Under the pieces are notes generated by a model, which saw only the letters and a list, made by a program, of their open reading frames with translations, was not told where the DNA came from and did no database searches. A stretch of 64,000 nucleotides of DNA. Origin: Dyella mobilis. GTDB lineage: Bacteria; Pseudomonadota; Gammaproteobacteria; Xanthomonadales; Rhodanobacteraceae. Shown here one piece after another: positions 1 through 64,000 of this stretch (position 1 is the first letter of the stretch; each line of letters starts with the position of its first letter). The stretch covers positions 682,001-746,000 of the forward strand of contig NZ_JADIKF010000039.1 of assembly GCF_016904945.1 (NCBI RefSeq), written 5' to 3'. Position numbers and translations under genes: made by a program.

Positions 1-66
1 CGGAATCGGCGCTCAGCCCCTGATTGAAAGGGGGCGATCCAGGCATCCGTGGTGGGTGCCCAGGTG

Positions 67-98
67 CTTGGTGTCATGCCCGTAGGCATGACACCAAG
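67..98. terminator. Perfect 14-bp inverted repeat
   Basis: CTTGGTGTCATGCC (67-80) and its exact complement (85-98) flank the loop CGTA. The repeat lies 10 bases past the stop of the leftward gene at 109-504, so it could end that transcript. No T-run follows on either strand, so a REP-like element or protein-binding palindrome is equally possible. The half-sequence TTGGTGTCATGCCC recurs at 10718-10731. Confidence 0.5.
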
Positions 99-108
99 AC
101 GTGCGCGG

Positions 109-504
109 TCAGCGAGCCAGCGCCCCGGTGCATTGGTCGTTATCGCAGGCAAAGTCCACTTTGGAAGCCCTGCTTGCAAAGAGCGGAACACCTTGCACCT
201 GGGCGACGGTCTGGCCGTCCTTTTCCAGCGATACCAGGTAGGTTCCGGGGATCAATGCGGGAAAGCGGTAGCGGCCCTTGCTGTCGGCGGACACGTGGCG
301 GGTAAGGCCGTTGTCGCTGTGAATGGTGACGGTGCTTTCAGCGGGCGCCTTGCCGCCGATGCTGGAGCTCGTTTCCTGCGCGTACGCAGCGTTGAGCGCG
401 GTGGCGCCGAATGCGCTCACGGCGATGGCCGCCAGGAGTTTCAGCGCGTAGCGGGAATGTTGATGAGCGTGCCCGACCGCTTGGGAATTTTTATTGGTTT
501 TCAT
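109..504 (-). CDS. Small exported protein with carboxypeptidase-regulatory-like (Cna-B-like) fold
   Basis: The product is 131 aa. A basic N-terminus and a hydrophobic stretch (about residues 22-42) ending in AYAQ make a signal peptide. The rest matches the beta-sandwich module at the N-terminus of Oar-type TonB-dependent receptors: IGGKAPAESTVTIHSDNG, then SKGRYRF and PGTYLVSL. The protein stops where a receptor would continue into its plug, so it is either a stand-alone periplasmic domain or the surviving N-terminus of a truncated receptor. It ends with a CDNDQC segment that could form a disulfide. I chose the ATG at 504; a GTG at 516 would add four residues. No gene partner is visible. Confidence 0.7.
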   Translation of the reverse strand: MKTNKNSQAVGHAHQHSRYALKLLAAIAVSAFGATALNAAYAQETSSSIGGKAPAESTVTIHSDNGLTRHVSADSKGRYRFPALIPGTYLVSLEKDGQTVAQVQGVPLFASRASKVDFACDNDQCTGALAR

Positions 505-943
505 GTGGATGCTCACTTTTTTTGGGGGTGCAGCAAACCGTGCTACGACTTGCGCGGTAGCTGGCTTGCGATCGATGTCAACTGCATGGCGGCAGTGGGG
601 TGGCTGCCGGGGTACTCGTCTTCCTTGTTTGAGAGGCTTCTGTCCTGCGACGCCTTGATTCGCACCAAATCGCCTGGATCAGTCCGTTGGATGATCCACG
701 GCGACGGTAGGTTTAAATTAACCGAGCGGCGTTACGAGTACATGTGAAGGTCGTAATGCTTTGTCTGCGAGGTGTCCAATGCCTGTCGCGTCCTTTTCTG
801 CCAGGGCGTCAGCCGGTGCGCGGTCGGGGCGGCTTTGCGGGAATGCAGGTGGTTCCCATAGCCCGGGCGCCCAGGCTGGGATTGTCCATTTCGCCCGACT
901 GTTGAACCTGGAATGTCATTTGGTCGATGACACTCGCCGCCAC
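505..943. other. Non-coding gap, nothing recognised
   Basis: This is about 440 bases between two leftward genes. Open frames on both strands lack a plausible ribosome-binding site and a coherent protein sequence. A TTGACA-like hexamer reads leftward at 576-581, but no good -10 box lies at the right spacing. I see no hairpin or RNA gene. Confidence 0.4.
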
Positions 944-1423
944 TCATTGAACGGTGTTCTTGATGCTCAATACGAGAAGAAGCACCAAGGTGGCAGCAGT
1001 AGCCAGGTGCAATAAGCAATGAAGCGTGTTGGGAGCAATGCCGTTTCGCTGAGGCAACAACGTGTGAGTGTGGCCGAACAAGCCCTTGTAACGCTCAGTG
1101 CGCGCAGGCTCGGCACGAACCAGATACGGCCACCACCAGGCGCGGATCTCACCCGCGAACAACAGCCCATAACCTATCCACAACCACATCAGCGGCATGG
1201 CTTCAGGCCCTTGAGGAAGTCCAATGACACTGAGTATCAGCAGAAGAGTGTAAGGAACGCTCTGAATCAGCGTCACACGGATTAACCGATCAACGGTGTC
1301 GTGCCGCCGGATAGCGGCCACGTCATTCAAGCGGCCAAGCGGCACCCAATCATGGAGCCAGAGGAAGGCGACGTGAAATCCCTGAAGGAAGACCAGGCCA
1401 AAAAGTTCGCAACGTTCGATCAC
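944..1423 (-). CDS. Hypothetical integral membrane protein
   Basis: The product is 159 aa with four likely transmembrane helices (about residues 5-24, 48-68, 76-96 and 137-156) and an Arg/Trp-rich stretch (IRAWWWPYLVRAEP) between helices 3 and 4. I do not recognise the family and see no enzyme motif. The start is a GTG at 1423 with a weak ribosome-binding site, so it is uncertain. A copy of the palindromic repeat that recurs among the orphan genes (here degenerate, 1468-1487) lies just upstream, before the next leftward gene. Confidence 0.55.
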   Translation of the reverse strand: MIERCELFGLVFLQGFHVAFLWLHDWVPLGRLNDVAAIRRHDTVDRLIRVTLIQSVPYTLLLILSVIGLPQGPEAMPLMWLWIGYGLLFAGEIRAWWWPYLVRAEPARTERYKGLFGHTHTLLPQRNGIAPNTLHCLLHLATAATLVLLLVLSIKNTVQ

Positions 1424-1467
1424 GAATGAGGGTTCCCTGGTTCACGGTGAATGTGCTCTTTTTAGTG

Positions 1468-1487
1468 CGTCGGTTTTGGGTGGACGT
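1468..1487 (-). repeat. Degenerate copy of the GTCCGCTT-GACCCA palindromic repeat
   Basis: Read leftward, the core is CCACCCAAAACCGACG. It matches the right half of the repeat found between the orphan genes at 7.5-10.45 kb and sits between two leftward small genes. It is the weakest copy in the window. Confidence 0.35.
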
Positions 1488-1492
1488 GGGTG

Positions 1493-1840
1493 CTATGGGG
1501 CCAGTTGCTCAGCCCGTTCCAGGAACAAGCTCTGCAATTCCCCGGCGAGATTTCGTGCGCCATAGGTCAAGCGGAATTCGCCGTCCGCTCCCTCCAATGC
1601 ATGCTTTCCATCGATGACACCCAGCACATTGGCGGCCGTATCGATCGCGACCTGACGCGTCAGCTCTATGAGCACTTCGCGCTGATCGGAGTTGAGGTCA
1701 TTGAAGACCGCCAGGACGCGCTTCCAGTACGGGTCGGAAGCCCTGCTGGAGTCGGTGTTCAATAAGAGTGCGCGATAGACCGCGTTGTTCTCCTCCACGA
1801 CAGCGACGTTGAGTTTCGAAACAAAGCTTTCTGGTGTCAT
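1493..1840 (-). CDS. Hypothetical small cytosolic protein
   Basis: The product is 115 aa, acidic and predicted helical, with no signal peptide or membrane segment. It contains NSDQREVLIELTRQVAIDTAANVLGVIDG, given here only as a landmark in two parts: the NSDQREVLIEL helix and the DTAANVLGVIDG turn. The ATG at 1840 has a good site (GAGGAAGC, 4 bases away). I recognise no family; the size and orphan context would suit an immunity-type protein, but nothing proves it. Its upstream flank is a repeat copy followed by the DUF2489-like remnant. Confidence 0.6.
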   Translation of the reverse strand: MTPESFVSKLNVAVVEENNAVYRALLLNTDSSRASDPYWKRVLAVFNDLNSDQREVLIELTRQVAIDTAANVLGVIDGKHALEGADGEFRLTYGARNLAGELQSLFLERAEQLAP

Positions 1841-1887
1841 ATCAGCTTCCTCGCTACATCGAGATCGTTAGCCTTGCATCCCACGGG

Positions 1888-1911
1888 CGTGTTTTGGGTG
1901 GAAGGCAGACC
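1888..1911 (-). repeat. Copy of the GTCCGCTT-GACCCA palindromic repeat
   Basis: Read leftward it begins GGTCTGCCTTCCACCCAAAA. It lies 48 bases upstream of the gene at 1493-1840 and directly next to the DUF2489-like remnant. The intact gene at 8123-8473 has a copy of the same repeat at its 3' end, in the same order. Confidence 0.55.
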
Positions 1912-2075
1912 CTTCCCATGCACCTGCTTCGGCGAAACGCGTCGGTAAGGCTTGGAAACCCGCCGCCCAAGCCTCCAGCCTCGCCATCTCGGGCTCAAGA
2001 GCCTTTATCGCATGTTCCGCCCAAAGGTGTCTTGCAGCCTGGGTGGGCAAACTGGGTATGACTCCAGAGTGTGTG
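1912..2075 (-). pseudogene. 3' remnant of a DUF2489-like gene
   Basis: Read leftward, this stretch encodes LPTQAARHLWAEHAIKALEP and continues into a MARLEAWAA-type helix. It is nearly identical to the C-terminal half of the intact protein at 8123-8473. The N-terminal half is missing, the stop codon has been lost, and the reading frame runs into the neighbouring repeat. DNA identity to the second copy is high over about 1915-2060. This is a decayed duplicate, not a working gene. Confidence 0.6.
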
Positions 2076-2337
2076 CACTTTTGGAAGCCAAAGTCTCTGC
2101 AGTAAAGCAATGTCAGGTACGTACTTTGGTTATAGTTGGACGGCAGATTCTGTACATGAACATATAAAACAATGGGTTATGTGGGTAACATTTTTGCTCT
2201 TGAATACCCTTTGACAATCAAAGTATGTGCCGGAAAGATCACGCGGCCACCTTCTGCTGGAGGTGGCGCTGGGGGCGTGGTGAGGCGGACTTGGCAATTC
2301 CAGTCATCACAGTTCGATCGGGGCGTTATGGAGCAAC

Positions 2338-3897
2338 GTGGTGTCGACAGACTGGAAGCGATTTTTCAAATTTCTCGGTACGCAAGTAGACGAAGAAGCT
2401 AGCGAGGCTCCAACTTTCTCGCCGGGAGATTTCTTAGCCAAGGGGCTTCAGTTTGTGCGGCTCTCTGACGGCAGCGATGTGGCGCCGATAGAGAGCGTTC
2501 TGGAAAGCTTGCCCGTCGAACATTTGATCGATATCGATGAGAGTCTCAGGTCTTACTACGGAACCCCCTTTCGTGACTGGCCTGCAAACGCGATGGCAGT
2601 AATAGCGTCGTCGAAGATGACTTCATCGATGCGTCAATCACTATTGTTTCTGGCGGCGAGTCATAGCAATGGGCGTATTAGGGAGCAGGTGCTCGAACTA
2701 CTTCCTCAATTTCCCGGGAGACTCACCCTTGCTGCTTCGCTTATCCGATGCGCTGATTGGGTTCCTATAGTAAGGGATGTCGCGCAAAAAGCGTCCGTCC
2801 AACTTTTGGATCTTTGTGCCGGTGAGGATGTAGCGGCGATCTGGCCACTCGCAATCAGGCTTAAGGTACGCGAGCGCCTTGACCGTGAGTGGTTCAGTAG
2901 TTGCGTCGAAGGATGGATGCTGAGAAGCGAATCGTCGCAATGGCTTCTCAGCCAATTTAGCGCAAAAAATACAAAGGTTCGCGCATGGGCTTACGAGAAG
3001 TCTCTAGAAGCAAATCTTTCAATAGGGATAAATTTGCTGGATTCGGCAATCAGTGACCCTAATCCAAGAATTGCGCTTCATGCGCTTCGATATTCAGCGC
3101 ATCGATGCGATGAGGGGCGAGCTCAAAGTCTGGCCAAACGTGGCTTAGATGCCGCCCATCCGATTATTCGGCGTGAATCGCTTCGTGTCTTAGCAGCTTT
3201 AGATGCTTCGTTGCCGCGAGAAACCATTCATAGAATGCTGCGAGACAAGGCGTCGGGCGTGCGCTCTTTGGCTTCCTTTCTCTTGAGGGAAAGGTTTTCG
3301 GAGCAGGCTATTGATTATTGGCGCTCTGTGGTCGATAGCGATGTCCAACGGCCGACAATGGGCGCCTTGACGTCGCTGGTAGATAAGGCGGAGGCTGAGG
3401 ACGTTCCTCGTTTTAAGAGATGGCTGGATCATCCACGAGGGTTAGTCCATACGCTGTGTATACGAGGCATTGTCAAAGTAGACGGGCAATTCTCCGACGC
3501 AGAGTTCTTGCGCATAGTGTCGACTCCAAGTGAACGGCTTCAAAGAGAACTGGCGGCGATAGTGAGACGCGGGGCAATTCCGTTGGATCTCCATCGGCTA
3601 ATGGCGACCCTTTCGGCGGACACGGCTACCTCACATACTCGAGAAAGCTTGAGAGGTTTGCTTCGGGAGCTAAGTCATTGGGACAGACTTGCTATGGTTC
3701 TCGGCGTTCATCCGAATGGTCAGGTCGAACTTCTTTGGTTTGTTACAGTTTTGGGTGATTGGCTTGCGGACAGCAATTGCTATGCGCCACTGGGGCCAGC
3801 TCGGCGTTCTAGTCTTTTGGCGGTCTTAGAAAAGCGTCGCGACGAGATAGACGATATAGCGTATTCCCAAATTGAGCAGGCGATCTTGCGGCATTGA
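2338..3897 (+). CDS. HEAT-like repeat protein of unknown function
   Basis: The product is 519 aa, almost entirely paired helices. Recurrent HEAT-type units include DPNPRIALHALRYSA, AHPIIRRESLRVLAALD and DKASGVRSLASFLL (about residues 240-330), pointing to an alpha-solenoid scaffold. There is no signal peptide, transmembrane helix or catalytic motif. I used the GTG at 2338, 4 bases after GGAG; a second GTG at 2341 is possible. Base composition and codon choice (many ATA, AGG and TTA-like codons) are much more AT-rich than the core genes, which suggests recent transfer. No neighbour shares its strand, so its partner is unknown. It could belong to a defence or toxin module, but nothing here proves that. 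Confidence 0.75.
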   Translation: MVSTDWKRFFKFLGTQVDEEASEAPTFSPGDFLAKGLQFVRLSDGSDVAPIESVLESLPVEHLIDIDESLRSYYGTPFRDWPANAMAVIASSKMTSSMRQSLLFLAASHSNGRIREQVLELLPQFPGRLTLAASLIRCADWVPIVRDVAQKASVQLLDLCAGEDVAAIWPLAIRLKVRERLDREWFSSCVEGWMLRSESSQWLLSQFSAKNTKVRAWAYEKSLEANLSIGINLLDSAISDPNPRIALHALRYSAHRCDEGRAQSLAKRGLDAAHPIIRRESLRVLAALDASLPRETIHRMLRDKASGVRSLASFLLRERFSEQAIDYWRSVVDSDVQRPTMGALTSLVDKAEAEDVPRFKRWLDHPRGLVHTLCIRGIVKVDGQFSDAEFLRIVSTPSERLQRELAAIVRRGAIPLDLHRLMATLSADTATSHTRESLRGLLRELSHWDRLAMVLGVHPNGQVELLWFVTVLGDWLADSNCYAPLGPARRSSLLAVLEKRRDEIDDIAYSQIEQAILRH

Positions 3898-4012
3898 ATA
3901 AGATGCAAGCCATAAAAAGCTTTCGGGAAATATCGATGAATACTTTGGCGGCCATCCTGATTCCCTTCACCTTAGCGACGAATTGGCGTCTGGCGACTCC
4001 GCGTGCCGCGCG

Positions 4013-4783
4013 TCACAGCGACTTAACCTCGCCGCCGTCCATGCGCAGCATCGAGCCAGTCATCCAACGTGCCGCCGGCGACACCAAAAACGCCATGAGC
4101 TCCGCAATTTCCTCCGGCTGACCATATCTTGCAATGCCGGCTTCACGGGGGAAGCGTTCCATGGCTTCGGTCACGGTCATATTGTGTAATGGTGCCCAGT
4201 GCTCCAGGTAAGAGCGTCGGCGCCCCGTTAAAACGGGTCCAGGCAATACGCTATTCACTTGTACACCGTCGACCGTGCCGCGGTCTGCGAAAGCCTTTGC
4301 CAAGGCCACGATGGCCGCATTGATGGTGCCCACCGCCGCGTACGGCGCTTTCGGAAAAATGGCCGAGTTGCCCGAAGTAAAAACCACCGAACCTCCCGCT
4401 GTCCTAAGCGCGTCCCAGGCTTCGATGGTCAGGCGGCGCGCGCCGTGCAGTTTAAGGGCCATGCCGAGATCCCATTGCTCATCCGTCATCTCGAAGAGAT
4501 CGACCTGAGGAACGGCACCGGCGATGTTGAGCAGCGCATCAATACGGCCGAACGTAGTAAGTGCCTGCTCGACCACGATCTTTGCCGATGCGCGCTCACC
4601 AAGATCGATATCGATGATCAGCGCCTTTGCACCAAGCGCTTCGATTGTCGAAGCGGTGTTCTGGAGATGCTCGCGGCTTCGCGCGACCAAGACGATCGCA
4701 CCAAAGTCGTTGGCCAGCCGGATGGCCGTTGCTTGGCCGATGCCTTGGCTTGCACCGGTCACGATGGCAGTTGCTTGTGACAT
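4013..4783 (-). CDS. SDR-family oxidoreductase with atypical active site
   Basis: The product is 256 aa, standard for a classical short-chain dehydrogenase. It has the dinucleotide-binding TGASQGIG (about residues 9-16), the NIAG structural motif (about 86-89), catalytic Ser137 and Tyr148. The lysine expected four residues after the tyrosine (YxxxK) is glycine: the sequence is YAAVG. The C-terminal WMTGSMLRMDGG is typical of the family. The ATG at 4783 follows GGAGAAGG; an in-frame ATG at 4795 is less likely. It is the last gene of a leftward operon with two alpha/beta hydrolases (gap 34 bases), opposite a CGNR regulator. The substrate is unknown, and with the lysine missing the activity may be altered. 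Confidence 0.85.
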   Translation of the reverse strand: MSQATAIVTGASQGIGQATAIRLANDFGAIVLVARSREHLQNTASTIEALGAKALIIDIDLGERASAKIVVEQALTTFGRIDALLNIAGAVPQVDLFEMTDEQWDLGMALKLHGARRLTIEAWDALRTAGGSVVFTSGNSAIFPKAPYAAVGTINAAIVALAKAFADRGTVDGVQVNSVLPGPVLTGRRRSYLEHWAPLHNMTVTEAMERFPREAGIARYGQPEEIAELMAFLVSPAARWMTGSMLRMDGGEVKSL

Positions 4784-4817
4784 TGCCTTCTCCATCTATC
4801 TGGATTGGACGGAACTT

Positions 4818-5669
4818 CTATTTGAAAAAAACGCGAATCGCCGACGCAATGTCGTCAGCATGTGTCGCCAGTGCAAAGTGGCCCGTATCGAGGAATCTCA
4901 CTTCGGCATTTGGAATATCCCTTTTAAAGGCTTCTGCACCCGGAGGGAGGAAGAACGGATCATTTTTGCCCCAGATGGCCAACAGACGCGGCCGGTACTT
5001 GCGAAAGTACGCCTGGAATGCGGGGTAGAGTGCGATGTTGCTCTGGTAGTCGAGAAACAGATCCAGTTGCACGTCGTGGGCCCCCTCGCGAGCAAGATAG
5101 AAATTATCCAGTGCGATGCCATCGGGTGATACCAGCGATTCGTCGGCAGTGCCGTGAACATACTGCCAGCGCGTTGTCTCCGGAGTCAGGAACCCCCTCA
5201 GCGCATTGCGATTGCTGTCGGTAGGGCTCTCCCAATAGGTACGGATCGGGTCCCAGCCGTCACTCAGTCCTTCCACGTAGGCGTTGCCGTTTTGCGTGAC
5301 AACGCCGGCAATCCGTTCGGGATGCTTCACCGCCAAGCGGAAACCCGTCGGAGCGCCGTAGTCGAATACGTAAATAATGTAGCGATCAAAACCGATCGCT
5401 TCCGTCAGGCCATCTACGATCTCTGCCAGGTGATCGAAGGTGTATTTGAATTCATCACGCGGGCGCATTTCCGTCTGCCCGAAGCCAGGCAGATCAGGCG
5501 CGACGATGTGAAAGTCGTCGCTCAACAGTGGAATCAAGTCGCGGAACATGTGACTTGAGCTCGGAAACCCGTGAAGCAAGAGCAACTTGGGTTTACCTGA
5601 CGTACCCGCCTCACGGTAGAAGACGTCAACGCCGTCGACACGGGCCTTGCGATATCGAATCGTGGTCAT
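4818..5669 (-). CDS. Alpha/beta hydrolase, haloalkane dehalogenase/epoxide hydrolase-like
   Basis: The product is 283 aa with an alpha/beta hydrolase fold. The oxyanion motif HGFPSSS is near residue 34. The nucleophile is an aspartate in VFDYGAP, not a serine, and the catalytic histidine is in TGHFALATH near the C-terminus. An aspartate nucleophile is typical of haloalkane dehalogenases and epoxide hydrolases, so a small epoxide or halogenated molecule is a likely substrate. It is cytosolic, with no signal peptide. It is the middle gene of a three-gene leftward operon, 37 bases after the hydrolase at 5707-6399 and 34 before the SDR. Confidence 0.85.
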   Translation of the reverse strand: MTTIRYRKARVDGVDVFYREAGTSGKPKLLLLHGFPSSSHMFRDLIPLLSDDFHIVAPDLPGFGQTEMRPRDEFKYTFDHLAEIVDGLTEAIGFDRYIIYVFDYGAPTGFRLAVKHPERIAGVVTQNGNAYVEGLSDGWDPIRTYWESPTDSNRNALRGFLTPETTRWQYVHGTADESLVSPDGIALDNFYLAREGAHDVQLDLFLDYQSNIALYPAFQAYFRKYRPRLLAIWGKNDPFFLPPGAEAFKRDIPNAEVRFLDTGHFALATHADDIASAIRVFFK

Positions 5670-5706
5670 GGCAATCTCTCTTTCATTAATTCGGACAGGG
5701 TGGGGA

Positions 5707-6399
5707 TCAGGTTCTGGTCGCTTGCAGCGCGTCGAAGATCAGCTCGGCAACCAGTCCCGGTGCGGTCACGCTTGGCAAATGGTCGACGGGATAGGCACGG
5801 ATATGAGCTTTCATTCGGTCGGCCATGAAACGCTGTGTTTTTTCGGGAATCATGTGGTCGCGCTGTGCCACGAGGTACCAGGTAGGCACCTGCCGCCATA
5901 GCGGCTTCCCGACGGGCACCGTGATACATGCGGGAGAAATTGAACGTTGGGCGGCGGCGAGTGCCTGTTGTTCGTGTCGTGTCGCGTGTTGCGCGAATGC
6001 CGCTTCGAATGCCTCTGGCGGCAACCCTATGCGCCCGTCGCTCGCGGGTGCCAATACCGGCGCGTTCTCATCGTGTCCGAAGCGATTGAACACCTCGGCC
6101 ACCGTTTCTCCGTCATCGGGCGCCAGGCCAGCCACAAATACCAGCGCCTTCACCTTCGGGCTCTGAGTAGAAGCAATGACGGCGCCGGCGTACGCATGCC
6201 CGACCAGGATCACCGGTCCCTCGACCTTTGCCAGCACGTCGTCGAGCACGGCGACGTCATCAGTCAGGGTAGACATAGGCAGATCAAAAGTAACCGTTTT
6301 AATGGATTTTAAGTGGAGCAGATCAACCACTTTCATCCAACTCGACTCATCGGCCCAGGCGCCATGCACCATCACGACAGTCGGGGATATTTTGCTCAT
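5707..6399 (-). CDS. Alpha/beta hydrolase family protein lacking the nucleophile serine
   Basis: The product is 230 aa with VHGAWAD near the N-terminus and the usual strand order of small cytosolic esterase-like hydrolases. The nucleophile elbow reads VGHAYAG, with Ala69 where the GxSxG serine belongs. The acid (QRDHMIP) and histidine (VDHLPS) regions are kept. A subgroup of this family carries the same HAYAG elbow, so this is probably not a sequencing error. The protein may use another chemistry or act as a binding protein. It is the first gene of the leftward operon and divergent from the CGNR regulator, with 153 bases between. Confidence 0.8.
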   Translation of the reverse strand: MSKISPTVVMVHGAWADESSWMKVVDLLHLKSIKTVTFDLPMSTLTDDVAVLDDVLAKVEGPVILVGHAYAGAVIASTQSPKVKALVFVAGLAPDDGETVAEVFNRFGHDENAPVLAPASDGRIGLPPEAFEAAFAQHATRHEQQALAAAQRSISPACITVPVGKPLWRQVPTWYLVAQRDHMIPEKTQRFMADRMKAHIRAYPVDHLPSVTAPGLVAELIFDALQATRT

Positions 6400-6460
6400 T
6401 TTTTGCGCTCCTAAGGGTTAATGAAGGAATTTCCCAATGGCGGCGACCCTGCTGATTGAG

Positions 6461-6533
6461 TAACCTCATAAGTGACATTTGAGAGGTTATTCTCGCCATA
6501 GGTAACTTGTCAATAGCTATTTAAGGGGTTACC
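6461..6533. promoter_or_regulatory. Divergent regulatory region with GGTTAC-type repeats
   Basis: The space between the hydrolase operon (leftward from 6399) and the CGNR gene (rightward from 6553) holds TAACCTC at 6461-6467, its complement GAGGTTA at 6483-6489, GGTAAC at 6501-6506 and GGTTACC at 6527-6533. The first two form a 7-bp inverted repeat. This arrangement suits a dimeric repressor, and the adjacent CGNR protein is the natural candidate. Confidence 0.5.
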
Positions 6534-6552
6534 TTGAGCCAAGGAGAATTCC

Positions 6553-7179
6553 ATGACCCAGCACGTGCCCGCCCTTTTCCTGGCCGACTCCACCGGCCTG
6601 GACTTTCTCAATTCAGTGGCTACGCCTGCCGATACGCCGATCGACTGGCTCGAAGACGGCGAGGGGCTGTTGAGTTGGCTTACGCAAGCGCATCTCGTTT
6701 CCAGCGAAGTGGTTGGGACCGTTCGTGAGCGGGCGATTCCTGGCGAAATAGATCGCCTCGCCGGGCAGGCCCGGACGCTGAGGGAGTGGTTTCGCACCTT
6801 CGTTCGCGATCGGAAGGGGCGCTCGCTAACGACAGATGATCTGGCGGAACTCGAACCACTGAATGAGTTGCTTCGGCGCGACGAGCGTTACGGTGAAATC
6901 ATTGCGCAACCAATGGACGGTCGATCCGCGTTGACCTTGGTCGCGAAGCATCGCTGGAATTCACCCGAGACTTTATTGCTGCCGATTGCCGAGGCGATGG
7001 CCCACTTGGTCTGCGATGAAGACTTCTCGCGCGTGAAGGCTTGCGAGGCGCCATCCTGCACCTTGCTCTTTGCAGACCACACGCGTGGAGGCGCCCGTCG
7101 TTGGTGCAGCATGGCGCTATGCGGGAATCGCGCAAAGCAGGCTGCCCATCGGAGTCGTCAAAGGCAGGCGGAGGCCTAA
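6553..7179 (+). CDS. CGNR zinc-finger transcriptional regulator (ABATE domain)
   Basis: The product is 208 aa. The N-terminal part, from FLADSTGLDFLNSVA, is the ABATE stress-induced domain. The C-terminus carries the zinc-finger signature with cysteines in CEAPSC and CSMALCGNRAKQAAHR. Members of this family are DNA-binding regulators near stress or catabolic enzymes. The start ATG follows AAGGAG by 6 bases. It is divergent from the hydrolase-hydrolase-SDR operon and probably controls it through the repeats in the shared 153-base region. Confidence 0.85.
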   Translation: MTQHVPALFLADSTGLDFLNSVATPADTPIDWLEDGEGLLSWLTQAHLVSSEVVGTVRERAIPGEIDRLAGQARTLREWFRTFVRDRKGRSLTTDDLAELEPLNELLRRDERYGEIIAQPMDGRSALTLVAKHRWNSPETLLLPIAEAMAHLVCDEDFSRVKACEAPSCTLLFADHTRGGARRWCSMALCGNRAKQAAHRSRQRQAEA

Positions 7180-7307
7180 GATTGTCAGAGGCGGCACCCG
7201 GCACCTATCAATCATTCAATGTTCTGCGCGTTCTACCGTGTGACTTTCGAGCAACGCGAGTGCCTTGGCAATCAGCGACCTGCGAGTGAACGATGTCGCG
7301 ACTTTCC
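7180..7307. other. Short gap without a gene
   Basis: Nothing codes convincingly between the CGNR gene and the remnant that ends at 7308. No hairpin with a T-run is obvious. Confidence 0.3.
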
Positions 7308-7510
7308 CTACGGCGCAACGGACCGACGGGACGTCGACTCCTCATCTGGTTCGAGGCCGGATGCCCGCATGGCATCATCCTGGGCCTCGACAATCTCCGC
7401 CACGATGGCTGTCTCATCGCGTGGCATCCCTGCCATGAACGCTTTCATAAACCGGGTGTCACCTCGAGCCAAGGTCTGAACAAAAATGCGCCGTCCCGTG
7501 GCACTTAATG
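7308..7510 (-). pseudogene. C-terminal remnant of a possible MarR-type regulator
   Basis: Read leftward, an open stretch encodes DIALSATGRRIFVQTLARGD and then FMKAFMAGMPRDETAIVAEI, ending at a TAG at 7308. The ATGRRIF segment resembles the strand and helix after the winged helix of MarR-family regulators. No N-terminal DNA-binding half precedes it: the frame is closed by a TAA next to the repeat at 7515-7537. It is therefore a fragment cut off at the repeat. The family call is tentative. Confidence 0.35.
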
Positions 7511-7514
7511 CGAT

Positions 7515-7537
7515 GTCAGTTTGGGGCGAAAGCGGAC
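7515..7537 (-). repeat. GTCCGCTT-GACCCA palindromic repeat, copy 3
   Basis: The plus strand reads GTCAGTTT, a 7-base loop, then AAGCGGAC. Read leftward the core is GTCCGCTTTCGCCCCAAA. It lies 14 bases past the stop of the gene at 7552-8055 and borders the regulator remnant. Confidence 0.6.
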
Positions 7538-7551
7538 TTTAACGCTCCGCG

Positions 7552-8055
7552 CTAAGTGCCTGGACCACCACACACAAACGTACCCGCTATAGGGTGCCCG
7601 TCAGCATCATTGAACCCAGTTTCGTAGCACAACGGAAAGATGTCACTAGATGCACCAAGCGATGCCATTAATTGACGCTTATAGGTTTTGTTATAACTCG
7701 CCAGTGCGGGGTGCCGACTGAAAGGAAAGGTTTTGCCCCTATGGAATACGGTCAGAACATATGCATCTTCGTTCATGGCAAACCCTTTCAATTGATGCCC
7801 ATCCAGGGTTCGAACCATGGCGCGGATAAAAATGCGCATGCGCGGCGGGAATGGGTTTGATTCAAGCATTGTGTAGACGCAATGCTCGTTTCCGGGAGAA
7901 TTTTGCGAAAATAGATCAAGCACGTATTCGCGGTCCAGGCCCCACCGTTCGATCTCTTCAATCTCATCCCAGTCATAGTGCTCAGACCACACGGGAAAGC
8001 GGTCGAAAGCTTCTTCGTTGAGCTTACTTTCCGGAAGAACTAGAAATTCCTTCAC
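7552..8055 (-). CDS. Hypothetical protein
   Basis: The product is 167 aa, acidic and soluble, with no signal peptide. Landmarks are the N-terminal KEFLVLPESKLNEEAFDRFP, FSQNSPGNEHCVYTMLESNP in the middle and a C-terminal FNDADGHPIAGTF. Similar stand-alone proteins of unknown function are familiar from other proteobacteria. The start is a GTG at 8055, two bases after GGGGGAG. It belongs to the leftward series of orphan genes, each separated by a palindromic repeat. An immunity-type role would fit the size and context but is not shown. Confidence 0.65.
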   Translation of the reverse strand: MKEFLVLPESKLNEEAFDRFPVWSEHYDWDEIEEIERWGLDREYVLDLFSQNSPGNEHCVYTMLESNPFPPRMRIFIRAMVRTLDGHQLKGFAMNEDAYVLTVFHRGKTFPFSRHPALASYNKTYKRQLMASLGASSDIFPLCYETGFNDADGHPIAGTFVCGGPGT

Positions 8056-8092
8056 GACTCCCCCTAAAAGCCGGTTTTCTTACTCGCCAACT

Positions 8093-8116
8093 GTCTTCTG
8101 TGGGTCGGAAGCAGAC
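8093..8116 (-). repeat. GTCCGCTT-GACCCA palindromic repeat, copy 4
   Basis: The plus strand reads GTCTTCTG, TGGGTCGG, AAGCAGAC. Read leftward it begins GTCTGCTTCCGACCCACAG. It lies 6 bases past the stop at 8123 and 38 bases upstream of the start at 8055. The order of DUF2489-like gene then repeat is the same as at 1888-2075. Confidence 0.6.
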
Positions 8117-8122
8117 GCCTCC

Positions 8123-8473
8123 CTATGCACCTGTTTCATCAAAACGCGCCAGCAACGCTTCGCACGAGACTCTTGCGAGGGCCGCCGCACGAGCTTCCAG
8201 CCTCGCCATTTCTGGCTCAAGAGCCTTGAGTGCGTGTGCCGCCCAAAGGTGCCTCGTAGCCTGAGTAGGCAAGTGATCGGTTTCCGAATTGATTCCGACA
8301 AATACCCTGAAATCATCATCGAAATCACCAACTCCGCCCACTCGGCTGCGCAGATGGACGACCCACGGCGCTGCCTCTAGATATGAGCAATGGTTACTCA
8401 GCACTAACCGCAGCAGATTAGACAACTGTTGCCGAGCCCCTCGCTCTTCCTCGTTCAGTGCAGGTCTGTCCAT
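8123..8473 (-). CDS. DUF2489-like hypothetical protein
   Basis: The product is 116 aa and mainly helical. The N-terminus has NEEERGARQQLSNLLRLVLS, followed by SYLEAAPWVVHLRSRVGG, DDDFRVFVGINSETDHLP and a C-terminal RHLWAAHALKALEPEMARLE. The pattern (early Glu/Arg-rich helix, SYLEAA, an ETDHLP loop, terminal helix) fits my recollection of the DUF2489 family, whose function is unknown. The ATG at 8473 follows AAGGG. A decayed second copy of its 3' half lies at 1912-2075, so this gene and its adjacent repeat have been duplicated as a unit. Confidence 0.65.
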   Translation of the reverse strand: MDRPALNEEERGARQQLSNLLRLVLSNHCSYLEAAPWVVHLRSRVGGVGDFDDDFRVFVGINSETDHLPTQATRHLWAAHALKALEPEMARLEARAAALARVSCEALLARFDETGA

Positions 8474-8495
8474 GGGAATCCCTTGGTCGAGTGAG

Positions 8496-8520
8496 GTCCG
8501 CTTTTGGGTCGGAAGCGGAC
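8496..8520 (-). repeat. GTCCGCTT-GACCCA palindromic repeat, copy 5 (perfect)
   Basis: This is the best copy: GTCCGCTT (8496-8503), the loop TTGGGTCGG, and the exact complement AAGCGGAC (8513-8520). It sits 16 bases past the stop of the gene at 8537-9046 and 23 bases before the start at 8473. Confidence 0.75.
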
Positions 8521-8536
8521 ATGAGATTCGGTACAA

Positions 8537-9046
8537 CTAGCTTTTTAGACTGCGTTCAATATGTGCCGCGAGATCAGCAAGCACCCACCTTTCCAGATCA
8601 GGGTCGAGCTGAAAGAATCCTCGCTGAGAGAGGATTCGATGGTTCGGATTAGCCCTATAGGAACCATCCAAGATTTCTCCGTCGTCCACCTGAAAACCAC
8701 CGATGACATCCTCCGGTGGAACAGCGCCCTGCGGCGTGGGAGTTCTTCCGTCGATGATATATACCCAGCCCATACCTTGTGCTTTTGCAGCATCGATGAG
8801 ATTCGGTAGTGCCGGAGCATGCTTTTGAATTGCTTCGTGCAGGAAGTCAACAAAAGCCCTATTGCGCGCAAAGTTCGCAGGGTCGATCTGCCTGTCGGCG
8901 CGAGTTGCGTCCAGCAACTGGCCGATGATTTCTTGGGCAACAAGGCCGCGTTTCACCGCCTCACCTGCCGGCACTAACGTTACATATGCCACCAAACCAT
9001 TTGCGGTTTGGACCTCGCAGATACTTACTGGAAGCGTGGCGTGCAT
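8537..9046 (-). CDS. Hypothetical protein
   Basis: The product is 169 aa, soluble, with no signal peptide. Landmarks are ANGLVAYVTLVPAGEAVKRG, FVDFLHEAIQKHAP, the central GMGWVYIIDGRTPTPQGAVP, VIGGFQVDDGEI and a C-terminal FFQLDPDLERWVLADLA. I do not recognise the family. The ATG at 9046 follows AGAGGG. It belongs to the leftward orphan-gene series and is flanked by palindromic repeats on both sides. Confidence 0.65.
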   Translation of the reverse strand: MHATLPVSICEVQTANGLVAYVTLVPAGEAVKRGLVAQEIIGQLLDATRADRQIDPANFARNRAFVDFLHEAIQKHAPALPNLIDAAKAQGMGWVYIIDGRTPTPQGAVPPEDVIGGFQVDDGEILDGSYRANPNHRILSQRGFFQLDPDLERWVLADLAAHIERSLKS

Positions 9047-9080
9047 TGGCCCTCTACTTTCCTTCGAAAACTCATTGTAA

Positions 9081-9106
9081 GTGTTTGCTCTGGGTCGAAC
9101 CTGGAC
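9081..9106 (-). repeat. GTCCGCTT-GACCCA palindromic repeat, copy 6 (diverged)
   Basis: Read leftward it begins GTCCAGGTTCGACCCAGAGC. The centre TTCGACCCA is conserved while the outer arms have diverged. It lies between the stop at 9114 and the start at 9046. Confidence 0.5.
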
Positions 9107-9113
9107 CCTCTAT

Positions 9114-9317
9114 TTAGCGAATTTTCCCGTCTTCTTTCATTTTTTCTCGAAACTCAGAAAGCGGTATTCGCGCTGATTCTTGAGCTGCCTGGATAAATGC
9201 AGCGCCAAAGCCACGAGTCTCAATAGCTTCGGCTGCACTTACAGCCTCCTCGACCGAGTCGACTGTTGCGTGTTTCCACCAATGTCCAGCCTCACATTCC
9301 CAAATCTTAAACGGCAT
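9114..9317 (-). CDS. Small hypothetical protein
   Basis: The product is 67 aa. It has an N-terminal FKIWECEAGHWWKHATVDS, a central Ala/Glu-rich helix (EEAVSAAEAIETRG) and a basic C-terminus (FREKMKEDGKIR). No family is recognised. The ATG at 9317 follows AGAGAGCG. It lies within the orphan series, and its size suggests an accessory or immunity-type protein without direct evidence. Confidence 0.5.
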   Translation of the reverse strand: MPFKIWECEAGHWWKHATVDSVEEAVSAAEAIETRGFGAAFIQAAQESARIPLSEFREKMKEDGKIR

Positions 9318-9374
9318 ATTCGCTCTCTTTTTCCAGTCTTATAGATGACCGGCCTCACAACTTCCCTACAACGT

Positions 9375-9398
9375 AGGCTTTGGGCCGCAAGCGGACCT
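9375..9398 (-). repeat. GTCCGCTT-GACCCA palindromic repeat, copy 7
   Basis: The plus strand reads GTAGGCTT, TGGGCCG, CAAGCGGAC. Read leftward it begins GTCCGCTTGCGGCCCAAAGC. It lies between the stop at 9433 and the start at 9317. The adjoining GTTAGGT looks like half of an integron attC core, but no paired RYYYAAC site is present. Confidence 0.6.
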
Positions 9399-9432
9399 AA
9401 CAAAGACCGTTGCTTGGAGCGATGCTAATGTC

Positions 9433-9846
9433 CTAGCTAATCTGTCTGTACATCAAACTTGTCATCCCGGCAGCGGGGACACGAATACTCAAGTCCAAGT
9501 GATCCATACTCTCAAAGATATCAAGTGATTCCTTGAGTATTGACAATCTAAGAACCCGCTCAGTGCGCTGGGCCGAAACTACGCTTATTAAAATTTCCAC
9601 ACCATCGATCGCCGCCAAATACTTACGCCGTAGCAACGTCACTATTCTCCTGCAAGCCGTAAGAACAACTTGCTTTCTTAGATTTTCATCGCGAAAGAAC
9701 ACTGCAACAATTAGATAGTGTTTCGAACGATCTTTCGCAAATGGCATCACAATCGTTTTAGGAGGGGCTACGTTAATGAGACCAGACAGGAGCGCATCTC
9801 CTTGCAGGCAATCAACTACTCCCACTAGATCAACATCGTCGCTCAT
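9433..9846 (-). CDS. Hypothetical protein
   Basis: The product is 137 aa, soluble, with an alternating strand and helix pattern: NVAPPKTIVMPFAKD, KHYLIVAVFFRDENLRK, GVEILISVVSAQ. No family is recognised. Its ATG at 9846 overlaps the TGA of the 29-codon remnant upstream by 4 bases (ATGA), so translation of the remnant could feed this gene. Codons and bases are AT-rich compared with the core. Confidence 0.55.
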   Translation of the reverse strand: MSDDVDLVGVVDCLQGDALLSGLINVAPPKTIVMPFAKDRSKHYLIVAVFFRDENLRKQVVLTACRRIVTLLRRKYLAAIDGVEILISVVSAQRTERVLRLSILKESLDIFESMDHLDLSIRVPAAGMTSLMYRQIS

Positions 9847-9932
9847 AAAATGAACTCAAAAAGTTCAGCTTTGTCGACTTGGCCAACATGTGCTGCAGCA
9901 GCTATTGCTACTGCCCGTTCAAGCGTCGCCAT
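9843..9932 (-). pseudogene. N-terminal remnant of an HD-domain (RelA/SpoT-like) gene
   Basis: These 29 codons begin with an ATG at 9932 behind GAAGGGAAGA. The peptide opens MATLERAVAIAAAAHVGQVD, which closely matches the start of small HD-domain hydrolases related to RelA/SpoT (usual pattern: ERAI-LAAEAH-GQ-DKAG). In that family the sequence goes on to the metal-binding HD residues. Here it ends after six unrelated residues and a stop, so nearly all of the gene is missing. It overlaps the next gene by 4 bases. Confidence 0.5.
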
Positions 9933-9990
9933 GTTCTTCCCTTCGAGTTCAATTCTGAATATTGCCTGATGTCCGCTCCGGGTTGCGGAT

Positions 9991-10404
9991 TCAGCCGGGT
10001 GCCAAATTGCCGCCTCTACGAAGGTCAGCAAAGAGCTCTCCCAAAGTAAGTCGATCGTGCCAGATTGAACCGAGGTCTACACGATGAACTCTCTGGATGT
10101 CTTTTACCAAGACCTCGAACTCGAGCGCATCAGGCGTAAGCTCTGATGGGTACCGAGCCCGATAGATGGCCAGCAACTCATCATCCGGGCCAAAAAGGAG
10201 CGCATTGCGGCGCCGAATCGCGAATGCGGAGGCAAACAGCCATAGAAAATGGCGAATATCTTGCTTTGAGGCGTTCGGGAAGCGCAAACGCCATTGTCTT
10301 CCCATGCAACGCCGCTGCCGATAAGCACGGGGAATGTCGTTCGGAAAGAGTGCTCCGAGCACCAGAACGATGAGAATCGTTGCTGCGATCACCAAAGCAA
10401 CCAT
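9991..10404 (-). CDS. Hypothetical membrane-anchored protein
   Basis: The product is 137 aa. One N-terminal transmembrane helix (about residues 2-20) is followed by a basic, helical cytoplasmic part with RRNALLFGPDDELLAIYRAR and a C-terminal TLGELFADLRRG. No family is recognised. The ATG at 10404 has a good site (GGGAGA, 6 bases away). A palindromic repeat copy lies 18 bases upstream, as for the other genes of this series. Confidence 0.6.
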   Translation of the reverse strand: MVALVIAATILIVLVLGALFPNDIPRAYRQRRCMGRQWRLRFPNASKQDIRHFLWLFASAFAIRRRNALLFGPDDELLAIYRARYPSELTPDALEFEVLVKDIQRVHRVDLGSIWHDRLTLGELFADLRRGGNLAPG

Positions 10405-10421
10405 TTCTTATCTCCCTCTAA

Positions 10422-10448
10422 GTCGTTCGCTACGGGTCGAAAGCGGCC
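10422..10448 (-). repeat. GTCCGCTT-GACCCA palindromic repeat, copy 8
   Basis: Read leftward it begins GAGGCCGCTTTCGACCCGTA. The core CCGCTTTCGACCC is intact. It is the rightmost copy in the window, just upstream of the first gene of the leftward series. Confidence 0.6.
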
Positions 10449-10661
10449 TCAAGAAAATATAGTCGAGTGGCTTGGCTTAGATAGCTCCTTGGCCGCCAAT
10501 CAGCGCTTGTAAAGGGGGCGAAGTTGTCACTCAATCTTGCCTAAGTCCGCATATTGTCTTGCTGGACTCCTGGGTGGCGCTATTTAGTGCGGTTGCGGAT
10601 ACTCCGATCAGCCACGTCAGGCTCCTTTAATGCCTAATCTCAGAGTCGACCGAGCCGGCTG
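10449..10661. other. Non-coding gap, nothing recognised
   Basis: This is about 210 bases between the last orphan repeat and the operator-like repeats upstream of the PadR gene. No convincing frame, hairpin or promoter is visible. Confidence 0.35.
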
Positions 10662-10726
10662 ACACCAATGTTTGTACACCCCCTCTGATACCAATGTTTG
10701 TACAACACGTACACACTTTGGTGTCA
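10662..10726. promoter_or_regulatory. Three-copy ACACCAATGTTTGTACA repeat
   Basis: ACACCAATGTTTGTACA (10662-10678) is repeated as ATACCAATGTTTGTACA (10688-10704), a 26-base period. A third copy lies in inverse orientation at 10709-10726, differing at two positions. Two and a half helical turns between direct copies plus an inverted copy looks like a multi-site operator. The nearest gene is padR-like at 10834, but the repeats could also be the end of a mobile segment. Confidence 0.45.
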
Positions 10727-10758
10727 TGCCCACCAGACCCAAGACTCCCCACCCCATG

Positions 10759-10786
10759 ACTTCATACCCATGCACTAGTATGAAGT
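10759..10786 (+). promoter_or_regulatory. Perfect inverted repeat, candidate PadR operator
   Basis: ACTTCATAC (10759-10767) and its exact complement GTATGAAGT (10778-10786) are separated by 10 bases, 48 bases before the PadR-family start. PadR regulators commonly repress their own operon from such palindromes, so autoregulation is the simplest reading. Confidence 0.55.
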
Positions 10787-10833
10787 TCGCACTACAGTTC
10801 ACTCCAACATAAGCGGGAGTGCGGGTCAGCGCT

Positions 10834-11202
10834 ATGGACGATACCGCGGGCCAATTGAAGAAATTCCAGAAAGAGCTTTCCAGTGGCACGGTGTCGCTGG
10901 TGCTGCTGGCGGTGCTTGGGCAGTCGCGGCAGGCGTTGTACGGCTACCAGATCGCCAAGCGGCTGGAAGAGCTGGGCGAGGCCGGGGCGCTGGCGGGCAA
11001 GCAGAGCGCGCTTTATCCGGTGCTGCGCAATCTGGAGGCGGCAGGCCTGCTGGCCAGCGAGGTGGAGCCCTCGGTGAGCGGTCCGCCGCGACGCTATTAC
11101 CGCATTACGAAATGGGGGCGCGAAGTGTTGCGCGAATGGACCGCAGCGTGGGAAGCCACGCGCGATTCGGTCGACCGGGTTCTGAAGGGAGAATGGCGAT
11201 GA
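10834..11202 (+). CDS. PadR-family transcriptional regulator
   Basis: The product is 122 aa with a winged helix. GTVSLVLLAVLGQSRQALYG opens helix 1, QIAKRLEELGEAG leads into KQSALYPVLRNLEAAGLLAS, and the wing is PPRRYYRITKWGREVL. All are characteristic of PadR. I chose the ATG at 10834; a GTG at 10819 directly abuts GGGAG and is less likely. Its TGA overlaps the next ATG by 4 bases, so the two are translationally coupled. With the HAAS/sensor membrane protein and the DUF1579 protein it forms a rightward operon, probably autoregulated through the palindrome at 10759-10786. Confidence 0.9.
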   Translation: MDDTAGQLKKFQKELSSGTVSLVLLAVLGQSRQALYGYQIAKRLEELGEAGALAGKQSALYPVLRNLEAAGLLASEVEPSVSGPPRRYYRITKWGREVLREWTAAWEATRDSVDRVLKGEWR

Positions 11203-12137
11203 CGACAGGTTCAACGGGGGCGCCGCGCACCATCGCGGAGTATCTGGATCAGTTGCGCGCGGCATTGCGCGGGGCGGATCCGGCGTTGATCCACGATGCT
11301 GTGTATGACGCCGAAGAGCATCTGCGCGCGGAGCTGGCCGAACAGCCGGGGCGCAGCGAGGTGGACATGCTGGCCAAGGTGGTAGGCAGCTATGGCGCGC
11401 CGGAGGAAGTGGCGGCCATTTACCGCGACCAGGAGGTCAAGGTTCAGCGCGCTCTGCGCCCGCCGATACCGCCGAAGCAGCGCTCGCTGGCCGGGCGCTT
11501 CTTCGGGGTGGCAGCCGATCCGCGCACGTACGCAGCGCTGTTCTACATGCTGCTGTCGCTGGCGACCGGCATCTTCTATTTCACCTGGGTGGTAACCGGC
11601 ATTTCCTTGTCGGCCGCCTTTGCCGTGCTGGTGATCGGCATTCCGTTCATCGTGCTGTTCTTCAGCTCGGTGCGCGTGCTGTCGCTGGTGGAAGGGCGCA
11701 TGGTGGAGTCGATGCTTGGCGTGCGCATGCCGCGCCGCCCCGCGTTTTCCACGCGGGGAATGTCGCTGTGGAAGCGCATCGGCGCGATGTTCAGCGATCC
11801 GCGCAGCTGGAGCACGTTGTTCTACATGCTGATGATGCTGCCGCTTGGAATCATCTATTTCACCTTCGCGGTGACCATGTTGGCCGTGTCACTGTCCTTT
11901 GCCTTCGCGCCGCTGATCAAGCTCGTTGCGGTCTCGATGGGGTTCCACGATTCCTGCGACGGTTCGCTGTGGGTGTGCAACCTGGTGTTGTGGCTGGACG
12001 GTTGGCCGGCAGCGTTCCTGCTGTGTGCGATCGGCGTGCTGCTGGTGTTCGTCACCTTGCACGTGGCGCGTGCACTGGGGCATTTGCACGGCCAGCTTGC
12101 CAAGCATCTGCTGGTCGCTGGAACGATAGCGGAGTAG
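11199..12137 (+). CDS. HAAS-domain membrane protein with duplicated sensor segment
   Basis: The product is 312 aa. Residues about 10-85 (TIAEYLDQLRAALRGADP to GAPEEVAAIYRDQ) are a HAAS/DUF1700-like helical domain. Two similar membrane modules follow, each opening with a DPR(T/S)-x-x-x-LFYML pattern and each with two or more transmembrane helices, as in the putative sensor domain. HAAS proteins are regularly encoded behind PadR regulators. The start is the ATG at 11199, coupled to padR; an ATG at 11193 is also possible. The function is probably envelope sensing, but the ligand is unknown. Confidence 0.8.
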   Translation: MTTGSTGAPRTIAEYLDQLRAALRGADPALIHDAVYDAEEHLRAELAEQPGRSEVDMLAKVVGSYGAPEEVAAIYRDQEVKVQRALRPPIPPKQRSLAGRFFGVAADPRTYAALFYMLLSLATGIFYFTWVVTGISLSAAFAVLVIGIPFIVLFFSSVRVLSLVEGRMVESMLGVRMPRRPAFSTRGMSLWKRIGAMFSDPRSWSTLFYMLMMLPLGIIYFTFAVTMLAVSLSFAFAPLIKLVAVSMGFHDSCDGSLWVCNLVLWLDGWPAAFLLCAIGVLLVFVTLHVARALGHLHGQLAKHLLVAGTIAE

Positions 12138-12142
12138 ACGCG

Positions 12143-12607
12143 ATGACTTCTTTGCAAGGTAACGGCGTGCTAGCCGCGCTGGCTGGAGAATGGACGGGCG
12201 ACGAGCTGATCGCCACCACGCGCTGGGGGCAGGGTGGCCCCGCCACCAGCCGCGTAAGCGCCCGCTTCAGTCTGGACGGCAAGGCCTTGCTGCTGGACTA
12301 CAGCGAGGAGCGCGAAGGCAAGCCCGCGTTGCAGGCGCATGCCGTTTTCGTCGCCGGGCAGGAGCCCGGCGAATACGCGCTTTACTGGTTCGACAGCTAC
12401 GGCTTTACACCCGCGCAACCAGCCCAGGGTCATTGGGACGGCAAGCGGCTGGTTTTCCTACGCACCTCACCGCGCGGGCAGACACGGCACCTGTACGAGA
12501 TGGTGGTGGACGGCATCTACCGGTTGACGCTGGAAAGCTCGTTCGATGGCGGCGTCAACTGGGAGCCGGTGATGCAGGGTGAGTATCGGCGTTTGGGTGA
12601 TGCCTGA
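12143..12607 (+). CDS. DUF1579-like protein
   Basis: The product is 154 aa. It starts LAALAGEWTGDELIATT and continues with the beta-rich pattern of DUF1579 (FSLDGKALLLDYSEER, YALYWFDSYGF, YRLTLESSFDGGVNWEP). These lipocalin-like beta barrels probably bind a small hydrophobic ligand, though the function is unproven. It has no signal peptide. It lies 5 bases after the HAAS gene and ends the three-gene operon. Confidence 0.8.
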   Translation: MTSLQGNGVLAALAGEWTGDELIATTRWGQGGPATSRVSARFSLDGKALLLDYSEEREGKPALQAHAVFVAGQEPGEYALYWFDSYGFTPAQPAQGHWDGKRLVFLRTSPRGQTRHLYEMVVDGIYRLTLESSFDGGVNWEPVMQGEYRRLGDA

Positions 12608-12639
12608 GCGCGCCAGCCTAACCCGCGAAGCTGCGGTGC

Positions 12640-14169
12640 TTAGCGATAGTTGAGATCGGGCGATGAAAGCAGGAAGGTGTTCCACTCCTGCTGCGAGGTG
12701 GCTTTCGACAGCGCGTCGCGCGCGGCCGCCGAGAGGTCCGGCTCGATCGCGTCGTAATACAGTCGCGTGGTAAGCATGGGAAAACCCGCGCCGCGCGCGG
12801 TGCTGCCGATCGGTGTGAACAGCTGGTTGTTGCCGGTGCCGATGGCATGGGCGATATCGAAGCGTTTGGCCATTTGGCCGGAGCTGGACCAGCTTGCGCT
12901 ATCCAGCGGCCAGCCGTCGGGAGTGATGCGGCCGAACAGCGGCTGGTCCAACTGGTTGAGCCAGCCCACCAGCGGCTGGGCATTGGCGATCGGCGTGCCG
13001 TCGTAGGCCAGGCGCACGGAGGACACCACGAACTGGGTCGGGTCCTTGAATTTCTTGCCGCTGTCGGCGAGCAAGTCTTTGGACTCGAACATCACGCGCA
13101 TCACTTGCGCGATGTCGCCATCGCTGTGATGGAAGGTGCGCGCCATTTTTGCCACCAACGCGGGTGGCGGATTGTCGGAGACGAAATATTCGGCCAGCTT
13201 GCGCGATATGAACTGTGCGCAAGCCGGTTGCTGCACGATCAGGTCGACCGCCTGCTTCACTTCGTCGAAGCCGCGGCCTTTGATGGTTTTGCCCAGCAGC
13301 ATCTTGTCGCGGAAATCGTGGCGTTGCGGGTTGAATTCGAACAGGTCGTGCTTCACCACCAATGGAGCGACATTCGGCGGGAATTTCTCGGGCTTGCCGT
13401 TGGTCGGCGCGATGCCGACACCGGTGAGTATCAACGCCAGTTGCTGTACGTCCTGCTGGGTGTAGCCGGAGTTGACGCCCAGCGTGTGCAGCTCCATCAA
13501 TTCGCGCGCGTAGTTTTCGTTGACGTGGCCTTTGGCGTTCTGCGCGTTGTCGAGAAATTCCAGCATGGCCGGACTTTCCAGCGTGGCCATCACCAGGTCG
13601 CGGAACTTGCCCAGCGCGTGCGGGCGGATCACGTTCTGTTCGTAGTCGGCCAGTTCCCAACGCACGCGGCCCTTGCCGGCGTAGACGCTGAAATGGTTGA
13701 GCCAGAACCACACCAGTTGTTCCTTGAGCTGATTCTGGCCGTAGATGGCGTGCAGCATCTCCGCTTGTTGCGCTTCCAGGCCGAGCTGGTTGCCGCGCGC
13801 CTGGATGGCTTTGTTGGCGGCGACCTTGTCCGGGCCGTCCGGCATGGCCTTGATCTGCTGCTGTTCCTGCTGGATCGAGGTCAGCAGTTGAAACAACGGT
13901 GTGTAGAAGGATTCGTAGCCGGCGATCTGCGCCGCGATCGGCGCGGGCAGTGCGTCGCTGATGCGATTGTCGAGTTGTTTTTCGAGCAGTGCCTTGCGGC
14001 CCAGCGCGCGGTACTGCGCCACGGTGGCGGTATCCAGCCCGAAGCTGTCGCGGCGCAGCCAGGCGATATCGTCGGTGCCGAGGGTGGCAGGGGAGGCTGC
14101 CTGGGCGATGGGGGCTGCGATCAGCAGGCTTAGCGAGAGCGACAGGGTGGCAATGGCAGTCGGACGCAT
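12640..14169 (-). CDS. DUF1800 family exported protein (second copy)
   Basis: The product is 509 aa with a signal peptide (MRPTAIATLSLSLSLLIAA, cleavage near AQA-AS). The DUF1800 hallmarks are present: DDIAWLRRDSFGLD, WFWLNHFSVYAGK, the NYARELMELHTLGVNSGYTQ motif and FDEVKQAVDLIVQQPACAQF. The family's role is unknown; members are almost always encoded with a DUF1501 protein. It is a close paralogue of 15555-17123, and both end with the same WNTFLLSSPD-NYR tail. It is transcribed leftward, 172 bases after DUF1501, with a hairpin in that gap. Confidence 0.88.
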   Translation of the reverse strand: MRPTAIATLSLSLSLLIAAPIAQAASPATLGTDDIAWLRRDSFGLDTATVAQYRALGRKALLEKQLDNRISDALPAPIAAQIAGYESFYTPLFQLLTSIQQEQQQIKAMPDGPDKVAANKAIQARGNQLGLEAQQAEMLHAIYGQNQLKEQLVWFWLNHFSVYAGKGRVRWELADYEQNVIRPHALGKFRDLVMATLESPAMLEFLDNAQNAKGHVNENYARELMELHTLGVNSGYTQQDVQQLALILTGVGIAPTNGKPEKFPPNVAPLVVKHDLFEFNPQRHDFRDKMLLGKTIKGRGFDEVKQAVDLIVQQPACAQFISRKLAEYFVSDNPPPALVAKMARTFHHSDGDIAQVMRVMFESKDLLADSGKKFKDPTQFVVSSVRLAYDGTPIANAQPLVGWLNQLDQPLFGRITPDGWPLDSASWSSSGQMAKRFDIAHAIGTGNNQLFTPIGSTARGAGFPMLTTRLYYDAIEPDLSAAARDALSKATSQQEWNTFLLSSPDLNYR

Positions 14170-14291
14170 GCGGCGGGTTCCGTTGGCGCGTGAGACGTTC
14201 GAGAGGATGTGCCGTGGTGGAGCGAATCGGCCTGGGGATGGTAGCGAAACCCGGTGATGGGTGTTGAGTTTCAGCGTGGAGAAATCTTCGC

Positions 14292-14318
14292 GCCCTCCCC
14301 CACTTGCAGGGGGAGGGC
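14292..14318. terminator. Strong GC hairpin between DUF1501 and DUF1800 genes
   Basis: GCCCTCCCCC and GGGGGAGGGC pair over 10 bp around a 7-base loop. There is no T-run, so it may be a processing or attenuation site or a common intergenic repeat rather than a classical terminator. Confidence 0.4.
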
Positions 14319-14341
14319 AAAAGCTGGAGACCGGCCGGTGT

Positions 14342-15541
14342 TCAAACCAGCTGCAAATCGCGTGGCCGGGCCTGCGGGAAAACCGTTTGCAGCTGGTTGT
14401 TGTTGAGGCCCCAGATGCGGCCGAGCAGGCTGCTATAGACGTCGCGGTAGTTGTTGAGCACCTTGTAGTCGCGGTTCTGCAGCAGGTTCTGCTGATTCAC
14501 TGCCACCTGTTCGCCGGCGATGCGCCCGCCGCGGACTTTTCCGCCCAGCACCCAGTGCACGGTGCCGTGGCCGTGGTCGGTGCCGCGATCGCCGTTTTCG
14601 CGGAAAGTGCGACCGAATTCGGAAACTACTACCACCGTGGTGTTGTTCCATTCGTTGCCGAGGGCATCGGCATAGGCGGCGAGGCCGGCGCCGAGGTTCT
14701 TCAGGTTGTTGGCCAGTCCGCCGGTCACGTTGCCCTGGTTGACGTGGGTATCCCAGCCGCCGACATCGACGAAGCCCAGGCGATATTGATCGCGCATCAG
14801 CGTGGCGATGCGCTGGGTTTCCTGTGCAAAGCCGGACGCGTTTGGAGCGCCGCGGCTGGCCGCGACCATTTCTTTTTGCAGATCCATCGACACGGTGCTG
14901 CGCAGGCTCAGGCCGTCGGCGGCCGCGGAGGCAAGCGAGGTGTTCTTGTACATGCCGGCCAGGATCGCCGACTGGCGTTCGTCGAAGTTCGCCTTGGTAT
15001 TGCCGCGCAGCGAGATATTGGGGATGTCTTTGCTGGCGCCCTGGAAGCTCAGCGGCAGGCTGTTGGTAAAGGCGATCGCCGGCACGCCGGTGAGCTGGCT
15101 CGACAGCCGGGCCATGAAACCAGAACGATAGTTGTTGCCTTGATCGAGGGGCTCGCCGCGTTCGATGTTGTCCTGGGTTTCGAAATGGCTGCGCGAAAGA
15201 TCGTCGGTGCCGGCAAAGGGAATGAACGCCACCTGCTTCTTCTGCCACAGCGGATAGATCGAATCGCGCAGCACCGGGTTCAAGCCCCAGTTCGCATCGA
15301 GCGGAATGGTGCTGTTGGGATTGCCGTTGTCCGGCTTGGCGATGGCGATGGTGGGGCGCGATTCGTAGTAGAAGTCGCTGCTGTACGGCACCAGGAAGTT
15401 GTTGCAGTCGTAGCCGCCGCGCAGAAACACGAACAGAAAGCGCGGCGAGCCGGGCGGGGCGGCGAACAGGCGACCGGAGAACGAAAGGGCGGGCAGCGCG
15501 GCAGCGCTGGCGGCGGCGAGCAGGAATTGGCGGCGTTTCAT
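14342..15541 (-). CDS. DUF1501 family exported protein
   Basis: The product is 399 aa. It begins with the Tat-like MKRRQFLLAAASAAALPAL, then PRFLFVFLRGGYDCNNFLVP, the N-terminal signature of DUF1501, a family with an alkaline-phosphatase/sulfatase-like fold. VVVSEFGRTFRENGDRGTDHG near the C-terminus contains the conserved EFGRT and DHG metal-site motifs. The start is the ATG at 15541, 13 bases after the first DUF1800 gene. Function is unknown; it is presumably a periplasmic or surface partner of the DUF1800 proteins. The upstream open frame to 15733 lies inside that gene and was not used. Confidence 0.88.
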   Translation of the reverse strand: MKRRQFLLAAASAAALPALSFSGRLFAAPPGSPRFLFVFLRGGYDCNNFLVPYSSDFYYESRPTIAIAKPDNGNPNSTIPLDANWGLNPVLRDSIYPLWQKKQVAFIPFAGTDDLSRSHFETQDNIERGEPLDQGNNYRSGFMARLSSQLTGVPAIAFTNSLPLSFQGASKDIPNISLRGNTKANFDERQSAILAGMYKNTSLASAAADGLSLRSTVSMDLQKEMVAASRGAPNASGFAQETQRIATLMRDQYRLGFVDVGGWDTHVNQGNVTGGLANNLKNLGAGLAAYADALGNEWNNTTVVVVSEFGRTFRENGDRGTDHGHGTVHWVLGGKVRGGRIAGEQVAVNQQNLLQNRDYKVLNNYRDVYSSLLGRIWGLNNNQLQTVFPQARPRDLQLV

Positions 15542-15554
15542 GGCAAGCCTCTCA

Positions 15555-17123
15555 TTACCGGTAATTGAAATCGGGAGACGACAGCAGGAAGGTGTTCCAT
15601 TCCACCTGCGAATTGGCTTTGGCGAGCGCATCGCGCGTTGCGGCCGACAGTGTGGGTTGCAACGTTTGCTTGAACAGCGGGCCGTTGAGCAACGGCGGGG
15701 CGGCGTGCGGTGCATCGCCGTCGTCGCCGGCAAACAGTCGGTTGCGGCCGCTGCCGATGGCGCGGGCCACGTCGAAACGCTTGGCCATCTGGCCTGAACT
15801 GGACCAGCTGGCGTCGTCGGTGGCCCAGCCGTCCGGCGTGATGTGGCCGTATACCGGTTCGGTCATCTGGTGCAGCCAGTTCACCAGCGGCGCCGCATTG
15901 GCGATCGGCTTGCCGTCGTAGCTCAGGCGCATCGCCGACACCAGGAACTGGGTGGGGTCCTTGAACTTCTTGCCGTAGCTGGCGGTGATGTCTTTGGACA
16001 GGAACATGGTGCGCAGCACGGCGGCGATGTCGCCGTCGGTGTTGCGGAAGGTCTGCGCCATCGCGTCGACCAGCTCCGGCGGCGGATTGTCAGCGACGAA
16101 ATACTGTGCGAGCTGGCGCGAGATGAAGGTGGCGCAGGCCGGCTGCTGCACGATCAGGTCGACGGCCTGCTTGATTTCATCGAAACCGCTGCCCTTGATG
16201 GTGTGACCCAGAAATTGCTTGTCGGAGAAATCGTGCTTGTTGGGCGTGAAGACGAACAGGCCGTCGCGCACCACGCCGGGCCGCAGGCGGAAGAAGCCGC
16301 CATCCACGCCGTTGATCACGTTGGGGCCGCGCCGCGGCGCAACGCCGGCGCCGGTGAGAATCAAGGCCAGTTGCTGCACGTCCTGCTGGGTGTAGCCGGA
16401 GTTGACGCCAAGGGTGTGCAACTCCATCAGCTCGCGCGCGTAGTTTTCGTTGGTCTTGCCGCGCACGTTCTTGGCGTTGTCCAGGTAGATCTGCATGGCC
16501 GGGCTTTCCAGCGTGGCCAATACCAGATCCTTGAATTTGCCCAGGGCGTTGGGGCGGATCACGTTTTCCTCGTAGTCGGTGGTGAACAGCCCCACGCCGC
16601 CTTTGGGCGCATAGACGCTGAAGTGGTTGAGCCAGAACCACACCATCTGCTCCTTCAACTGGTTGCTGCCGTAGACGGCGCGCAGCAGTTCCACTTCTTC
16701 GCTTTGCTTGTAGAGGTCGCGCCGGTACATCTGGAAATCTTTCTTGGCCATGTCCTTGGCGCTGGTGTCGGCGGCGTCGACGTCTTTCACCTTCTTTTGT
16801 TCGTCGTGATATTCGGCGACCAGCTTGGCGGGCGTGGTGTTGTAGACCTCATAGCTGTTGATCAGCGGCGCGACGGCAGGGGGCAGGGGATCGTCGCCGC
16901 CGGCGAGCTGCTCATCCAGAAAACGCGTGCGGCCCAGTTCGCGGTAGCGCTCGATGGTGGCGCTGTCCAGGCCGAAGGTGTCGCGATGCAGCCAGGCGAT
17001 GTCGTCGGCGCTCAAGGGGGCGCTGCCCGCGGCCTGGGCCGGAGCCATGAGCGGGGCGGCAAGCAGCAGGCCGCAGAGGGCAAGGCGAAGCCTGGGTGGA
17101 GGCGGAGCGGCTTGGGCGGGCAT
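15555..17123 (-). CDS. DUF1800 family exported protein (first copy)
   Basis: The product is 522 aa. A Pro-rich N-terminus, a hydrophobic core (ALCGLLLAAPLMAPAQA) and a signal cleavage site are followed by DDIAWLHRDTFGLDSATIER, WFWLNHFSVYAPKGG, NYARELMELHTLGVNSGYTQ and FDEIKQAVDLIVQQPACATF. It is the head of a leftward DUF1800-DUF1501-DUF1800 cluster. The ATG at 17123 is 11 bases after AGGGG; the ATG at 17171 has no site. The paralogue at 12640-14169 is similar over the full length. Confidence 0.88.
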   Translation of the reverse strand: MPAQAAPPPPRLRLALCGLLLAAPLMAPAQAAGSAPLSADDIAWLHRDTFGLDSATIERYRELGRTRFLDEQLAGGDDPLPPAVAPLINSYEVYNTTPAKLVAEYHDEQKKVKDVDAADTSAKDMAKKDFQMYRRDLYKQSEEVELLRAVYGSNQLKEQMVWFWLNHFSVYAPKGGVGLFTTDYEENVIRPNALGKFKDLVLATLESPAMQIYLDNAKNVRGKTNENYARELMELHTLGVNSGYTQQDVQQLALILTGAGVAPRRGPNVINGVDGGFFRLRPGVVRDGLFVFTPNKHDFSDKQFLGHTIKGSGFDEIKQAVDLIVQQPACATFISRQLAQYFVADNPPPELVDAMAQTFRNTDGDIAAVLRTMFLSKDITASYGKKFKDPTQFLVSAMRLSYDGKPIANAAPLVNWLHQMTEPVYGHITPDGWATDDASWSSSGQMAKRFDVARAIGSGRNRLFAGDDGDAPHAAPPLLNGPLFKQTLQPTLSAATRDALAKANSQVEWNTFLLSSPDFNYR

Positions 17124-17290
17124 GGCGTGGGTATCCCCTGTGGACGGTCTTGCCTGCCTCAAACGTGCCATCGCCGGAGGCGCTGACGCGACGGTTGCGA
17201 AAGGTGAAGCATATTCCGCTGTGATTCACGAATTTTGCGGCCGCCTTGTTAACTCGGAGTTACCATGCGAGGTCCAAGGAAGCCCGAACC

Positions 17291-17893
17291 ATGCACAAAA
17301 CTTACGACCAGGCGTATTTCGACAAGTGGTATCGCGACCCCAGGCACGCCGTGTCGTCGTCGGCGGCGCTCAAGCGCAAGGTGGCGATGGTGGTGGCGCA
17401 GGCCGAGTATTACCTGGGGCGGCCGATCCGCAACGTGCTCGACATCGGTTGTGGCGAAGGCGTGTGGCGCGCGCCGCTACGCGCATTGCGGCCGGACGTG
17501 CATTATCGCGGGCTCGACTCCAGCGAGTATGCGGTGCGCCGCTTCGGACGCACGCGCAACATCGGGCTGGCGCGTTTCAGCCAATTGGCGGAGTTGCGCT
17601 TCGATACGCGCTTCGACGTGATCGTCTGCACGGACGTCTTGCATTACCTGAAGCCGGCGGAGATCCATGCCGGACTGATCGGCATTGGCGAGATGCTGGA
17701 AGGGGTCGCGTTTCTCGAAGTGTTCACCAACCGCGATGATCCCGAAGGCGATCACCACGATTTGTACCTGCGTTCGCCCGCGTGGTACCTGAAGGCGTTC
17801 GGTGAAGTGGGCCTGTTGTCCTGCGGGTCGCATTGCTACCTGGGGCCGCGCCTGGAGAGGCAGTTTGCGGCGCTGGAGCGTGCGCAGCTGTAG
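17291..17893 (+). CDS. Class I SAM-dependent methyltransferase
   Basis: The product is 200 aa. Motif I is VLDIGCGEGVWRAPL (SAM binding), motif II acidic residue in YRGLDSSEYAVRR, and motif IV VIVCTDVLHYL. An N-terminal helix (MHKTYDQAYFDKWYRDPRH) resembles small methyltransferases of the Methyltransf_23/25 type. The ATG at 17291 has AAGGA 10 bases upstream; an upstream in-frame start at 17246 has no site. The substrate is not evident. It stands alone between the leftward DUF1800 cluster and the convergent sulfotransferase gene. Confidence 0.85.
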   Translation: MHKTYDQAYFDKWYRDPRHAVSSSAALKRKVAMVVAQAEYYLGRPIRNVLDIGCGEGVWRAPLRALRPDVHYRGLDSSEYAVRRFGRTRNIGLARFSQLAELRFDTRFDVIVCTDVLHYLKPAEIHAGLIGIGEMLEGVAFLEVFTNRDDPEGDHHDLYLRSPAWYLKAFGEVGLLSCGSHCYLGPRLERQFAALERAQL

Positions 17894-18051
17894 ACCGAGT
17901 GTCACTGCTTGATCCGGGGTCTGCTGCACTCCGCGCGACGCCGTTGCGTTACGTCTCGCCGCAGCTGCTTGCAGGAGCGGCGATGCGCGAGGTATCAAGA
18001 GGACCCGATGTGAAGTCCAAGGCCGGGATCGGGATTGGGAAGCCCTGTGGA

Positions 18052-19362
18052 TCAGTGCCGTTTCGCGACCGCAGACGTTGTGTGATAACTGCGTTTGGTG
18101 TCTGCACGACCGTCACGCTTGCGTAGTAGTCTGCTAGCGTAGTCTCGCAGCCCAGCCTGCCGGATCGTCAAGTAAATGCCGACGCCCATCCCGGATGTGG
18201 CAAGCCACAGTACGTGCCTGATCGTTTTGGGTATTTCCTCTTTCAGGTAATGCGATGCGAGCGCCATGGCGAAGCCGGCAACGAGCATTGCGCCGCACCA
18301 GTTCAGCCGCTTTGTCAGCGTGGCCACTTTACGCTGCCCTTCCGCATAATCTGCGTCGAGCCCTGCTACGAAGGTAACGCGCTTGTTGAAGTCAGCCTCT
18401 ATTTGCGCAAGTGCATCCTTGGAGACCGGCTCGGGACGATCCGATTGTTGCAGCTGACGACTTAATTGGGTGGCGATCTCGATCAGGTGCGGATCTGTCC
18501 GATGATCTCTTCCTTCGAAGTTCCCGGGAACACGTGAACTGTTGATTTTGCACTCGATCGGTTCGAGGCAAGCTTCCAAATACGGTTCGTTCAAAAACTC
18601 CAACACGCTGCGAATAGTGAGCTCTGGCCGTTGCACGAGATCCTCGTAGCGCAATCTGTGAACGATTTGCGGGCCGTATGCCCGCTCCGCCCGCAAACAT
18701 GCTCGTACAGTGCCAAGCCAGTATTCGTAGGCTTGCTGCTCGTTCTCGATCAGCCTTTTTTCCTGGGCTGCCTTGAAGTTGAGCATGGAATTCACGACGG
18801 ACTGGACATCGCGCACGATGTGCACAAACCTGGCATGGGGAAAAAGCTTTCTCAGGGCGGCGATCTGGTAGGAGTATTCGGGTGTGCCATCCACCCAGCG
18901 CAATTTGGGTTCGTTTTCCGAGCGAGACACGTGCAGCAGAGGACTGGCTTGCGATGGATCCCGTCTGCAGCATTCGCGCGATAGTTGTTCCTGCTGCAGG
19001 CGATGATCAAGGACAAGAGTATTGATGCTGTCGCCGAGTAGCTGAAAAAATTCGGCGTCCTGTATCCCGAGTGCGCTAAGTTGCGAGCGTTGCTGGCGAG
19101 AACTTCCGACGTGGAATTGAACCGCGGCATTTACCGCAAACTCGCCGAGCCAACAGGATTCTTCCTGGGGCAGGATATTGGCGTGCTGGCCGAGGCACCA
19201 GGTCAGTATGCTGGTGCCTGATCTGGGAGATCCCACCACAAAGATCGGGCCACGCCTGCTTTGTGCGTGATTTTCGGGCATGTTTTCGATCCCCAATGAG
19301 CCGGTCGAGCACATTGCTGCCTGAAGTGACTTTGCCGGCACTTCTGGTTCCTGCTCACCCAC
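18052..19362 (-). CDS. Sulfotransferase family protein with C-terminal membrane helices
   Basis: The product is 436 aa. The PAPS-binding 5'-phosphosulfate loop is VVGSPRSGTSILTW (about residues 41-54), and the 3'-phosphate motif is FVHIVRDVQSVVNSM. After the catalytic domain come two hydrophobic helices (WCGAMLVAGFAMALASHYL and VLWLATSGMGVGIYLTI) and a basic tail, so it is anchored in the inner membrane with a cytosolic active site. It should move sulfate from PAPS to a sugar, lipid or peptide; the acceptor is unknown. The start is uncertain: GTG at 19362, or ATG at 19281 after GGGGA. Confidence 0.85.
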   Translation of the reverse strand: MGEQEPEVPAKSLQAAMCSTGSLGIENMPENHAQSRRGPIFVVGSPRSGTSILTWCLGQHANILPQEESCWLGEFAVNAAVQFHVGSSRQQRSQLSALGIQDAEFFQLLGDSINTLVLDHRLQQEQLSRECCRRDPSQASPLLHVSRSENEPKLRWVDGTPEYSYQIAALRKLFPHARFVHIVRDVQSVVNSMLNFKAAQEKRLIENEQQAYEYWLGTVRACLRAERAYGPQIVHRLRYEDLVQRPELTIRSVLEFLNEPYLEACLEPIECKINSSRVPGNFEGRDHRTDPHLIEIATQLSRQLQQSDRPEPVSKDALAQIEADFNKRVTFVAGLDADYAEGQRKVATLTKRLNWCGAMLVAGFAMALASHYLKEEIPKTIRHVLWLATSGMGVGIYLTIRQAGLRDYASRLLRKRDGRADTKRSYHTTSAVAKRH

Positions 19363-19615
19363 AGGAGCCTCGGCAGCGTGGAAAACGTCAGCCTGGAGAC
19401 AGGTTATCCGCTTTTTCTTGATTTGGCGAGCCGCCCATCCGCCGGCTTTTGGCTGATGTTTGGTTTCGGCAAGAAATTGGCGTGTCTTTCATGGAGAAAT
19501 GAAAGGGGCTGGCGAGCTGGGAATTACCGACGCTGATTGCGTCTGGTGTTGATAGCATGCCGCAATGTAAGCGGTTGGTTGGTGCCGCCCAACCAGGCCG
19601 AAGAAAATCCGAGGA

Positions 19616-20422
19616 TTAGACCAGCATCACCTTGACGCCGGCATCGCGCAAGGCAGCGATCATCTCCGGCTCTGCGCTGTTGTCGGTGATGACTGTCTGC
19701 AGCGTTTGCACCGGCGTGATAACGGAAAGGCTGCGCTGCCCCAGTTTGCTTGCATCGAATACTGCAATGGTTTCGCGCGATACGCGAATCATCAGTGCAT
19801 TGAGCGAGGCTTCCAGCGGATCGGGTGTGGTAACGCCGACGACCGGGTCGAGACCATCGACGCCCAGGAACAGGCGGTCGGCGGAAATGCGCGAAAGCGC
19901 CTGTTCCGCATCCGGGCCCACCAGCGAGTAGGAGGTCTGGCGCAACAGGCCGCCCAGCATCATCACGCGGATGTGCGGCAGGCCGGACAGTTCCAGCGCG
20001 ATGTTCAGCGCGTTGGTCACCACCGTCAGCGAGTCGAATTTCATCTGGCGGATCTGCCGGGCGATTTCCACCGTGGTGGAGCCGGAGTCGAGGATGATGG
20101 TCTCGCCGTCCTTGATCAGCTTGGCCGCGGCCTGGCCGATGCGCAGTTTCTGCGGATGCGAGCGCGTTTCCTTGATGCTCAGCGGAATGTCGTTGGTGCT
20201 GGTTTGCGTGACCGGCAGGGCGCCGCCGTGCGAACGCGCGATGGCGGAGCTGCGCGCCAGCATTTCCAGGTCGTTGCGGATGGTGACGGTGGAGGTGCCA
20301 AAACGGCCGGCCAGCTCTTCGACCGTGGCGCGGCCGTTGCTCTCCACGTATTCGACGATCAGGCGTCGGCGCTCCTCGACGAGCAAGCGTTGCGAGGGGG
20401 CGGAGGCGCGGGCTTCGGTCAT
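19616..20422 (-). CDS. DeoR/GlpR-family transcriptional regulator of the sugar locus
   Basis: The product is 268 aa. The N-terminal winged helix is EERRRLIVEYVESNGRATVE and then GTSTVTIRNDLEML. The C-terminal DeoRC sensor domain has LDSGSTTVEIARQI and FLGVDGLDPVVGVTT, typical of a sugar-phosphate sensor. Its ATG overlaps the TGA of the amidohydrolase gene by 4 bases, so it is the last gene of a leftward operon with aldolase and amidohydrolase. By family, it probably represses both that operon and the divergent AgaS-kinase operon until a phosphorylated sugar binds. Confidence 0.9.
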   Translation of the reverse strand: MTEARASAPSQRLLVEERRRLIVEYVESNGRATVEELAGRFGTSTVTIRNDLEMLARSSAIARSHGGALPVTQTSTNDIPLSIKETRSHPQKLRIGQAAAKLIKDGETIILDSGSTTVEIARQIRQMKFDSLTVVTNALNIALELSGLPHIRVMMLGGLLRQTSYSLVGPDAEQALSRISADRLFLGVDGLDPVVGVTTPDPLEASLNALMIRVSRETIAVFDASKLGQRSLSVITPVQTLQTVITDNSAEPEMIAALRDAGVKVMLV

Positions 20423-21672
20423 GACAAGCTCAAGATTCGGGCGGCATTGTCATGGTATATCTTGCGCAGCACCGTGTCTGTCAGACCCACGCCGTAGATG
20501 GACCAGCGGCCCTGAGGCGGGATTTCTGCGGGGGCGTAGTCGAAATATTCGTCCTCGGTCTCCAGGAAGCGGTAGTAGATCTCGTACAGCTCGTCCCCGA
20601 ACAGTTGCTGCGGCACATCGTCGCCGTAAGGGGAAGGCACCGCATCGGTGCCGAACAGGATGCGGTCCTGATAGCGGTCGAAGAAGCGCTGCGCCGTGCG
20701 CGGCTGGCGCCCCAGTTCGCCGATGCGTGCGCTGATGTCCACCAGCGTGTTGGGGAAACGGTCGAGGCATTCCGCCACGGCCTGCAGATTTTCCGCCCAG
20801 TTGCCCACGTGCATCAGCACGAACGTGGTCTTGGGATGGCGGGCGATGAGGCGGTCTCGCGCCGCAAGGATTTCTTCGTTGCTGGGGAATTCCGGGCCGT
20901 AGAAGGACCAGTCCGGGTGATTGGCCAGTTCTTCGTAGCGTTCGTTGTACTCGTCGGTAGGCAGGAAAAACGCCTCCGGATCGGAGACGTGCATGAACAC
21001 CGGCATGTTGTGTGCGGCGCAGGCCTCCCACATCGGGTCGAAGCGGCGATCGTCCACGGCCACCAGGGCGCCGCTGTCGACGCCTTCGCGCAGATACAGC
21101 CCCAGCGTCTTGAGCAGCTTCAGGCCGCGCGCGCCGACGCGGTGGGCGTGATCGATCGCCTCGCCCTGCAACTGGCCGTAGTTCGCTTCCGGGAAGTGCT
21201 CGTAGGAGGGCTCGGTGAGCGTGGCGAAGCGCCCGGGTGCGGCCTTGTCGAATAGCTCGATGCTGCGCTCCAGGCCCTTGCCGACGCCGCCGGTGAGGTT
21301 GACCAGGGTGCGCACGCCTTTGCGGTCCATCACCGGTAGCAGATCCTCCGGCTTGGCGAACACGGTGATGTCTTCGCCCACCGATACGCCGCTGCGCACC
21401 TTGCTGGACCAGGTGAGGTGCACGTGCGCATCGATCACCGGAAAGCGCGGGCGCTCGATACGGTTCTTGGGCACGCGCAGCATGCTGTGTGGCTTGAAGT
21501 CCTTCAGGAGCAATCCGCTTTTGCTGGCGTCGGGCGCGGTCTGCAGCGGGTTCTTGTCGCTGGCCTTGATCGTGCCCATGCCGCGCGGCGGAGCGCAGCA
21601 GAAGCAACCGGCGCGGGTTTGCGTGCGGAAGGACCAGCCTGGCGGGGAGGGTTTGCGTTTGATGTGCGGCAT
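20419..21672 (-). CDS. Amidohydrolase family protein (Amidohydro_2 type)
   Basis: The product is 417 aa. The TIM-barrel metal-binding entry is FPVIDAHVHLTW, further ligands are in VFMHVSDPEAF and FVLMHVGNW, and the terminal aspartate is in ILFGTDAVPSP. These fit the amidohydrolase-related PF04909 fold. An N-terminal extension of about 75 residues contains CFCC. The ATG at 21672 follows GAGG; an ATG at 21579 lacks a site. Its place between the aldolase and the DeoR regulator suggests a step in sugar breakdown, such as deacetylating an amino-sugar phosphate or hydrolysing a lactone, although classical AgaA/NagA deacetylases belong to another subfamily. Confidence 0.8.
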   Translation of the reverse strand: MPHIKRKPSPPGWSFRTQTRAGCFCCAPPRGMGTIKASDKNPLQTAPDASKSGLLLKDFKPHSMLRVPKNRIERPRFPVIDAHVHLTWSSKVRSGVSVGEDITVFAKPEDLLPVMDRKGVRTLVNLTGGVGKGLERSIELFDKAAPGRFATLTEPSYEHFPEANYGQLQGEAIDHAHRVGARGLKLLKTLGLYLREGVDSGALVAVDDRRFDPMWEACAAHNMPVFMHVSDPEAFFLPTDEYNERYEELANHPDWSFYGPEFPSNEEILAARDRLIARHPKTTFVLMHVGNWAENLQAVAECLDRFPNTLVDISARIGELGRQPRTAQRFFDRYQDRILFGTDAVPSPYGDDVPQQLFGDELYEIYYRFLETEDEYFDYAPAEIPPQGRWSIYGVGLTDTVLRKIYHDNAARILSLS

Positions 21673-21945
21673 CGCCTTTACCTCCTCATCCCTTCAGGGA
21701 GAGGATTGAGTTGAGGGGCCGCTCTGGCGGCGGCCTTCATCAGAGCATCTTCATCACTGAAGGGTTGCGCAAGACTAACCCCTCGTCCCAGCCTTCTCCC
21801 GGACAGCGAGAAGGAAAAATCGGGGATCGCCTCAAACCCCCTCCCCGGCGGGTGTGAGGGGGATGCACTGGGCATCCCGCCGGGGAGGGAGCGTGGCGCC
21901 GCGGTTGACGGGAAGAGGGGTGATTCCCGCACCGCGGATCTCGGC
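21673..21945. other. GC-rich intergenic region with nested inverted repeats
   Basis: It lies between the aldolase and amidohydrolase genes. It carries low-complexity CCCTC/GAGGG repeats, for instance near 21690-21720 and 21838-21893, where CCCCTCCCCGGCGGG and CCCGCCGGGGAGGG pair. No gene is present. It may reduce read-through within the operon. Confidence 0.4.
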
Positions 21946-22863
21946 TCAGCGCGGGTACTTGGCCATGATCTGATGCACCTGCTTCACCAGTGCGACGGCC
22001 TGGTCCAGCGGACGCAGCCACATGTTGCGGCCGAACATCACGCCGTTGGCGCCGGAGGCCATGTAGAACTCCACTTTGCGCAACACGGCCGCATCGTCGT
22101 CGTTCTTCTCGCCGCCGGAGAACAGCACCATGGTGCGGCCGGCCGAGCGCACTACGCGCTCAGTGCGTGCGGAAGCGTCTTCGTTCAGCTGGTTGTACGG
22201 GGCCGGCACATTGGCCACCTTGTCGTCCGGCTCGTGCAGCTTGACGATGTCCGCACCCAGTTCCAGCGCCACGCGGGCGGCGTAATCCTGTGCAAACAGG
22301 GTGCCCTTGCCGCCCTTGGCCTCGATGGCCGCGCCGCGCGGGTAGGACCACAACACCAGCGGCATGCCGAAGCGCTCGCAATCCTGGCGCACTTTTTCGA
22401 ACTGGCGGAATTCGTCGTGCTGGCGCGGCGAACCGATATACATGGTGTAGCCCACGGCGTCGGCGCCCAGCCGCACGGCATCTTCCACCGAGGCGAACAG
22501 CGGCGAGGTGGCGTCCGCATCGCTGGGAATGTTGGTCTTGCCGTTGAGTTTGAGGATCAGCGGAATCTGCCCGCACCATTCACCCAGGTATTTCTCAGCC
22601 AGGCCCACACCGAGCGCGATGGCGGAAAAATTCCCTTCCACCGCGAGCCGGAACTGGTATTCCGGATCGACGGCGGAAGGGTGGGGGAAAAAATCGGTCG
22701 GACCGTGCTCCAGGCCCTGGTCCAGCGGCAACACGAGCAGACTGCCGTTACGCGGCCCGTGGCCATACATGAGGCGCCACAGGCGGGTGCGCTTGCCGTG
22801 AGAGAGGGAAAGTTTCGAAAACTTTTCGGAAGCTATCGAAAGGTGTTGTAAGTGATCTTTCAT
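21946..22863 (-). CDS. Class I fructose/tagatose-bisphosphate aldolase (DhnA/FbaB type)
   Basis: The product is 305 aa. Features are LLVLPLDQGLEHGPTDFF, LILKLNGKTNIPSD, the Schiff-base region (ALELGADIVKLHEP) and RTMVLFSGGEKNDDD with GANGVMFGRN, typical of DhnA-type class I aldolases. In this context it would split tagatose-1,6-bisphosphate (or fructose-1,6-bisphosphate) into DHAP and glyceraldehyde-3-phosphate. The ATG at 22863 leaves only 26 bases to the divergent AgaS gene. A start at Met32 would leave room for a promoter, so the first 31 residues are uncertain. Confidence 0.85.
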   Translation of the reverse strand: MKDHLQHLSIASEKFSKLSLSHGKRTRLWRLMYGHGPRNGSLLVLPLDQGLEHGPTDFFPHPSAVDPEYQFRLAVEGNFSAIALGVGLAEKYLGEWCGQIPLILKLNGKTNIPSDADATSPLFASVEDAVRLGADAVGYTMYIGSPRQHDEFRQFEKVRQDCERFGMPLVLWSYPRGAAIEAKGGKGTLFAQDYAARVALELGADIVKLHEPDDKVANVPAPYNQLNEDASARTERVVRSAGRTMVLFSGGEKNDDDAAVLRKVEFYMASGANGVMFGRNMWLRPLDQAVALVKQVHQIMAKYPR

Positions 22864-22947
22864 TTCGAATACTCTGGGAGCGTCATCGGATGGTTTCACA
22901 TTCGAACGAATTGAGCAAAATGTCAATACTTCATAAGAAAACGAAAG
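22813..22947. promoter_or_regulatory. Divergent control region with repeated TTCGAA motifs
   Basis: TTTCGAAA (22813-22820), TTTTCGG (22823-22829), TATCGAAAG (22834-22842), TTTCGAA (22863-22869), ATTCGAACGAA (22900-22910) and AAAACGAAAG (22938-22947) crowd around the divergent aldolase and AgaS starts. DeoR-family repressors often bind such TTTCG/CGAAA repeats, and the local DeoR gene is the obvious candidate. Some motifs fall inside the currently assigned coding ends. Confidence 0.5.
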
Positions 22948-24122
22948 AAGACGCAACCTTGGCCGCGCTGCTCTCCCAGTCGCCGGAAGCGCAGCAGGCC
23001 GCGGGTTATGCCGATACGTTGCGCGAAATCCTGCAACAGCCGGCCACCTGGCAGGATACTTTCGATTTGTTGCGTAGCCCGGTCGCCCAGCAGCGGCTGG
23101 CGAAGGCGCTCGATCCGCGGCCTGCCTACATCGTGCTGACCGGCTCGGGCAGTTCCATCTATATAGGCGAGTGCCTGGCGCCCGTGCTGCAGGCCGGCCT
23201 GGGCGTGCCGGTGCAGGCCATTGCCGCGGGCACACTGCTGACCCATTGGCGCAGCGTACTGCCGCCGGGGCCGGGCCTGCTGGTTTCGCTGGCGCGCTCG
23301 GGCGACAGTCCGGAGAGCGCCGGCGTGGTGAACCTGTTGCTGGAGCATGCGCCGAGCTGGCGCCATCTGGTGATCACCTGCAATGCGAACGGCAAGCTTG
23401 CCACGCAGTATCGCGACGAATCTCGCGTGACCGCGCTGGTGCTCGATGAGCGCACCAACGACCGCAGCCTGGTGATGACCAGCAGTTTCACCAACCTGTT
23501 GCTGGGTGGCACGGCGTTGCTGCACGACACGTCCGCCGCATTGCCGGCCAGCGCGGTGGCGCGTGCCGCCACCGATACGCAGCACATTTTCGATGCGCAC
23601 ACCGATGCCGTCGCCGCGCTGGCGCAGCGCGGTTTCACCTCGGCGGTGTACCTGGGCAGCGGTGCCGCTTTCGGCGCCGCGCGCGAGGGCGCGCTGAAGA
23701 TGCTGGAGATGACCGGCGGCAAGGTGGTTACGCTGGCGGAAACGTTCCTCGGCTTGCGTCACGGACCGATGTCTTTCGTGCATCCGCAGACGCTGGTGGT
23801 GGCCTTGCTGTCGCCCGATCCGGCGGTGCGCCAATACGAATGCGATCTGCTGCGCGAGCTGTCGCGCAAGCAGCTCGGCATGGCAAAGCTGGTCGTGGGC
23901 GACGACATCCCGGCCGACGTGCTGGGCCCGCAGGATGTCGGCATCGCCACGTCCACGCCGACTGGTGGTGCGGAAGTCGCGGCCATGCTCAGCGGTGTGG
24001 TGGTGACGCAATGGCTGGCGTTTTTCCGCTGCCTCGACCAGGGCGGCAAGCCCGATACGCCTTCCGAAGGCGTGCTGACGCGCGTGGTGGAAGATTTCGC
24101 CATTCACGGAGCGGCGCCGTGA
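22890..24122 (+). CDS. agaS: AgaS-type SIS-domain sugar-phosphate isomerase/deaminase
   Basis: The product is 410 aa with two SIS domains: VLTGSGSSIYIGECLAPVLQ with LVSLARSGDSPESAGVVNLL, then YLGSGAAFGAAREGALKMLE with AETFLGLRHGPMSFV. AgaS proteins convert galactosamine-6-phosphate to tagatose-6-phosphate and ammonia, or isomerise aldose/ketose phosphates. The GTG-free start at 22890 has GGGAG 10 bases upstream; ATG 22920 is an alternative. It heads a rightward operon with two sugar kinases, coupled by overlaps, and is opposite the aldolase. Symbol given by family and context; the exact substrate is inferred. Confidence 0.85.
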   Translation: MVSHSNELSKMSILHKKTKEDATLAALLSQSPEAQQAAGYADTLREILQQPATWQDTFDLLRSPVAQQRLAKALDPRPAYIVLTGSGSSIYIGECLAPVLQAGLGVPVQAIAAGTLLTHWRSVLPPGPGLLVSLARSGDSPESAGVVNLLLEHAPSWRHLVITCNANGKLATQYRDESRVTALVLDERTNDRSLVMTSSFTNLLLGGTALLHDTSAALPASAVARAATDTQHIFDAHTDAVAALAQRGFTSAVYLGSGAAFGAAREGALKMLEMTGGKVVTLAETFLGLRHGPMSFVHPQTLVVALLSPDPAVRQYECDLLRELSRKQLGMAKLVVGDDIPADVLGPQDVGIATSTPTGGAEVAAMLSGVVVTQWLAFFRCLDQGGKPDTPSEGVLTRVVEDFAIHGAAP

Positions 24123-25060
24123 CGACGCCCGACCGCCCCGTGCGCATCCTCGTCGTCGGCGAAATCAACGTCGACTTCGTTTTCAAAGGCTGTCACGCCG
24201 CACCCACGCTGGGACGCGAAGTGCTGGCCGACGATTTCGTGATGACGCCGGGCAGTTCGTCGATGATCTGCGCGATGGGCCTGGCGCGCTTGGGCAACCG
24301 GGTGAATTTCCACGGCAGGCTGGGCGTAGATGCCTCCGGCAAATTCTGTCTGCAGGCCTTGCAGGATGCCGGCATCGACGTGAGCTCGCTGCAGCCCGAT
24401 GCGGCGTTGCGCACGGGCGTGACGGCATCCCTGTCCACGCCGCAGGATCGCGCATTGGTCACCTTTCCCGGTGCGATGGCGGAATTGCACGCCGCAGAAA
24501 TCCAGGACAGTTGGCTGGAGCAAGTCGACCATCTGCACGTGTCCTCCTATTTTTTGCAAAAGAGCCTGCGGCCGGGCTGTCGCAAGCTGTTTGCGCGCGC
24601 GGCGGAAGCGGGCCTCAGCACGTCGCTCGATCCGGGCTTCGATCCGGAGCAGCGTTGGGATGACGACTTGCTCGACACCTTGAACGAAGTCGACATCTTC
24701 CTCCCCAACGAAGAAGAGCTGCTGGCCATCACCGGCCACGCCGATATCGGCGAAGCACTGGGTGCCCTGCAGAACGGTCGCACGCAAACCGTGGTCAAGC
24801 GTGGCAGGCAAGGCTGCAGCAGCCTGCGCGAAGGCCAGTGGTTGCACGTACCTGCCTACACGGTGGATGCCATCGACAGCACCGGTGCGGGCGACTCGTT
24901 CGATGCAGGCTTCCTGCACGCCTGGCTGCGCGAAATACCCTGGCTGGATTGCATGCGCTGGGGCAGCGCATGCGGCAGCTTGTCCACGCGCGGCATCGGC
25001 GGCACCACCCGACAGGCCACGGCAAGCGAAGCGCTGGCCTTGATGGCGGGCACCCCATGA
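24119..25060 (+). CDS. PfkB-family carbohydrate kinase
   Basis: The product is 313 aa, ribokinase-like. ILVVGEINVDFVFKG opens it, the sugar-binding part has DDFVMTPGSSSMICAMGLARLG, and the C-terminal PfkB signature is DSTGAGDSFDAGFLHAWL with the catalytic aspartate in GAGD. The GTG at 24119 overlaps the stop of agaS (GTGA). It would phosphorylate a sugar at the start of the pathway, such as GalNAc or galactosamine, or serve as the second kinase. Which of the two kinases acts first cannot be told from the sequence. Confidence 0.88.
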   Translation: MTTPDRPVRILVVGEINVDFVFKGCHAAPTLGREVLADDFVMTPGSSSMICAMGLARLGNRVNFHGRLGVDASGKFCLQALQDAGIDVSSLQPDAALRTGVTASLSTPQDRALVTFPGAMAELHAAEIQDSWLEQVDHLHVSSYFLQKSLRPGCRKLFARAAEAGLSTSLDPGFDPEQRWDDDLLDTLNEVDIFLPNEEELLAITGHADIGEALGALQNGRTQTVVKRGRQGCSSLREGQWLHVPAYTVDAIDSTGAGDSFDAGFLHAWLREIPWLDCMRWGSACGSLSTRGIGGTTRQATASEALALMAGTP

Positions 25061-25986
25061 TCACCGTCGCCGGCTTCAATACCGCGATCGATCGCTTCAT
25101 CCAGCTCGGTACGCTGACGCCTGGCGAGGTGCACCGCGTGCGCACGGAGCTGGTGTATCCCGGCGGCAAGGGCGTGCACGTGGCGCAGACCATTGCCGCG
25201 TTGGGCGAACGTGTGCACCTCGTCGGCCTGGTCGACGCCGCGCATCGCAATTTGATTTGCCGGCGCATGAGCGAGCGCGGCGTGCTGTTCCACGGCGTGG
25301 AGATTGCGGGCGACCTGCGCCATTGCCTGGCGCTGCAAGACGACGAAGGCCGCATCACCGAGATACTTGGGCAAGGGCCGCAACTGAGCCCGGCCGAATG
25401 CGACGCACTGGTGCGCGATTTCCGCCGCAGCGTGGATGAAAGCGATCTGGTGATTCTCTCCGGCAGCCTGCCGCGCGGATTCGAGCCGACGGCGTACGCG
25501 GAGCTTTCCACCTACGTCAAAGGCCACGGCCAGCGCTGCCTGGTCGATGCCAGCGGCGCGGCGATGCGCCATGCGCTTGAAGCGCAGCCGTTCCTGATCA
25601 AGCCCAATCGCGACGAGATCAGCGAACTGTCCGGCCAGCCCGTGACCGATCTCGATGGCGCGCTGCAAGCTGTGCGCGACTTGATGGCGCAGGGTGTGGC
25701 GATGCCGGTGGTGACCATGGGCGCGCTCGGCGCGATGGCCGGCAATGCCAGCGGAATCTGGCATGCCGAACTTTCGCTTGAGCGGGTGCGCAACACGGTG
25801 GGTTCGGGCGATTGCCTGCTCGGCGGCATCGCCGTGGGCATCGCGCGCGAAATGAGCTTGGAGGACACGTTGCGTCTTGGCGCCGCTTGCGGCGCAGCCA
25901 ATGCGCAGGGTGAGGAGACCGGCTTCGTCCAACGGCGAGCGGTCGAGGCGTTGTTGCCGCAAGTAAGGGTCCGGCGCCTGTCGTGA
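25057..25986 (+). CDS. Hexose kinase of the 1-phosphofructokinase/tagatose-6-phosphate kinase family
   Basis: The product is 309 aa. Its N-terminus ITVAGFNTAIDRFIQLGTL and VYPGGKGVHVAQTIAALGER are typical of the FruK/LacC/PfkB subgroup acting on sugar phosphates. The anion-hole aspartate is in NTVGSGDCLLGGIAVG. It starts inside the previous stop (ATGA). Phosphorylating tagatose-6-phosphate to the bisphosphate would link AgaS to the aldolase. Substrate assignment rests on family and neighbours. Confidence 0.88.
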   Translation: MITVAGFNTAIDRFIQLGTLTPGEVHRVRTELVYPGGKGVHVAQTIAALGERVHLVGLVDAAHRNLICRRMSERGVLFHGVEIAGDLRHCLALQDDEGRITEILGQGPQLSPAECDALVRDFRRSVDESDLVILSGSLPRGFEPTAYAELSTYVKGHGQRCLVDASGAAMRHALEAQPFLIKPNRDEISELSGQPVTDLDGALQAVRDLMAQGVAMPVVTMGALGAMAGNASGIWHAELSLERVRNTVGSGDCLLGGIAVGIAREMSLEDTLRLGAACGAANAQGEETGFVQRRAVEALLPQVRVRRLS

Positions 25987-26005
25987 CAAATGCAGAAGGG
26001 TTCAA

Positions 26006-26025
26006 CCGGACGGGAAACCGTCCGG
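26006..26025. terminator. 8-bp inverted repeat after the kinase operon
   Basis: CCGGACGG, GAAA, CCGTCCGG form a compact GNRA-capped hairpin 19 bases after the kinase stop. No T-run follows, so it could be a 3' end stabiliser or weak terminator before the receptor gene. Confidence 0.4.
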
Positions 26026-26165
26026 ACGGAGTTGTTTGCGCCCAATTTTTGCAGAGGGCGGAAAGAAACGTGGCGCAGGGGAAGTGTCCACGACATCCAC
26101 AGTGCCTGTCGCAGAGGGGAGATGTACGGATCTGCGCAAGGCCATAAAAACTTGGGAGGGCAGTC

Positions 26166-29100
26166 ATGCGTACTGCGAACGCTGGAAAATTTGTCGTCGA
26201 TCAAAAAAAAGGGAAGTTGCTGACGGTATCCATCCGCAAATCGCTGCTCGCGATGCAGGCAGTTTGCGTCACCGGCGGCTTGGCACTGGCGGGAGGGGCC
26301 TGGGCGCAGACCAACGCTTCGCCGGCCAACAGCCAGACGCAAAGCGCCACGTCAAATACTCAAAGCACCAGCACCACCGCGGCAACACCCGCGCCGGCAC
26401 CGGCAAAGAAACCGGTGAAGGAGCTTGAAAGCGTAACCGTCACCGGCACCAATATCCGCGGTGTCGACATGGAAACGGCGCTGCCGACCATCACCATCTC
26501 CAAAGAGGACATCCAGCGCCAAGGTTTTGCCACCGTCGGCCAGCTGCTGCAGAACCTGCCCGCGGCGGCCACGCCGGACCTTAGCCGCGGCGACGCCGCT
26601 TCGCTGGGCCCGAACCAGGGCGGCACCTTTATCGACTTGCGCGGACTGGGTGCACAACGCACCTTGGTGCTGGTGGACGGCCAGCGCATCGGCGCCGTGC
26701 ATGGCGGCTATACCGACATCAGCGTGATTCCCGCGGCGATCGTCGACCACATCGACATCCTCGGCAGCGGCGCTTCGGCCATCTATGGTTCGGATGCGAT
26801 TGCCGGCGTGATCAATATCGTCACCATCAAGAATTTCAAGGGCGTGCAGGTCGATACTTATGCGGGCGAATACATGCCGCACGAGGATGGCGCGCAGGCG
26901 CAGTACAGCGTCACTGCCGGCTCCACGACCGCGCGCAATTCGCTGATCGGCAGCGTGTCGTATCAATATCAGGGTTCGGTGTGGGGCGGCGCACGGCCGT
27001 GGTCGGCGTATCCGCAGACCAATCGCCTGCCGTATTTCGGGCTCAATGAGCTTCCGCCGAACAGCGGCGTGATCACCAATTCACCCAATGCCAATCCGAA
27101 TTTGCCGGGCAACAACACGCTGATTCTCAATCCGGGCGGCAATTCGATGAATATCGGGGACTATTCGTTCCTGCAGCCGCGCACGTTCAGCGCCAACGGC
27201 AACGTCACCAGCCTGGCCAACGCCGGCTCGTATATCTACAACTACAGCAATCTGAGCACCATCCTCAGCCCCAACAAGACCAAGAACCTGTATGTGGCCG
27301 ATCGCTACAAGATCACCGACCACATCACCGCGCACGTCGATGTCGGCTACAACCAGAGCTGGAACGGTGGCGCTGGCGGCCCGAGCTTCCTGTACAGCGG
27401 TCAGTCCAGCAATCCGCCGACCCTGCCGCAGTTCCCGATCGTGCTTTCCGCTCAGAGCTACTACAACCCCTACAACGCGCCGGGCCAGACGCCGCAGGAC
27501 GTGCAGTTCGTGCGCCTGTTCCCGCAAAGCCTGTTCCTCAACGACAACACGTCGAGGAATTTCCGCTACAGCGCAGGGCTCGATGGCGATTTCAACGTCG
27601 GCGACCACGTGTTCAACTGGGATGCCTACTACTACGACAGCCAGATCCGCGACGTCGACATCCGTCCCGGCCAGTACAACCTGATCAATGTGACCCAGGC
27701 GCTGGGGCCGTCGTTCATGCAGAACGGCCAGGTGGTCTGCGGCACGCCGGGCAATGTGATCGCCGGTTGCGTACCGCTCAATCCGCTGGGCACCATCACG
27801 CAGCAAATGTTCAATTACATCGCGCTCGACAACGTCGAGCATACCGGCTACGACGAAAAAGCTTTCGTGGCCGATATCAGCGGCGACGTCTACGAATTGC
27901 CGGGTGGCGACCTGACTGTGGCGGCGGGCGTGCAGCATCGCAACGAATCGGGTTACGACGACACCGACCCCTTCGCTACGGCCGGCTATTCCAGCGATTA
28001 CTCCGTCGAGCCCAACCACGGCAGCTTCAGTCTCAACGAAGGCTACGTGGAAGTTTATGCGCCGCTGCTGAAGGACCTGCCAGGCGTGCAAAGCCTGTCG
28101 TTCGACGTCGCGCGCCGCTGGTCGTACTACAGCAACTTCGGCGGTACGCGTAACTACTCGTTCAAGATGGCGTGGAAGCCGATCGACGACGTGCTGGTGC
28201 GCGCCAGCTACAGCACCGACTTCCGTGCGCCGACCATCAATGATCTGTACCAGGGCCTGTACCTGGCGGGCGGCTTCACCGATCCCTGCGATGCGGTGTA
28301 CGGTCCGGGGCAATATGGATACAGCTCGACGGTGGCGCAGCGCTGCGTGACGGGCTTCGGCGGTTTGCCGGGCGTGCCGGCCAATTTCCGGCAGACGGAC
28401 AATACCGGCACGCCGGTGACGGGGCCGGGCGCTGGAGGTATCACCAACAGCTATAACGGCGGCAACCCCAACCTGCGGCCGGAAACGGCGTACAACGCCG
28501 ACATCGGCATGGTGTACAGCCCCTCGTGGCTGCCGGGCTTCAATGCCACCCTCGACTGGTGGAACTACAACATCCGCAACCTGATCACCGGCATCAGCAA
28601 CGACCAGGTGCTGGCCGATTGCTATCAGTTCGGCCTCACCTCGGCCTGTTCGCAGTTCCAGCGCGAAGGCGGCACGGGTCCGTTGGCCGGCCAGATCATC
28701 AACCTGATGAATCTGGAGACCAACGCGGGCTGGCTGAAGGAGCGCGGTTGGGATTTCGGCGTGAACTACACCTTGCCGGAATACAGCTTCGGCAAGTTCA
28801 AAGTGGCGCTGCAGAGCACCTATATCGCCACCAACAACGTGCAGCCGACGGTGGGCGCAGCGGTGCAGTACACGGCCGGCACCTCGCTGGGCAACCTCGA
28901 TGGCGCAGTGTGGCGCGTGCGCGGCACCTTTACCGTGGGCTGGGACTGGCACAACTTCGGCGCGGATTGGACCGTGCGTTACTTCTCGCCGCTCAAGGGC
29001 TCCTGCGCCTATCCGCCGCCGACCACCACCACGGTATTCCCGTGCAGCCTGCCGAGCTACTACGCGCCCGGCGTGGGCATCTCGCCGATGAACCAGCAGG

Positions 29101-29306
29101 CTTCGGTCACCTTCAACGACTTGCAGGTGCACTGGAAAGCACCCTGGAACGCCACCTTCTCGCTGGGTGTGAACAACATCTTCAATCGCGTGGGCCCGTA
29201 CATCTACGGTGGCGGCTTCAACTCGGGCACGGACAGCTACAACGACTACAACGCTTCGTATGACATCGGACGGTTTGTCTACATGCGCTATCAGCAAAAG
29301 TTCTAA
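26166..29306 (+). CDS. TonB-dependent outer-membrane receptor of the sugar locus
   Basis: The product is 1046 aa. After a signal peptide (ending GGAWAQ near residue 48) come a Thr/Ala/Pro-rich linker and a TonB-box-like ESVTVTGTNIRG. The plug domain has KEDIQRQGFATVGQLLQNLP, RGLGAQRTLVLVDGQRI and GSGASAIYGSDAIAGVINIV, and the 22-strand barrel ends in MRYQQKF. Such receptors in xanthomonads import glycan fragments. GGGAGG lies 6 bases before the ATG. Lying between the kinase operon and two glycosidases, it is probably the uptake channel for their products. Confidence 0.93.
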   Translation: MRTANAGKFVVDQKKGKLLTVSIRKSLLAMQAVCVTGGLALAGGAWAQTNASPANSQTQSATSNTQSTSTTAATPAPAPAKKPVKELESVTVTGTNIRGVDMETALPTITISKEDIQRQGFATVGQLLQNLPAAATPDLSRGDAASLGPNQGGTFIDLRGLGAQRTLVLVDGQRIGAVHGGYTDISVIPAAIVDHIDILGSGASAIYGSDAIAGVINIVTIKNFKGVQVDTYAGEYMPHEDGAQAQYSVTAGSTTARNSLIGSVSYQYQGSVWGGARPWSAYPQTNRLPYFGLNELPPNSGVITNSPNANPNLPGNNTLILNPGGNSMNIGDYSFLQPRTFSANGNVTSLANAGSYIYNYSNLSTILSPNKTKNLYVADRYKITDHITAHVDVGYNQSWNGGAGGPSFLYSGQSSNPPTLPQFPIVLSAQSYYNPYNAPGQTPQDVQFVRLFPQSLFLNDNTSRNFRYSAGLDGDFNVGDHVFNWDAYYYDSQIRDVDIRPGQYNLINVTQALGPSFMQNGQVVCGTPGNVIAGCVPLNPLGTITQQMFNYIALDNVEHTGYDEKAFVADISGDVYELPGGDLTVAAGVQHRNESGYDDTDPFATAGYSSDYSVEPNHGSFSLNEGYVEVYAPLLKDLPGVQSLSFDVARRWSYYSNFGGTRNYSFKMAWKPIDDVLVRASYSTDFRAPTINDLYQGLYLAGGFTDPCDAVYGPGQYGYSSTVAQRCVTGFGGLPGVPANFRQTDNTGTPVTGPGAGGITNSYNGGNPNLRPETAYNADIGMVYSPSWLPGFNATLDWWNYNIRNLITGISNDQVLADCYQFGLTSACSQFQREGGTGPLAGQIINLMNLETNAGWLKERGWDFGVNYTLPEYSFGKFKVALQSTYIATNNVQPTVGAAVQYTAGTSLGNLDGAVWRVRGTFTVGWDWHNFGADWTVRYFSPLKGSCAYPPPTTTTVFPCSLPSYYAPGVGISPMNQQASVTFNDLQVHWKAPWNATFSLGVNNIFNRVGPYIYGGGFNSGTDSYNDYNASYDIGRFVYMRYQQKF

Positions 29307-29317
29307 GGTAGAACTGT

Positions 29318-29352
29318 CGCGGTTCGCGCGGAGTCTTTCCGCGCGAACCGCG
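29318..29352. terminator. Perfect 14-bp stem after the receptor gene
   Basis: CGCGGTTCGCGCGG and its exact complement flank a 7-base loop, 11 bases past the receptor stop. There is no T-run. A partial terminator or mRNA-stabilising hairpin that lowers expression of the downstream glycosidases is plausible. Confidence 0.5.
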
Positions 29353-29416
29353 CCGGATCGTTCGTTTCAGTCGGCGCGTTGGATTCGCCGGCGACCTGAC
29401 GCTTGAGAGGTTTTCG

Positions 29417-31474
29417 ATGCTTCACGTGTATCCCCGTATGCCGGAAAAGAAAGCAAACACCGTGTCGCGCCTGCGCTTGACCGGCTTGGCCCTGGGGTTG
29501 TTGTGTGCGTGCGCCGGCAGCGTCGGCGCGGCTCGTGCCGATGATGCGGCGATCCTGAAACCGGGCTTGCCGGCTTACACCAGCCAAAGCGGTTCGGCCA
29601 GTTTCGGCAATGCCGCGCTGGTGGCCAACTGGAGCGTGGCGGACGGCAAGCTGTCTGGCCTGGCGATTACCGACCGCGACGACGGCCAGGTACTGAAGGT
29701 GGATGCGCCCTTTACGCTGGTGCTGCCGAACAAGCAGACGATCAAGGGCAGCGACATGCATTTGTTGTCGTCGCCCACCGAACGGGAGCTGGCGGTGAAT
29801 GCCAAGGCTTCCAACCTGGCCGACCGCATGCCGGGCAAGGCGATCGCTGCCAGCTTCGGCGATGCCGATGGGCGCTTCCGCGTCGATTGGCAACTGGTGC
29901 AGCGCGAAGGCTCCGCCTATCTTCGCCAGATCGTGACGATCACCGCCCTGAAGCAGGACGAGCCGCTCACCACGGTTTACCTGCTGCCTTCCACCATCGA
30001 TCACGCCGAAGTAGACGGTGTGGTGAAGGGCTCGCCGGTGGTGGCAGGGCGCATGTACTTCGGCTTTGAAAATCCGCTGTCCGACAGCGACGTGCGCGGA
30101 CAGCACGTGATGCTCTCGATGGCGCGCACGCTGCCACTGCACAAAGGGCAGTCGATCACCTATTCGGCAGTGGTGGGCGTAACTCGCGAAGGGCAGATGC
30201 GGCGCGATTTCGCGACCTATGTGGAGCGCGAGCGGGCTCATCCGTATCGCCCGTTCCTGCATTACAACTCCTGGTACGACATCGGCTACTTCACGCCTTA
30301 CAACGAGGCGGAGGCGCTGGACCGCATCAATACCTTTGGCCAGGAACTGACCGTCAAGCGCGGCGTGAAGCTGGATTCCTTCCTGTTCGACGACGGCTGG
30401 GACGATCGCTCCGGCAGTTGGGGTTTCAGCAAGGATTTTCCGCGCGGTTTCGTACCGCTGCGCGAAGCTGCCGCCAAATACGGGGCGGCGCCGGGCATGT
30501 GGTTGTCGCCCTGGGGCGGCTACAGCACGCCGAAGGAAGAACGGGTGAAGAACGGCAAGGCCGCCGGTTACGAGATCATCGATGACGGCCTGGCCTTGTC
30601 GGGGCCGAAGTATTACCAGCGCTTTCACGACGTGGTGATGAACCTGGTCGACAAAGACGGCATCAACCAGTTCAAGTTCGACGGCACCGGCAATGCCGAC
30701 AGCGTGTTCCCCGGCAGCCGTTTCGACAGCGATTTTGCCGCGGCGATCGAGCTGATCAAGAATATCCGCGCTGACAAGCCCGATACCTTCATCAACCTCA
30801 CCACCGGCACCTGGGCTTCGCCGTTCTGGCTGCGCTATGCCGATTCGATCTGGCGCGGCGGCGAGGACGACTGGCATGCCGGCGTGGGTACCGAGCGCGA
30901 GCAGTGGATCACTTACCGCGACCAGCAGACTTACGAGAACATCGTGATCCAGGGACCGTTGTTCCCGATCAACTCGCTGATGCTTCACGGCATCATCTAC
31001 GCGCAGAAGAACAAGCGGCTCAACACCGATCCGGGTCACGATTTCGCCAACGAAGTGCATTCCTACTTCGGCACCGGTACGCAGTTGCAGGAGATGTACA
31101 TCACACCCTCGCTGCTGAGCCAGCAGGATTGGGACACCTTGGCTGCATCGGCCAAGTGGTCGCGCGCCAATGCCGACGTGCTGCGCGATACGCACTGGAT
31201 CGGCGGCGATCCGGGGCGGCTGGACGTGTACGGCTGGGCTTCGTGGTCGCCGGCCAAGTCCATCATCACGCTGCGCAATCCGGATTCGCATCCGCAATCG
31301 GCGGTGATCGACCTGCAGCGCCAGCTGGAATTGCCGCAGGGTGCCGCGCGCCGTTTCGCCGTGCACGACGTCTGGAAGAGTGGCGGCGATGTGCCGCAGC
31401 ACCTGGACGCCGACCACGTGAGCACGATCACGTTGGCCCCGTTTGAAGTATTGACCCTTGAACTGACGCCTTGA
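29417..31474 (+). CDS. GH36-like (clan GH-D) exported alpha-glycosidase
   Basis: The product is 685 aa with a signal peptide (about 1-41, ending GAARA). The catalytic barrel starts at HYNSWYDIGYFTPYNEAEAL. FLFDDGWDD and NQFKFDGTGNAD hold the candidate acid/base and nucleophile aspartates of clan GH-D, and MWLSPWGGYSTPKE is also conserved. Relatives are often labelled 'enterotoxin' or alpha-galactosidase, and the group includes alpha-N-acetylgalactosaminidases. It probably removes terminal alpha-Gal or alpha-GalNAc in the periplasm or outside the cell. It precedes a GH35 gene by 75 bases. Confidence 0.8.
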   Translation: MLHVYPRMPEKKANTVSRLRLTGLALGLLCACAGSVGAARADDAAILKPGLPAYTSQSGSASFGNAALVANWSVADGKLSGLAITDRDDGQVLKVDAPFTLVLPNKQTIKGSDMHLLSSPTERELAVNAKASNLADRMPGKAIAASFGDADGRFRVDWQLVQREGSAYLRQIVTITALKQDEPLTTVYLLPSTIDHAEVDGVVKGSPVVAGRMYFGFENPLSDSDVRGQHVMLSMARTLPLHKGQSITYSAVVGVTREGQMRRDFATYVERERAHPYRPFLHYNSWYDIGYFTPYNEAEALDRINTFGQELTVKRGVKLDSFLFDDGWDDRSGSWGFSKDFPRGFVPLREAAAKYGAAPGMWLSPWGGYSTPKEERVKNGKAAGYEIIDDGLALSGPKYYQRFHDVVMNLVDKDGINQFKFDGTGNADSVFPGSRFDSDFAAAIELIKNIRADKPDTFINLTTGTWASPFWLRYADSIWRGGEDDWHAGVGTEREQWITYRDQQTYENIVIQGPLFPINSLMLHGIIYAQKNKRLNTDPGHDFANEVHSYFGTGTQLQEMYITPSLLSQQDWDTLAASAKWSRANADVLRDTHWIGGDPGRLDVYGWASWSPAKSIITLRNPDSHPQSAVIDLQRQLELPQGAARRFAVHDVWKSGGDVPQHLDADHVSTITLAPFEVLTLELTP

Positions 31475-31500
31475 GGTAGGCTCGGGCGCTTCCCTCGATA

Positions 31501-31525
31501 CTCCCTCTGCCGAGTGCAGAGGGAG
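31501..31525. terminator. 10-bp inverted repeat between the glycosidase genes
   Basis: CTCCCTCTGC, CGAGT, GCAGAGGGAG lie between the GH36-like stop and the GH35 start. No T-run follows, so partial attenuation rather than full termination is more likely. Confidence 0.45.
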
Positions 31526-31549
31526 CAGCGCCCCACAAGGTACGGATCG

Positions 31550-33418
31550 ATGCAGCGACGCGATTTTCTTCGATTTGCAGTACTCACCCCATTTGCCGCC
31601 GCCATGCCGGCGATTCACGCCGCGACCGGTCCGGTGGCGGCTGGCGAACCGCTCCCCGACGGCCGCAGCCACCGTTTCGAATTGAGCCGGCAGCATTTCC
31701 TGCTGGACGGCAAGCCGTTCCAGATCCGCAGCGGCGAAATGCATCCGGCGCGTATTCCGGAGGAATACTGGCTGCATCGCATCGGCATGGCCAAGGCGAT
31801 GGGGTTGAACACCATCGCGATCTACCTGATGTGGAATTTCATGGAGAGCGAGCCGGGCGTATTCGAACTCAGCACCGGCCGCCGCGATTTCGTTCGCTTC
31901 ATCAAGATGTGCCAGCAGCAAGGCATGTGGGTCTACCTGCGTCCAGGTCCCTATGTGTGCGCGGAGTGGGACATGGGCGGCTTGCCGCCGTACCTGCTGC
32001 GCGATCCCACCATCCGTGTGCGGACCAAGGACGATGCGCGCTACATGCAGGCCGTGCAGCGTTACATCGATGCGGTGGCGCCGCGGCTGGCCCCGCTGAT
32101 GGCCAGCCAGGGTGGGCCGATCCTGATGGTGCAGATCGAGAACGAATACGCTTCCTTCGGCAAAGACCTCGACTATCTGCTGCGCCTGCGCTCGATGTGG
32201 CAGCAACGCGGCATCGACGGGCCGTTCTCGATTTCCGATGGCCTGGCGCAGATCCAGAAAACCAGAACCTATGTACCGGGTGCGGCGTTGGGCCTGGATG
32301 GCGATACCGATTTTGCTTCCGGCCAGTTGATCGCGGGCGAAGCGCCGGTGTGGGCGGGCGAGGCGTATCCGGGCTGGCTCACGCATTGGGGCGATCCGGA
32401 TTTCCAGCGCGGCGACCTCAAGGGCACCTTGCGCCAGCTGCTGGCCGATGGGCGCTCTTTCAATCTGTACGTGGTACATGGCGGCACCAACTTCGGCTTC
32501 ACCGCCGGCGCCAATGCCCACAACGACTACTCCGGCTTCGAACCGGTCATTACCAGCTACGACTACGGCGCGCCGATCAACGAACGTGGTGCGGCGACGC
32601 GCGATTTCCACACCTTCCGAAAAATGATTGCCGCGCACGTTGCGCATCCGTTGCCGGAGCTGCCGCCACCGCCGGCATCGGCGCATTTCGACCAGGTCTA
32701 TGCCAAGCCCTATGCCTGCATCTGGGACAACCTGCCGCCCGGCCGGCACGTGGAGAAACCCAACCCCAACGAGATGCTGTTCGGGCAGGACCACGGCATG
32801 GTGATGTACCGCAAGACGCTGTCCACCGGCGGCTTGCTGCACATCGAGGGTCTGCGCGACTACGGCACAGTATTCAGCCAGGGCAAATATCTGGATTACC
32901 TGTCGCGCGTGAACAAGCCGGGCTTGAATGTGATCCAGAACATCGAGGTTCCGCCGCCGGCCAATGGCGCAGGTGCCACGCTCGATATCCTGGTCGACAG
33001 TTTCGGCCACGTCGGCTACGGCCAGGCGATGTACGACTTCAAGGGCATCGTTGGCGCCGTCACATTGGACGGCGATGAATTGAGCGGCTGGCAGGCGCAC
33101 AGCCTGCCGCTGGACGATGCCTACGTCGCGGGCCTGCCGCCGATGACGGATGCCTCGACGATTCGCCCCGGCATGTTCTTCAAGGCCGAGGTGATGCTGG
33201 AACACACCGGCGACTGCTATCTGGACATGAGTGCGTGGGACAAGGGCTACGTGTGGGTGAACGGCCATCTGCTCGGACGCTATTGGCGCATCGGCCCGCA
33301 GCAGCGGTTGTTCTGTCCGGCACCCTGGTTGTGGCCCGGTCGCAATGAAATCGTGGTGTTCGACATGCACCGCGTCAGCGCCACCCCGATCGGCTGCAGC
33401 GATCGGCTCGGCAATTGA
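31550..33418 (+). CDS. GH35 beta-galactosidase, Tat-exported
   Basis: The product is 622 aa. A twin-arginine signal (MQRRDFLRFAVLTPFAAAM) precedes the GH35 barrel: FQIRSGEMHPARIPEEYW, AIYLMWNFMESEPG, LRPGPYVCAEWDMGGLP. The acid/base is Glu199 in QIENEY and the nucleophile Glu271 in GEAYPGW, followed by VHGGTNFGF. The C-terminal jelly-roll domains end with DKGYVWVNGHLLGRYW. It should cleave beta-linked galactose from glycans. ATG 31550 follows AAGG; it lies 17 bases before the lectin gene. Confidence 0.93.
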   Translation: MQRRDFLRFAVLTPFAAAMPAIHAATGPVAAGEPLPDGRSHRFELSRQHFLLDGKPFQIRSGEMHPARIPEEYWLHRIGMAKAMGLNTIAIYLMWNFMESEPGVFELSTGRRDFVRFIKMCQQQGMWVYLRPGPYVCAEWDMGGLPPYLLRDPTIRVRTKDDARYMQAVQRYIDAVAPRLAPLMASQGGPILMVQIENEYASFGKDLDYLLRLRSMWQQRGIDGPFSISDGLAQIQKTRTYVPGAALGLDGDTDFASGQLIAGEAPVWAGEAYPGWLTHWGDPDFQRGDLKGTLRQLLADGRSFNLYVVHGGTNFGFTAGANAHNDYSGFEPVITSYDYGAPINERGAATRDFHTFRKMIAAHVAHPLPELPPPPASAHFDQVYAKPYACIWDNLPPGRHVEKPNPNEMLFGQDHGMVMYRKTLSTGGLLHIEGLRDYGTVFSQGKYLDYLSRVNKPGLNVIQNIEVPPPANGAGATLDILVDSFGHVGYGQAMYDFKGIVGAVTLDGDELSGWQAHSLPLDDAYVAGLPPMTDASTIRPGMFFKAEVMLEHTGDCYLDMSAWDKGYVWVNGHLLGRYWRIGPQQRLFCPAPWLWPGRNEIVVFDMHRVSATPIGCSDRLGN

Positions 33419-33435
33419 AAAACGAGAGGCGATGC

Positions 33436-34524
33436 ATGACCCCGATCAAGGCTTGGATAGCGTGTTTGTGTCTGGCGATACCGGCCATCGCTTTGGCCTC
33501 GAACACGCCGGGCAGCTATACCCACTATGCGTTCGATCCGGCGGTGAAGGGTATGCAGGCCGTGGACTTTGGCATCACGGTGCAAACCGACCCGGGTTAC
33601 CGCGCCAACGTGTTCTGGAGCAACCAGTTCAGCCTCGTCGGCGGGCAGGGCGGCTATACGGGCATGCAGAGCAACGGTGGCGACAAGCGCATGTTTCTGT
33701 TCTCGCTCTGGGATGCGACGGAAGCGAAGCCGGGCAGCGCCGGCAGCTATTGCCTGAGCTTCGGCGGCGAGGGCGTGGGCAGGAGTTGCCGCATGGCGCA
33801 CGCATGGAAAGCGGGGCACAGGTATCGTTTTCACCTTGCCTTCGAAGGCGATCGCTGGCTGGGCGTAACGGTGACGGACACGACCACTGGGCAATCGTTC
33901 AAGCTCGGCAGCATACGCGCCAAGGTCGACGAGATTTCGCCCAAGGGCATGGTGGATTGGACCGAGTATTTCGAATGGAACTCGCCGCTGGCCGATTGCA
34001 ATACGCAGCCCTATGCCAGCGCCCAATTCGATTTGCCCAGTGGCGACGACGGGCATGCGATGGCGCACGTCGCCAACACAGAGGCCAGCAAGAGTTGCAC
34101 GTCGTACACGGCGATTGATCGTACTGCCGCGGGCAGCGTGCAGCGCAACGGCATCGGCAATTCGTTGCGCGGTGCGGTCACCAACGGCAGCGGGCAATGT
34201 GCGGCAGTTGCAAAGAATGCCAAGACGGCGGTGGCCCGGAGTTGTCGTAGCGACGACGGACAGGCGTGGGTGTATGCCATCGATCACACGCTGCGGCTGC
34301 AGAACAATACCTGCCTGGGCGTAGCTTCGGATCAGTCCGCCAATGTGACGTCGTCCGCCTGTACTGGGGGTCCTTCCCAGCAATGGGAAGCGGCGGCAGG
34401 ACAATTGAAAAGTCGCGCCAATGGGCGTTGCCTGACCTCGTCGACTGACGGCGCACCGTTGACGGTGCAAGCGTGCAAAGGAGGCTCAGCTCAGAGCTGG
34501 CAGTTGCCCCCGACTCCGCGTTAG
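33436..34524 (+). CDS. Secreted DUF3472-like protein with C-terminal ricin-type lectin domain
   Basis: The product is 362 aa with a signal peptide (WIACLCLAIPAIALA). The N-terminal half resembles DUF3472 (RMFLFSLWDATEAKPGSAGS, GEGVGRSCRMAHAWKAGH). The C-terminal 130 residues form a ricin-B beta-trefoil with the three QxW repeats (QAW, QQW, QSW). Ricin domains bind galactose-type sugars, which suits the neighbouring galactosidases. It probably holds glycan at the cell surface. The ATG at 33436 has GAGAGG 6 bases upstream, 17 bases after the GH35 stop. Confidence 0.8.
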   Translation: MTPIKAWIACLCLAIPAIALASNTPGSYTHYAFDPAVKGMQAVDFGITVQTDPGYRANVFWSNQFSLVGGQGGYTGMQSNGGDKRMFLFSLWDATEAKPGSAGSYCLSFGGEGVGRSCRMAHAWKAGHRYRFHLAFEGDRWLGVTVTDTTTGQSFKLGSIRAKVDEISPKGMVDWTEYFEWNSPLADCNTQPYASAQFDLPSGDDGHAMAHVANTEASKSCTSYTAIDRTAAGSVQRNGIGNSLRGAVTNGSGQCAAVAKNAKTAVARSCRSDDGQAWVYAIDHTLRLQNNTCLGVASDQSANVTSSACTGGPSQQWEAAAGQLKSRANGRCLTSSTDGAPLTVQACKGGSAQSWQLPPTPR

Positions 34525-34544
34525 CGCGTAGTGCGCAGGTCGGG

Positions 34545-35891
34545 TTAGAACTCGACGTGCGCGCGCAATCCCGCGAAACGCGCGGGACCGCGATCGCGGT
34601 TGTAGCCGGGGTTGCGGATGAACTGAAAATCGGGGCTGAGGGTGAGGTGATCGATCACCGCCACGTTGTAATAGACCTCTGCAATCTGCTCCGGACCGTA
34701 GCGCAGCGTGCCGTCGCCGAGCAGGAAACCTTTTCCGCCGTTTTGCAGGTAATCGGCGTGAATGCGTGACAGGCCGTCGATGGCGATACCCACGCCCAGA
34801 CGATCGTCCGAACGTCCCCAATGCACGCCGGAAAGCTGGAAGCCGCCGCTCAGCAAGCGGTCCACTTCGGTGAAGATGAAGGACTCGGTGTGGCCGTCGT
34901 TCCAGCCCGTACGCATGAAGAAGCCGGTATCGCCGTTGTCGGCCACCGGCAGTTCTCCGTTGATGCCGAAGCCGAACTTGTGCCGGCCGGGTGCGTCGTC
35001 GGCGTGGATGTCCGGTACCTGGCCGGTCAACTGGGCGATGTCGAGGGCTTGCTGGTAGATGCCCATGTTGCCCTTGTTGTAGAAGCCAAGGAAACGCAAG
35101 GCCCAGCCGTCGGGTTTGGGTTGCAACGTAAGTTCGAGCTGCTGGCCATTGGATTCGCTGAGCGATGAAATCAGCCGCTGTCCATTTGCTTCATAAGGCA
35201 TGCGGTAGATGCCGTAGCGCAGGCTCCATCCGGGCATGATCCAGCCGAGCATCACACCGTAGGTATAGCCGCGCGTATCGGCGGCAAAATCCCAGGTGGT
35301 GTTGTTCCACAGCGACCAGTTCATGAACTGCGTGCGGGTGGAGTCGGCGTAGCGGTTCTTGTCGAAGTCGTCGTTGACGGCCATCAGTCCGGCTTTGACT
35401 TCGATGTGCTTGACGGCTTCGCTGCCCGGCAATTGATCCTGCCCGCGCTCGACGGGTGCGGTTTCATCGCCAAGCGGAACGGTCCAGCGCAGATAGCTGC
35501 GCGCGACGTAGGGCGTTTTGCCGAGGCTGGCCACCCCGGAGCGGATGATGTCGCCATTGGTGAGGCCGCCCAGGCCAGTGGCGTTGCTCACGCCTTCGCC
35601 CTTGAACATTTCCACGTCGACGTAGATTTGAAAGCGTGCCGGCAGCTGGATGCCGAAGTAGGCGCCGAAGGTGTGCGAGCGCGCGGTCGAGCCGTTCGCA
35701 TCGAGGCTCAATGGACCGCTGTAGGGCGAATGCACGCGCCACTGGTGCTGATCGACAAACGTGTATTGCGCGCCGAGCCATTGCGGCACGAACAGCGGTG
35801 CGTCATCGGCGTGTGCGACCAGCGGCAAGGCGGCCAGTAGCAGGCACGACAAAATCTTGCGATGGTTTAGACGTTTAACCCTGCTGATCAT
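34545..35891 (-). CDS. OprB-like carbohydrate-selective porin
   Basis: The product is 448 aa. The signal peptide ends at LVAHA, and the rest is an antiparallel beta-strand pattern: FGAYFGIQLPARFQIYVD, QLELTLQPKPDGWALRF, ending in FAGLRAHVEF with the terminal phenylalanine of outer-membrane barrels. It matches the carbohydrate porin family that lets glucose and similar sugars diffuse. It is convergent with the lectin gene and faces away from typA, so co-regulation with the sugar locus is likely but not shown. Confidence 0.82.
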   Translation of the reverse strand: MISRVKRLNHRKILSCLLLAALPLVAHADDAPLFVPQWLGAQYTFVDQHQWRVHSPYSGPLSLDANGSTARSHTFGAYFGIQLPARFQIYVDVEMFKGEGVSNATGLGGLTNGDIIRSGVASLGKTPYVARSYLRWTVPLGDETAPVERGQDQLPGSEAVKHIEVKAGLMAVNDDFDKNRYADSTRTQFMNWSLWNNTTWDFAADTRGYTYGVMLGWIMPGWSLRYGIYRMPYEANGQRLISSLSESNGQQLELTLQPKPDGWALRFLGFYNKGNMGIYQQALDIAQLTGQVPDIHADDAPGRHKFGFGINGELPVADNGDTGFFMRTGWNDGHTESFIFTEVDRLLSGGFQLSGVHWGRSDDRLGVGIAIDGLSRIHADYLQNGGKGFLLGDGTLRYGPEQIAEVYYNVAVIDHLTLSPDFQFIRNPGYNRDRGPARFAGLRAHVEF

Positions 35892-36014
35892 GAGCGGAAA
35901 GAGCGGACGTTGGACGTCCCCATCGCGAGTGCGTCGTGGATGCTGCAGGGTGAGAAGGAGACTGTCAACGGCGACACATTACGCCCTCCCCCGGAGGGGA
36001 GCAGGGGAAAAGCA

Positions 36015-36038
36015 AAAGGCCACCTTGCGGTGGCCTTT
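36015..36038 (-). terminator. Rho-independent terminator of typA
   Basis: AAAGGCCACC, TTGC, GGTGGCCTTT form a 10-bp stem. Read leftward, after the typA stop at 36057, it is followed by TTTTGCTTTT, a good U-rich tail. Confidence 0.8.
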
Positions 36039-36056
36039 CGTGATCTCGTGCAGCCA

Positions 36057-37889
<1,833 letters not shown>

Positions 37890-37979
37890 GGGTAAGAGGC
37901 TTGGGCCAACCGTAAGGCTGCCGCGCAGGTTTGAGTAAGGGTTAACCTGCGGATTATACGGGGTTATGTGACAGCTTGC

Positions 37980-38046
37980 TTGACGGGTTTGCCCCCTCCT
38001 CCTTGAGAGGGGGCAAACCCGCGGGAGGGCCCCAGGGGGGGCCGGC
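37980..38046. repeat. GC-rich CCCTC/GAGGG intergenic repeat
   Basis: Between typA and the small acidic gene, CCCCTCCTCC pairs with GAGAGGGGGC, followed by a second CCCGCGGGAGGGCCCC segment. Similar C-run/G-run hairpins occur near 14300, 21850 and 35990, so this is a common intergenic element of the genome. Confidence 0.4.
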
Positions 38047-38054
38047 CGTTGGCA

Positions 38055-38333
38055 TCAGGCCTCGGCGTCTTCCTCTTCGTCCTCGTCTTCTTCGTCTTCT
38101 TCGAACTCGGACAGCTCTTCGACGCGCACGAAGTTGGCCGCTTCGTCGGCGAACGCGATGCGCTTGCCGTCGGCGCTCATCGGGCGCACTTCCTGCTGCC
38201 GGGCGCCGTTGTCGAGGGTTTCGACCAGGGCAAAGCAGACCAGGGCCGCGGCACTTTCCTCGCCGCTTTCGTCATACACGGCGACCCAGCCGTTGGCCGG
38301 GAGAATCTGCAGGATGTTTGTTTGCTTGGACAT
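38055..38333 (-). CDS. Small acidic hypothetical protein
   Basis: The product is 92 aa. An N-terminal beta-rich part (QILPANGWVAVYDESGEESA, LVCFALVETLDNGAR) is followed by a C-terminal tail of almost only Glu and Asp (from EELSEFEED). It is soluble, with no catalytic motif. The ATG at 38333 is preferred to a start at 38372, which gives an extra basic stretch. The acidic tail suggests a protein- or metal-binding role. It lies downstream of the GntP-type permease gene, 72 bases apart. Confidence 0.65.
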   Translation of the reverse strand: MSKQTNILQILPANGWVAVYDESGEESAAALVCFALVETLDNGARQQEVRPMSADGKRIAFADEAANFVRVEELSEFEEDEEDEDEEEDAEA

Positions 38334-38405
38334 GATGGCTCCGCGTGCTGAAAGGCGCGCACGATGGCTCATCGGTCATGACATTGGCAAGCGCGGAGGG
38401 CAAAG

Positions 38406-39803
38406 CTAGACGAGTCCGGTTGCGTAGAACACCGCGATCACCACCAATACCGCCGCGGTCTTGATCACGGTGATGGCGAAAATGTCCCGGTAAGACTGCC
38501 GGTGCGTCAGGCCGGTCACGGCCAGCAGGGTGATGACGGCGCCGTTGTGAGGCAGGGTATCCATGCCACCGGAAGCCATTGCCGCCACCCGGTGCAGCAC
38601 TTCCATCGGAATGCCCGCCGCCTTGGCGTTGTGGATGAACGTGTCGGCCATCGCCGCCAGCGCGATGCTCATGCCGCCGGAAGCCGAGCCGGTGATGCCG
38701 GCCAGGGCGGTCACAGAGATGGCTTCGTTGACCAGTGGATTGGGCACGGCATGCAGCGCGTCGGCTACCGCGCGGAAGCCGGGCAGGGCCGCGATGACCG
38801 CGCCGAAGCCGTATTCGGAGGCGGTGTTCATCGATGCCAGCAGGGCGCCGGAGACGGCAGCCTTGCTCCCTTCCGCGAAATGTTTCGTTACCGGCCCCCA
38901 GGCAAACATCAGCACGCACAAGCAGCCCAGCAGCAAAGCGCCTTCCACCGCCCAGATCGCGGCGATTTTCGACACCTCCTGCACGACCGGCGGCGGATGG
39001 CCGATCACCGCCGGCACAAACGATTGCACGCTTCCGTACCAGTGCGGAATCCAGCGCGTCAGCAACAGATTGCCCACGCCCACCAGCACCAGCGGCAGCA
39101 GCGCGATCAAGGGGTGGGCCAAACGGCCGCCCTCGAACGGCGCGGGCTCGTTGACCAGGCTGGTGCCATAACCTTCGCCGTTCGCCACGGCCTTGCGCCG
39201 GCGCGATTCCAGATAAAGCATGCCCACGATCAGGATGAACAGCGAACCGAGCGTACCCAGCCACGGCGCGGCCCATGCGTTGGTGCCGAAGAACGAAGTG
39301 GGAATGATGTTCTGGATTTGCGGCGTGCCCGGGAGGGAATCCATGGTGAAGGTAAACGCGCCCAGCGCGATGGTGCCCGGGATCAGGCGCTTGGGAATAT
39401 TCGATTCGCGGAACAATTCCACCGCGAACGGATAGACCGCGAACACCACCACGAACAGCGACACGCCGCCGTAGGTAAGCAACGCACACACCAGCACGAT
39501 CGACAGGATCGCGCGGCTGCGCCCGACCAGACCGATGGTGGACGCCACGATGGCCTTGGAGAATCCGGATAGCTCGATCAGCTTGCCGAATACCGCGCCA
39601 AGCATGAATACCGGAAAATACAGCTTGAGAAAGCCGACCATCTTGTCCATGAACAGGCCGGTGAACATCGGCGCGACCAGCGCAGGATCGGTCAGCAGCA
39701 CCGCACCCAACGCGGCTATCGGTGCAAACAGAATCACGCTGTAGCCGCGGTACGCCGCCAGCATCAGGAAGCACAATGCCGCCAGCACGATAAGAAAGGC
39801 CAT
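38406..39803 (-). CDS. GntP-family carboxylate:H+ symporter
   Basis: The product is 465 aa with 12-14 transmembrane helices: FLIVLAALCFLMLAAYRGYS, PVFMLGAVFGKLIELSGFSKAI, SMNTASEYGFGAVIAALPGF and ASGGMDTLPHNGAVITLL. The family imports gluconate and related hydroxy acids, and some members carry D-3-hydroxybutyrate. The start ATG at 39803 begins the first helix; longer frames upstream have no membrane sequence. It is divergent from a TonB-dependent receptor, and the shared region carries the same 14-bp motif as the 3-hydroxybutyrate oligomer hydrolase promoter, favouring 3-hydroxybutyrate as substrate. Confidence 0.85.
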   Translation of the reverse strand: MAFLIVLAALCFLMLAAYRGYSVILFAPIAALGAVLLTDPALVAPMFTGLFMDKMVGFLKLYFPVFMLGAVFGKLIELSGFSKAIVASTIGLVGRSRAILSIVLVCALLTYGGVSLFVVVFAVYPFAVELFRESNIPKRLIPGTIALGAFTFTMDSLPGTPQIQNIIPTSFFGTNAWAAPWLGTLGSLFILIVGMLYLESRRRKAVANGEGYGTSLVNEPAPFEGGRLAHPLIALLPLVLVGVGNLLLTRWIPHWYGSVQSFVPAVIGHPPPVVQEVSKIAAIWAVEGALLLGCLCVLMFAWGPVTKHFAEGSKAAVSGALLASMNTASEYGFGAVIAALPGFRAVADALHAVPNPLVNEAISVTALAGITGSASGGMSIALAAMADTFIHNAKAAGIPMEVLHRVAAMASGGMDTLPHNGAVITLLAVTGLTHRQSYRDIFAITVIKTAAVLVVIAVFYATGLV

Positions 39804-39880
39804 TCCTGTTGTTCCTTGCGCGTTCGTCAACCGATGTCTTGGGTGACGAGTATCCCGGCACGCTTGCATGGCGCGGCACT

Positions 39881-39894
39881 GTACGAAAGTACAA
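39881..39894 (-). promoter_or_regulatory. 14-bp motif TTGTACTTTCGTAC, copy 1
   Basis: The plus strand reads GTACGAAAGTACAA, the exact reverse complement of 47428-47441. It contains the palindrome GTAC-GAAA/TTTC-GTAC. It lies in the 168-base space between the GntP-family gene (leftward from 39803) and the TonB-dependent receptor gene (rightward from 39972), where a response regulator could control both. Confidence 0.65.
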
Positions 39895-39971
39895 GTGTGG
39901 CCGCGCCGCGCCCTGCCTATGCTGCGCAGCATGGGCATCCGTGGGTGGATGCACACATTGCGAGGGGAAAC

Positions 39972-42197
39972 ATGAAGCGTAGCCATTTGAGTCTGGCGAT
40001 CGGTCTGGCCGTGGGGTTGGCCGGCGCGGCGCCGCTGTATGCGCAACAAACCAGCGGAAACGGCAGCCAGGACAGCAATAGCCCGGCCAACGCCAAGAAG
40101 CTCGATCAGATCGTCGTCACGGCGCGCAAACGCGAAGAGACCCTGCAAGATGTGCCGATTGCGGTAACGGCACTGACCGCGCAATCGCTCTACGATCAGA
40201 ACGTGCAGGACTTGAGCGATCTGCAAGGCAAGGTGCCGGATCTGCAGATCTATGCCGCACGCGGCTCCAACACCACCTTGACCGCCTATATCCGCGGCAT
40301 GGGGCAGGCCGATCCCACCTGGGGTTTCGATCCTGCGGTTGGCATCTACCTGGACGACGTCTACATGGCTCGTCCGCAGGGCACCTTGCTGGATGTGTTC
40401 GACGTGGATCGCATCGAAGTGCTGCGCGGCCCGCAAGGCACGCTGTACGGCAAGAACACCATCGGCGGCGCAATCAAGTACGTATCCAAGCCTTTGCCCA
40501 CCAAGACGGAAGGTTCGGTGGAAGTCACCACCGGCACGCACGGCGAAAAAGACGTGAAGGCGGCGCTGGGCGGCGCATCGGCCGATGGCGTGTGGCGCGG
40601 GCGGGTGGCGGTGGCCAGCGAGCACAACGACGGCTTCGGCACCGACCTGCTCAATGGCAGCCGCAACGGCAACAAGAACACCAATGCGGCACGCGCCACC
40701 CTCGGGTTCTTTCCGACCAGCAATTTCAATGCGCAGTTGGAAATCGACGGCATGCACGACAATTCCAATCCGCGCGGCGCGAAGATGCTGGAGGCCAACG
40801 AGTTCTACCCGCAGTACCAGCCGCTATCGAGCGACTTCAATACGCGCAGCGACATGCCGCAGCTCAACTGGACGCGCATGAAAGGTGCCGCGCTGACCTT
40901 GAACTGGATCGTCAGCCAGGATTGGACGCTGAAGTCGGTTACGGCCTATCGCAGTTCGAAAACCGACAGCAATATCGACTTCGACACCTTGCCGGTTGCG
41001 GTGGCCGACGTCGGCGCAATTTACCAGGATCATCAGTTCTCGCAGGAAATTCAGGCCAATTACGATGCGGGTGGCGTGATTCACGGCGTGATGGGGCTTT
41101 ATTACTTCAACGGATCGGCGGCCGGCGAAATCCACAACGTGTTTCTTGGCTCGCCGCCGTACAGTCTGCTCGGCTTTTCCGAATACGGCAGCACCGGCGG
41201 CAGCATGGGCACGCGCAGCTATGCCGGCTATGGCGATTTCACCTGGGATATCAGTCCCTCGTGGAGCCTGGATGTGGGTGCGCGCGTCACCGACGAAACC
41301 AAGACGGCGGTGATCCAGAACTACGAATATTCCGACGACACGTTCACAGTGCCGATCGGCGTGCTGGCCGACTTCACCGGCTCGCATACGTCGCACAACA
41401 TATCGCCCAAGGTATCGCTCGATTACAGCTTGAGCGACGACGTGAAGCTGTATGCCAGCTATAGCGAAGGCTTCCATTCCGGCGGTTACAACATCCGCGC
41501 CAACTGTGCCGTGATTCCTTCGTCGTGCAAGCCGATCCAGGACGAGAATGTGAAGTCCTACGAACTCGGCAGCAAGATGAGCTTCTTCGACAACAGCCTG
41601 ATGATGAACACGGCGCTGTTCCACAACATCTATTCCAATATCCAGTTGTCGGTGTTTACGTCCTACACCGAGCCGAACGGCAGCGAGGGTTTCTTCGGCG
41701 ACTTCACCAATGCGGGCAAGGGTCACATCGACGGCCTGGAGGAAGAGTTCGCCTGGTATCCCTCGCAGAACTGGACCTTCAGCGGCAATTTCGCCTACCT
41801 GCATACCAAGTACACCGAGTTCTACAGCGGTGGCGTCAATATCGCGAACACCCAGTTCTTCACCAACGCACCGAAATGGGCGGGCGGCTTGACCTTGCAG
41901 CGCAGCTTCCCGCTGGCCAGCTACGGCGAGCTCGATGCGCGCCTCAACTACAGCTACCAGACCTCGGTGTGGCCGGAAACGACCTTGTCGCCGCTGATCA
42001 AGCAGGGCTCCTATGGCCTGGTCAACGCGGGGCTGATCTGGCAGATCGACAAGCCTTGGTCGATCAGCCTGCAAGGCAGCAACCTGGGCAACAAGTCGTA
42101 TCGCACCACCGGCTACAACATCGCCGCGCTTGGCATCGTCACCGGCTTCTATGGACCGCCGCGCATGGTTACGCTATCGGCCAAGTATACGTTCTAG
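39972..42197 (+). CDS. TonB-dependent outer-membrane receptor of the 3-hydroxybutyrate locus
   Basis: The product is 741 aa. Signal peptide MKRSHLSLAIGLAVGLAGA ends at YAQ; the TonB box is LDQIVVTARKREETLQD. The plug has VPDLQIYAARGSNTTLTAYI and VLRGPQGTLYGKNTIGGAIK, and the barrel ends in VTLSAKYTF. This is a classical TBDR close to the siderophore/Fec-type subfamily, but the neighbours point to an organic polymer or oligomer. GAGGGG lies 5 bases before the ATG. The PHB depolymerase gene follows at 72 bases. Confidence 0.93.
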   Translation: MKRSHLSLAIGLAVGLAGAAPLYAQQTSGNGSQDSNSPANAKKLDQIVVTARKREETLQDVPIAVTALTAQSLYDQNVQDLSDLQGKVPDLQIYAARGSNTTLTAYIRGMGQADPTWGFDPAVGIYLDDVYMARPQGTLLDVFDVDRIEVLRGPQGTLYGKNTIGGAIKYVSKPLPTKTEGSVEVTTGTHGEKDVKAALGGASADGVWRGRVAVASEHNDGFGTDLLNGSRNGNKNTNAARATLGFFPTSNFNAQLEIDGMHDNSNPRGAKMLEANEFYPQYQPLSSDFNTRSDMPQLNWTRMKGAALTLNWIVSQDWTLKSVTAYRSSKTDSNIDFDTLPVAVADVGAIYQDHQFSQEIQANYDAGGVIHGVMGLYYFNGSAAGEIHNVFLGSPPYSLLGFSEYGSTGGSMGTRSYAGYGDFTWDISPSWSLDVGARVTDETKTAVIQNYEYSDDTFTVPIGVLADFTGSHTSHNISPKVSLDYSLSDDVKLYASYSEGFHSGGYNIRANCAVIPSSCKPIQDENVKSYELGSKMSFFDNSLMMNTALFHNIYSNIQLSVFTSYTEPNGSEGFFGDFTNAGKGHIDGLEEEFAWYPSQNWTFSGNFAYLHTKYTEFYSGGVNIANTQFFTNAPKWAGGLTLQRSFPLASYGELDARLNYSYQTSVWPETTLSPLIKQGSYGLVNAGLIWQIDKPWSISLQGSNLGNKSYRTTGYNIAALGIVTGFYGPPRMVTLSAKYTF

Positions 42198-42207
42198 GTT
42201 CTCCCCG

Positions 42208-42244
42208 GAACCGGCCCGTGGACTCCCTCGCTACGGGCCGGTTC
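42208..42244 (+). terminator. Rho-independent terminator after the receptor gene
   Basis: GAACCGGCCCGT and ACGGGCCGGTTC pair over 12 bp, followed by TCTCTTTT. Transcripts of the receptor probably end here in part, before the depolymerase gene. Confidence 0.7.
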
Positions 42245-42268
42245 TCTCTTTTGGCAAAGGATAAAGCG

Positions 42269-43297
42269 ATGCGCTGGATCAAATGTTTGTGCGCGGGCCT
42301 GGTGCTGGCCGCTGCCGTGGCGCATGCCGATGACACCGTGCAGCCGCTGCCCAGATTGAAGCTGGATTCAGCGCGCACGGCGGTGACTGGATTGTCTTCC
42401 GGTGCCTATATGGCGACTCAGATGCAGATCGCCTATCCGGACATTTTTCCGAATGCGGCACTGGTGGCGGGCGGCCCATATGGCTGCGCGCAGGACAAAC
42501 TGCAGGTTGCTCTGAGCACTTGCATGAAAGGCACGCCGGCGCCGGATGTTCAGGCATTGGTGGCCTCGGCCAAGCAACGAGCAGCTTCCGGCGACACGGG
42601 GCCGTTGCAGGATCTGGCCCATGCCCGCGTCTACCTGCTGCACGGTAGCGAAGATGCAATAGTTGCGCCGGCGGTGGCGGAGGCTGCGGCGCATTTCTAT
42701 GAAGCTCTGAAGGATCAGCCTGGCTTGGCGGGCTTGCAGGTGAACGACGACGGCCAGCGTGCATTCGGCCACAACCTTCCCACGGCAGCCAGCGGCGACG
42801 ATTGCGGCAAATCGATTTCGCCGTATCTGGGGCATTGCGGGTTTGATGCGGCGGGTGCGATCTTCGCGCAATTATTCGGTACGCCTGCGCACGCCGCCGC
42901 TGCGGAAGCACGCGGCACGCTGCAGCGTTTCGATCAGGATGCGCTGCGCCCGGACGGCAAGGACGCGCTGCTGGCGTCCACTGGCTATCTCTACGTGCCG
43001 CCCGATTGTGCCGCGGGCAAACGCTGCGGTTTGCTGGTGGCCTTCCATGGGTGCAAGCAGAATGCAGATGCGGTGGGGCAGGCGTTCGTGAAGGATGCGG
43101 GCTTCAACCGCTGGGCCGACGTTTACGACGTCGCCATCCTGTATCCTCAAACCAGGGCGAGTTTCGCGCCGTTGAATCCGCAGGCATGCTGGGATTGGTG
43201 GGGATATTCAGGCAGCCATTACGACACGCGCACGGGCGTGCAGTTGCTGTGGGTGGTGAATGCGGTAAAGGCGCTGGGGTTGCCGGTGAAGCATTGA
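42269..43297 (+). CDS. Poly(3-hydroxybutyrate) depolymerase family esterase
   Basis: The product is 342 aa with a signal peptide (ending AVAHA). The lipase box is GLSSG with Ser43, followed by AYMATQMQIAYPDIFPNAAL and a Cys (GPYGCA) typical of this PHB depolymerase group. A second half has LLVAFHGCKQNADAVGQAF, AILYPQT and WDWWGYSGSHYDTR with the catalytic histidine region. It would cleave PHB or hydroxybutyrate oligomers outside the cytoplasm. It is 64 bases before the sensor kinase gene and probably belongs to its regulon. Confidence 0.85.
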   Translation: MRWIKCLCAGLVLAAAVAHADDTVQPLPRLKLDSARTAVTGLSSGAYMATQMQIAYPDIFPNAALVAGGPYGCAQDKLQVALSTCMKGTPAPDVQALVASAKQRAASGDTGPLQDLAHARVYLLHGSEDAIVAPAVAEAAAHFYEALKDQPGLAGLQVNDDGQRAFGHNLPTAASGDDCGKSISPYLGHCGFDAAGAIFAQLFGTPAHAAAAEARGTLQRFDQDALRPDGKDALLASTGYLYVPPDCAAGKRCGLLVAFHGCKQNADAVGQAFVKDAGFNRWADVYDVAILYPQTRASFAPLNPQACWDWWGYSGSHYDTRTGVQLLWVVNAVKALGLPVKH

Positions 43298-43318
43298 TGG
43301 TTGGCGTTGATGACGGTT

Positions 43319-43342
43319 CGCTTCCCTGTATGCAGGGAAGCG
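43319..43342 (+). terminator. 10-bp inverted repeat after the depolymerase gene
   Basis: CGCTTCCCTG, TATG, CAGGGAAGCG lies 21 bases after the depolymerase stop and 19 bases before the sensor kinase start. It has no T-run. Confidence 0.45.
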
Positions 43343-43361
43343 GGCACGAGCGAAGGGCGCG

Positions 43362-46300
43362 ATGCTAAGCGCCGGGCTCATTGCCACCGCTGCATTGATC
43401 TGGTTGGGCCTGCTGTTCGGCGTGGCCGTCATCGGCGAGCGCCGCCCGCACCTGTTCGAGAAACGCTGGGCGATCATCTACGCGCTTTCGCTCGCCATCC
43501 ATTGCACGTCGTGGACGTTCTACGGCACCGTGACCCAGGCCAGCCGCTCCGGCTGGTGGTTGCCGCCGACGTTTGTCGGGGCGATCCTGATGTACGTGTT
43601 CGCGGTATCGGTACTGCGCCGGCTGGTGCAGCTGGCGCGTGAATACAACGCGGGTTCGATCGCGGATTTGATCGTGGTGCGCCTGGGGCGGCATGCCGGA
43701 CTGGCCGCGCTGGTGACGGTGGTGGTGCTGGTGGGCATCGTTCCGTATATCGCCTTGCAGCTCAAAGCGGTGGCGATGAGTTACACGCTGTTGCGAAGAG
43801 GTGAGCTGGCCGAATCGGCGCCTTGGCACGACAGTGCGTTGTACGTAGCCCTGCTGATGGCGTTGTTCGCGATGTTGTTCGGCACGCGGCGCGCTTCGGC
43901 CATGGCGCACAATCGCGGCCTGGTGCTGGCGATGGCGTTCGAATCCTTGTTCAAGCTTGGCGCGATGCTGGCGCTGGGTACGCTGCTGTTTACGCCGCTG
44001 CCGGCCGGGGCGGCGATCGGTGCGCCGCCGCCGCACGAAAGCAGCGGGTTTCCTGCGCTGATCCTGCTCGGCGCCTTGGCCATGTTTACCTTGCCTCATC
44101 AATTTCATGCCGGCGTGGTGGAGTGCCGCGACAGCTCGCACGTGCGCACGGCGCGTTGGCTGTTTCCGCTGTACATGCTGCTGATCGCCTTGCCGATCCT
44201 GCCCTTGGCGAAATTGGGCGACGCGTGGCTGGCACCCAGCGGTGTGCCGTCCGATTTGTATGTGCTTGCGTTGCCGTTGGCGCGTGAGCAACACGGTCTG
44301 GCCTTGCTGGCATTTCTCGGCGGCCTGAGCGCGGCCACCAGCATGGTGGTGGTGGCGACGCTGGCGTTGAGCCTGATGGTGGTCAATCATTTCATTGCGC
44401 CGTTGCGCGTGCGTGCGGGTTGGGGACGCGATGAGCGCGGCGATCTGCGCGGAGAGGTGCTCAACCAGCGCCGTGCGGCAATCCTCGCGGTAATTCTGCT
44501 GGCCTGGGCGTATAGCCGCTTGCTGGCGCGCAACGATGCGCTGGCGGATATCGGCGCGATTTCGTTTTCCGCCCTGGCCGGCTTGGCGCCGGCTTTGCTG
44601 GCTGCGGTATATCGGCCGCAATTGGGGCCGCGTGCCGTGGTGTGGGGTCTGGCGGTCGGCACCCTGGTGTGGTTTTACGTGTTGCTGCCGGCCGGCGTTT
44701 CTTCGTTGCCTGATTGGTTGCAGCAAGGTCCGTTGGGGTGGCGCTGGCTGACGCCGGACGGATTCATGGGGCTGGACGACTGGAGTCGCCTTGGCCGCGC
44801 GGTGATGCTGAGTCTGGTGGCTAACGTGCTGACGATGCTTGCTGTAGCCAATACGCAGTATGGACGCCGGCGCTGGACAGCCGGTGTGAGCAACGTGAGC
44901 GTGGTGGAGCTGCGCGCCCTCGCCGAGCGTTTTTTGCCGCACGAACGGGTCGAGCGCCTGTTCGCCGGCATGGATACGCAAGGTACGGCCGGCAGCGCGC
45001 GGGTCGCCGAGGTCGAGCACGAACTGGCGGCGGTGATCGGTGCGGCATCGGCCAGGCTGTTGCTGGAAGTGGTGCATCGGCAAGGGCGGGCCGAGTTGGA
45101 TACGGTGGCGGCCATCGTCGGCGAGGCGGCGCAGGATCTGCACTTCAGCCAGCGCGTACTGGAAGCCGCGCTGGAAAACATGAGCCAGGGCATTTGCGTG
45201 GTAGACAGCGACTTGTGCCTGGTCGCCTGGAACAGGCGCTATGTTGCGCTGTTCGGCTATCCGCCCGAATTGCTGCAGGTGGGCTTGCCGGTGGCGGAAT
45301 TGATTCGCCGCAATATTGCCGCGGGCATTATCGGTCCGGGTGACGTGGATGCGCGCGTGCGCCGCCGCCTTGCGCACATGCGCGCGGGCACCGAATTGCT
45401 GTCTGAGCGCCTCTTCCCCGATGGCACCGTGGTGGAGATTCGCGGTCACCCGATGCCAGGCGGTGGTTACGTGGCAACGTTTACCGACGTTACCGCGTTC
45501 CGCGAAGCCGAAAACGAACTCACGCTGGCCAACGAAACGCTGGAGCTGCGCGTGGCTGAACGCACGCGCGAGCTGGCGCAGGCGAGCGCGCAGGCGCATC
45601 GCGCCAATGAGGCGAAAAGCCACTTCCTGGCAGCGGTCAGCCACGACCTGATGCAACCGCTGCATGCGGCGCAACTGTTTGCACATGCACTGGCCGGACG
45701 CGGTTATGACGCTGCCAATGCGCGGCATCTCAACGACTCGCTGGCTGCTACGGAAGGTTTGCTGGCGGGGCTGCTGGATATTGCGCGACTGGAAGGCGGG
45801 CGCCTGCATCCGGAGCCGCGCGATTTTCCGCTGGCGGAAGTGCTTGAGCCGCTGGCGGCGGAGTTTCGTGCGCTGGCGACCGACCGCGGCGTGCGCCTGG
45901 GCGTGATCGAAAGCCGCGCCTGGGTGCGCTCCGATCCCTTGCTGCTGCGGCGCGTGTTGCAGAACTTTCTTTCCAATGCGTTGCGCTATAGCGAGCGCGG
46001 ACGTGTCTTGCTCGGCGTTCGCCGTCATGGCGCCGGCTTGCGCCTGGAAGTGTGGGATACCGGCCCGGGTATTGCCGAAGCGGAGCGCGGCATCATCTTC
46101 GAGGAATTCCGGCGCGGCAGTGCGGCAGGCGGCGGGCAGGGGCTCGGCTTGGGACTGTCGATCGCACAACGCGTTGCAACGTTGCTGGAACATCCATTGG
46201 GGCTTCGCACCTGGCTGGGACGCGGCAGCGTGTTCTATCTCGACCTGCCACGTGCAACGTCGGCTTATCACGCTTCGGCGCCGACCATGGATGAGGTGCG

Positions 46301-46673
46301 TCCGCTGCCTGCCGGGCGTGCCTTGATCCTGGATAACGAACCTGCCGCGCTGGCGGCGCTAGCTGCCTTGCTGGGCAGTTGGGGCTGGGAAGTGCATGCG
46401 GCTGCCCAGCCTGGGCACGCGCTCGCGGCGCCTTGGCGACCCGATCTGTGCGTGCTGGATTATCACCTGGACCGGGGGCAGACCGGACTGGAAGTGCTGG
46501 ACGCGCTGCGTCGCCAACACCCGCAACTGCAGGCGGTGATGCTTACCGCCGATCGCGATGGAGCATTGCGCCAACGCATCCTCGAAGCCGGTGCGACAGT
46601 GTTGTACAAGCCGCTCAAGCCGCTGGCGATGCGTCAGGTGATGTTGCGCGTAATGGCGGCTCGGGTGCAGTGA
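43362..46673 (+). CDS. Hybrid sensor histidine kinase with solute:sodium symporter-type N-terminus
   Basis: The product is 1103 aa. The first 500 or so residues hold about 13 transmembrane helices of the sodium:solute symporter family. A PAS domain follows (about 600-710, MSQGICVVDSDLCLVAWNRR), then the HisKA box with His761 (AAVSHDLMQPLHA), the ATPase domain (LRRVLQNFLSNALRYSERG, GGGQGLGLGLSIAQRV) and a C-terminal receiver with Asp1033 (CVLDYHLDRG). This architecture is that of the CrbS/MxtR/ErcS' kinases that control acetate, ethanol or short-chain acid use. It faces its likely partner, the LuxR-type regulator at 46691-47359. Confidence 0.93.
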   Translation: MLSAGLIATAALIWLGLLFGVAVIGERRPHLFEKRWAIIYALSLAIHCTSWTFYGTVTQASRSGWWLPPTFVGAILMYVFAVSVLRRLVQLAREYNAGSIADLIVVRLGRHAGLAALVTVVVLVGIVPYIALQLKAVAMSYTLLRRGELAESAPWHDSALYVALLMALFAMLFGTRRASAMAHNRGLVLAMAFESLFKLGAMLALGTLLFTPLPAGAAIGAPPPHESSGFPALILLGALAMFTLPHQFHAGVVECRDSSHVRTARWLFPLYMLLIALPILPLAKLGDAWLAPSGVPSDLYVLALPLAREQHGLALLAFLGGLSAATSMVVVATLALSLMVVNHFIAPLRVRAGWGRDERGDLRGEVLNQRRAAILAVILLAWAYSRLLARNDALADIGAISFSALAGLAPALLAAVYRPQLGPRAVVWGLAVGTLVWFYVLLPAGVSSLPDWLQQGPLGWRWLTPDGFMGLDDWSRLGRAVMLSLVANVLTMLAVANTQYGRRRWTAGVSNVSVVELRALAERFLPHERVERLFAGMDTQGTAGSARVAEVEHELAAVIGAASARLLLEVVHRQGRAELDTVAAIVGEAAQDLHFSQRVLEAALENMSQGICVVDSDLCLVAWNRRYVALFGYPPELLQVGLPVAELIRRNIAAGIIGPGDVDARVRRRLAHMRAGTELLSERLFPDGTVVEIRGHPMPGGGYVATFTDVTAFREAENELTLANETLELRVAERTRELAQASAQAHRANEAKSHFLAAVSHDLMQPLHAAQLFAHALAGRGYDAANARHLNDSLAATEGLLAGLLDIARLEGGRLHPEPRDFPLAEVLEPLAAEFRALATDRGVRLGVIESRAWVRSDPLLLRRVLQNFLSNALRYSERGRVLLGVRRHGAGLRLEVWDTGPGIAEAERGIIFEEFRRGSAAGGGQGLGLGLSIAQRVATLLEHPLGLRTWLGRGSVFYLDLPRATSAYHASAPTMDEVRPLPAGRALILDNEPAALAALAALLGSWGWEVHAAAQPGHALAAPWRPDLCVLDYHLDRGQTGLEVLDALRRQHPQLQAVMLTADRDGALRQRILEAGATVLYKPLKPLAMRQVMLRVMAARVQ

Positions 46674-46690
46674 ACGCGGCGAATCGGTGC

Positions 46691-47359
46691 TTACACGTGA
46701 TGCGCATCGCCGCCCGGTTCGCCCAGATCGAGCGAGCGCAACAGTACGCTCGCCTGGGTGCGATTGCGTACGCCGAGTTTTTCGAAGATGGCGGTGGCGT
46801 GTGCTTTCACCGTGCGCTCCTGGATGCCCAGGCGATCGGCGATCTGCTTGTTGAGCAGGCCTTCGGCGAGCAGGCTCAGCACGCGATATTGCTGTTCGGT
46901 AAGTCGTGCCAGTCGCGCGGCCAGATCCGTATCGGCAGGGTTGCCGGGCAGGGCGGCGACGCTGCGTGACAGGGTTGGCGGCAGCCAGCTGCCGCAGTCG
47001 AGCACGGCGGCGACCGCTTCGCCGATCTGACCAGGGTCCGCACTTTTGGGAATGAAGCCGGCGGCACCGTGATCGAGTACGCGTCGCACCACCTGCGGTT
47101 CGTCGTGCGCGGAAACCACCAGCACTGCAGCCGCCGGATATTGGCCGCGCAGGGCGGCGAGTCCGGATAGGCCGTGGCTCCCGGGCATGTGCAGGTCCAG
47201 CAGCACCAGGTCGATGTCGGGATCGGCGGACAGCGCATCGAGCACGCCGGGCAGGTCGCTGGCCTCCTGCACGCTGCAGGTGTCCAGGTGCTCGCTTGCC
47301 GCCTGGCGCAGCGCGGCGCGGAACAAGGGATGGTCGTCGGCGATCAACAAGCGTGGCAT
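46691..47359 (-). CDS. LuxR/NarL-type response regulator
   Basis: The product is 222 aa. The receiver domain is LLIADDHPLFRAALRQ with the phospho-acceptor in DLVLLDLHMPG, and the LuxR helix-turn-helix is LTEQQYRVLSLLAEGLLNKQ through LGIQERTVKAHATAIFEKLG. It resembles the AgmR/ErdR/CrbR regulators paired with symporter-type kinases. It is convergent with that kinase (17 bases) and divergent from the 3-hydroxybutyrate oligomer hydrolase gene. The ATG at 47359 is chosen over an upstream start at 47371. Confidence 0.92.
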   Translation of the reverse strand: MPRLLIADDHPLFRAALRQAASEHLDTCSVQEASDLPGVLDALSADPDIDLVLLDLHMPGSHGLSGLAALRGQYPAAAVLVVSAHDEPQVVRRVLDHGAAGFIPKSADPGQIGEAVAAVLDCGSWLPPTLSRSVAALPGNPADTDLAARLARLTEQQYRVLSLLAEGLLNKQIADRLGIQERTVKAHATAIFEKLGVRNRTQASVLLRSLDLGEPGGDAHHV

Positions 47360-47427
47360 GACGCGAACCATAGCGGGGGCCGCAGGTCGCGTCGAGGTAA
47401 AAAATGGCGGGTCCCCGGGTAAGCATG

Positions 47428-47441
47428 TTGTACTTTCGTAC
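47428..47441 (+). promoter_or_regulatory. 14-bp motif TTGTACTTTCGTAC, copy 2
   Basis: The motif lies 37 bases before the hydrolase start at 47478 and 69 bases upstream of the response regulator start at 47359. It is identical to the reverse complement of 39881-39894. It is the best candidate for the binding site of the local LuxR-type regulator. Confidence 0.65.
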
Positions 47442-47477
47442 GATAGCCCAGCCCACCGGGCTTGCTATGGTAGGCGG

Positions 47478-49310
47478 ATGAATATCCGCACCTGTCTGAT
47501 TGGTATCGCCGCCCTGGCGTTGGTTGCCGGCGTGGCACGGTCGTCGACGACGGAGCCTTCGATGCAAGGGATCGAATTTGTGCGGGGCGAGGTGAGCGTC
47601 ACCACGCATCGCGATCACGACGATCTGCTCAGTGCCGGGCTCGGGCTCGCCGGCCTGAAAGGGGCGCTGGCTCCCTTTGCGGACGCCGCGCATCCCACCG
47701 TTGAGGAATTGCGCCGGCGCGCGATCCAGACCAGTTGGAAAGGCATTGCCGATCTCGGTCCGCTGGGCGGCTACGGCACGGTGTACGGCGCGGTGCCGGA
47801 CGTTCCGGGGCGCGAATTCGAAGCCTTTGCGATGATTCCGGGAGCGCACGCGCCGCATCGCGTGCTGGTGCAGGTGCCCGATCATTTCGATCAGGCGCAT
47901 CGCTGCCTGGTGGTGACGGCGTCGTCCGGTTCGCGCGGCATTTATGGCGCGATTGCGCTGGCCGGCGCATGGGGCCTGCCGCGCGGCTGTGCAGTGGCGT
48001 ATACGGACAAAGGCACGGGGTCCGGCTACTTCGATTTCGCCGACGACAGCGGCGTGGCACTGGATGGCCAGCGCGCCAAGCGCGGCACTGCCGCGTTGGA
48101 GTTCGAGCCGGTTGCTACGAAGGGCGAAGGCATCGCCGTCAAGCACGCGCATTCGGGCGACAACCCGGAGGCGGATTGGGGGCGGCACGTTTTGCAGGCG
48201 GCACGCTTCGGCCTGGCGATGCTGGATCGCGCGTTTCCCGAGCAGGCACCGTTCACTGCGCAGAACACCAAAATTATTGCCACCGGTTTGTCGAACGGCG
48301 GCGGCGCGGTGTTGCAGGCGGCCGGTATCGATGATCAGCACTTGCTGGCCGGCGTAGTGGCGCTGGAGCCCAACGTGCACGTGCCTGGGCACGGGCGAGC
48401 GCTGTACGACTACGCGAGCGAAGCGGCGTTGTGGTTGCCGTGCGCTCTGGTCGATCAGCGTTTCGCATCGGCGCCGTTTGCGCGCGATGCGCACGGTGCG
48501 CAACATGCGGCGTGGGTAACCCGGTGCGCGAGTTTGCACGCGCAAGGGCTGTTGAAAAGCAGCACGCTGGATGCGCAGGCCAACGAAGCCTACGAACATT
48601 TGCGCAGCACCGGTTGGACCGACCAGGCGATGGCGACGGCGGCTTCGTCCACCGCGCTCGATTTGTGGCGGGTGATCGGTGTCGCCTATGCCTCCGCGTA
48701 TTTGCGTCGTGGCGCCGACGACATGCCATGTGGCTATCGTTACCAGGCACTGATCGACGGCAAGCCCGGCGTGGCTGACGAGGCTACGCGCGCAAGCTGG
48801 TGGGCGGATGCGTCGGGCATTCCCCCCGGCAACGGCATCGGTCTGTTTGGCGGCACGGACAACGGCGCCGACCCGCAGCTGGTCGGTATCAACTGTCTGC
48901 GGCGCTTGTGGACCGGCGATGATGCGGATGCGCGTGCCTTGCACGTGTCGGTGCGGGCCTTGGCTGTGCATCTACCGCGCAAGGATCTGCCGCTGTGGGT
49001 GATGCAGGGTGCGGACGACGGTCTGCTGCCGACGGCGTTCACCTCGGAACCTTATGTCGCGTGGCTACGCGAGGAAGGGCGCCGGCCGCTGTATTGGAAA
49101 GTGCCGCATGCGCAGCACTTCGATGCCTTCCTCGCCTTGCCGGGTTTCGGTGACCGGCACCTGCCGTTGTTGCCCTACGGCTACGCGGCGTTGGACCGGT
49201 TGTGGATGCATTTGTATCAGGGCGCGCCCTGGCCGGAGCAAGTGCCGGTGCCGCAAGGGCGGGCGCGTGGTGCGGGTGCGCTGGAGCGAGCGGCGTTGGC
49301 GTTGCCTTGA
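47478..49310 (+). CDS. D-(-)-3-hydroxybutyrate oligomer hydrolase family protein
   Basis: The product is 610 aa, close to the known size of the family. The signal peptide is NIRTCLIGIAALALVAGVAR. The catalytic serine is Ser272 in GLSNGGG. Other family segments are GSRGIYGAIALAGAWGLPRG, YTDKGTGSGYFDF, LPLWVMQGADDGLLPTAF and a C-terminal VPHAQHFDAFLALPGF with the histidine. It splits 3-hydroxybutyrate oligomers to monomers, presumably in the periplasm. The ATG at 47478 gives the signal peptide; longer frames were not used. Downstream gene ends 5 bases away, convergent. Confidence 0.9.
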   Translation: MNIRTCLIGIAALALVAGVARSSTTEPSMQGIEFVRGEVSVTTHRDHDDLLSAGLGLAGLKGALAPFADAAHPTVEELRRRAIQTSWKGIADLGPLGGYGTVYGAVPDVPGREFEAFAMIPGAHAPHRVLVQVPDHFDQAHRCLVVTASSGSRGIYGAIALAGAWGLPRGCAVAYTDKGTGSGYFDFADDSGVALDGQRAKRGTAALEFEPVATKGEGIAVKHAHSGDNPEADWGRHVLQAARFGLAMLDRAFPEQAPFTAQNTKIIATGLSNGGGAVLQAAGIDDQHLLAGVVALEPNVHVPGHGRALYDYASEAALWLPCALVDQRFASAPFARDAHGAQHAAWVTRCASLHAQGLLKSSTLDAQANEAYEHLRSTGWTDQAMATAASSTALDLWRVIGVAYASAYLRRGADDMPCGYRYQALIDGKPGVADEATRASWWADASGIPPGNGIGLFGGTDNGADPQLVGINCLRRLWTGDDADARALHVSVRALAVHLPRKDLPLWVMQGADDGLLPTAFTSEPYVAWLREEGRRPLYWKVPHAQHFDAFLALPGFGDRHLPLLPYGYAALDRLWMHLYQGAPWPEQVPVPQGRARGAGALERAALALP

Positions 49311-49315
49311 TCCCG

Positions 49316-50137
49316 CTACTGAGCGTCGTTGGCGAGCGCATCCAGCCGCTGCTTCATGGCGCTTAGCAGACAGGCGGAATCGGTTCCGCAAGCATCCCGT
49401 TTGCTCAGCCACGCGCGTTGTGAAGTCGTCAGTGGGGTCATGCTGTTTCCCGCACTTTTCGCGTCGTCGCGTGCCACTTTGTAGGACCAGGCTACGCTGC
49501 GGTCGAAAGATGCCAGCTGGATCGAGCCGCAGATGGTTTTTTCGACGGGCGACGCTGCCTTGCTGCAATCGAATGAAGCTTGCGGCTTGGCATCCTGGGG
49601 GAGGCGATTCAATACCAGCAGCGTTTCGTCGCGCCAGCGGATCACCAGTTGTCCTGCAGGCGTTACATACATCCACGAACCCATCATGCCTTGGCCCGTT
49701 CCCAGGTCGCTCTGCCAAAGTCCGCCCTTGCAGGTGATGCTGATCGCATCGACTTGCTCATTGGGCGTTGCTTTCAATTGGTAAGCCTCGGGATTGGGCA
49801 TGGAATCGGGATCGCTGTCGTCGCCGGTGTGGCCCAAGCTTCCGTCCATCAGCTTCACCAGCGCGACGTGCATGGTGGTTGCCTGTGGCGTTTCGCAGGT
49901 CGTCGAATCCGACGTGTCGTCGCGCACTTGCGAGCTTGAGAAGTTGAAGATGCGCCAGCGCAGCCGTGCGTCATTCCACACGTAATTGGTTTTGAAGGTG
50001 GCGTTGGTATTGGTGTGTACTTCGGCGACTTGCCAGCGGCCGAGCAACGCATCGGGAAGCGCGGCGGCGTAGCAGGGCATGGTGAATGCCAGGAGAGGCG
50101 CCAGCAGGGCGCTCGTGCGACGGAGAATGCGAAGCAA
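49316..50137 (-). CDS. Lysozyme-inhibitor LprI-like protein, candidate immunity protein
   Basis: The product is 273 aa with a signal peptide (LRRTSALLAPLLAFTMPCYA). The middle starts ALPDALLGRWQVAEVH. The C-terminal part (about 200-273) has FDCSKAASPVEKTICGS and LSKRDACGTDSACLLSAMKQ, the Cys-rich DUF1311/LprI domain seen in lysozyme inhibitors. I chose a TTG at 50137 with GAGGA 7 bases away; it gives a normal signal peptide. An ATG at 50194 would overlap the muramidase stop by 20 bases. The muramidase gene lies directly upstream on the same strand, so this protein probably protects the cell's own wall. Confidence 0.75.
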   Translation of the reverse strand: MLRILRRTSALLAPLLAFTMPCYAAALPDALLGRWQVAEVHTNTNATFKTNYVWNDARLRWRIFNFSSSQVRDDTSDSTTCETPQATTMHVALVKLMDGSLGHTGDDSDPDSMPNPEAYQLKATPNEQVDAISITCKGGLWQSDLGTGQGMMGSWMYVTPAGQLVIRWRDETLLVLNRLPQDAKPQASFDCSKAASPVEKTICGSIQLASFDRSVAWSYKVARDDAKSAGNSMTPLTTSQRAWLSKRDACGTDSACLLSAMKQRLDALANDAQ

Positions 50138-50174
50138 GGAAATGTCCTCGGAGCCGGAAATAAATGCTTTGTCG

Positions 50175-51002
50175 TCAGGAGATGGGCTGGCCATTCATTT
50201 CATACTTGCCGAGCATGAACAGCTTCACCTCGTCGGCACGGCGATGGGTCAAACCCTTGCTGACCTTGCCGCCCGTCGTATTGCCGGCCTTTATGACTTT
50301 CATGGCTTCAGCGGCCTTGCCGCCGTTGAGCAGGCGGGTGACGTGCGACCAGCGGCCGGCAGAGTTGTACGCGAAGCTCACCAGCGCATCGAACTCGTGT
50401 TGAGCCAGCGGCACCTTGAGCGACCTGCGAACGATTTGTTCGTAGTGAGGCACGATGTGGTGCAGCAGTTTCAGCTCCTGGTCTGGGTTGAGATCCACGT
50501 CCTTGTGGTGGTCCTTGACGAATTTGAGCATGTCCGCATTGGTGTACGTGCCACCTTTCTTGACCACCATGCCGGCTGCCTGCGAAACAGTCTTTGCAGC
50601 GTCGTCGGACAGGCCGATGGATTTCATGTCGGCGGTGATATCGCTCGCCGACCTGGCGCCCATGTCGTAACCGGGGCCGAGCGTGATGCCGCTCGAACCT
50701 CCGGGCCAATGAAGGTGATTGGAAACACCCTTCCACGCCTCGTGGGCGTAGATGAACTTGTAGCCCATCGGCGACAGCGAGCAGAGCTTGGCATCGGTCC
50801 TGACGTCGTTGGGCGGCATCAACGGAACCAGCACCGACAAGGTGCAGGGGTCGTTGGCCACCAGTCCCCAGCTCAACGGCGTTTCGGCCGGCAACCCGAA
50901 CGGTGCCGAGCTGTTGCCGAACAAGGAGGCAGTCGGCTTCCAAGGGTTGCCGAGGATGGACGCGGGGTCCCCCATTGGGGCGGGGTTGCGAAAATTTGCC
51001 AT
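50175..51002 (-). CDS. GH24/pesticin-type muramidase, candidate secreted effector
   Basis: The product is 275 aa. Residues 1-80 (NPAPMGDPASILGNPWKPTA onward) are Pro-rich, with no signal peptide. The lysozyme domain starts at KFIYAHEAWKG with the catalytic Glu88, then SSGITLGPGYDMG, the form of the active-site loop seen in pesticin-like muramidases, and ends with LAQHEFDALVSFAYNSAG. A muramidase without a signal peptide and with an N-terminal adapter region is typical of type VI secretion or bacteriocin effectors. ATG 51002 follows GAGAAGGG. The downstream LprI-like gene fits immunity. Confidence 0.8.
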   Translation of the reverse strand: MANFRNPAPMGDPASILGNPWKPTASLFGNSSAPFGLPAETPLSWGLVANDPCTLSVLVPLMPPNDVRTDAKLCSLSPMGYKFIYAHEAWKGVSNHLHWPGGSSGITLGPGYDMGARSASDITADMKSIGLSDDAAKTVSQAAGMVVKKGGTYTNADMLKFVKDHHKDVDLNPDQELKLLHHIVPHYEQIVRRSLKVPLAQHEFDALVSFAYNSAGRWSHVTRLLNGGKAAEAMKVIKAGNTTGGKVSKGLTHRRADEVKLFMLGKYEMNGQPIS

Positions 51003-51271
51003 GCCCTTCTCCCTGGACCGTCGAGATGGGCGAAGCATAGTCCATGGATAGGTATTGCGGTTGAAAGTGAAAGGGTTTTCACGGGCCGGTTTGCAGAACT
51101 GCGACAGGCGCAAATGAGTGCCTGCGCGAAGCATGGGTATCCAGCGGAAACGGGGACTGTCACGGCTGCGAGGGGAGCGGGCCGGTCGCAGGCCGGCCCC
51201 ACTGGCGTTATCCTTACCGATCCAAGCCCGTCCGTCGGGCACCGTACCCGTTTAAGACCCAAGGAACATCC

Positions 51272-51781
51272 ATGGCCATCAACGTCACGTTCACCACCAA
51301 TCGCGGTCCCATCCACGTGCGCCTGCACGACGACAAAACCCCTGTGACGGTGGCCAGTTTCGTCAATCTGGCCAAGCGCGGCTATTACGACGGGCTGTCG
51401 TTCCATCGCGTGATCGCCGACTTCATGATCCAGGGCGGCTGCCCGGAAGGCAGTGGCCGCGGCGGTCCGGGCTACCGCTTCGAGGATGAGTTCGATTCCT
51501 CGTTGCGCCACGACAAGCCGGGCATTCTGTCGATGGCCAATGCCGGTCCGCGCACCAACGGCAGCCAGTTTTTCATCACCCATGGCCCCACCCCGTGGCT
51601 GGACGGCAAGCACAGCGTGTTCGGCGAAGTGCTGAGCCCGGCCGACCAGGCTGTGGTCGATGCGATCAAGCAGGGCGACACGATCGAGAAAGTGACCGTG
51701 GAAGGCGACGTGGACGCGCTGTTGGCGGCCCAGTCGGCACGCGTGAAAGAGTGGAACGAGGTGCTCGATCAGCGCGGCTGA
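51272..51781 (+). CDS. ppiB: Cytosolic peptidyl-prolyl cis-trans isomerase (cyclophilin)
   Basis: The product is 169 aa without a signal peptide. The cyclophilin core has [37 protein letters not shown] and [20 protein letters not shown], with the catalytic arginine in FHRVI and the ligand-binding Trp in PWLDGKH. It accelerates prolyl isomerisation during protein folding. A strong terminator follows. Confidence 0.95.
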
Positions 51782-51808
51782 TCCTGCCTCCGGCACAGTT
51801 GGGAAACG

Positions 51809-51842
51809 AAAGGCCGCCAGGGTTCTGCCCGGCGGCCTTTTT
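51809..51842 (+). terminator. Rho-independent terminator after ppiB
   Basis: AAAGGCCGCC and GGCGGCCTTT pair over 10 bp (with an inner AGGG/CCC extension), followed by TT and a T-rich end, 27 bases past the ppiB stop. Confidence 0.85.
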
Positions 51843-51921
51843 CACACATTCGTTACCAATGTGTCGTAGAGGTGGACATAAAATCAAAGGGTTGGATCCC
51901 TCTCTTCAAAGGAGTGCAGTG

Positions 51922-52356
51922 ATGTCTCTACTCGACAGTTTAGGTAGTCTGCTCGGCGGCAATCAGGGCGGTGCGAACGGCGCCTCGTCACTGGTCAACG
52001 TGGCGGGCCAGTTGATTCAGCAGGCGGGGGGCATCCAGGGCCTGGCCAGCACGTTGCAGCAGCATGGCATGGGCGACGCGATGCAGTCCTGGATTGGCAA
52101 CGGCGCCAACCAGGCCATTTCCGGCGACCAGCTCAACCAGGTATTGCAGAAGTCCGGACTGGACTCGGTGGTCAACGATGCCGCCGGCAAGCTTGGCATG
52201 GACCCGGGCCAGCTCATGGGCCAGGTGGCGCAGGTGCTGCCGCATGCGGTGGATCACGCCACGCCGGACGGACAGGCACCGGCCAGCGGCGGCGGTTTCG
52301 ATCTTTCGACGCTGGGTGGCCTGGCCGAGAAACTGCTGGCGGCAAAGACTGCCTGA
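51922..52356 (+). CDS. YidB-family protein (DUF937)
   Basis: The product is 144 aa. SLLDSLGSLLGGNQGG starts it, and VNVAGQLIQQAGGIQGLAST and SGDQLNQVLQKSGLDSVVND follow. These Gly/Gln/Leu-rich helices are typical of the DUF937 (YidB) family, whose role is unknown. There is no signal peptide. The ATG at 51922 is 8 bases after AAAGGAG. It is bordered by a terminator on each side, so it is transcribed alone. Confidence 0.88.
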   Translation: MSLLDSLGSLLGGNQGGANGASSLVNVAGQLIQQAGGIQGLASTLQQHGMGDAMQSWIGNGANQAISGDQLNQVLQKSGLDSVVNDAAGKLGMDPGQLMGQVAQVLPHAVDHATPDGQAPASGGGFDLSTLGGLAEKLLAAKTA

Positions 52357-52371
52357 ATTCCCGCAGGCACA

Positions 52372-52406
52372 AAAAAGCACGGCGTGGGCAACCCGCCGTG
52401 CTTTTT
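52372..52406. terminator. Bidirectional terminator between yidB-like and glsB-like genes
   Basis: AAAAAGCACGGCG and CGCCGTGCTTTTT pair over 13 bp around 9 bases, with a T-run in both directions. It serves the convergent genes at 51922-52356 and 52431-52685. Confidence 0.9.
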
Positions 52407-52430
52407 GTTTGCCTCGAAGGTCCGGGCCGG

Positions 52431-52685
52431 TCAGTGCTCGATGAACTTCAGCAAGAACAGCAGAATGACGGCGCCCACGATCGACATCAGGAATCCGGCC
52501 GCATGGAATTTCTGGCCTGGGGCGGGTTTGTTGAACATGGTGCCGATAAAGCCGCCGATGACCGAACCCACGATACCGACGATGGTGGTCATGATGAAGC
52601 CGTAGTGCGCTGCGCCCGGCACGATCCAGCGGGCAATGAGGCCGACGAAGAAACCAACGATGATGGACCAGATAAGGCTGAACAT
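52431..52685 (-). CDS. GlsB/YeaQ/YmgE-family small membrane protein
   Basis: The product is 84 aa with three transmembrane helices: SLIWSIIVGFFVGLIARWIV, IMTTIVGIVGSVIGGFIGTM and FLMSIVGAVILLFLLKF. The Gly-rich GIVGSVIGGFIG segment defines the transglycosylase-associated/GlsB family, often induced in stationary phase or stress. AAGGAG lies 9 bases before the ATG at 52685 and only 3 before that at 52691, so I prefer 52685. Confidence 0.85.
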   Translation of the reverse strand: MFSLIWSIIVGFFVGLIARWIVPGAAHYGFIMTTIVGIVGSVIGGFIGTMFNKPAPGQKFHAAGFLMSIVGAVILLFLLKFIEH

Positions 52686-52906
52686 AGGCATCTTCTCCTT
52701 GAGTCTGTGTTGGCTGGCGATCAGATGACGTTCCTCCGCCCAGGTCTGCAGCGGCTTGGGGCGATGGCCCCCAGGACATCATGCCAGTGGGCGACATGGG
52801 CGCAATAGGAGTTTTTCAACGGGCTGGAAGGGGGAGGCGGTTGACGCACCGCCGCATGCTAAAATCACCCGGTTTGCTGCCCCAAGTCCCCCAATCCGAG
52901 GAAACC

Positions 52907-54106
52907 ATGCCCCAGCTCGCCCAGCGTGTCGGCCGCGCCAAACCCAGCGCGATCATGGTCATCGCCGAAAAGGCAAAGCAGCTCAAGGCTGCCGGCCGCG
53001 ACATCATCAGCTTCTCCATCGGCGTTCCCAATTTTCTGCCCGGCGAGCACGTCTATGCTGCGGCCCGCGAAGCGCTCTCGCACGACAGCGGCCAATACGG
53101 CAGCAATCGCGGCGCCGAGGTTTTGCTGGATGCTTTCCTCAAGCACATCGAGGCATTGGGTTTCACCGGCTACGCCCGCAACAACCTCTCGGTAGGCATC
53201 GGCGCCAAGCAGGTGCTGTACAACCTGGCCGAAGCGCTGCTCAACGAGGGCGAGGAAATCTGCTTCGCCGCACCGTACTGGACCACCTATCACGACATCG
53301 CCGATATCGTGGGTGCGAAGGTCAACGTGCTGCACTGTGGCCCCGCGCAAAACTACAAGCTCACGCCGGAACAGCTCGAAGGCGCACTGGCGCGCAAGCC
53401 GAAGGTGTTCCTGTTCAACAACCCGTCCAATCCTACCGGCATGGTCTATACGCGCGAGGAAATCGCCGCGCTGGCCGACGTGCTGGCGAAATATCCGGAC
53501 ACCTGGATCGTCACCGACGACATCTACAACTCGATGGTGTTCGACGGCATCGGTTACCACAACTTCGTGTTTGCCAAACCGGAATTGCGCGATCGCCTGA
53601 TCTTCGTGGACTCGGTGTCCAAGACCTACGGCATGCCGGGCTGGCGCGTGGGGCTGATCGCGGGGCCGGAGTCGGTGGCCAAGGCGATCACCACGCTCAA
53701 TTCCAACCACATCACCAGCGTGCCGGAAGTGATCACGGCTGCTGCGGTGGCAGCGTTCAGCGGTCCGCAGGATGTGCCTCAAGCCAAGTGCAAGGAATTC
53801 GCACACAAGCGCGACATCGTGCTGGCTGCGCTGGCAAAGATTCCCGGTGTGGTTTGCCCGCGCCCGCAGGGTGCGTTCTATGCATTCCCGGACGTCTCGG
53901 GCGCCTTCGGCAAGAGCCATGGCGGCAAGCTCATCGGGAACGACGTGGATCTGTGCGCCGTGCTGCTGGAAGCCAAGGGCGTGGCCTGCGTACCGGGTTC
54001 GGCGTTTGGCGAGCCGCGTGCGATGCGCATTTCCTACACCTGTCCCACTGCTCAGCTTGAACCCGGCCTTGCCCGCATCGTCGAGTTCTTCGCCGAATTG
54101 AATTGA
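52907..54106 (+). CDS. PLP-dependent class I/II aminotransferase
   Basis: The product is 399 aa. Features of fold-type I aspartate-aminotransferase relatives: [24 protein letters not shown] with the pyridine-binding aspartate, and the PLP lysine in [14 protein letters not shown]; the arginine binding the substrate carboxylate is in MRISY. Probably an aspartate or aromatic amino-acid aminotransferase with 2-oxoglutarate; the exact substrate is not clear. ATG 52907 follows GAGGAAA. The mdh gene lies 64 bases downstream on the same strand. Confidence 0.9.
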
Positions 54107-54170
54107 ATCCTCTAGCGGCCCGCGTCATACGATGCGGGCCTCGTTTTATGCACCTGAAGGAGTTGCCACG

Positions 54171-55157
54171 ATGAAAGCCCCCGTTCGTGTTGCCGTGACC
54201 GGCGCTGCCGGCCAGATCGGTTACGCCTTGCTGTTCCGTATCGCCGCCGGCGACATGCTCGGTCCGGACCAGCCGGTGATCCTGCACCTGCTCGAAATCA
54301 CGCCCGCGCTGCCTGCGCTGCAAGGCGTGGTGATGGAGCTCAACGACTGCGCGTTCCCGACCCTGGCTGGCGTGGTTGCCACCGACGACGTCAACGTCGC
54401 CTTCAAGGATGTCGATTACGCACTGCTGGTCGGCGCGCGTCCGCGCGGCCCGGGCATGGAGCGCAAGGATCTGCTGGAAGCCAATGGCGCGATCTTCTCG
54501 CCGCAGGGCAAGGCGCTGAACGATCACGCCAAGCGCGACGTGAAGGTGCTGGTGGTGGGCAACCCGGCCAACACCAACGCGCTGATCGCCCAGCAGAACG
54601 CTCCGGACCTGGATCCGAAGTGCTTCACCGCGATGGTGCGCCTGGACCACAACCGCGCCCTGTCGCAGCTGGCCGAGAAGACCGGCAAGCACACCACCGA
54701 CATCAAGAAGGTCACCATCTGGGGCAACCACAGCTCGACCCAGTATCCGGACCTGCACCACGCCACCGTGGACGGCAAGGCTGCGCTGAGCCTGGTCGAC
54801 CAGAACTGGTATCAGACGGATTTCATCCCGACCGTGCAACAGCGCGGCGCCGCCATCATCAAGGCGCGCGGTGCTTCGTCGGCCGCGTCGGCCGCGTCGG
54901 CCGCGATCGACCACGTGCGCAACTGGGCGCTGGGTTCGGCGGAAGGCGACTGGGTCTCGATGGGCATTCCGTCCGACGGTTCCTACGGCATCGCTCCGGG
55001 CGTGATCTACGGTTACCCGGTGACGGTGAAGAACGGCAAGTACGAAATCGTGCAGGGCCTGGAAATCAACGATTTCTCGCGCGCCCGCATGGATGCCACC
55101 GAGAAGGAACTGCGCGAAGAGCGCGCCGGCGTCGAGCACCTGTTCGCCAAGAAGTAA
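54171..55157 (+). CDS. mdh: Malate dehydrogenase (NAD-dependent)
   Basis: The product is 328 aa. Rossmann motif [19 protein letters not shown], substrate arginines in [25 protein letters not shown] and catalytic His in TIWGNHSS place it in the cytosolic-type malate dehydrogenases. It oxidises malate to oxaloacetate in the TCA cycle. GAAGGAG precedes the ATG at 54171. A 9-base repeat (TCGGCCGCG, three times near 54885-54908) encodes the Ala/Ser run before AIDHVRNW. Confidence 0.96.
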
Positions 55158-55183
55158 GTTTCGGCGTTACTGCAACGAAAACG

Positions 55184-55211
55184 AACGGCCACCCTTTGCG
55201 GGGTGGCCGTT
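55184..55211 (+). terminator. Rho-independent terminator after mdh
   Basis: AACGGCCACCC and GGGTGGCCGTT pair over 11 bp with a 6-base loop, followed by TGCTTTGG. It also serves the convergent tpsB-like gene, which ends at 55232. Confidence 0.8.
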
Positions 55212-55231
55212 TGCTTTGGTGCGATCGGTTT

Positions 55232-56917
55232 TCAGTGCAGTTGATAGCTGAACGAGAAATCCACGCGCGGCTCGCGATGCGGTGCGCCGATCGGTACGTC
55301 GCCCACCGGTTCGGCGACGGTGAGGTCGAATGCGTAAAAGCGTTTGTCGGTCCAGCGCACACCCACGCCAGCGGTGCCCAGTTCGTTCACGGTGGGCGCG
55401 CCGACGTTGAGGTAGACGCGCGCAAACTGCCCGATCAGATACGGCGTGACCTGTTTCACCCAGCGGGTGGATACGTCGTAGTGCCGGTTGAGTTCCAGCG
55501 AGGCGCCCCAGCCGCTGTCGCCTGCGGTTTCGCCCGGGTCGTAAGCCAATCCGTAACGCGGACCGCCGAAGCTGACTTGCTCAGTGGTCGGCAGGGTGTC
55601 GTTGCTGTATTGCCCGGTGATGTTGAATACGGTGCCAAAGCGCTGCGGCCACGTATTGCTCTGGGTAAAGGTGATGTCGTAGCGGGTGAACGCCGGGTCG
55701 GCCGGCGATACTTCGACGAGATTGCCCAGCCTGACCACCGTGCTTGCATTGGCACCCAAGGCATCCAGGCCGCGAGCTATTTCCACGTTGACCTTTTGCA
55801 CACTGGTGTCGCTGGCTTTGACGTAATCCAGTTTGGTGTCGAGCACGCGCAAACCATATTGCTGGATCAATTTGCCGCCGTTGATCGAGTTGGTATAGAT
55901 CTCGTCCAGCGTGGTGGCGTACGCGCCGCCCGTGGCAGTGAGGTTGGTGTGATTGTCCAGCAGCAGCGGATAGCTGAAGGAAAATGCGTATTGGTCCTGA
56001 TGCAGATTCTGTTTCAAGTAATAGGGCAGCTGATTGTCCAGATCGGGATTGCCCTGGTAGTGCGAGCCGCTGACGTGCAACATCAGGCCGTCGGACCACA
56101 GTGGTTGCAGATACGTCAGTGCATACAGGCGCTGGTCGTCAGGCCCTGACGGCAACAGGGTGGAGAAGGCGATTTGTTCGGATTGCGACAACAGGCCGTT
56201 TTCCGTCACGCTGGTGAGACCTTGCACACCCGGATGGTTGAAGTCGATGCCGGTGCTGGCATTGAAGCGCGTGCGCTTGACGGTCAGTACCAGTCGGGTC
56301 GCGCCATCGGTGGTGGTGGGGGCGGGCACGTTGGCATCGATGTGCAGGCCGGGCAGCATGCCCAGTATTTGCAGATATCGTTCAAAGGTTTTCTGCCGCA
56401 GTGGGCGATCCTTGACGATGTGCCGTGCGACGGCGCGAATCTTCGCTTCCTCGTTGCCGGCATTGCCTTGGATATCGACCGCCGCGACATAGCCTTCGAC
56501 GACGGTGATGCGCACCTCGCCGTTGGCGAAGTTCTGCATGGGCACAAAGCCGAAGGAGAGCGCATAACCACGCGCTTTGTAGATGTCGCCGATTTTGTTG
56601 GCGGCGGCCAGCACATCGGATACGTGTACGTTCTTGCCGGTCATCGGGCTGAACAGCGCGGCGACCTCTTTGAACGGTACGGCATGCACGCCGGTGACGT
56701 CGAAGCGACGCGGCGTGATCGGTGTCGCGAGCAGGGCGGCCAGGCGAGGATTCGGTGCCTGGGTTTGCACCTGGGTCTGTACGCGGGGCGTGACCGGCGT
56801 TTCCACGCGCGGCAGGTTTTGCAGCGGATTGGCGGTGACCGGCGTGCGTACCTGCGCCTGCACCTGCATCGATACCGCGATGGAAATGCCGAGTGCCGGG
56901 CCGATCCATGCCTTCAT
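55232..56917 (-). CDS. TpsB-type outer-membrane transporter (ShlB/FhaC/HecB family)
   Basis: The product is 561 aa. After a signal peptide comes a Pro/Thr/Gln-rich linker (about 20-62), then POTRA domains (RFDVTGVHAVPFKEVAALFS, YALSFGFVPMQNFANGEVRI and VVEGYVAAVDIQGN) and a 16-strand barrel with the conserved SFGGPRYGLAYDPGETAGDSGWG segment, ending in FSFSYQLH. Such proteins export one TpsA partner across the outer membrane. No TpsA with a filamentous-haemagglutinin secretion domain is nearby. The lipoprotein gene 118 bases upstream is the only close candidate partner. Confidence 0.9.
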   Translation of the reverse strand: MKAWIGPALGISIAVSMQVQAQVRTPVTANPLQNLPRVETPVTPRVQTQVQTQAPNPRLAALLATPITPRRFDVTGVHAVPFKEVAALFSPMTGKNVHVSDVLAAANKIGDIYKARGYALSFGFVPMQNFANGEVRITVVEGYVAAVDIQGNAGNEEAKIRAVARHIVKDRPLRQKTFERYLQILGMLPGLHIDANVPAPTTTDGATRLVLTVKRTRFNASTGIDFNHPGVQGLTSVTENGLLSQSEQIAFSTLLPSGPDDQRLYALTYLQPLWSDGLMLHVSGSHYQGNPDLDNQLPYYLKQNLHQDQYAFSFSYPLLLDNHTNLTATGGAYATTLDEIYTNSINGGKLIQQYGLRVLDTKLDYVKASDTSVQKVNVEIARGLDALGANASTVVRLGNLVEVSPADPAFTRYDITFTQSNTWPQRFGTVFNITGQYSNDTLPTTEQVSFGGPRYGLAYDPGETAGDSGWGASLELNRHYDVSTRWVKQVTPYLIGQFARVYLNVGAPTVNELGTAGVGVRWTDKRFYAFDLTVAEPVGDVPIGAPHREPRVDFSFSYQLH

Positions 56918-56980
56918 GCGATGCCCCCTGTTTTGTTGCCCTAAAGCGTGCAGTGCGAATCTGCGCGCCGTTGATACGCT

Positions 56981-57004
56981 GGAGGCGGCCGTGCGGCCGC
57001 CTCC
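56981..57004. terminator. 10-bp inverted repeat between the lipoprotein and TpsB genes
   Basis: GGAGGCGGCC, GTGC, GGCCGCCTCC. It lies 32 bases past the lipoprotein stop (leftward) and 64 before the TpsB start. No T-run, so it may only attenuate. Confidence 0.5.
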
Positions 57005-57035
57005 ACTTCAACGCGTGATGCTTTTTGTTTGTCCG

Positions 57036-58583
57036 TCAGTGCTTGCCGAGCAGGCCGCCCAATCCGTCGTTGCCGCTCTTGCCGCCACTGCTGGACGACG
57101 ACCCCGACAGCGCCGAGCCCAACCCTCCGAGAAGGCCGCTGCTGCCACCGCTGCCACTGCCACTGCTGCCGGATAGGCCAGGCAGGCTGGTGAGATTGGC
57201 GACGCCGTTGACCACGTTGCTCAGCGCCTGGGTTACCGGAGTCAACGGGCCATTGACCGCGCCCGTGGTGCTGGTGCCCGCCGAAGCAACCGCGGCACCG
57301 GCGTTGTTGACCACCGAGCCGACCAGGCTGGTCACCGGATTCAGTCCCGCGGTCGGGCCGGTGCCCAGACTTGCCAGTGCCTGACCCGTACCCTCGACAG
57401 TCTGGCCGAGGCCGGCCACCGTGCTCGTTGCACCCGCCAGCGTCGTGCCGACCGAATTGCCCGTACCAGCATGGCCAAGGCCGGCGGTGACGCCGTTGCC
57501 CAGGGTCGTCACCGAACTGCCCACACCTTCCACGGTGCCGCCAAGCAGGGAGGTGACCGGTGCGGCAGGCGTGGACGCGCCGGTGCTGCTTATCCCCGAG
57601 CCCAGCGAGGAAACGGCCGAGCCTACGCCACTGGTGGTATTGCCGCCGGCAGTCGATACGGCCGCGACGAGATTGCCGGCGCCGCTGCCGCCGTTGCTGC
57701 CAGTGAGTCCGGTCGCAGGATTGAGTACATCGCTGGCCGTCTGTGTCACGGTCTTGAGGAGGCCGCTGTTCAACGAACCTTCCAGCGGGACGCTGCCGGC
57801 AGAAACGTCGTTGCCGATCGTGGAAACCAGGTTCCCGGCTCCCGACGTAATCGGTTCGATGGGCGAACCTTTGAAGTCGCCGACGCTGCCGACCGTCTCG
57901 CCGAGGTCGGTAACGGCCTTGCCGGTATCGTCGACCACGCCGCCCGTCCCGCCGAGGCTATCGACGGTAGTGCCGACCGGGTTGCTGCTATTGCCGACCT
58001 GGCCAAGGCCATTGGCTACGCCATTGCCCAGCGCGCTGACGGCATTGCCGGTGTTCTGGACCACGCCCGACAAACCTTGTGTGGTCGCGGTGTTGCCAAG
58101 CGGTGTATTGGTAAGTTGCGAACCGACCGTACTGACCGCGCCGCCCAAGGCGGTGACGACATTGCCAGTGCCCGTGGCGACCGCGCCAACCACGTTGGTC
58201 GGTTGCGGTGAGGGTGTGGGCGTTGGTGTCGGTGTTGGCGTGGGAGTTGGTGTCGGCGTGGGTGTAGGTGTAGGCGTTGGGGTCGGTGTTGGGGTGGGTG
58301 TCGGCGTCGGTGCGCCGGAACCATTGCCATTGCCACTGCCGTTGCCGCCGCTGCTGCCGGAAATGCCGGTGCTGCCGCCCGCGCCCGTGCCCGACGGGGA
58401 TCCCGTCGACGAGCCCGAGCCACTGGGGCTGCCGCTCGACGGACTGGCCGAGCTAGAGCTGCCGGCAAACGGAGAGCGCACCGAACCGGAGCCGCCGCAA
58501 GCCGTCAATGAGACGAATGCCACGGCAATCAGGCTGGAAAGAAGGGTCCGCTTGAGAACTTTGCCCGAAGATATGCTACGCAT
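57036..58583 (-). CDS. Low-complexity surface lipoprotein with Pro-Thr linker
   Basis: The product is 515 aa. The lipobox is SLTAC with Cys29. Ser/Gly-rich residues 30-90 lead to about eighteen Pro-Thr dipeptides (near 92-128), then a long Gly/Thr/Val/Ser-rich region with recurring TVxxLGxxV units resembling collagen-like or adhesin repeat proteins, ending in Ser/Gly-rich GGLLGKH. It is probably an outer-membrane lipoprotein that spans the periplasm or extends from the surface. The ATG at 58583 follows GTGGAG by 8 bases. It precedes the TpsB-type transporter and may be its substrate, although it lacks a TpsA domain. Confidence 0.75.
   Translation of the reverse strand: MRSISSGKVLKRTLLSSLIAVAFVSLTACGGSGSVRSPFAGSSSSASPSSGSPSGSGSSTGSPSGTGAGGSTGISGSSGGNGSGNGNGSGAPTPTPTPTPTPTPTPTPTPTPTPTPTPTPTPTPSPQPTNVVGAVATGTGNVVTALGGAVSTVGSQLTNTPLGNTATTQGLSGVVQNTGNAVSALGNGVANGLGQVGNSSNPVGTTVDSLGGTGGVVDDTGKAVTDLGETVGSVGDFKGSPIEPITSGAGNLVSTIGNDVSAGSVPLEGSLNSGLLKTVTQTASDVLNPATGLTGSNGGSGAGNLVAAVSTAGGNTTSGVGSAVSSLGSGISSTGASTPAAPVTSLLGGTVEGVGSSVTTLGNGVTAGLGHAGTGNSVGTTLAGATSTVAGLGQTVEGTGQALASLGTGPTAGLNPVTSLVGSVVNNAGAAVASAGTSTTGAVNGPLTPVTQALSNVVNGVANLTSLPGLSGSSGSGSGGSSGLLGGLGSALSGSSSSSGGKSGNDGLGGLLGKH
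58203..58312. repeat. Imperfect GGTGTN hexamer repeat coding for the Pro-Thr linker
   Basis: On the plus strand, GGTGTCGGTGTTGGCGTG-type units repeat for about 110 bases. On the coding strand they give PT dipeptides. The array could shrink or grow by slippage in whole hexamers without a frameshift and so alter the length of the linker. Confidence 0.7.
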
Positions 58584-58862
58584 GATCATCACTCCACGAA
58601 CGCATTGCGTTCCACCTGTAGTGGGTGCGAGAAAGTAGACGTCTATCCTCCCGACCGGCTCATGCATGCCGGTGAATTGCAGCCGCGCGGCCGCTCCTTA
58701 CGTGACGCCTAGATGCCTACATGAGTGGGGATCGGGCAGCTTGATGCTGCGAGCAGTCGCGTGAATGCCCTGTGCAGGATATGTGTAGGGCCGAAGTACG
58801 GAATGTGATGCAGTAACCGCAAATGGACTGCTAAAACCTGGATAGGCCCAGGTTGGCACGAT
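58584..58862. other. Intergenic region upstream of the lipoprotein gene
   Basis: About 280 bases between lpxH's stop and the lipoprotein gene. It must carry the lipoprotein promoter. I see no clear -35/-10 pair or hairpin. Confidence 0.3.
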
Positions 58863-59588
58863 TTATTCCCGGAGTGCCTTCAATTCGCGGCTTTCGGGGC
58901 CGATTTGCAGGACCGAACCCTGATCGTACCAGTCGCCAAGCACGATGCGTTCGGCCGCTTGGCCGTCCAGATCGAAATGGTGCACAGCGGGGCGATGCGT
59001 GTGGCCGTGAATCAGGTGCAGGGTGCCGGCGTCGTGCATGGCTTGGGCAACGGCAGCGGCATTCACATCCATGATGGTTTCCTGCGTGCTGCCGGTATGC
59101 GCGCGGCTGTCTTCGCGCGCCTTGGCGGCAAATGCGCGCCGCGCTTCCAGTGGCATCGAAAGGATCTGGGCTTTCCATTCGGGGGTGCGCACGTTGCGGC
59201 GCACTGCCTGATAGGCGACGTCGTCGGTGCACAGTGCGTCGCCATGCATCAGCAGGGTCGGCGTGCCGTAGAGATCGTGCACGGTGCCGTCGTCGAGCAG
59301 GGTGAAACCGGCGCGTTCGGCAAAGGCTTCGCCAAGCAGGAAGTCCCGGTTGCCGACCATGAAGTACACGGGAATGCCGGCATCGCGCACGGCGCGGGTT
59401 GCCCGTGCAATGCGCTGCGGCAGGTCGTCGTCGTCGTCGTCGCCAATCCACGCTTCTACCAGGTCGCCCAGGATATACAGCGCCTGGGCACGGCGAACTT
59501 CGTCGCTGGCGAGGTAGTGCTCAAACAACGAAGTGATGTGGGGGCGGCTGTCGTCGAGGTGCAGGTCGGCGATGAACAGCGTGCTCAT
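58863..59588 (-). CDS. lpxH: UDP-2,3-diacylglucosamine diphosphatase
   Basis: The product is 241 aa. Metallophosphoesterase motifs FIADLHLDD, LGDLVEAWIGDD, GNRDFLLGEAF, HGD and HGHTHRPAVH match LpxH. It hydrolyses UDP-2,3-diacylglucosamine to lipid X in lipid A synthesis at the inner membrane. The ATG at 59588 overlaps the end of the upstream cyclophilin gene by 4 bases, so the two are co-transcribed. Confidence 0.95.
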   Translation of the reverse strand: MSTLFIADLHLDDSRPHITSLFEHYLASDEVRRAQALYILGDLVEAWIGDDDDDDLPQRIARATRAVRDAGIPVYFMVGNRDFLLGEAFAERAGFTLLDDGTVHDLYGTPTLLMHGDALCTDDVAYQAVRRNVRTPEWKAQILSMPLEARRAFAAKAREDSRAHTGSTQETIMDVNAAAVAQAMHDAGTLHLIHGHTHRPAVHHFDLDGQAAERIVLGDWYDQGSVLQIGPESRELKALRE

Positions 59589-60244
59589 GGGGACTTGTGC
59601 GAATCGTTGCCAGCAGCGGGTGCGGCGGGTACCGCTTCGCCCTCGACATTGACGCTTTCGATGATGACCGGCGGATTGGGCACGTCGGCGGCAAACGGGC
59701 CTTGGCCGCGCGTCGGGAGTGCGGCGATCTTGTCCACCACATCCATGCCCTTGACCACTTTGCCGAACACCGTATAGCCCCAGGTCAAGCCGCTCTGGTT
59801 GCCGACGTAATCCAGGCGACGATCGTCCACCAGATTGATGAAGAACTGCGAAGTGCCGGAGTTCGGATCGGCACCGCGTGCCACGGCCACGGTGCCGCGC
59901 AGGTTGGATAGGCCGTTGTCCGCTTCGCTGGGTACGGGCGAGTGCGTGCGGCGCGGCTGCAGATCCTTGGTATAGAGGCCGCCCTGGATCAGGTAACCGG
60001 GAATCGCGCGGTGAAAAACCGTGCCGGCGTAAAAGCCTTCGTGCACGTAGCGTAGAAAGTTGGCCACGCTCTTGGGCGACTTGTCCGCGAAGAGCTGCAT
60101 GGTGATGTCGCCCTGCGAGGTATGCAGCACCACCGTCGGACTATCTGCCGCGGGAGCCTGCGCGGTTGCCGCCGGCTTGGCGGTCTGTGCGCTGGCCAAC
60201 GGGGCGGCGAGCAGAAAGAGGGCGGTCAGCAGATGCTTGGGCAT
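59585..60244 (-). CDS. Periplasmic peptidyl-prolyl isomerase (cyclophilin)
   Basis: The product is 219 aa. The signal peptide MPKHLLTALFLLAAPLASAQ precedes an Ala-rich linker and the cyclophilin domain: QGDITMQLFADKSPKSVANF, FHRAIPGYLIQGG, GTSQFFINLVDDRRLDY and TVFGKVVKGMDVVDKI. It acts on periplasmic and outer-membrane proteins, like PpiA. The ATG at 60244 starts the signal peptide; starts upstream to 60328 add residues with no clear function. Its stop overlaps the start of lpxH. Confidence 0.92.
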   Translation of the reverse strand: MPKHLLTALFLLAAPLASAQTAKPAATAQAPAADSPTVVLHTSQGDITMQLFADKSPKSVANFLRYVHEGFYAGTVFHRAIPGYLIQGGLYTKDLQPRRTHSPVPSEADNGLSNLRGTVAVARGADPNSGTSQFFINLVDDRRLDYVGNQSGLTWGYTVFGKVVKGMDVVDKIAALPTRGQGPFAADVPNPPVIIESVNVEGEAVPAAPAAGNDSHKSP

Positions 60245-60403
60245 GACGGTCGGGTGGCGCGGCATAGACATCCGCCCATGATACGCGGCCGGGAGGCGCT
60301 GTGGCTTAAACGACAGGGAATCGAGCAACGGGAGTGGGGAGTTGCCAAGACAGGGCGCGTGGGGCCCTTCGCGATTTCCGATTCTTCGTTCTCGATGTCC
60401 GGC

Positions 60404-61921
60404 TCATGCCGCCGACAGCGTCAACCCCAGCCCCAGTTCGGACATCGGCGTGACTTCCTGTTCGAGGTCGGCCTGGCTGAGCGGATGCTGGTCCAGCCAT
60501 CCGGACGGCAGCAGCAGGTTGAGCCGCTGGCTGGTGGCGGTGAGGTGCAGCGGTGGAATGGACTCCGCGCGTCGTGCGCGACGGAACAGCACGGCCAGGC
60601 GCAGCAGCGCCGTGATGTATTTGGCCAATTGCCGGTAGCGCTGGGGCAGGGTGGAGAAGGTGGCCTTGTCCGGCTTGCGGCGATGCGCTTGCACGATGGC
60701 GGCCAGCAGATGCTGTTCCTGCTTGGAAAAGCCGGCCAGGTCGGCATTGCGCAAAATGTAGGCACCGTGGTGGTGGTACTGGCTGTGCGCGATGGCCAGG
60801 CCGATCTCGTGCACGCGAGCGGCCCAGGACAGCCATTCGCGCGCTTCTGCATCGAGCTTCCAGTTGGCGGCGATCTGGTCGAACAGCACCAGCGCGGTGG
60901 ACTCGACGCGGCGCGCCTGGGCGCGGTCCACGCCGTAGCGATTGGCCAGTGCATCGATGCTGGCCGTGCGCGGATCGCTGCCACCGGCGCGGCCGATCAG
61001 GTCCCACAACAGGCCTTCGCGCATCGAGCTTTCGCACACCTGCAGGCGCTGGATGCCGAGCGCGGTGAAGGCTGCCTCGAAAATGACCATCGCGCCGGCG
61101 AACACGGGAGCGCGTTCTTCGGCCAGCCCGGGCAGCTTGAGCGTGCTGATCTGTCCTTGCTCGAGCATGGCGTCGCGCAGGGTGGTGATGGATGCCAGCG
61201 TGACGCCGTGGTCGGACAGTTTCATCGCCTGCACCACCGCACCGATCGCCTTGGCGCTGCCGGAGGAACCATAGGCATCGGTCCAGCCGGCTTCCAGGTA
61301 TTCCTCGGAAAACTGCTGCAGCAGTACGCCGATTTCGTCGCGCGCGCGCTGCCAGCGCTTGCGCGTCAGCTTGCCGCCCGGAAAGAAGCGCTGGGTGGAC
61401 GCGATGCAGCCGACCTGCACGCTTTCGGTATGCAGCGGTGCCAGCCCGCGGCCGATGATGAATTCGGTGCTGCCGCCACCGATGTCGATGACCAGGCGCG
61501 GCTCGCGCGAGGCGGACAGATCGTGGGCCACGCCCAGAAAGATCAGGCGGCCTTCCTCACGGCCGGAGACCACCTCCACCGGATGCCCGAGCTCGGCTTC
61601 GGCGGCGGTGAGAAATGCCTGCGGCGATGCCAGCCGGCGCACCGAGTTGGTGGCCACGGCGCGCACGCGCATGGTGGGGATGCCGGCAATGCGCTGACCG
61701 AACTTGGCCAGGCAGTTGAGCGCGCGGGCGCGGTGCTCGGCATCGAGGGTGCCGTCCGCACGCAGGCCGGCCGCCATGCGCACGGTCTCGCGCAGGCGAT
61801 CGATGACACGCGGTTCGCCGTGCTCCATGCGCGCAACGACCATGTGGAAACTGTTTGAGCCGATATCGACGGCGGCCATCAGCTCGCCATCCTTGATTTG
61901 CATCGGGTCGCCGAGGCTCAT
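60404..61921 (-). CDS. ppx: Exopolyphosphatase (Ppx/GppA family)
   Basis: The product is 505 aa. The ASKHA phosphate motifs are DIGSNSFHMVVARMEHG and VIDIGGGSTEFIIG; the C-terminal HD-like helical part has VHEIGLAIAHSQYHHHGAYI. It removes terminal phosphates from polyphosphate, and related proteins act on pppGpp. It lies 126 bases downstream of ppk1 on the same strand, the classical pairing of polyphosphate synthesis and breakdown. Confidence 0.95.
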   Translation of the reverse strand: MSLGDPMQIKDGELMAAVDIGSNSFHMVVARMEHGEPRVIDRLRETVRMAAGLRADGTLDAEHRARALNCLAKFGQRIAGIPTMRVRAVATNSVRRLASPQAFLTAAEAELGHPVEVVSGREEGRLIFLGVAHDLSASREPRLVIDIGGGSTEFIIGRGLAPLHTESVQVGCIASTQRFFPGGKLTRKRWQRARDEIGVLLQQFSEEYLEAGWTDAYGSSGSAKAIGAVVQAMKLSDHGVTLASITTLRDAMLEQGQISTLKLPGLAEERAPVFAGAMVIFEAAFTALGIQRLQVCESSMREGLLWDLIGRAGGSDPRTASIDALANRYGVDRAQARRVESTALVLFDQIAANWKLDAEAREWLSWAARVHEIGLAIAHSQYHHHGAYILRNADLAGFSKQEQHLLAAIVQAHRRKPDKATFSTLPQRYRQLAKYITALLRLAVLFRRARRAESIPPLHLTATSQRLNLLLPSGWLDQHPLSQADLEQEVTPMSELGLGLTLSAA

Positions 61922-62047
61922 AGGAATGCTCTGTTCAAGGCGTTCACTTCCCTTGTGCCGGGAGGCAAGCGGATGGGTCGAGTTTGAAATCCGAGGATAG
62001 CTCAGATGACGCGCCGCATTTTCGCATGCTCGTGTGCGCGGCCAACA

Positions 62048-64000
62048 TCAATTGCCGGTCGATGTTGCGAGATTGGTACCGCTCAGGCAGGCGAGCAGCG
62101 TTTCCTGCGCCGAGTGCGGCGGAAGGTCGCCGGGTGTGGCGCGCGTGTACTGTCCTTGGCTGTCCAGCAACCAGGCTTGCGTGTTGTCGGACAGATAATT
62201 GGCCAGCGTCTCTTCGTAGACGCGGCGGGCAAGCGTCGGCTCGAGAATGGGGAAGGCCACCTCGATGCGGCGCATCAGGTTGCGCTCCATCCAGTCCGCG
62301 CTGGCGCAGTAGAGTTCCGGCTCGCCGCCGTTCTCGAACCAGTACACGCGGCTGTGTTCGAGAAAGCGCCCGACGATGGAGCGCACGCGGATGCGCTCGG
62401 AAACGCCCGGCAGGCCGGGGCGCAAGGTGCAGGCGCCGCGGACGATCAGGTCGATTTCCACGCCGGCCTGGGCGGCCGCATACAGGGCTTCGATGACGTG
62501 GGTCTCGTTCAGCGCATTGAGCTTGGCCACGATGCGCGCCGGACGACCGCTGCGCGCAAAAGCGGCCTCCCGCTCGATCTTTTCGATCACGCTCCTGTAG
62601 AGCGTGAAGGGCGAATGCAGCAGACGCTTGAGACTGATCGAGGGCCCGAGTCCGGACAATTGCTGGAAGACCTTGTGCAGGTCTTCGCCGATCTCCGGGT
62701 GGGCGGTCATCAGGCCGATATCGGTATACAGGCGGCTGTTGGCCTGGTGATAGTTGCCGGTTGAAAGATGCACGTAGCGCCGCAGATGGCCGTCTTCGCG
62801 GCGCACGATCAGCATCATCTTGGCGTGCGTCTTGAAGCCGACCACGCCGTATACGACCTGCACGCCGGCTTCCTGCAGGCGTTCGGCCAGCCGGATGTTG
62901 GCTTCTTCGTCGAAGCGCGCGCGCAGTTCGATCACCACGGTGACGTCCTTGCCGTTGCGCGCCGCTTCCACCAGCAAGTCGACCAGCGGCGTGTCCTTGC
63001 CTGCGCGGTAGAGCGTCTGCTTGATCGCCAGCACGTCCGGATCCTGTGCAGCTTCGCGCAGCAGGTCGATCACGGTGGTGAACGATTCATACGGATGGTG
63101 CAGCAGGATGTCGCGCTGGCTGAGCGTATCGAACATCTTCTTCTTGCCGTTGCCGAATACGGCCGGCATGGCGGGCGTGAAGCGCGGGAATTTCAGGTTG
63201 GGGCGATCGATTTCGTCGTAGATCAGGCCCAGGCGGATGATGTTGACCGGACCGTCGCAGCGATAGACGTCGGTGTCTTCCAGTTGGAAGTTGCTGATCA
63301 GCATGGAGACGATCGATGCCGGGCAGTCATTGCCGATTTCCAGCCGCACCGGACGTGCGTAACCGCGGCCGATCAACTCTTCGCTCAGGGCGCGTGCAAG
63401 GTTGTCGACTTCCTCCTCCACGATCAGCTCGCTATTGCGAGTGACGCGGAACTGGTAGGCGCCGGCCACCTTGAAGCCGGGGAACATCGCGTCGACGAAG
63501 GCCTGCAGCAGCTCCGCCAGGAATACGAAGTGATCGCCCTGGCCGCTGACTTCATCGGGAATCCGGATGATGCGCGGCAGCGAACGTGGTGCGCGCACCA
63601 GCGCCATGTGTCCTTCGTGGCCGAAGGCATCGCGGCCTTGCAACACCACTGCGATATTGAGCGTCTTGTTGAGGATGCGCGGGAAGGGATGGGCCGGATC
63701 GAGGCCGAGCGGCGACAGCACCGGCAGCACTTCGTTTTCGAAATAGCCTTGCAGCCAGCGCCGCTGGCGCGTGGTCCACTGCTTGCGCGTGAGGAAGTGG
63801 ATATTCTCGGCGACCAGCGCCGGGCCGAGCTCGTCTTGCCAGGTTGCGTATTGTGCGCTGACCAGGTCGAGCACGCGCTGGCGAATGTGTGTCAGCAGTT
63901 CGCCCGAAGCCATGCCGTCCGGCCCGGTGATGGCGGAGCCGATCTGGTGACGCTGCTTGAGCATCGCCACGCGCACCTCGAAGAACTCATCGAGGTTGCT
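62048..64000 (-). CDS. ppk1: Polyphosphate kinase 1 (5' end outside the window)
   Basis: 651 codons are visible; the reading frame continues to the right edge with SNLDEFFEVRVAMLKQR, the N-terminal Ppk motif. Later landmarks include FPRILNKTLNIAVVLQG, the catalytic HAKMMLIVRRE histidine region, STGNYHQANSRLYTDIG and SADWMERNLMRRIEVAFPI. It polymerises the gamma-phosphate of ATP into polyphosphate at the membrane. The C-terminus ends at 62048; the start lies beyond 64000. Confidence 0.96.
   Translation of the reverse strand, partial: SNLDEFFEVRVAMLKQRHQIGSAITGPDGMASGELLTHIRQRVLDLVSAQYATWQDELGPALVAENIHFLTRKQWTTRQRRWLQGYFENEVLPVLSPLGLDPAHPFPRILNKTLNIAVVLQGRDAFGHEGHMALVRAPRSLPRIIRIPDEVSGQGDHFVFLAELLQAFVDAMFPGFKVAGAYQFRVTRNSELIVEEEVDNLARALSEELIGRGYARPVRLEIGNDCPASIVSMLISNFQLEDTDVYRCDGPVNIIRLGLIYDEIDRPNLKFPRFTPAMPAVFGNGKKKMFDTLSQRDILLHHPYESFTTVIDLLREAAQDPDVLAIKQTLYRAGKDTPLVDLLVEAARNGKDVTVVIELRARFDEEANIRLAERLQEAGVQVVYGVVGFKTHAKMMLIVRREDGHLRRYVHLSTGNYHQANSRLYTDIGLMTAHPEIGEDLHKVFQQLSGLGPSISLKRLLHSPFTLYRSVIEKIEREAAFARSGRPARIVAKLNALNETHVIEALYAAAQAGVEIDLIVRGACTLRPGLPGVSERIRVRSIVGRFLEHSRVYWFENGGEPELYCASADWMERNLMRRIEVAFPILEPTLARRVYEETLANYLSDNTQAWLLDSQGQYTRATPGDLPPHSAQETLLACLSGTNLATSTGN

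Follow-up and report, generated by a model that had tools for sequence, protein, structure and literature searches.

The closest described counterpart of the sites reported here is ACTU, the motif bound by the regulator CrbR in Pseudomonas fluorescens (Sepulveda and Lupas 2017, PMC5715377). Four CrbR-controlled sites in that organism have the cores TACCATCGTC, TACTAAGGTC, GACTTACGTC, and TACCATGGTC, and the tested sites have KACYWWSGT in common (PMC5715377). The CrbR site at acs lies at -52 to -36, immediately upstream of the RpoD promoter, and CrbR-dependent activation was abolished when the acs repeat was mutated (PMC5715377). We analyzed a 64,000-nucleotide stretch of Dyella mobilis DNA (the window), in which two intergenic regions carry the same 14-bp sequence. 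Its core, TACTTTCGTA, matches the ACTU consensus [GT]AC[CT][AT][AT][CG]GTC at positions 1 to 9 (TACTTTCGT) and has A, not C, at the tenth. The sequence comparisons below suggest that this 14-mer is very likely the DNA site of the adjacent CrbR/ErdR-type regulator, and that the polyhydroxybutyrate (PHB) use genes around it are switched by an SLC5-type kinase/regulator pair. The best reading of the locus would be that a CrbS/CrbR-type system has been re-targeted, from acetate to the use of polyhydroxybutyrate/3-hydroxybutyrate.

The locus starts with a GntP-type permease gene on the minus strand (38406 to 39803), whose substrate is probably 3-hydroxybutyrate. Its product matched no Pfam family, with E as loose as 10, although plasmid-borne relatives at 71 to 73% identity carry the annotation GntP family permease. 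Next come three plus-strand genes, encoding a TonB-dependent receptor (39972 to 42197; PF00593 and PF07715), an extracellular short-chain PHA depolymerase with a type 2 catalytic domain (42239 to 43297; NF050059, 324.8 bits against a cut-off of 280), and a hybrid histidine kinase (43362 to 46673) with an SLC5 symporter-like N terminus followed by PAS, HisKA, HATPase, and receiver domains. The proposed site binder, a CrbR/ErdR-like LuxR-type response regulator, is encoded on the minus strand (46691 to 47359), divergent from a plus-strand gene for a 3-hydroxybutyrate oligomer hydrolase (47478 to 49310; PF10605, E 2e-123).

The regulator contains a receiver (Response_reg, PF00072) and a LuxR-type helix-turn-helix (GerE, PF00196), and is about 50% identical to CrbR-like proteins of Halomonas, Acinetobacter, and Marinobacter. 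Its best NCBIfam model is ErdR, which is CrbR, at 215.5 bits, below the cut-off of 390. The Acinetobacter (251.1) and Luteibacter (233.8) relatives also scored below this cut-off, so the ErdR model is narrow. On these scores the protein is filed as ErdR-like, not ErdR. Residues 14 to 492 of the kinase align to the SLC5-STAC part of CbrXA (PDB 10ED; E 8e-45), where the alignment ends; the PAS, HisKA, and HATPase domains come after this symporter-like region. The kinase N terminus did not reach the Pfam SSF family, which the Luteibacter relative does reach. SLC5/STAC histidine kinases have an SLC5 symporter domain fused to a kinase, as found here, with a STAC domain between the two. A paralogous ErdR-like regulator of about 53% identity lies beside a different membrane kinase in another genome of the genus (G001, contig C1; L110:7090-17479). 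Its neighborhood resembles a hydroxyproline-breakdown cluster, with proline-racemase-like, FAD oxidoreductase, DHDPS-like, and aldehyde dehydrogenase genes (named by eye); therefore, the ErdR-like family seems to have been put to use for several substrates. Three regulator orthologs (G006:C20:43421-44080, G065:C6:45700-46359, and G079:C24:142313-142966) have one internal stop codon in the aligned stretch, which may mark the onset of decay or an early natural end.

The 14-mer TTGTACTTTCGTAC occurs at 47428 to 47441 on the plus strand, upstream of the oligomer hydrolase gene (site 1), and as an exact reverse complement at 39881 to 39894, between the divergent permease and receptor genes (site 2). 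Both candidate sites are intergenic. Site 1 lies between the start codons of the regulator (47359, minus) and the hydrolase (47478, plus), and site 2 between those of the permease (39803, minus) and the receptor (39972, plus). The core, GTACTTTCGTAC, is an inverted repeat of the form GTAC-N4-GTAC, here GTAC-TTTC-GTAC, at 47430 to 47441 and 39881 to 39892; this symmetry goes beyond the original prediction. At 39875 to 39900, the permease/receptor site has additional arms, conserved in many genomes as GGCACT-GTAC-N4-GTAC-A-AGTGCC. This longer inverted repeat is absent at the hydrolase site.

Pattern searches of the 5.18-Mb genome gave the copy numbers. With no or one mismatch, these two copies were the only ones, and three further matches appeared at two mismatches. 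The other window matches at up to three mismatches, at 2378 and 17762, had three mismatches each, which is chance level. Between them, the intergenic regions of 168 and 106 bp share a longest word of 14 bases, whereas the longest in 4,000 shuffles was 13, reached once. Therefore, the original prediction of an identical motif in both promoters, with no other copy and beyond chance identity, was borne out at both positions and across the whole genome, where unrelated near copies were absent. The only third GTACYTTSGTAC in the genome lies within an EmrA/HlyD-like coding sequence and was rejected as a site. Many other genomic GTAC-N4-GTAC repeats belong to a dispersed REP-like element, AGTGAGGGAGTGTACGTCCGTACACGACCGAG..., whose core GTACGTCCGTAC occurs in well over ten copies (for example in L007, L011, L016, L017, L019, and L020 near 1501 and, in L198, about 690 bp before acs). 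Elsewhere in this genome (G000:C31:16000-60000), very long open frames (6036 and 9228 codons) that encode many acyl-activating domains are probably a giant nonribosomal peptide synthetase cluster.

The repeat has a fixed distance to -10-like boxes on three sides. The box TATGGT of the hydrolase (47466 to 47471, plus) begins 24 nt after the repeat, TATGCT of the receptor (39918 to 39923, plus) 25 nt after it, and GATACT of the permease (39849 to 39854, minus) 26 nt after it. This spacing is conserved. On the hydrolase side, 28 of 29 loci have TANNNT at an offset of 24 to 25; on the receptor side, 18 of 20 have it at 25 to 26, these being the sole offsets counted; and on the permease side, 35 of 35 have [GC]A[TC]ACT at 24 to 26. 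Boxes 24 to 26 nt past the repeat at three promoter types place it immediately upstream of the predicted promoters. On the hydrolase side, a conserved GATGGC-like sequence occupies the place of the -35 box, as expected for an activator-dependent promoter. Because the hydrolase ATG follows its -10-like box by 7 nt, this message may be leaderless.

The regulator gene is different. Its -10-like box is mostly about 13 nt from the ATG, and the distance from box to repeat varies: offsets were 57, 41, 42, and 39 in the genus, and 24 to 25 only in three distant loci. With no fixed spacing, control of the regulator gene itself is unsupported in the genus, and its place in the regulon is unproven. The permease, receptor, hydrolase, and regulator genes had been proposed to form one regulon under the symporter-type two-component system. 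This is supported for the first three genes: the sites are conserved, they occur together with the regulator, and they match the published CrbR site. For the regulator gene, the promoter spacing does not support it.

To follow the site within the genus we used 16 genomes, 7 of which have the regulator (identity of at least 84%). In all 7, the exact 14-mer stands about 45 to 51 nt upstream of the hydrolase start, in an intergenic region that has otherwise diverged over much of its length. On the receptor side, TTGTACYTTCGTAC is kept in 6 of 6 genus genomes that have the receptor, with the repeat 91 to 92 nt before it. The 9 genomes without the regulator had an intact repeat once (G004, before the hydrolase and with no close regulator ortholog), degraded forms three times, and none five times. 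Hardly any other copies with up to one mismatch were found per genus genome, and near matches elsewhere (L058, L059, L063, L066, and L067) were set aside as unrelated to PHB genes and at background level.

Beyond the genus, the regulator was used as a query against 84,980 species. Loci with similar neighbors were found in Rhodanobacter, Lysobacter, Stenotrophomonas, Thermomonas, Arenimonas, and Vulcaniibacterium. They carry GTAC-N4-GTAC upstream of the hydrolase and/or the receptor, with a center that is mostly YTTS on one strand; the repeat recurs in Rhodanobacter, Lysobacter, Stenotrophomonas, and Arenimonas. Fifteen of 22 loci outside the genus have a perfect repeat on the hydrolase side, against an expectation of 0.002 per locus, a chance estimate that shared ancestry inflates; the conserved position is independent of such figures. 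Imperfect hydrolase-side forms were GGAC-N4-GTAC (four loci), GCAC-N4-GTAC (one), and GTAC-N4-GTCC (one). The Marinobacter, Halomonas, and Acinetobacter regulators (about 50% identity) had neither hydrolase nor repeat in such an arrangement. Among 117 family genomes, TTGTACYTTSGTAC gave 60 sites in 53 genomes, compared with 4 sites for the reversed control, and 23 of 24 examined loci sit between a divergent GntP-type permease and TonB receptor. At a regulator ortholog threshold that we chose (E 1e-65 or better), motif and regulator agreed in 98 of the 117 genomes (both in 52, neither in 46); one genome had the motif only and 18 the regulator only. Over six thresholds the Fisher p for this co-occurrence ranged from 7e-11 to 4e-17, values that shared ancestry inflates. 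Conservation at orthologous promoters, which had been named as a check on the motif, is thus present across genus, family, and order. The conserved sites at the same genes in many relatives point to one dedicated PHB-use switch.

Several observations weigh against assigning the site to the adjacent regulator. G004 has the repeat without the regulator, 18 regulator-bearing family genomes do not have the exact 14-mer form, the last core base is A where ACTU has C, and the regulator scores far below the threshold of the ErdR model. The G004 repeat would fit a conserved operator of a different transcription factor controlling the same genes, and GTAC-type palindromes of other kinds can serve other factors. 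We consider this quite unlikely, because the motif co-occurs with the regulator in the family, the site agrees in both sequence and position with that of the homologous CrbR, site and regulator gene share one intergenic region, and, where the regulator is missing from a genus genome, the repeat is degraded or absent in eight cases out of nine. A shared 14-mer arising by chance, or as a piece of the REP-like repeat with its own GTAC-N4-GTAC core, has a negligible probability. The REP-like element has a different center and long conserved flanks, whereas the 14-mer has two copies only; chance is excluded by conservation across genera at fixed promoter positions, and the 60 sites against 4 for the control, with 23 of 24 between permease and receptor, refute both versions.

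The pair could also be an ordinary acetate regulator (CrbS/CrbR), with the PHB genes merely added to an acetate regulon. Regulator and kinase have the family resemblance, the site resembles ACTU, and PHB breakdown feeds acetyl-CoA too. However, the single clear acs gene of the genome (G000:C33:414495) had no motif site within 700 bp upstream, the exact motif has no genomic copy outside the PHB locus, and the regulator and the sites go together with the PHB genes throughout the order. We regard an ordinary acetate regulon as unlikely. The enrichment upstream of acs that had been proposed as a check did not hold for this gene.

Under the preferred reading, a dedicated PHB-use switch, we infer the following scheme. 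With 3-hydroxybutyrate or a similar small acid as its signal, the SLC5-type hybrid kinase would phosphorylate the regulator. A regulator dimer may then bind GTAC-N4-GTAC at the -35 edge, recruiting RNA polymerase. Site 2 would serve the divergent permease and receptor promoters and site 1 the oligomer-hydrolase promoter, and the kinase gene itself is probably part of a receptor-depolymerase-kinase transcription unit. The route switched on would run from the extracellular PHB depolymerase through oligomer uptake by the receptor and hydrolysis to monomers to uptake by the permease. We lean slightly toward a broader statement, that a CrbS/CrbR-type system of Lysobacterales is a dedicated PHB/3-hydroxybutyrate switch with a kinase that senses 3-hydroxybutyrate, a near single-locus regulon, and a GTAC-N4-GTAC variant of ACTU. 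Our search of the open-access literature found no report linking CrbR-type systems with hydroxybutyrate, so the novelty is provisional: the kind of switch is known, and this use of it is apparently undescribed. Inputs are known for few SLC5/STAC sensor systems (acetate, histidine, and pyruvate), and 3-hydroxybutyrate is a testable new candidate that comes with a DNA site, promoters, and a full gene set. The repeat also offers a simple sequence tag for PHB-utilization loci across a bacterial order and a regulatory way into the degradation of bioplastics in the environment.

Compared with ACTU/CrbR, the locus has the same elements: an inverted repeat with the KACYWWSGT core and identical center spacing, a LuxR-type regulator of an SLC5-STAC kinase, and placement at the -35 edge (-52 to -36 for ACTU), with the starts here predicted from -10-like boxes. 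However, the arms are GTAC/GTAC here and GAC or TAC/GTC in ACTU; relatives with GGAC arms exist, and a Stenotrophomonas maltophilia relative has GGACCTAGGTCC before the receptor, which contains the full ACTU core. The targets also differ, being PHB-use genes at one locus rather than acs and actP. The domain plan of regulator and hybrid kinase is that of CrbS/CrbR (MxtR/ErdR), and ErdR is the best regulator model, but the regulator has only about 50% identity and 215.5 of 390 bits, is linked to PHB genes, and leaves acs without a site. CbrA acts with CbrB in carbon/nitrogen balance and histidine use, and CbrB is a different type of regulator from the one at this locus. The likeness to CbrA, an SLC5-STAC transceptor, is in the aligned kinase N terminus (PDB 10ED, PMC13022988). 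The motif of RpuS/RpuR in Sinorhizobium fredii is, unlike the one here, an imperfect direct repeat, and its substrate and target (mctP) differ; like the switch proposed here, that system is of the SLC5/STAC type, with one dedicated substrate (pyruvate there) and a conserved promoter motif (PMC9100948).
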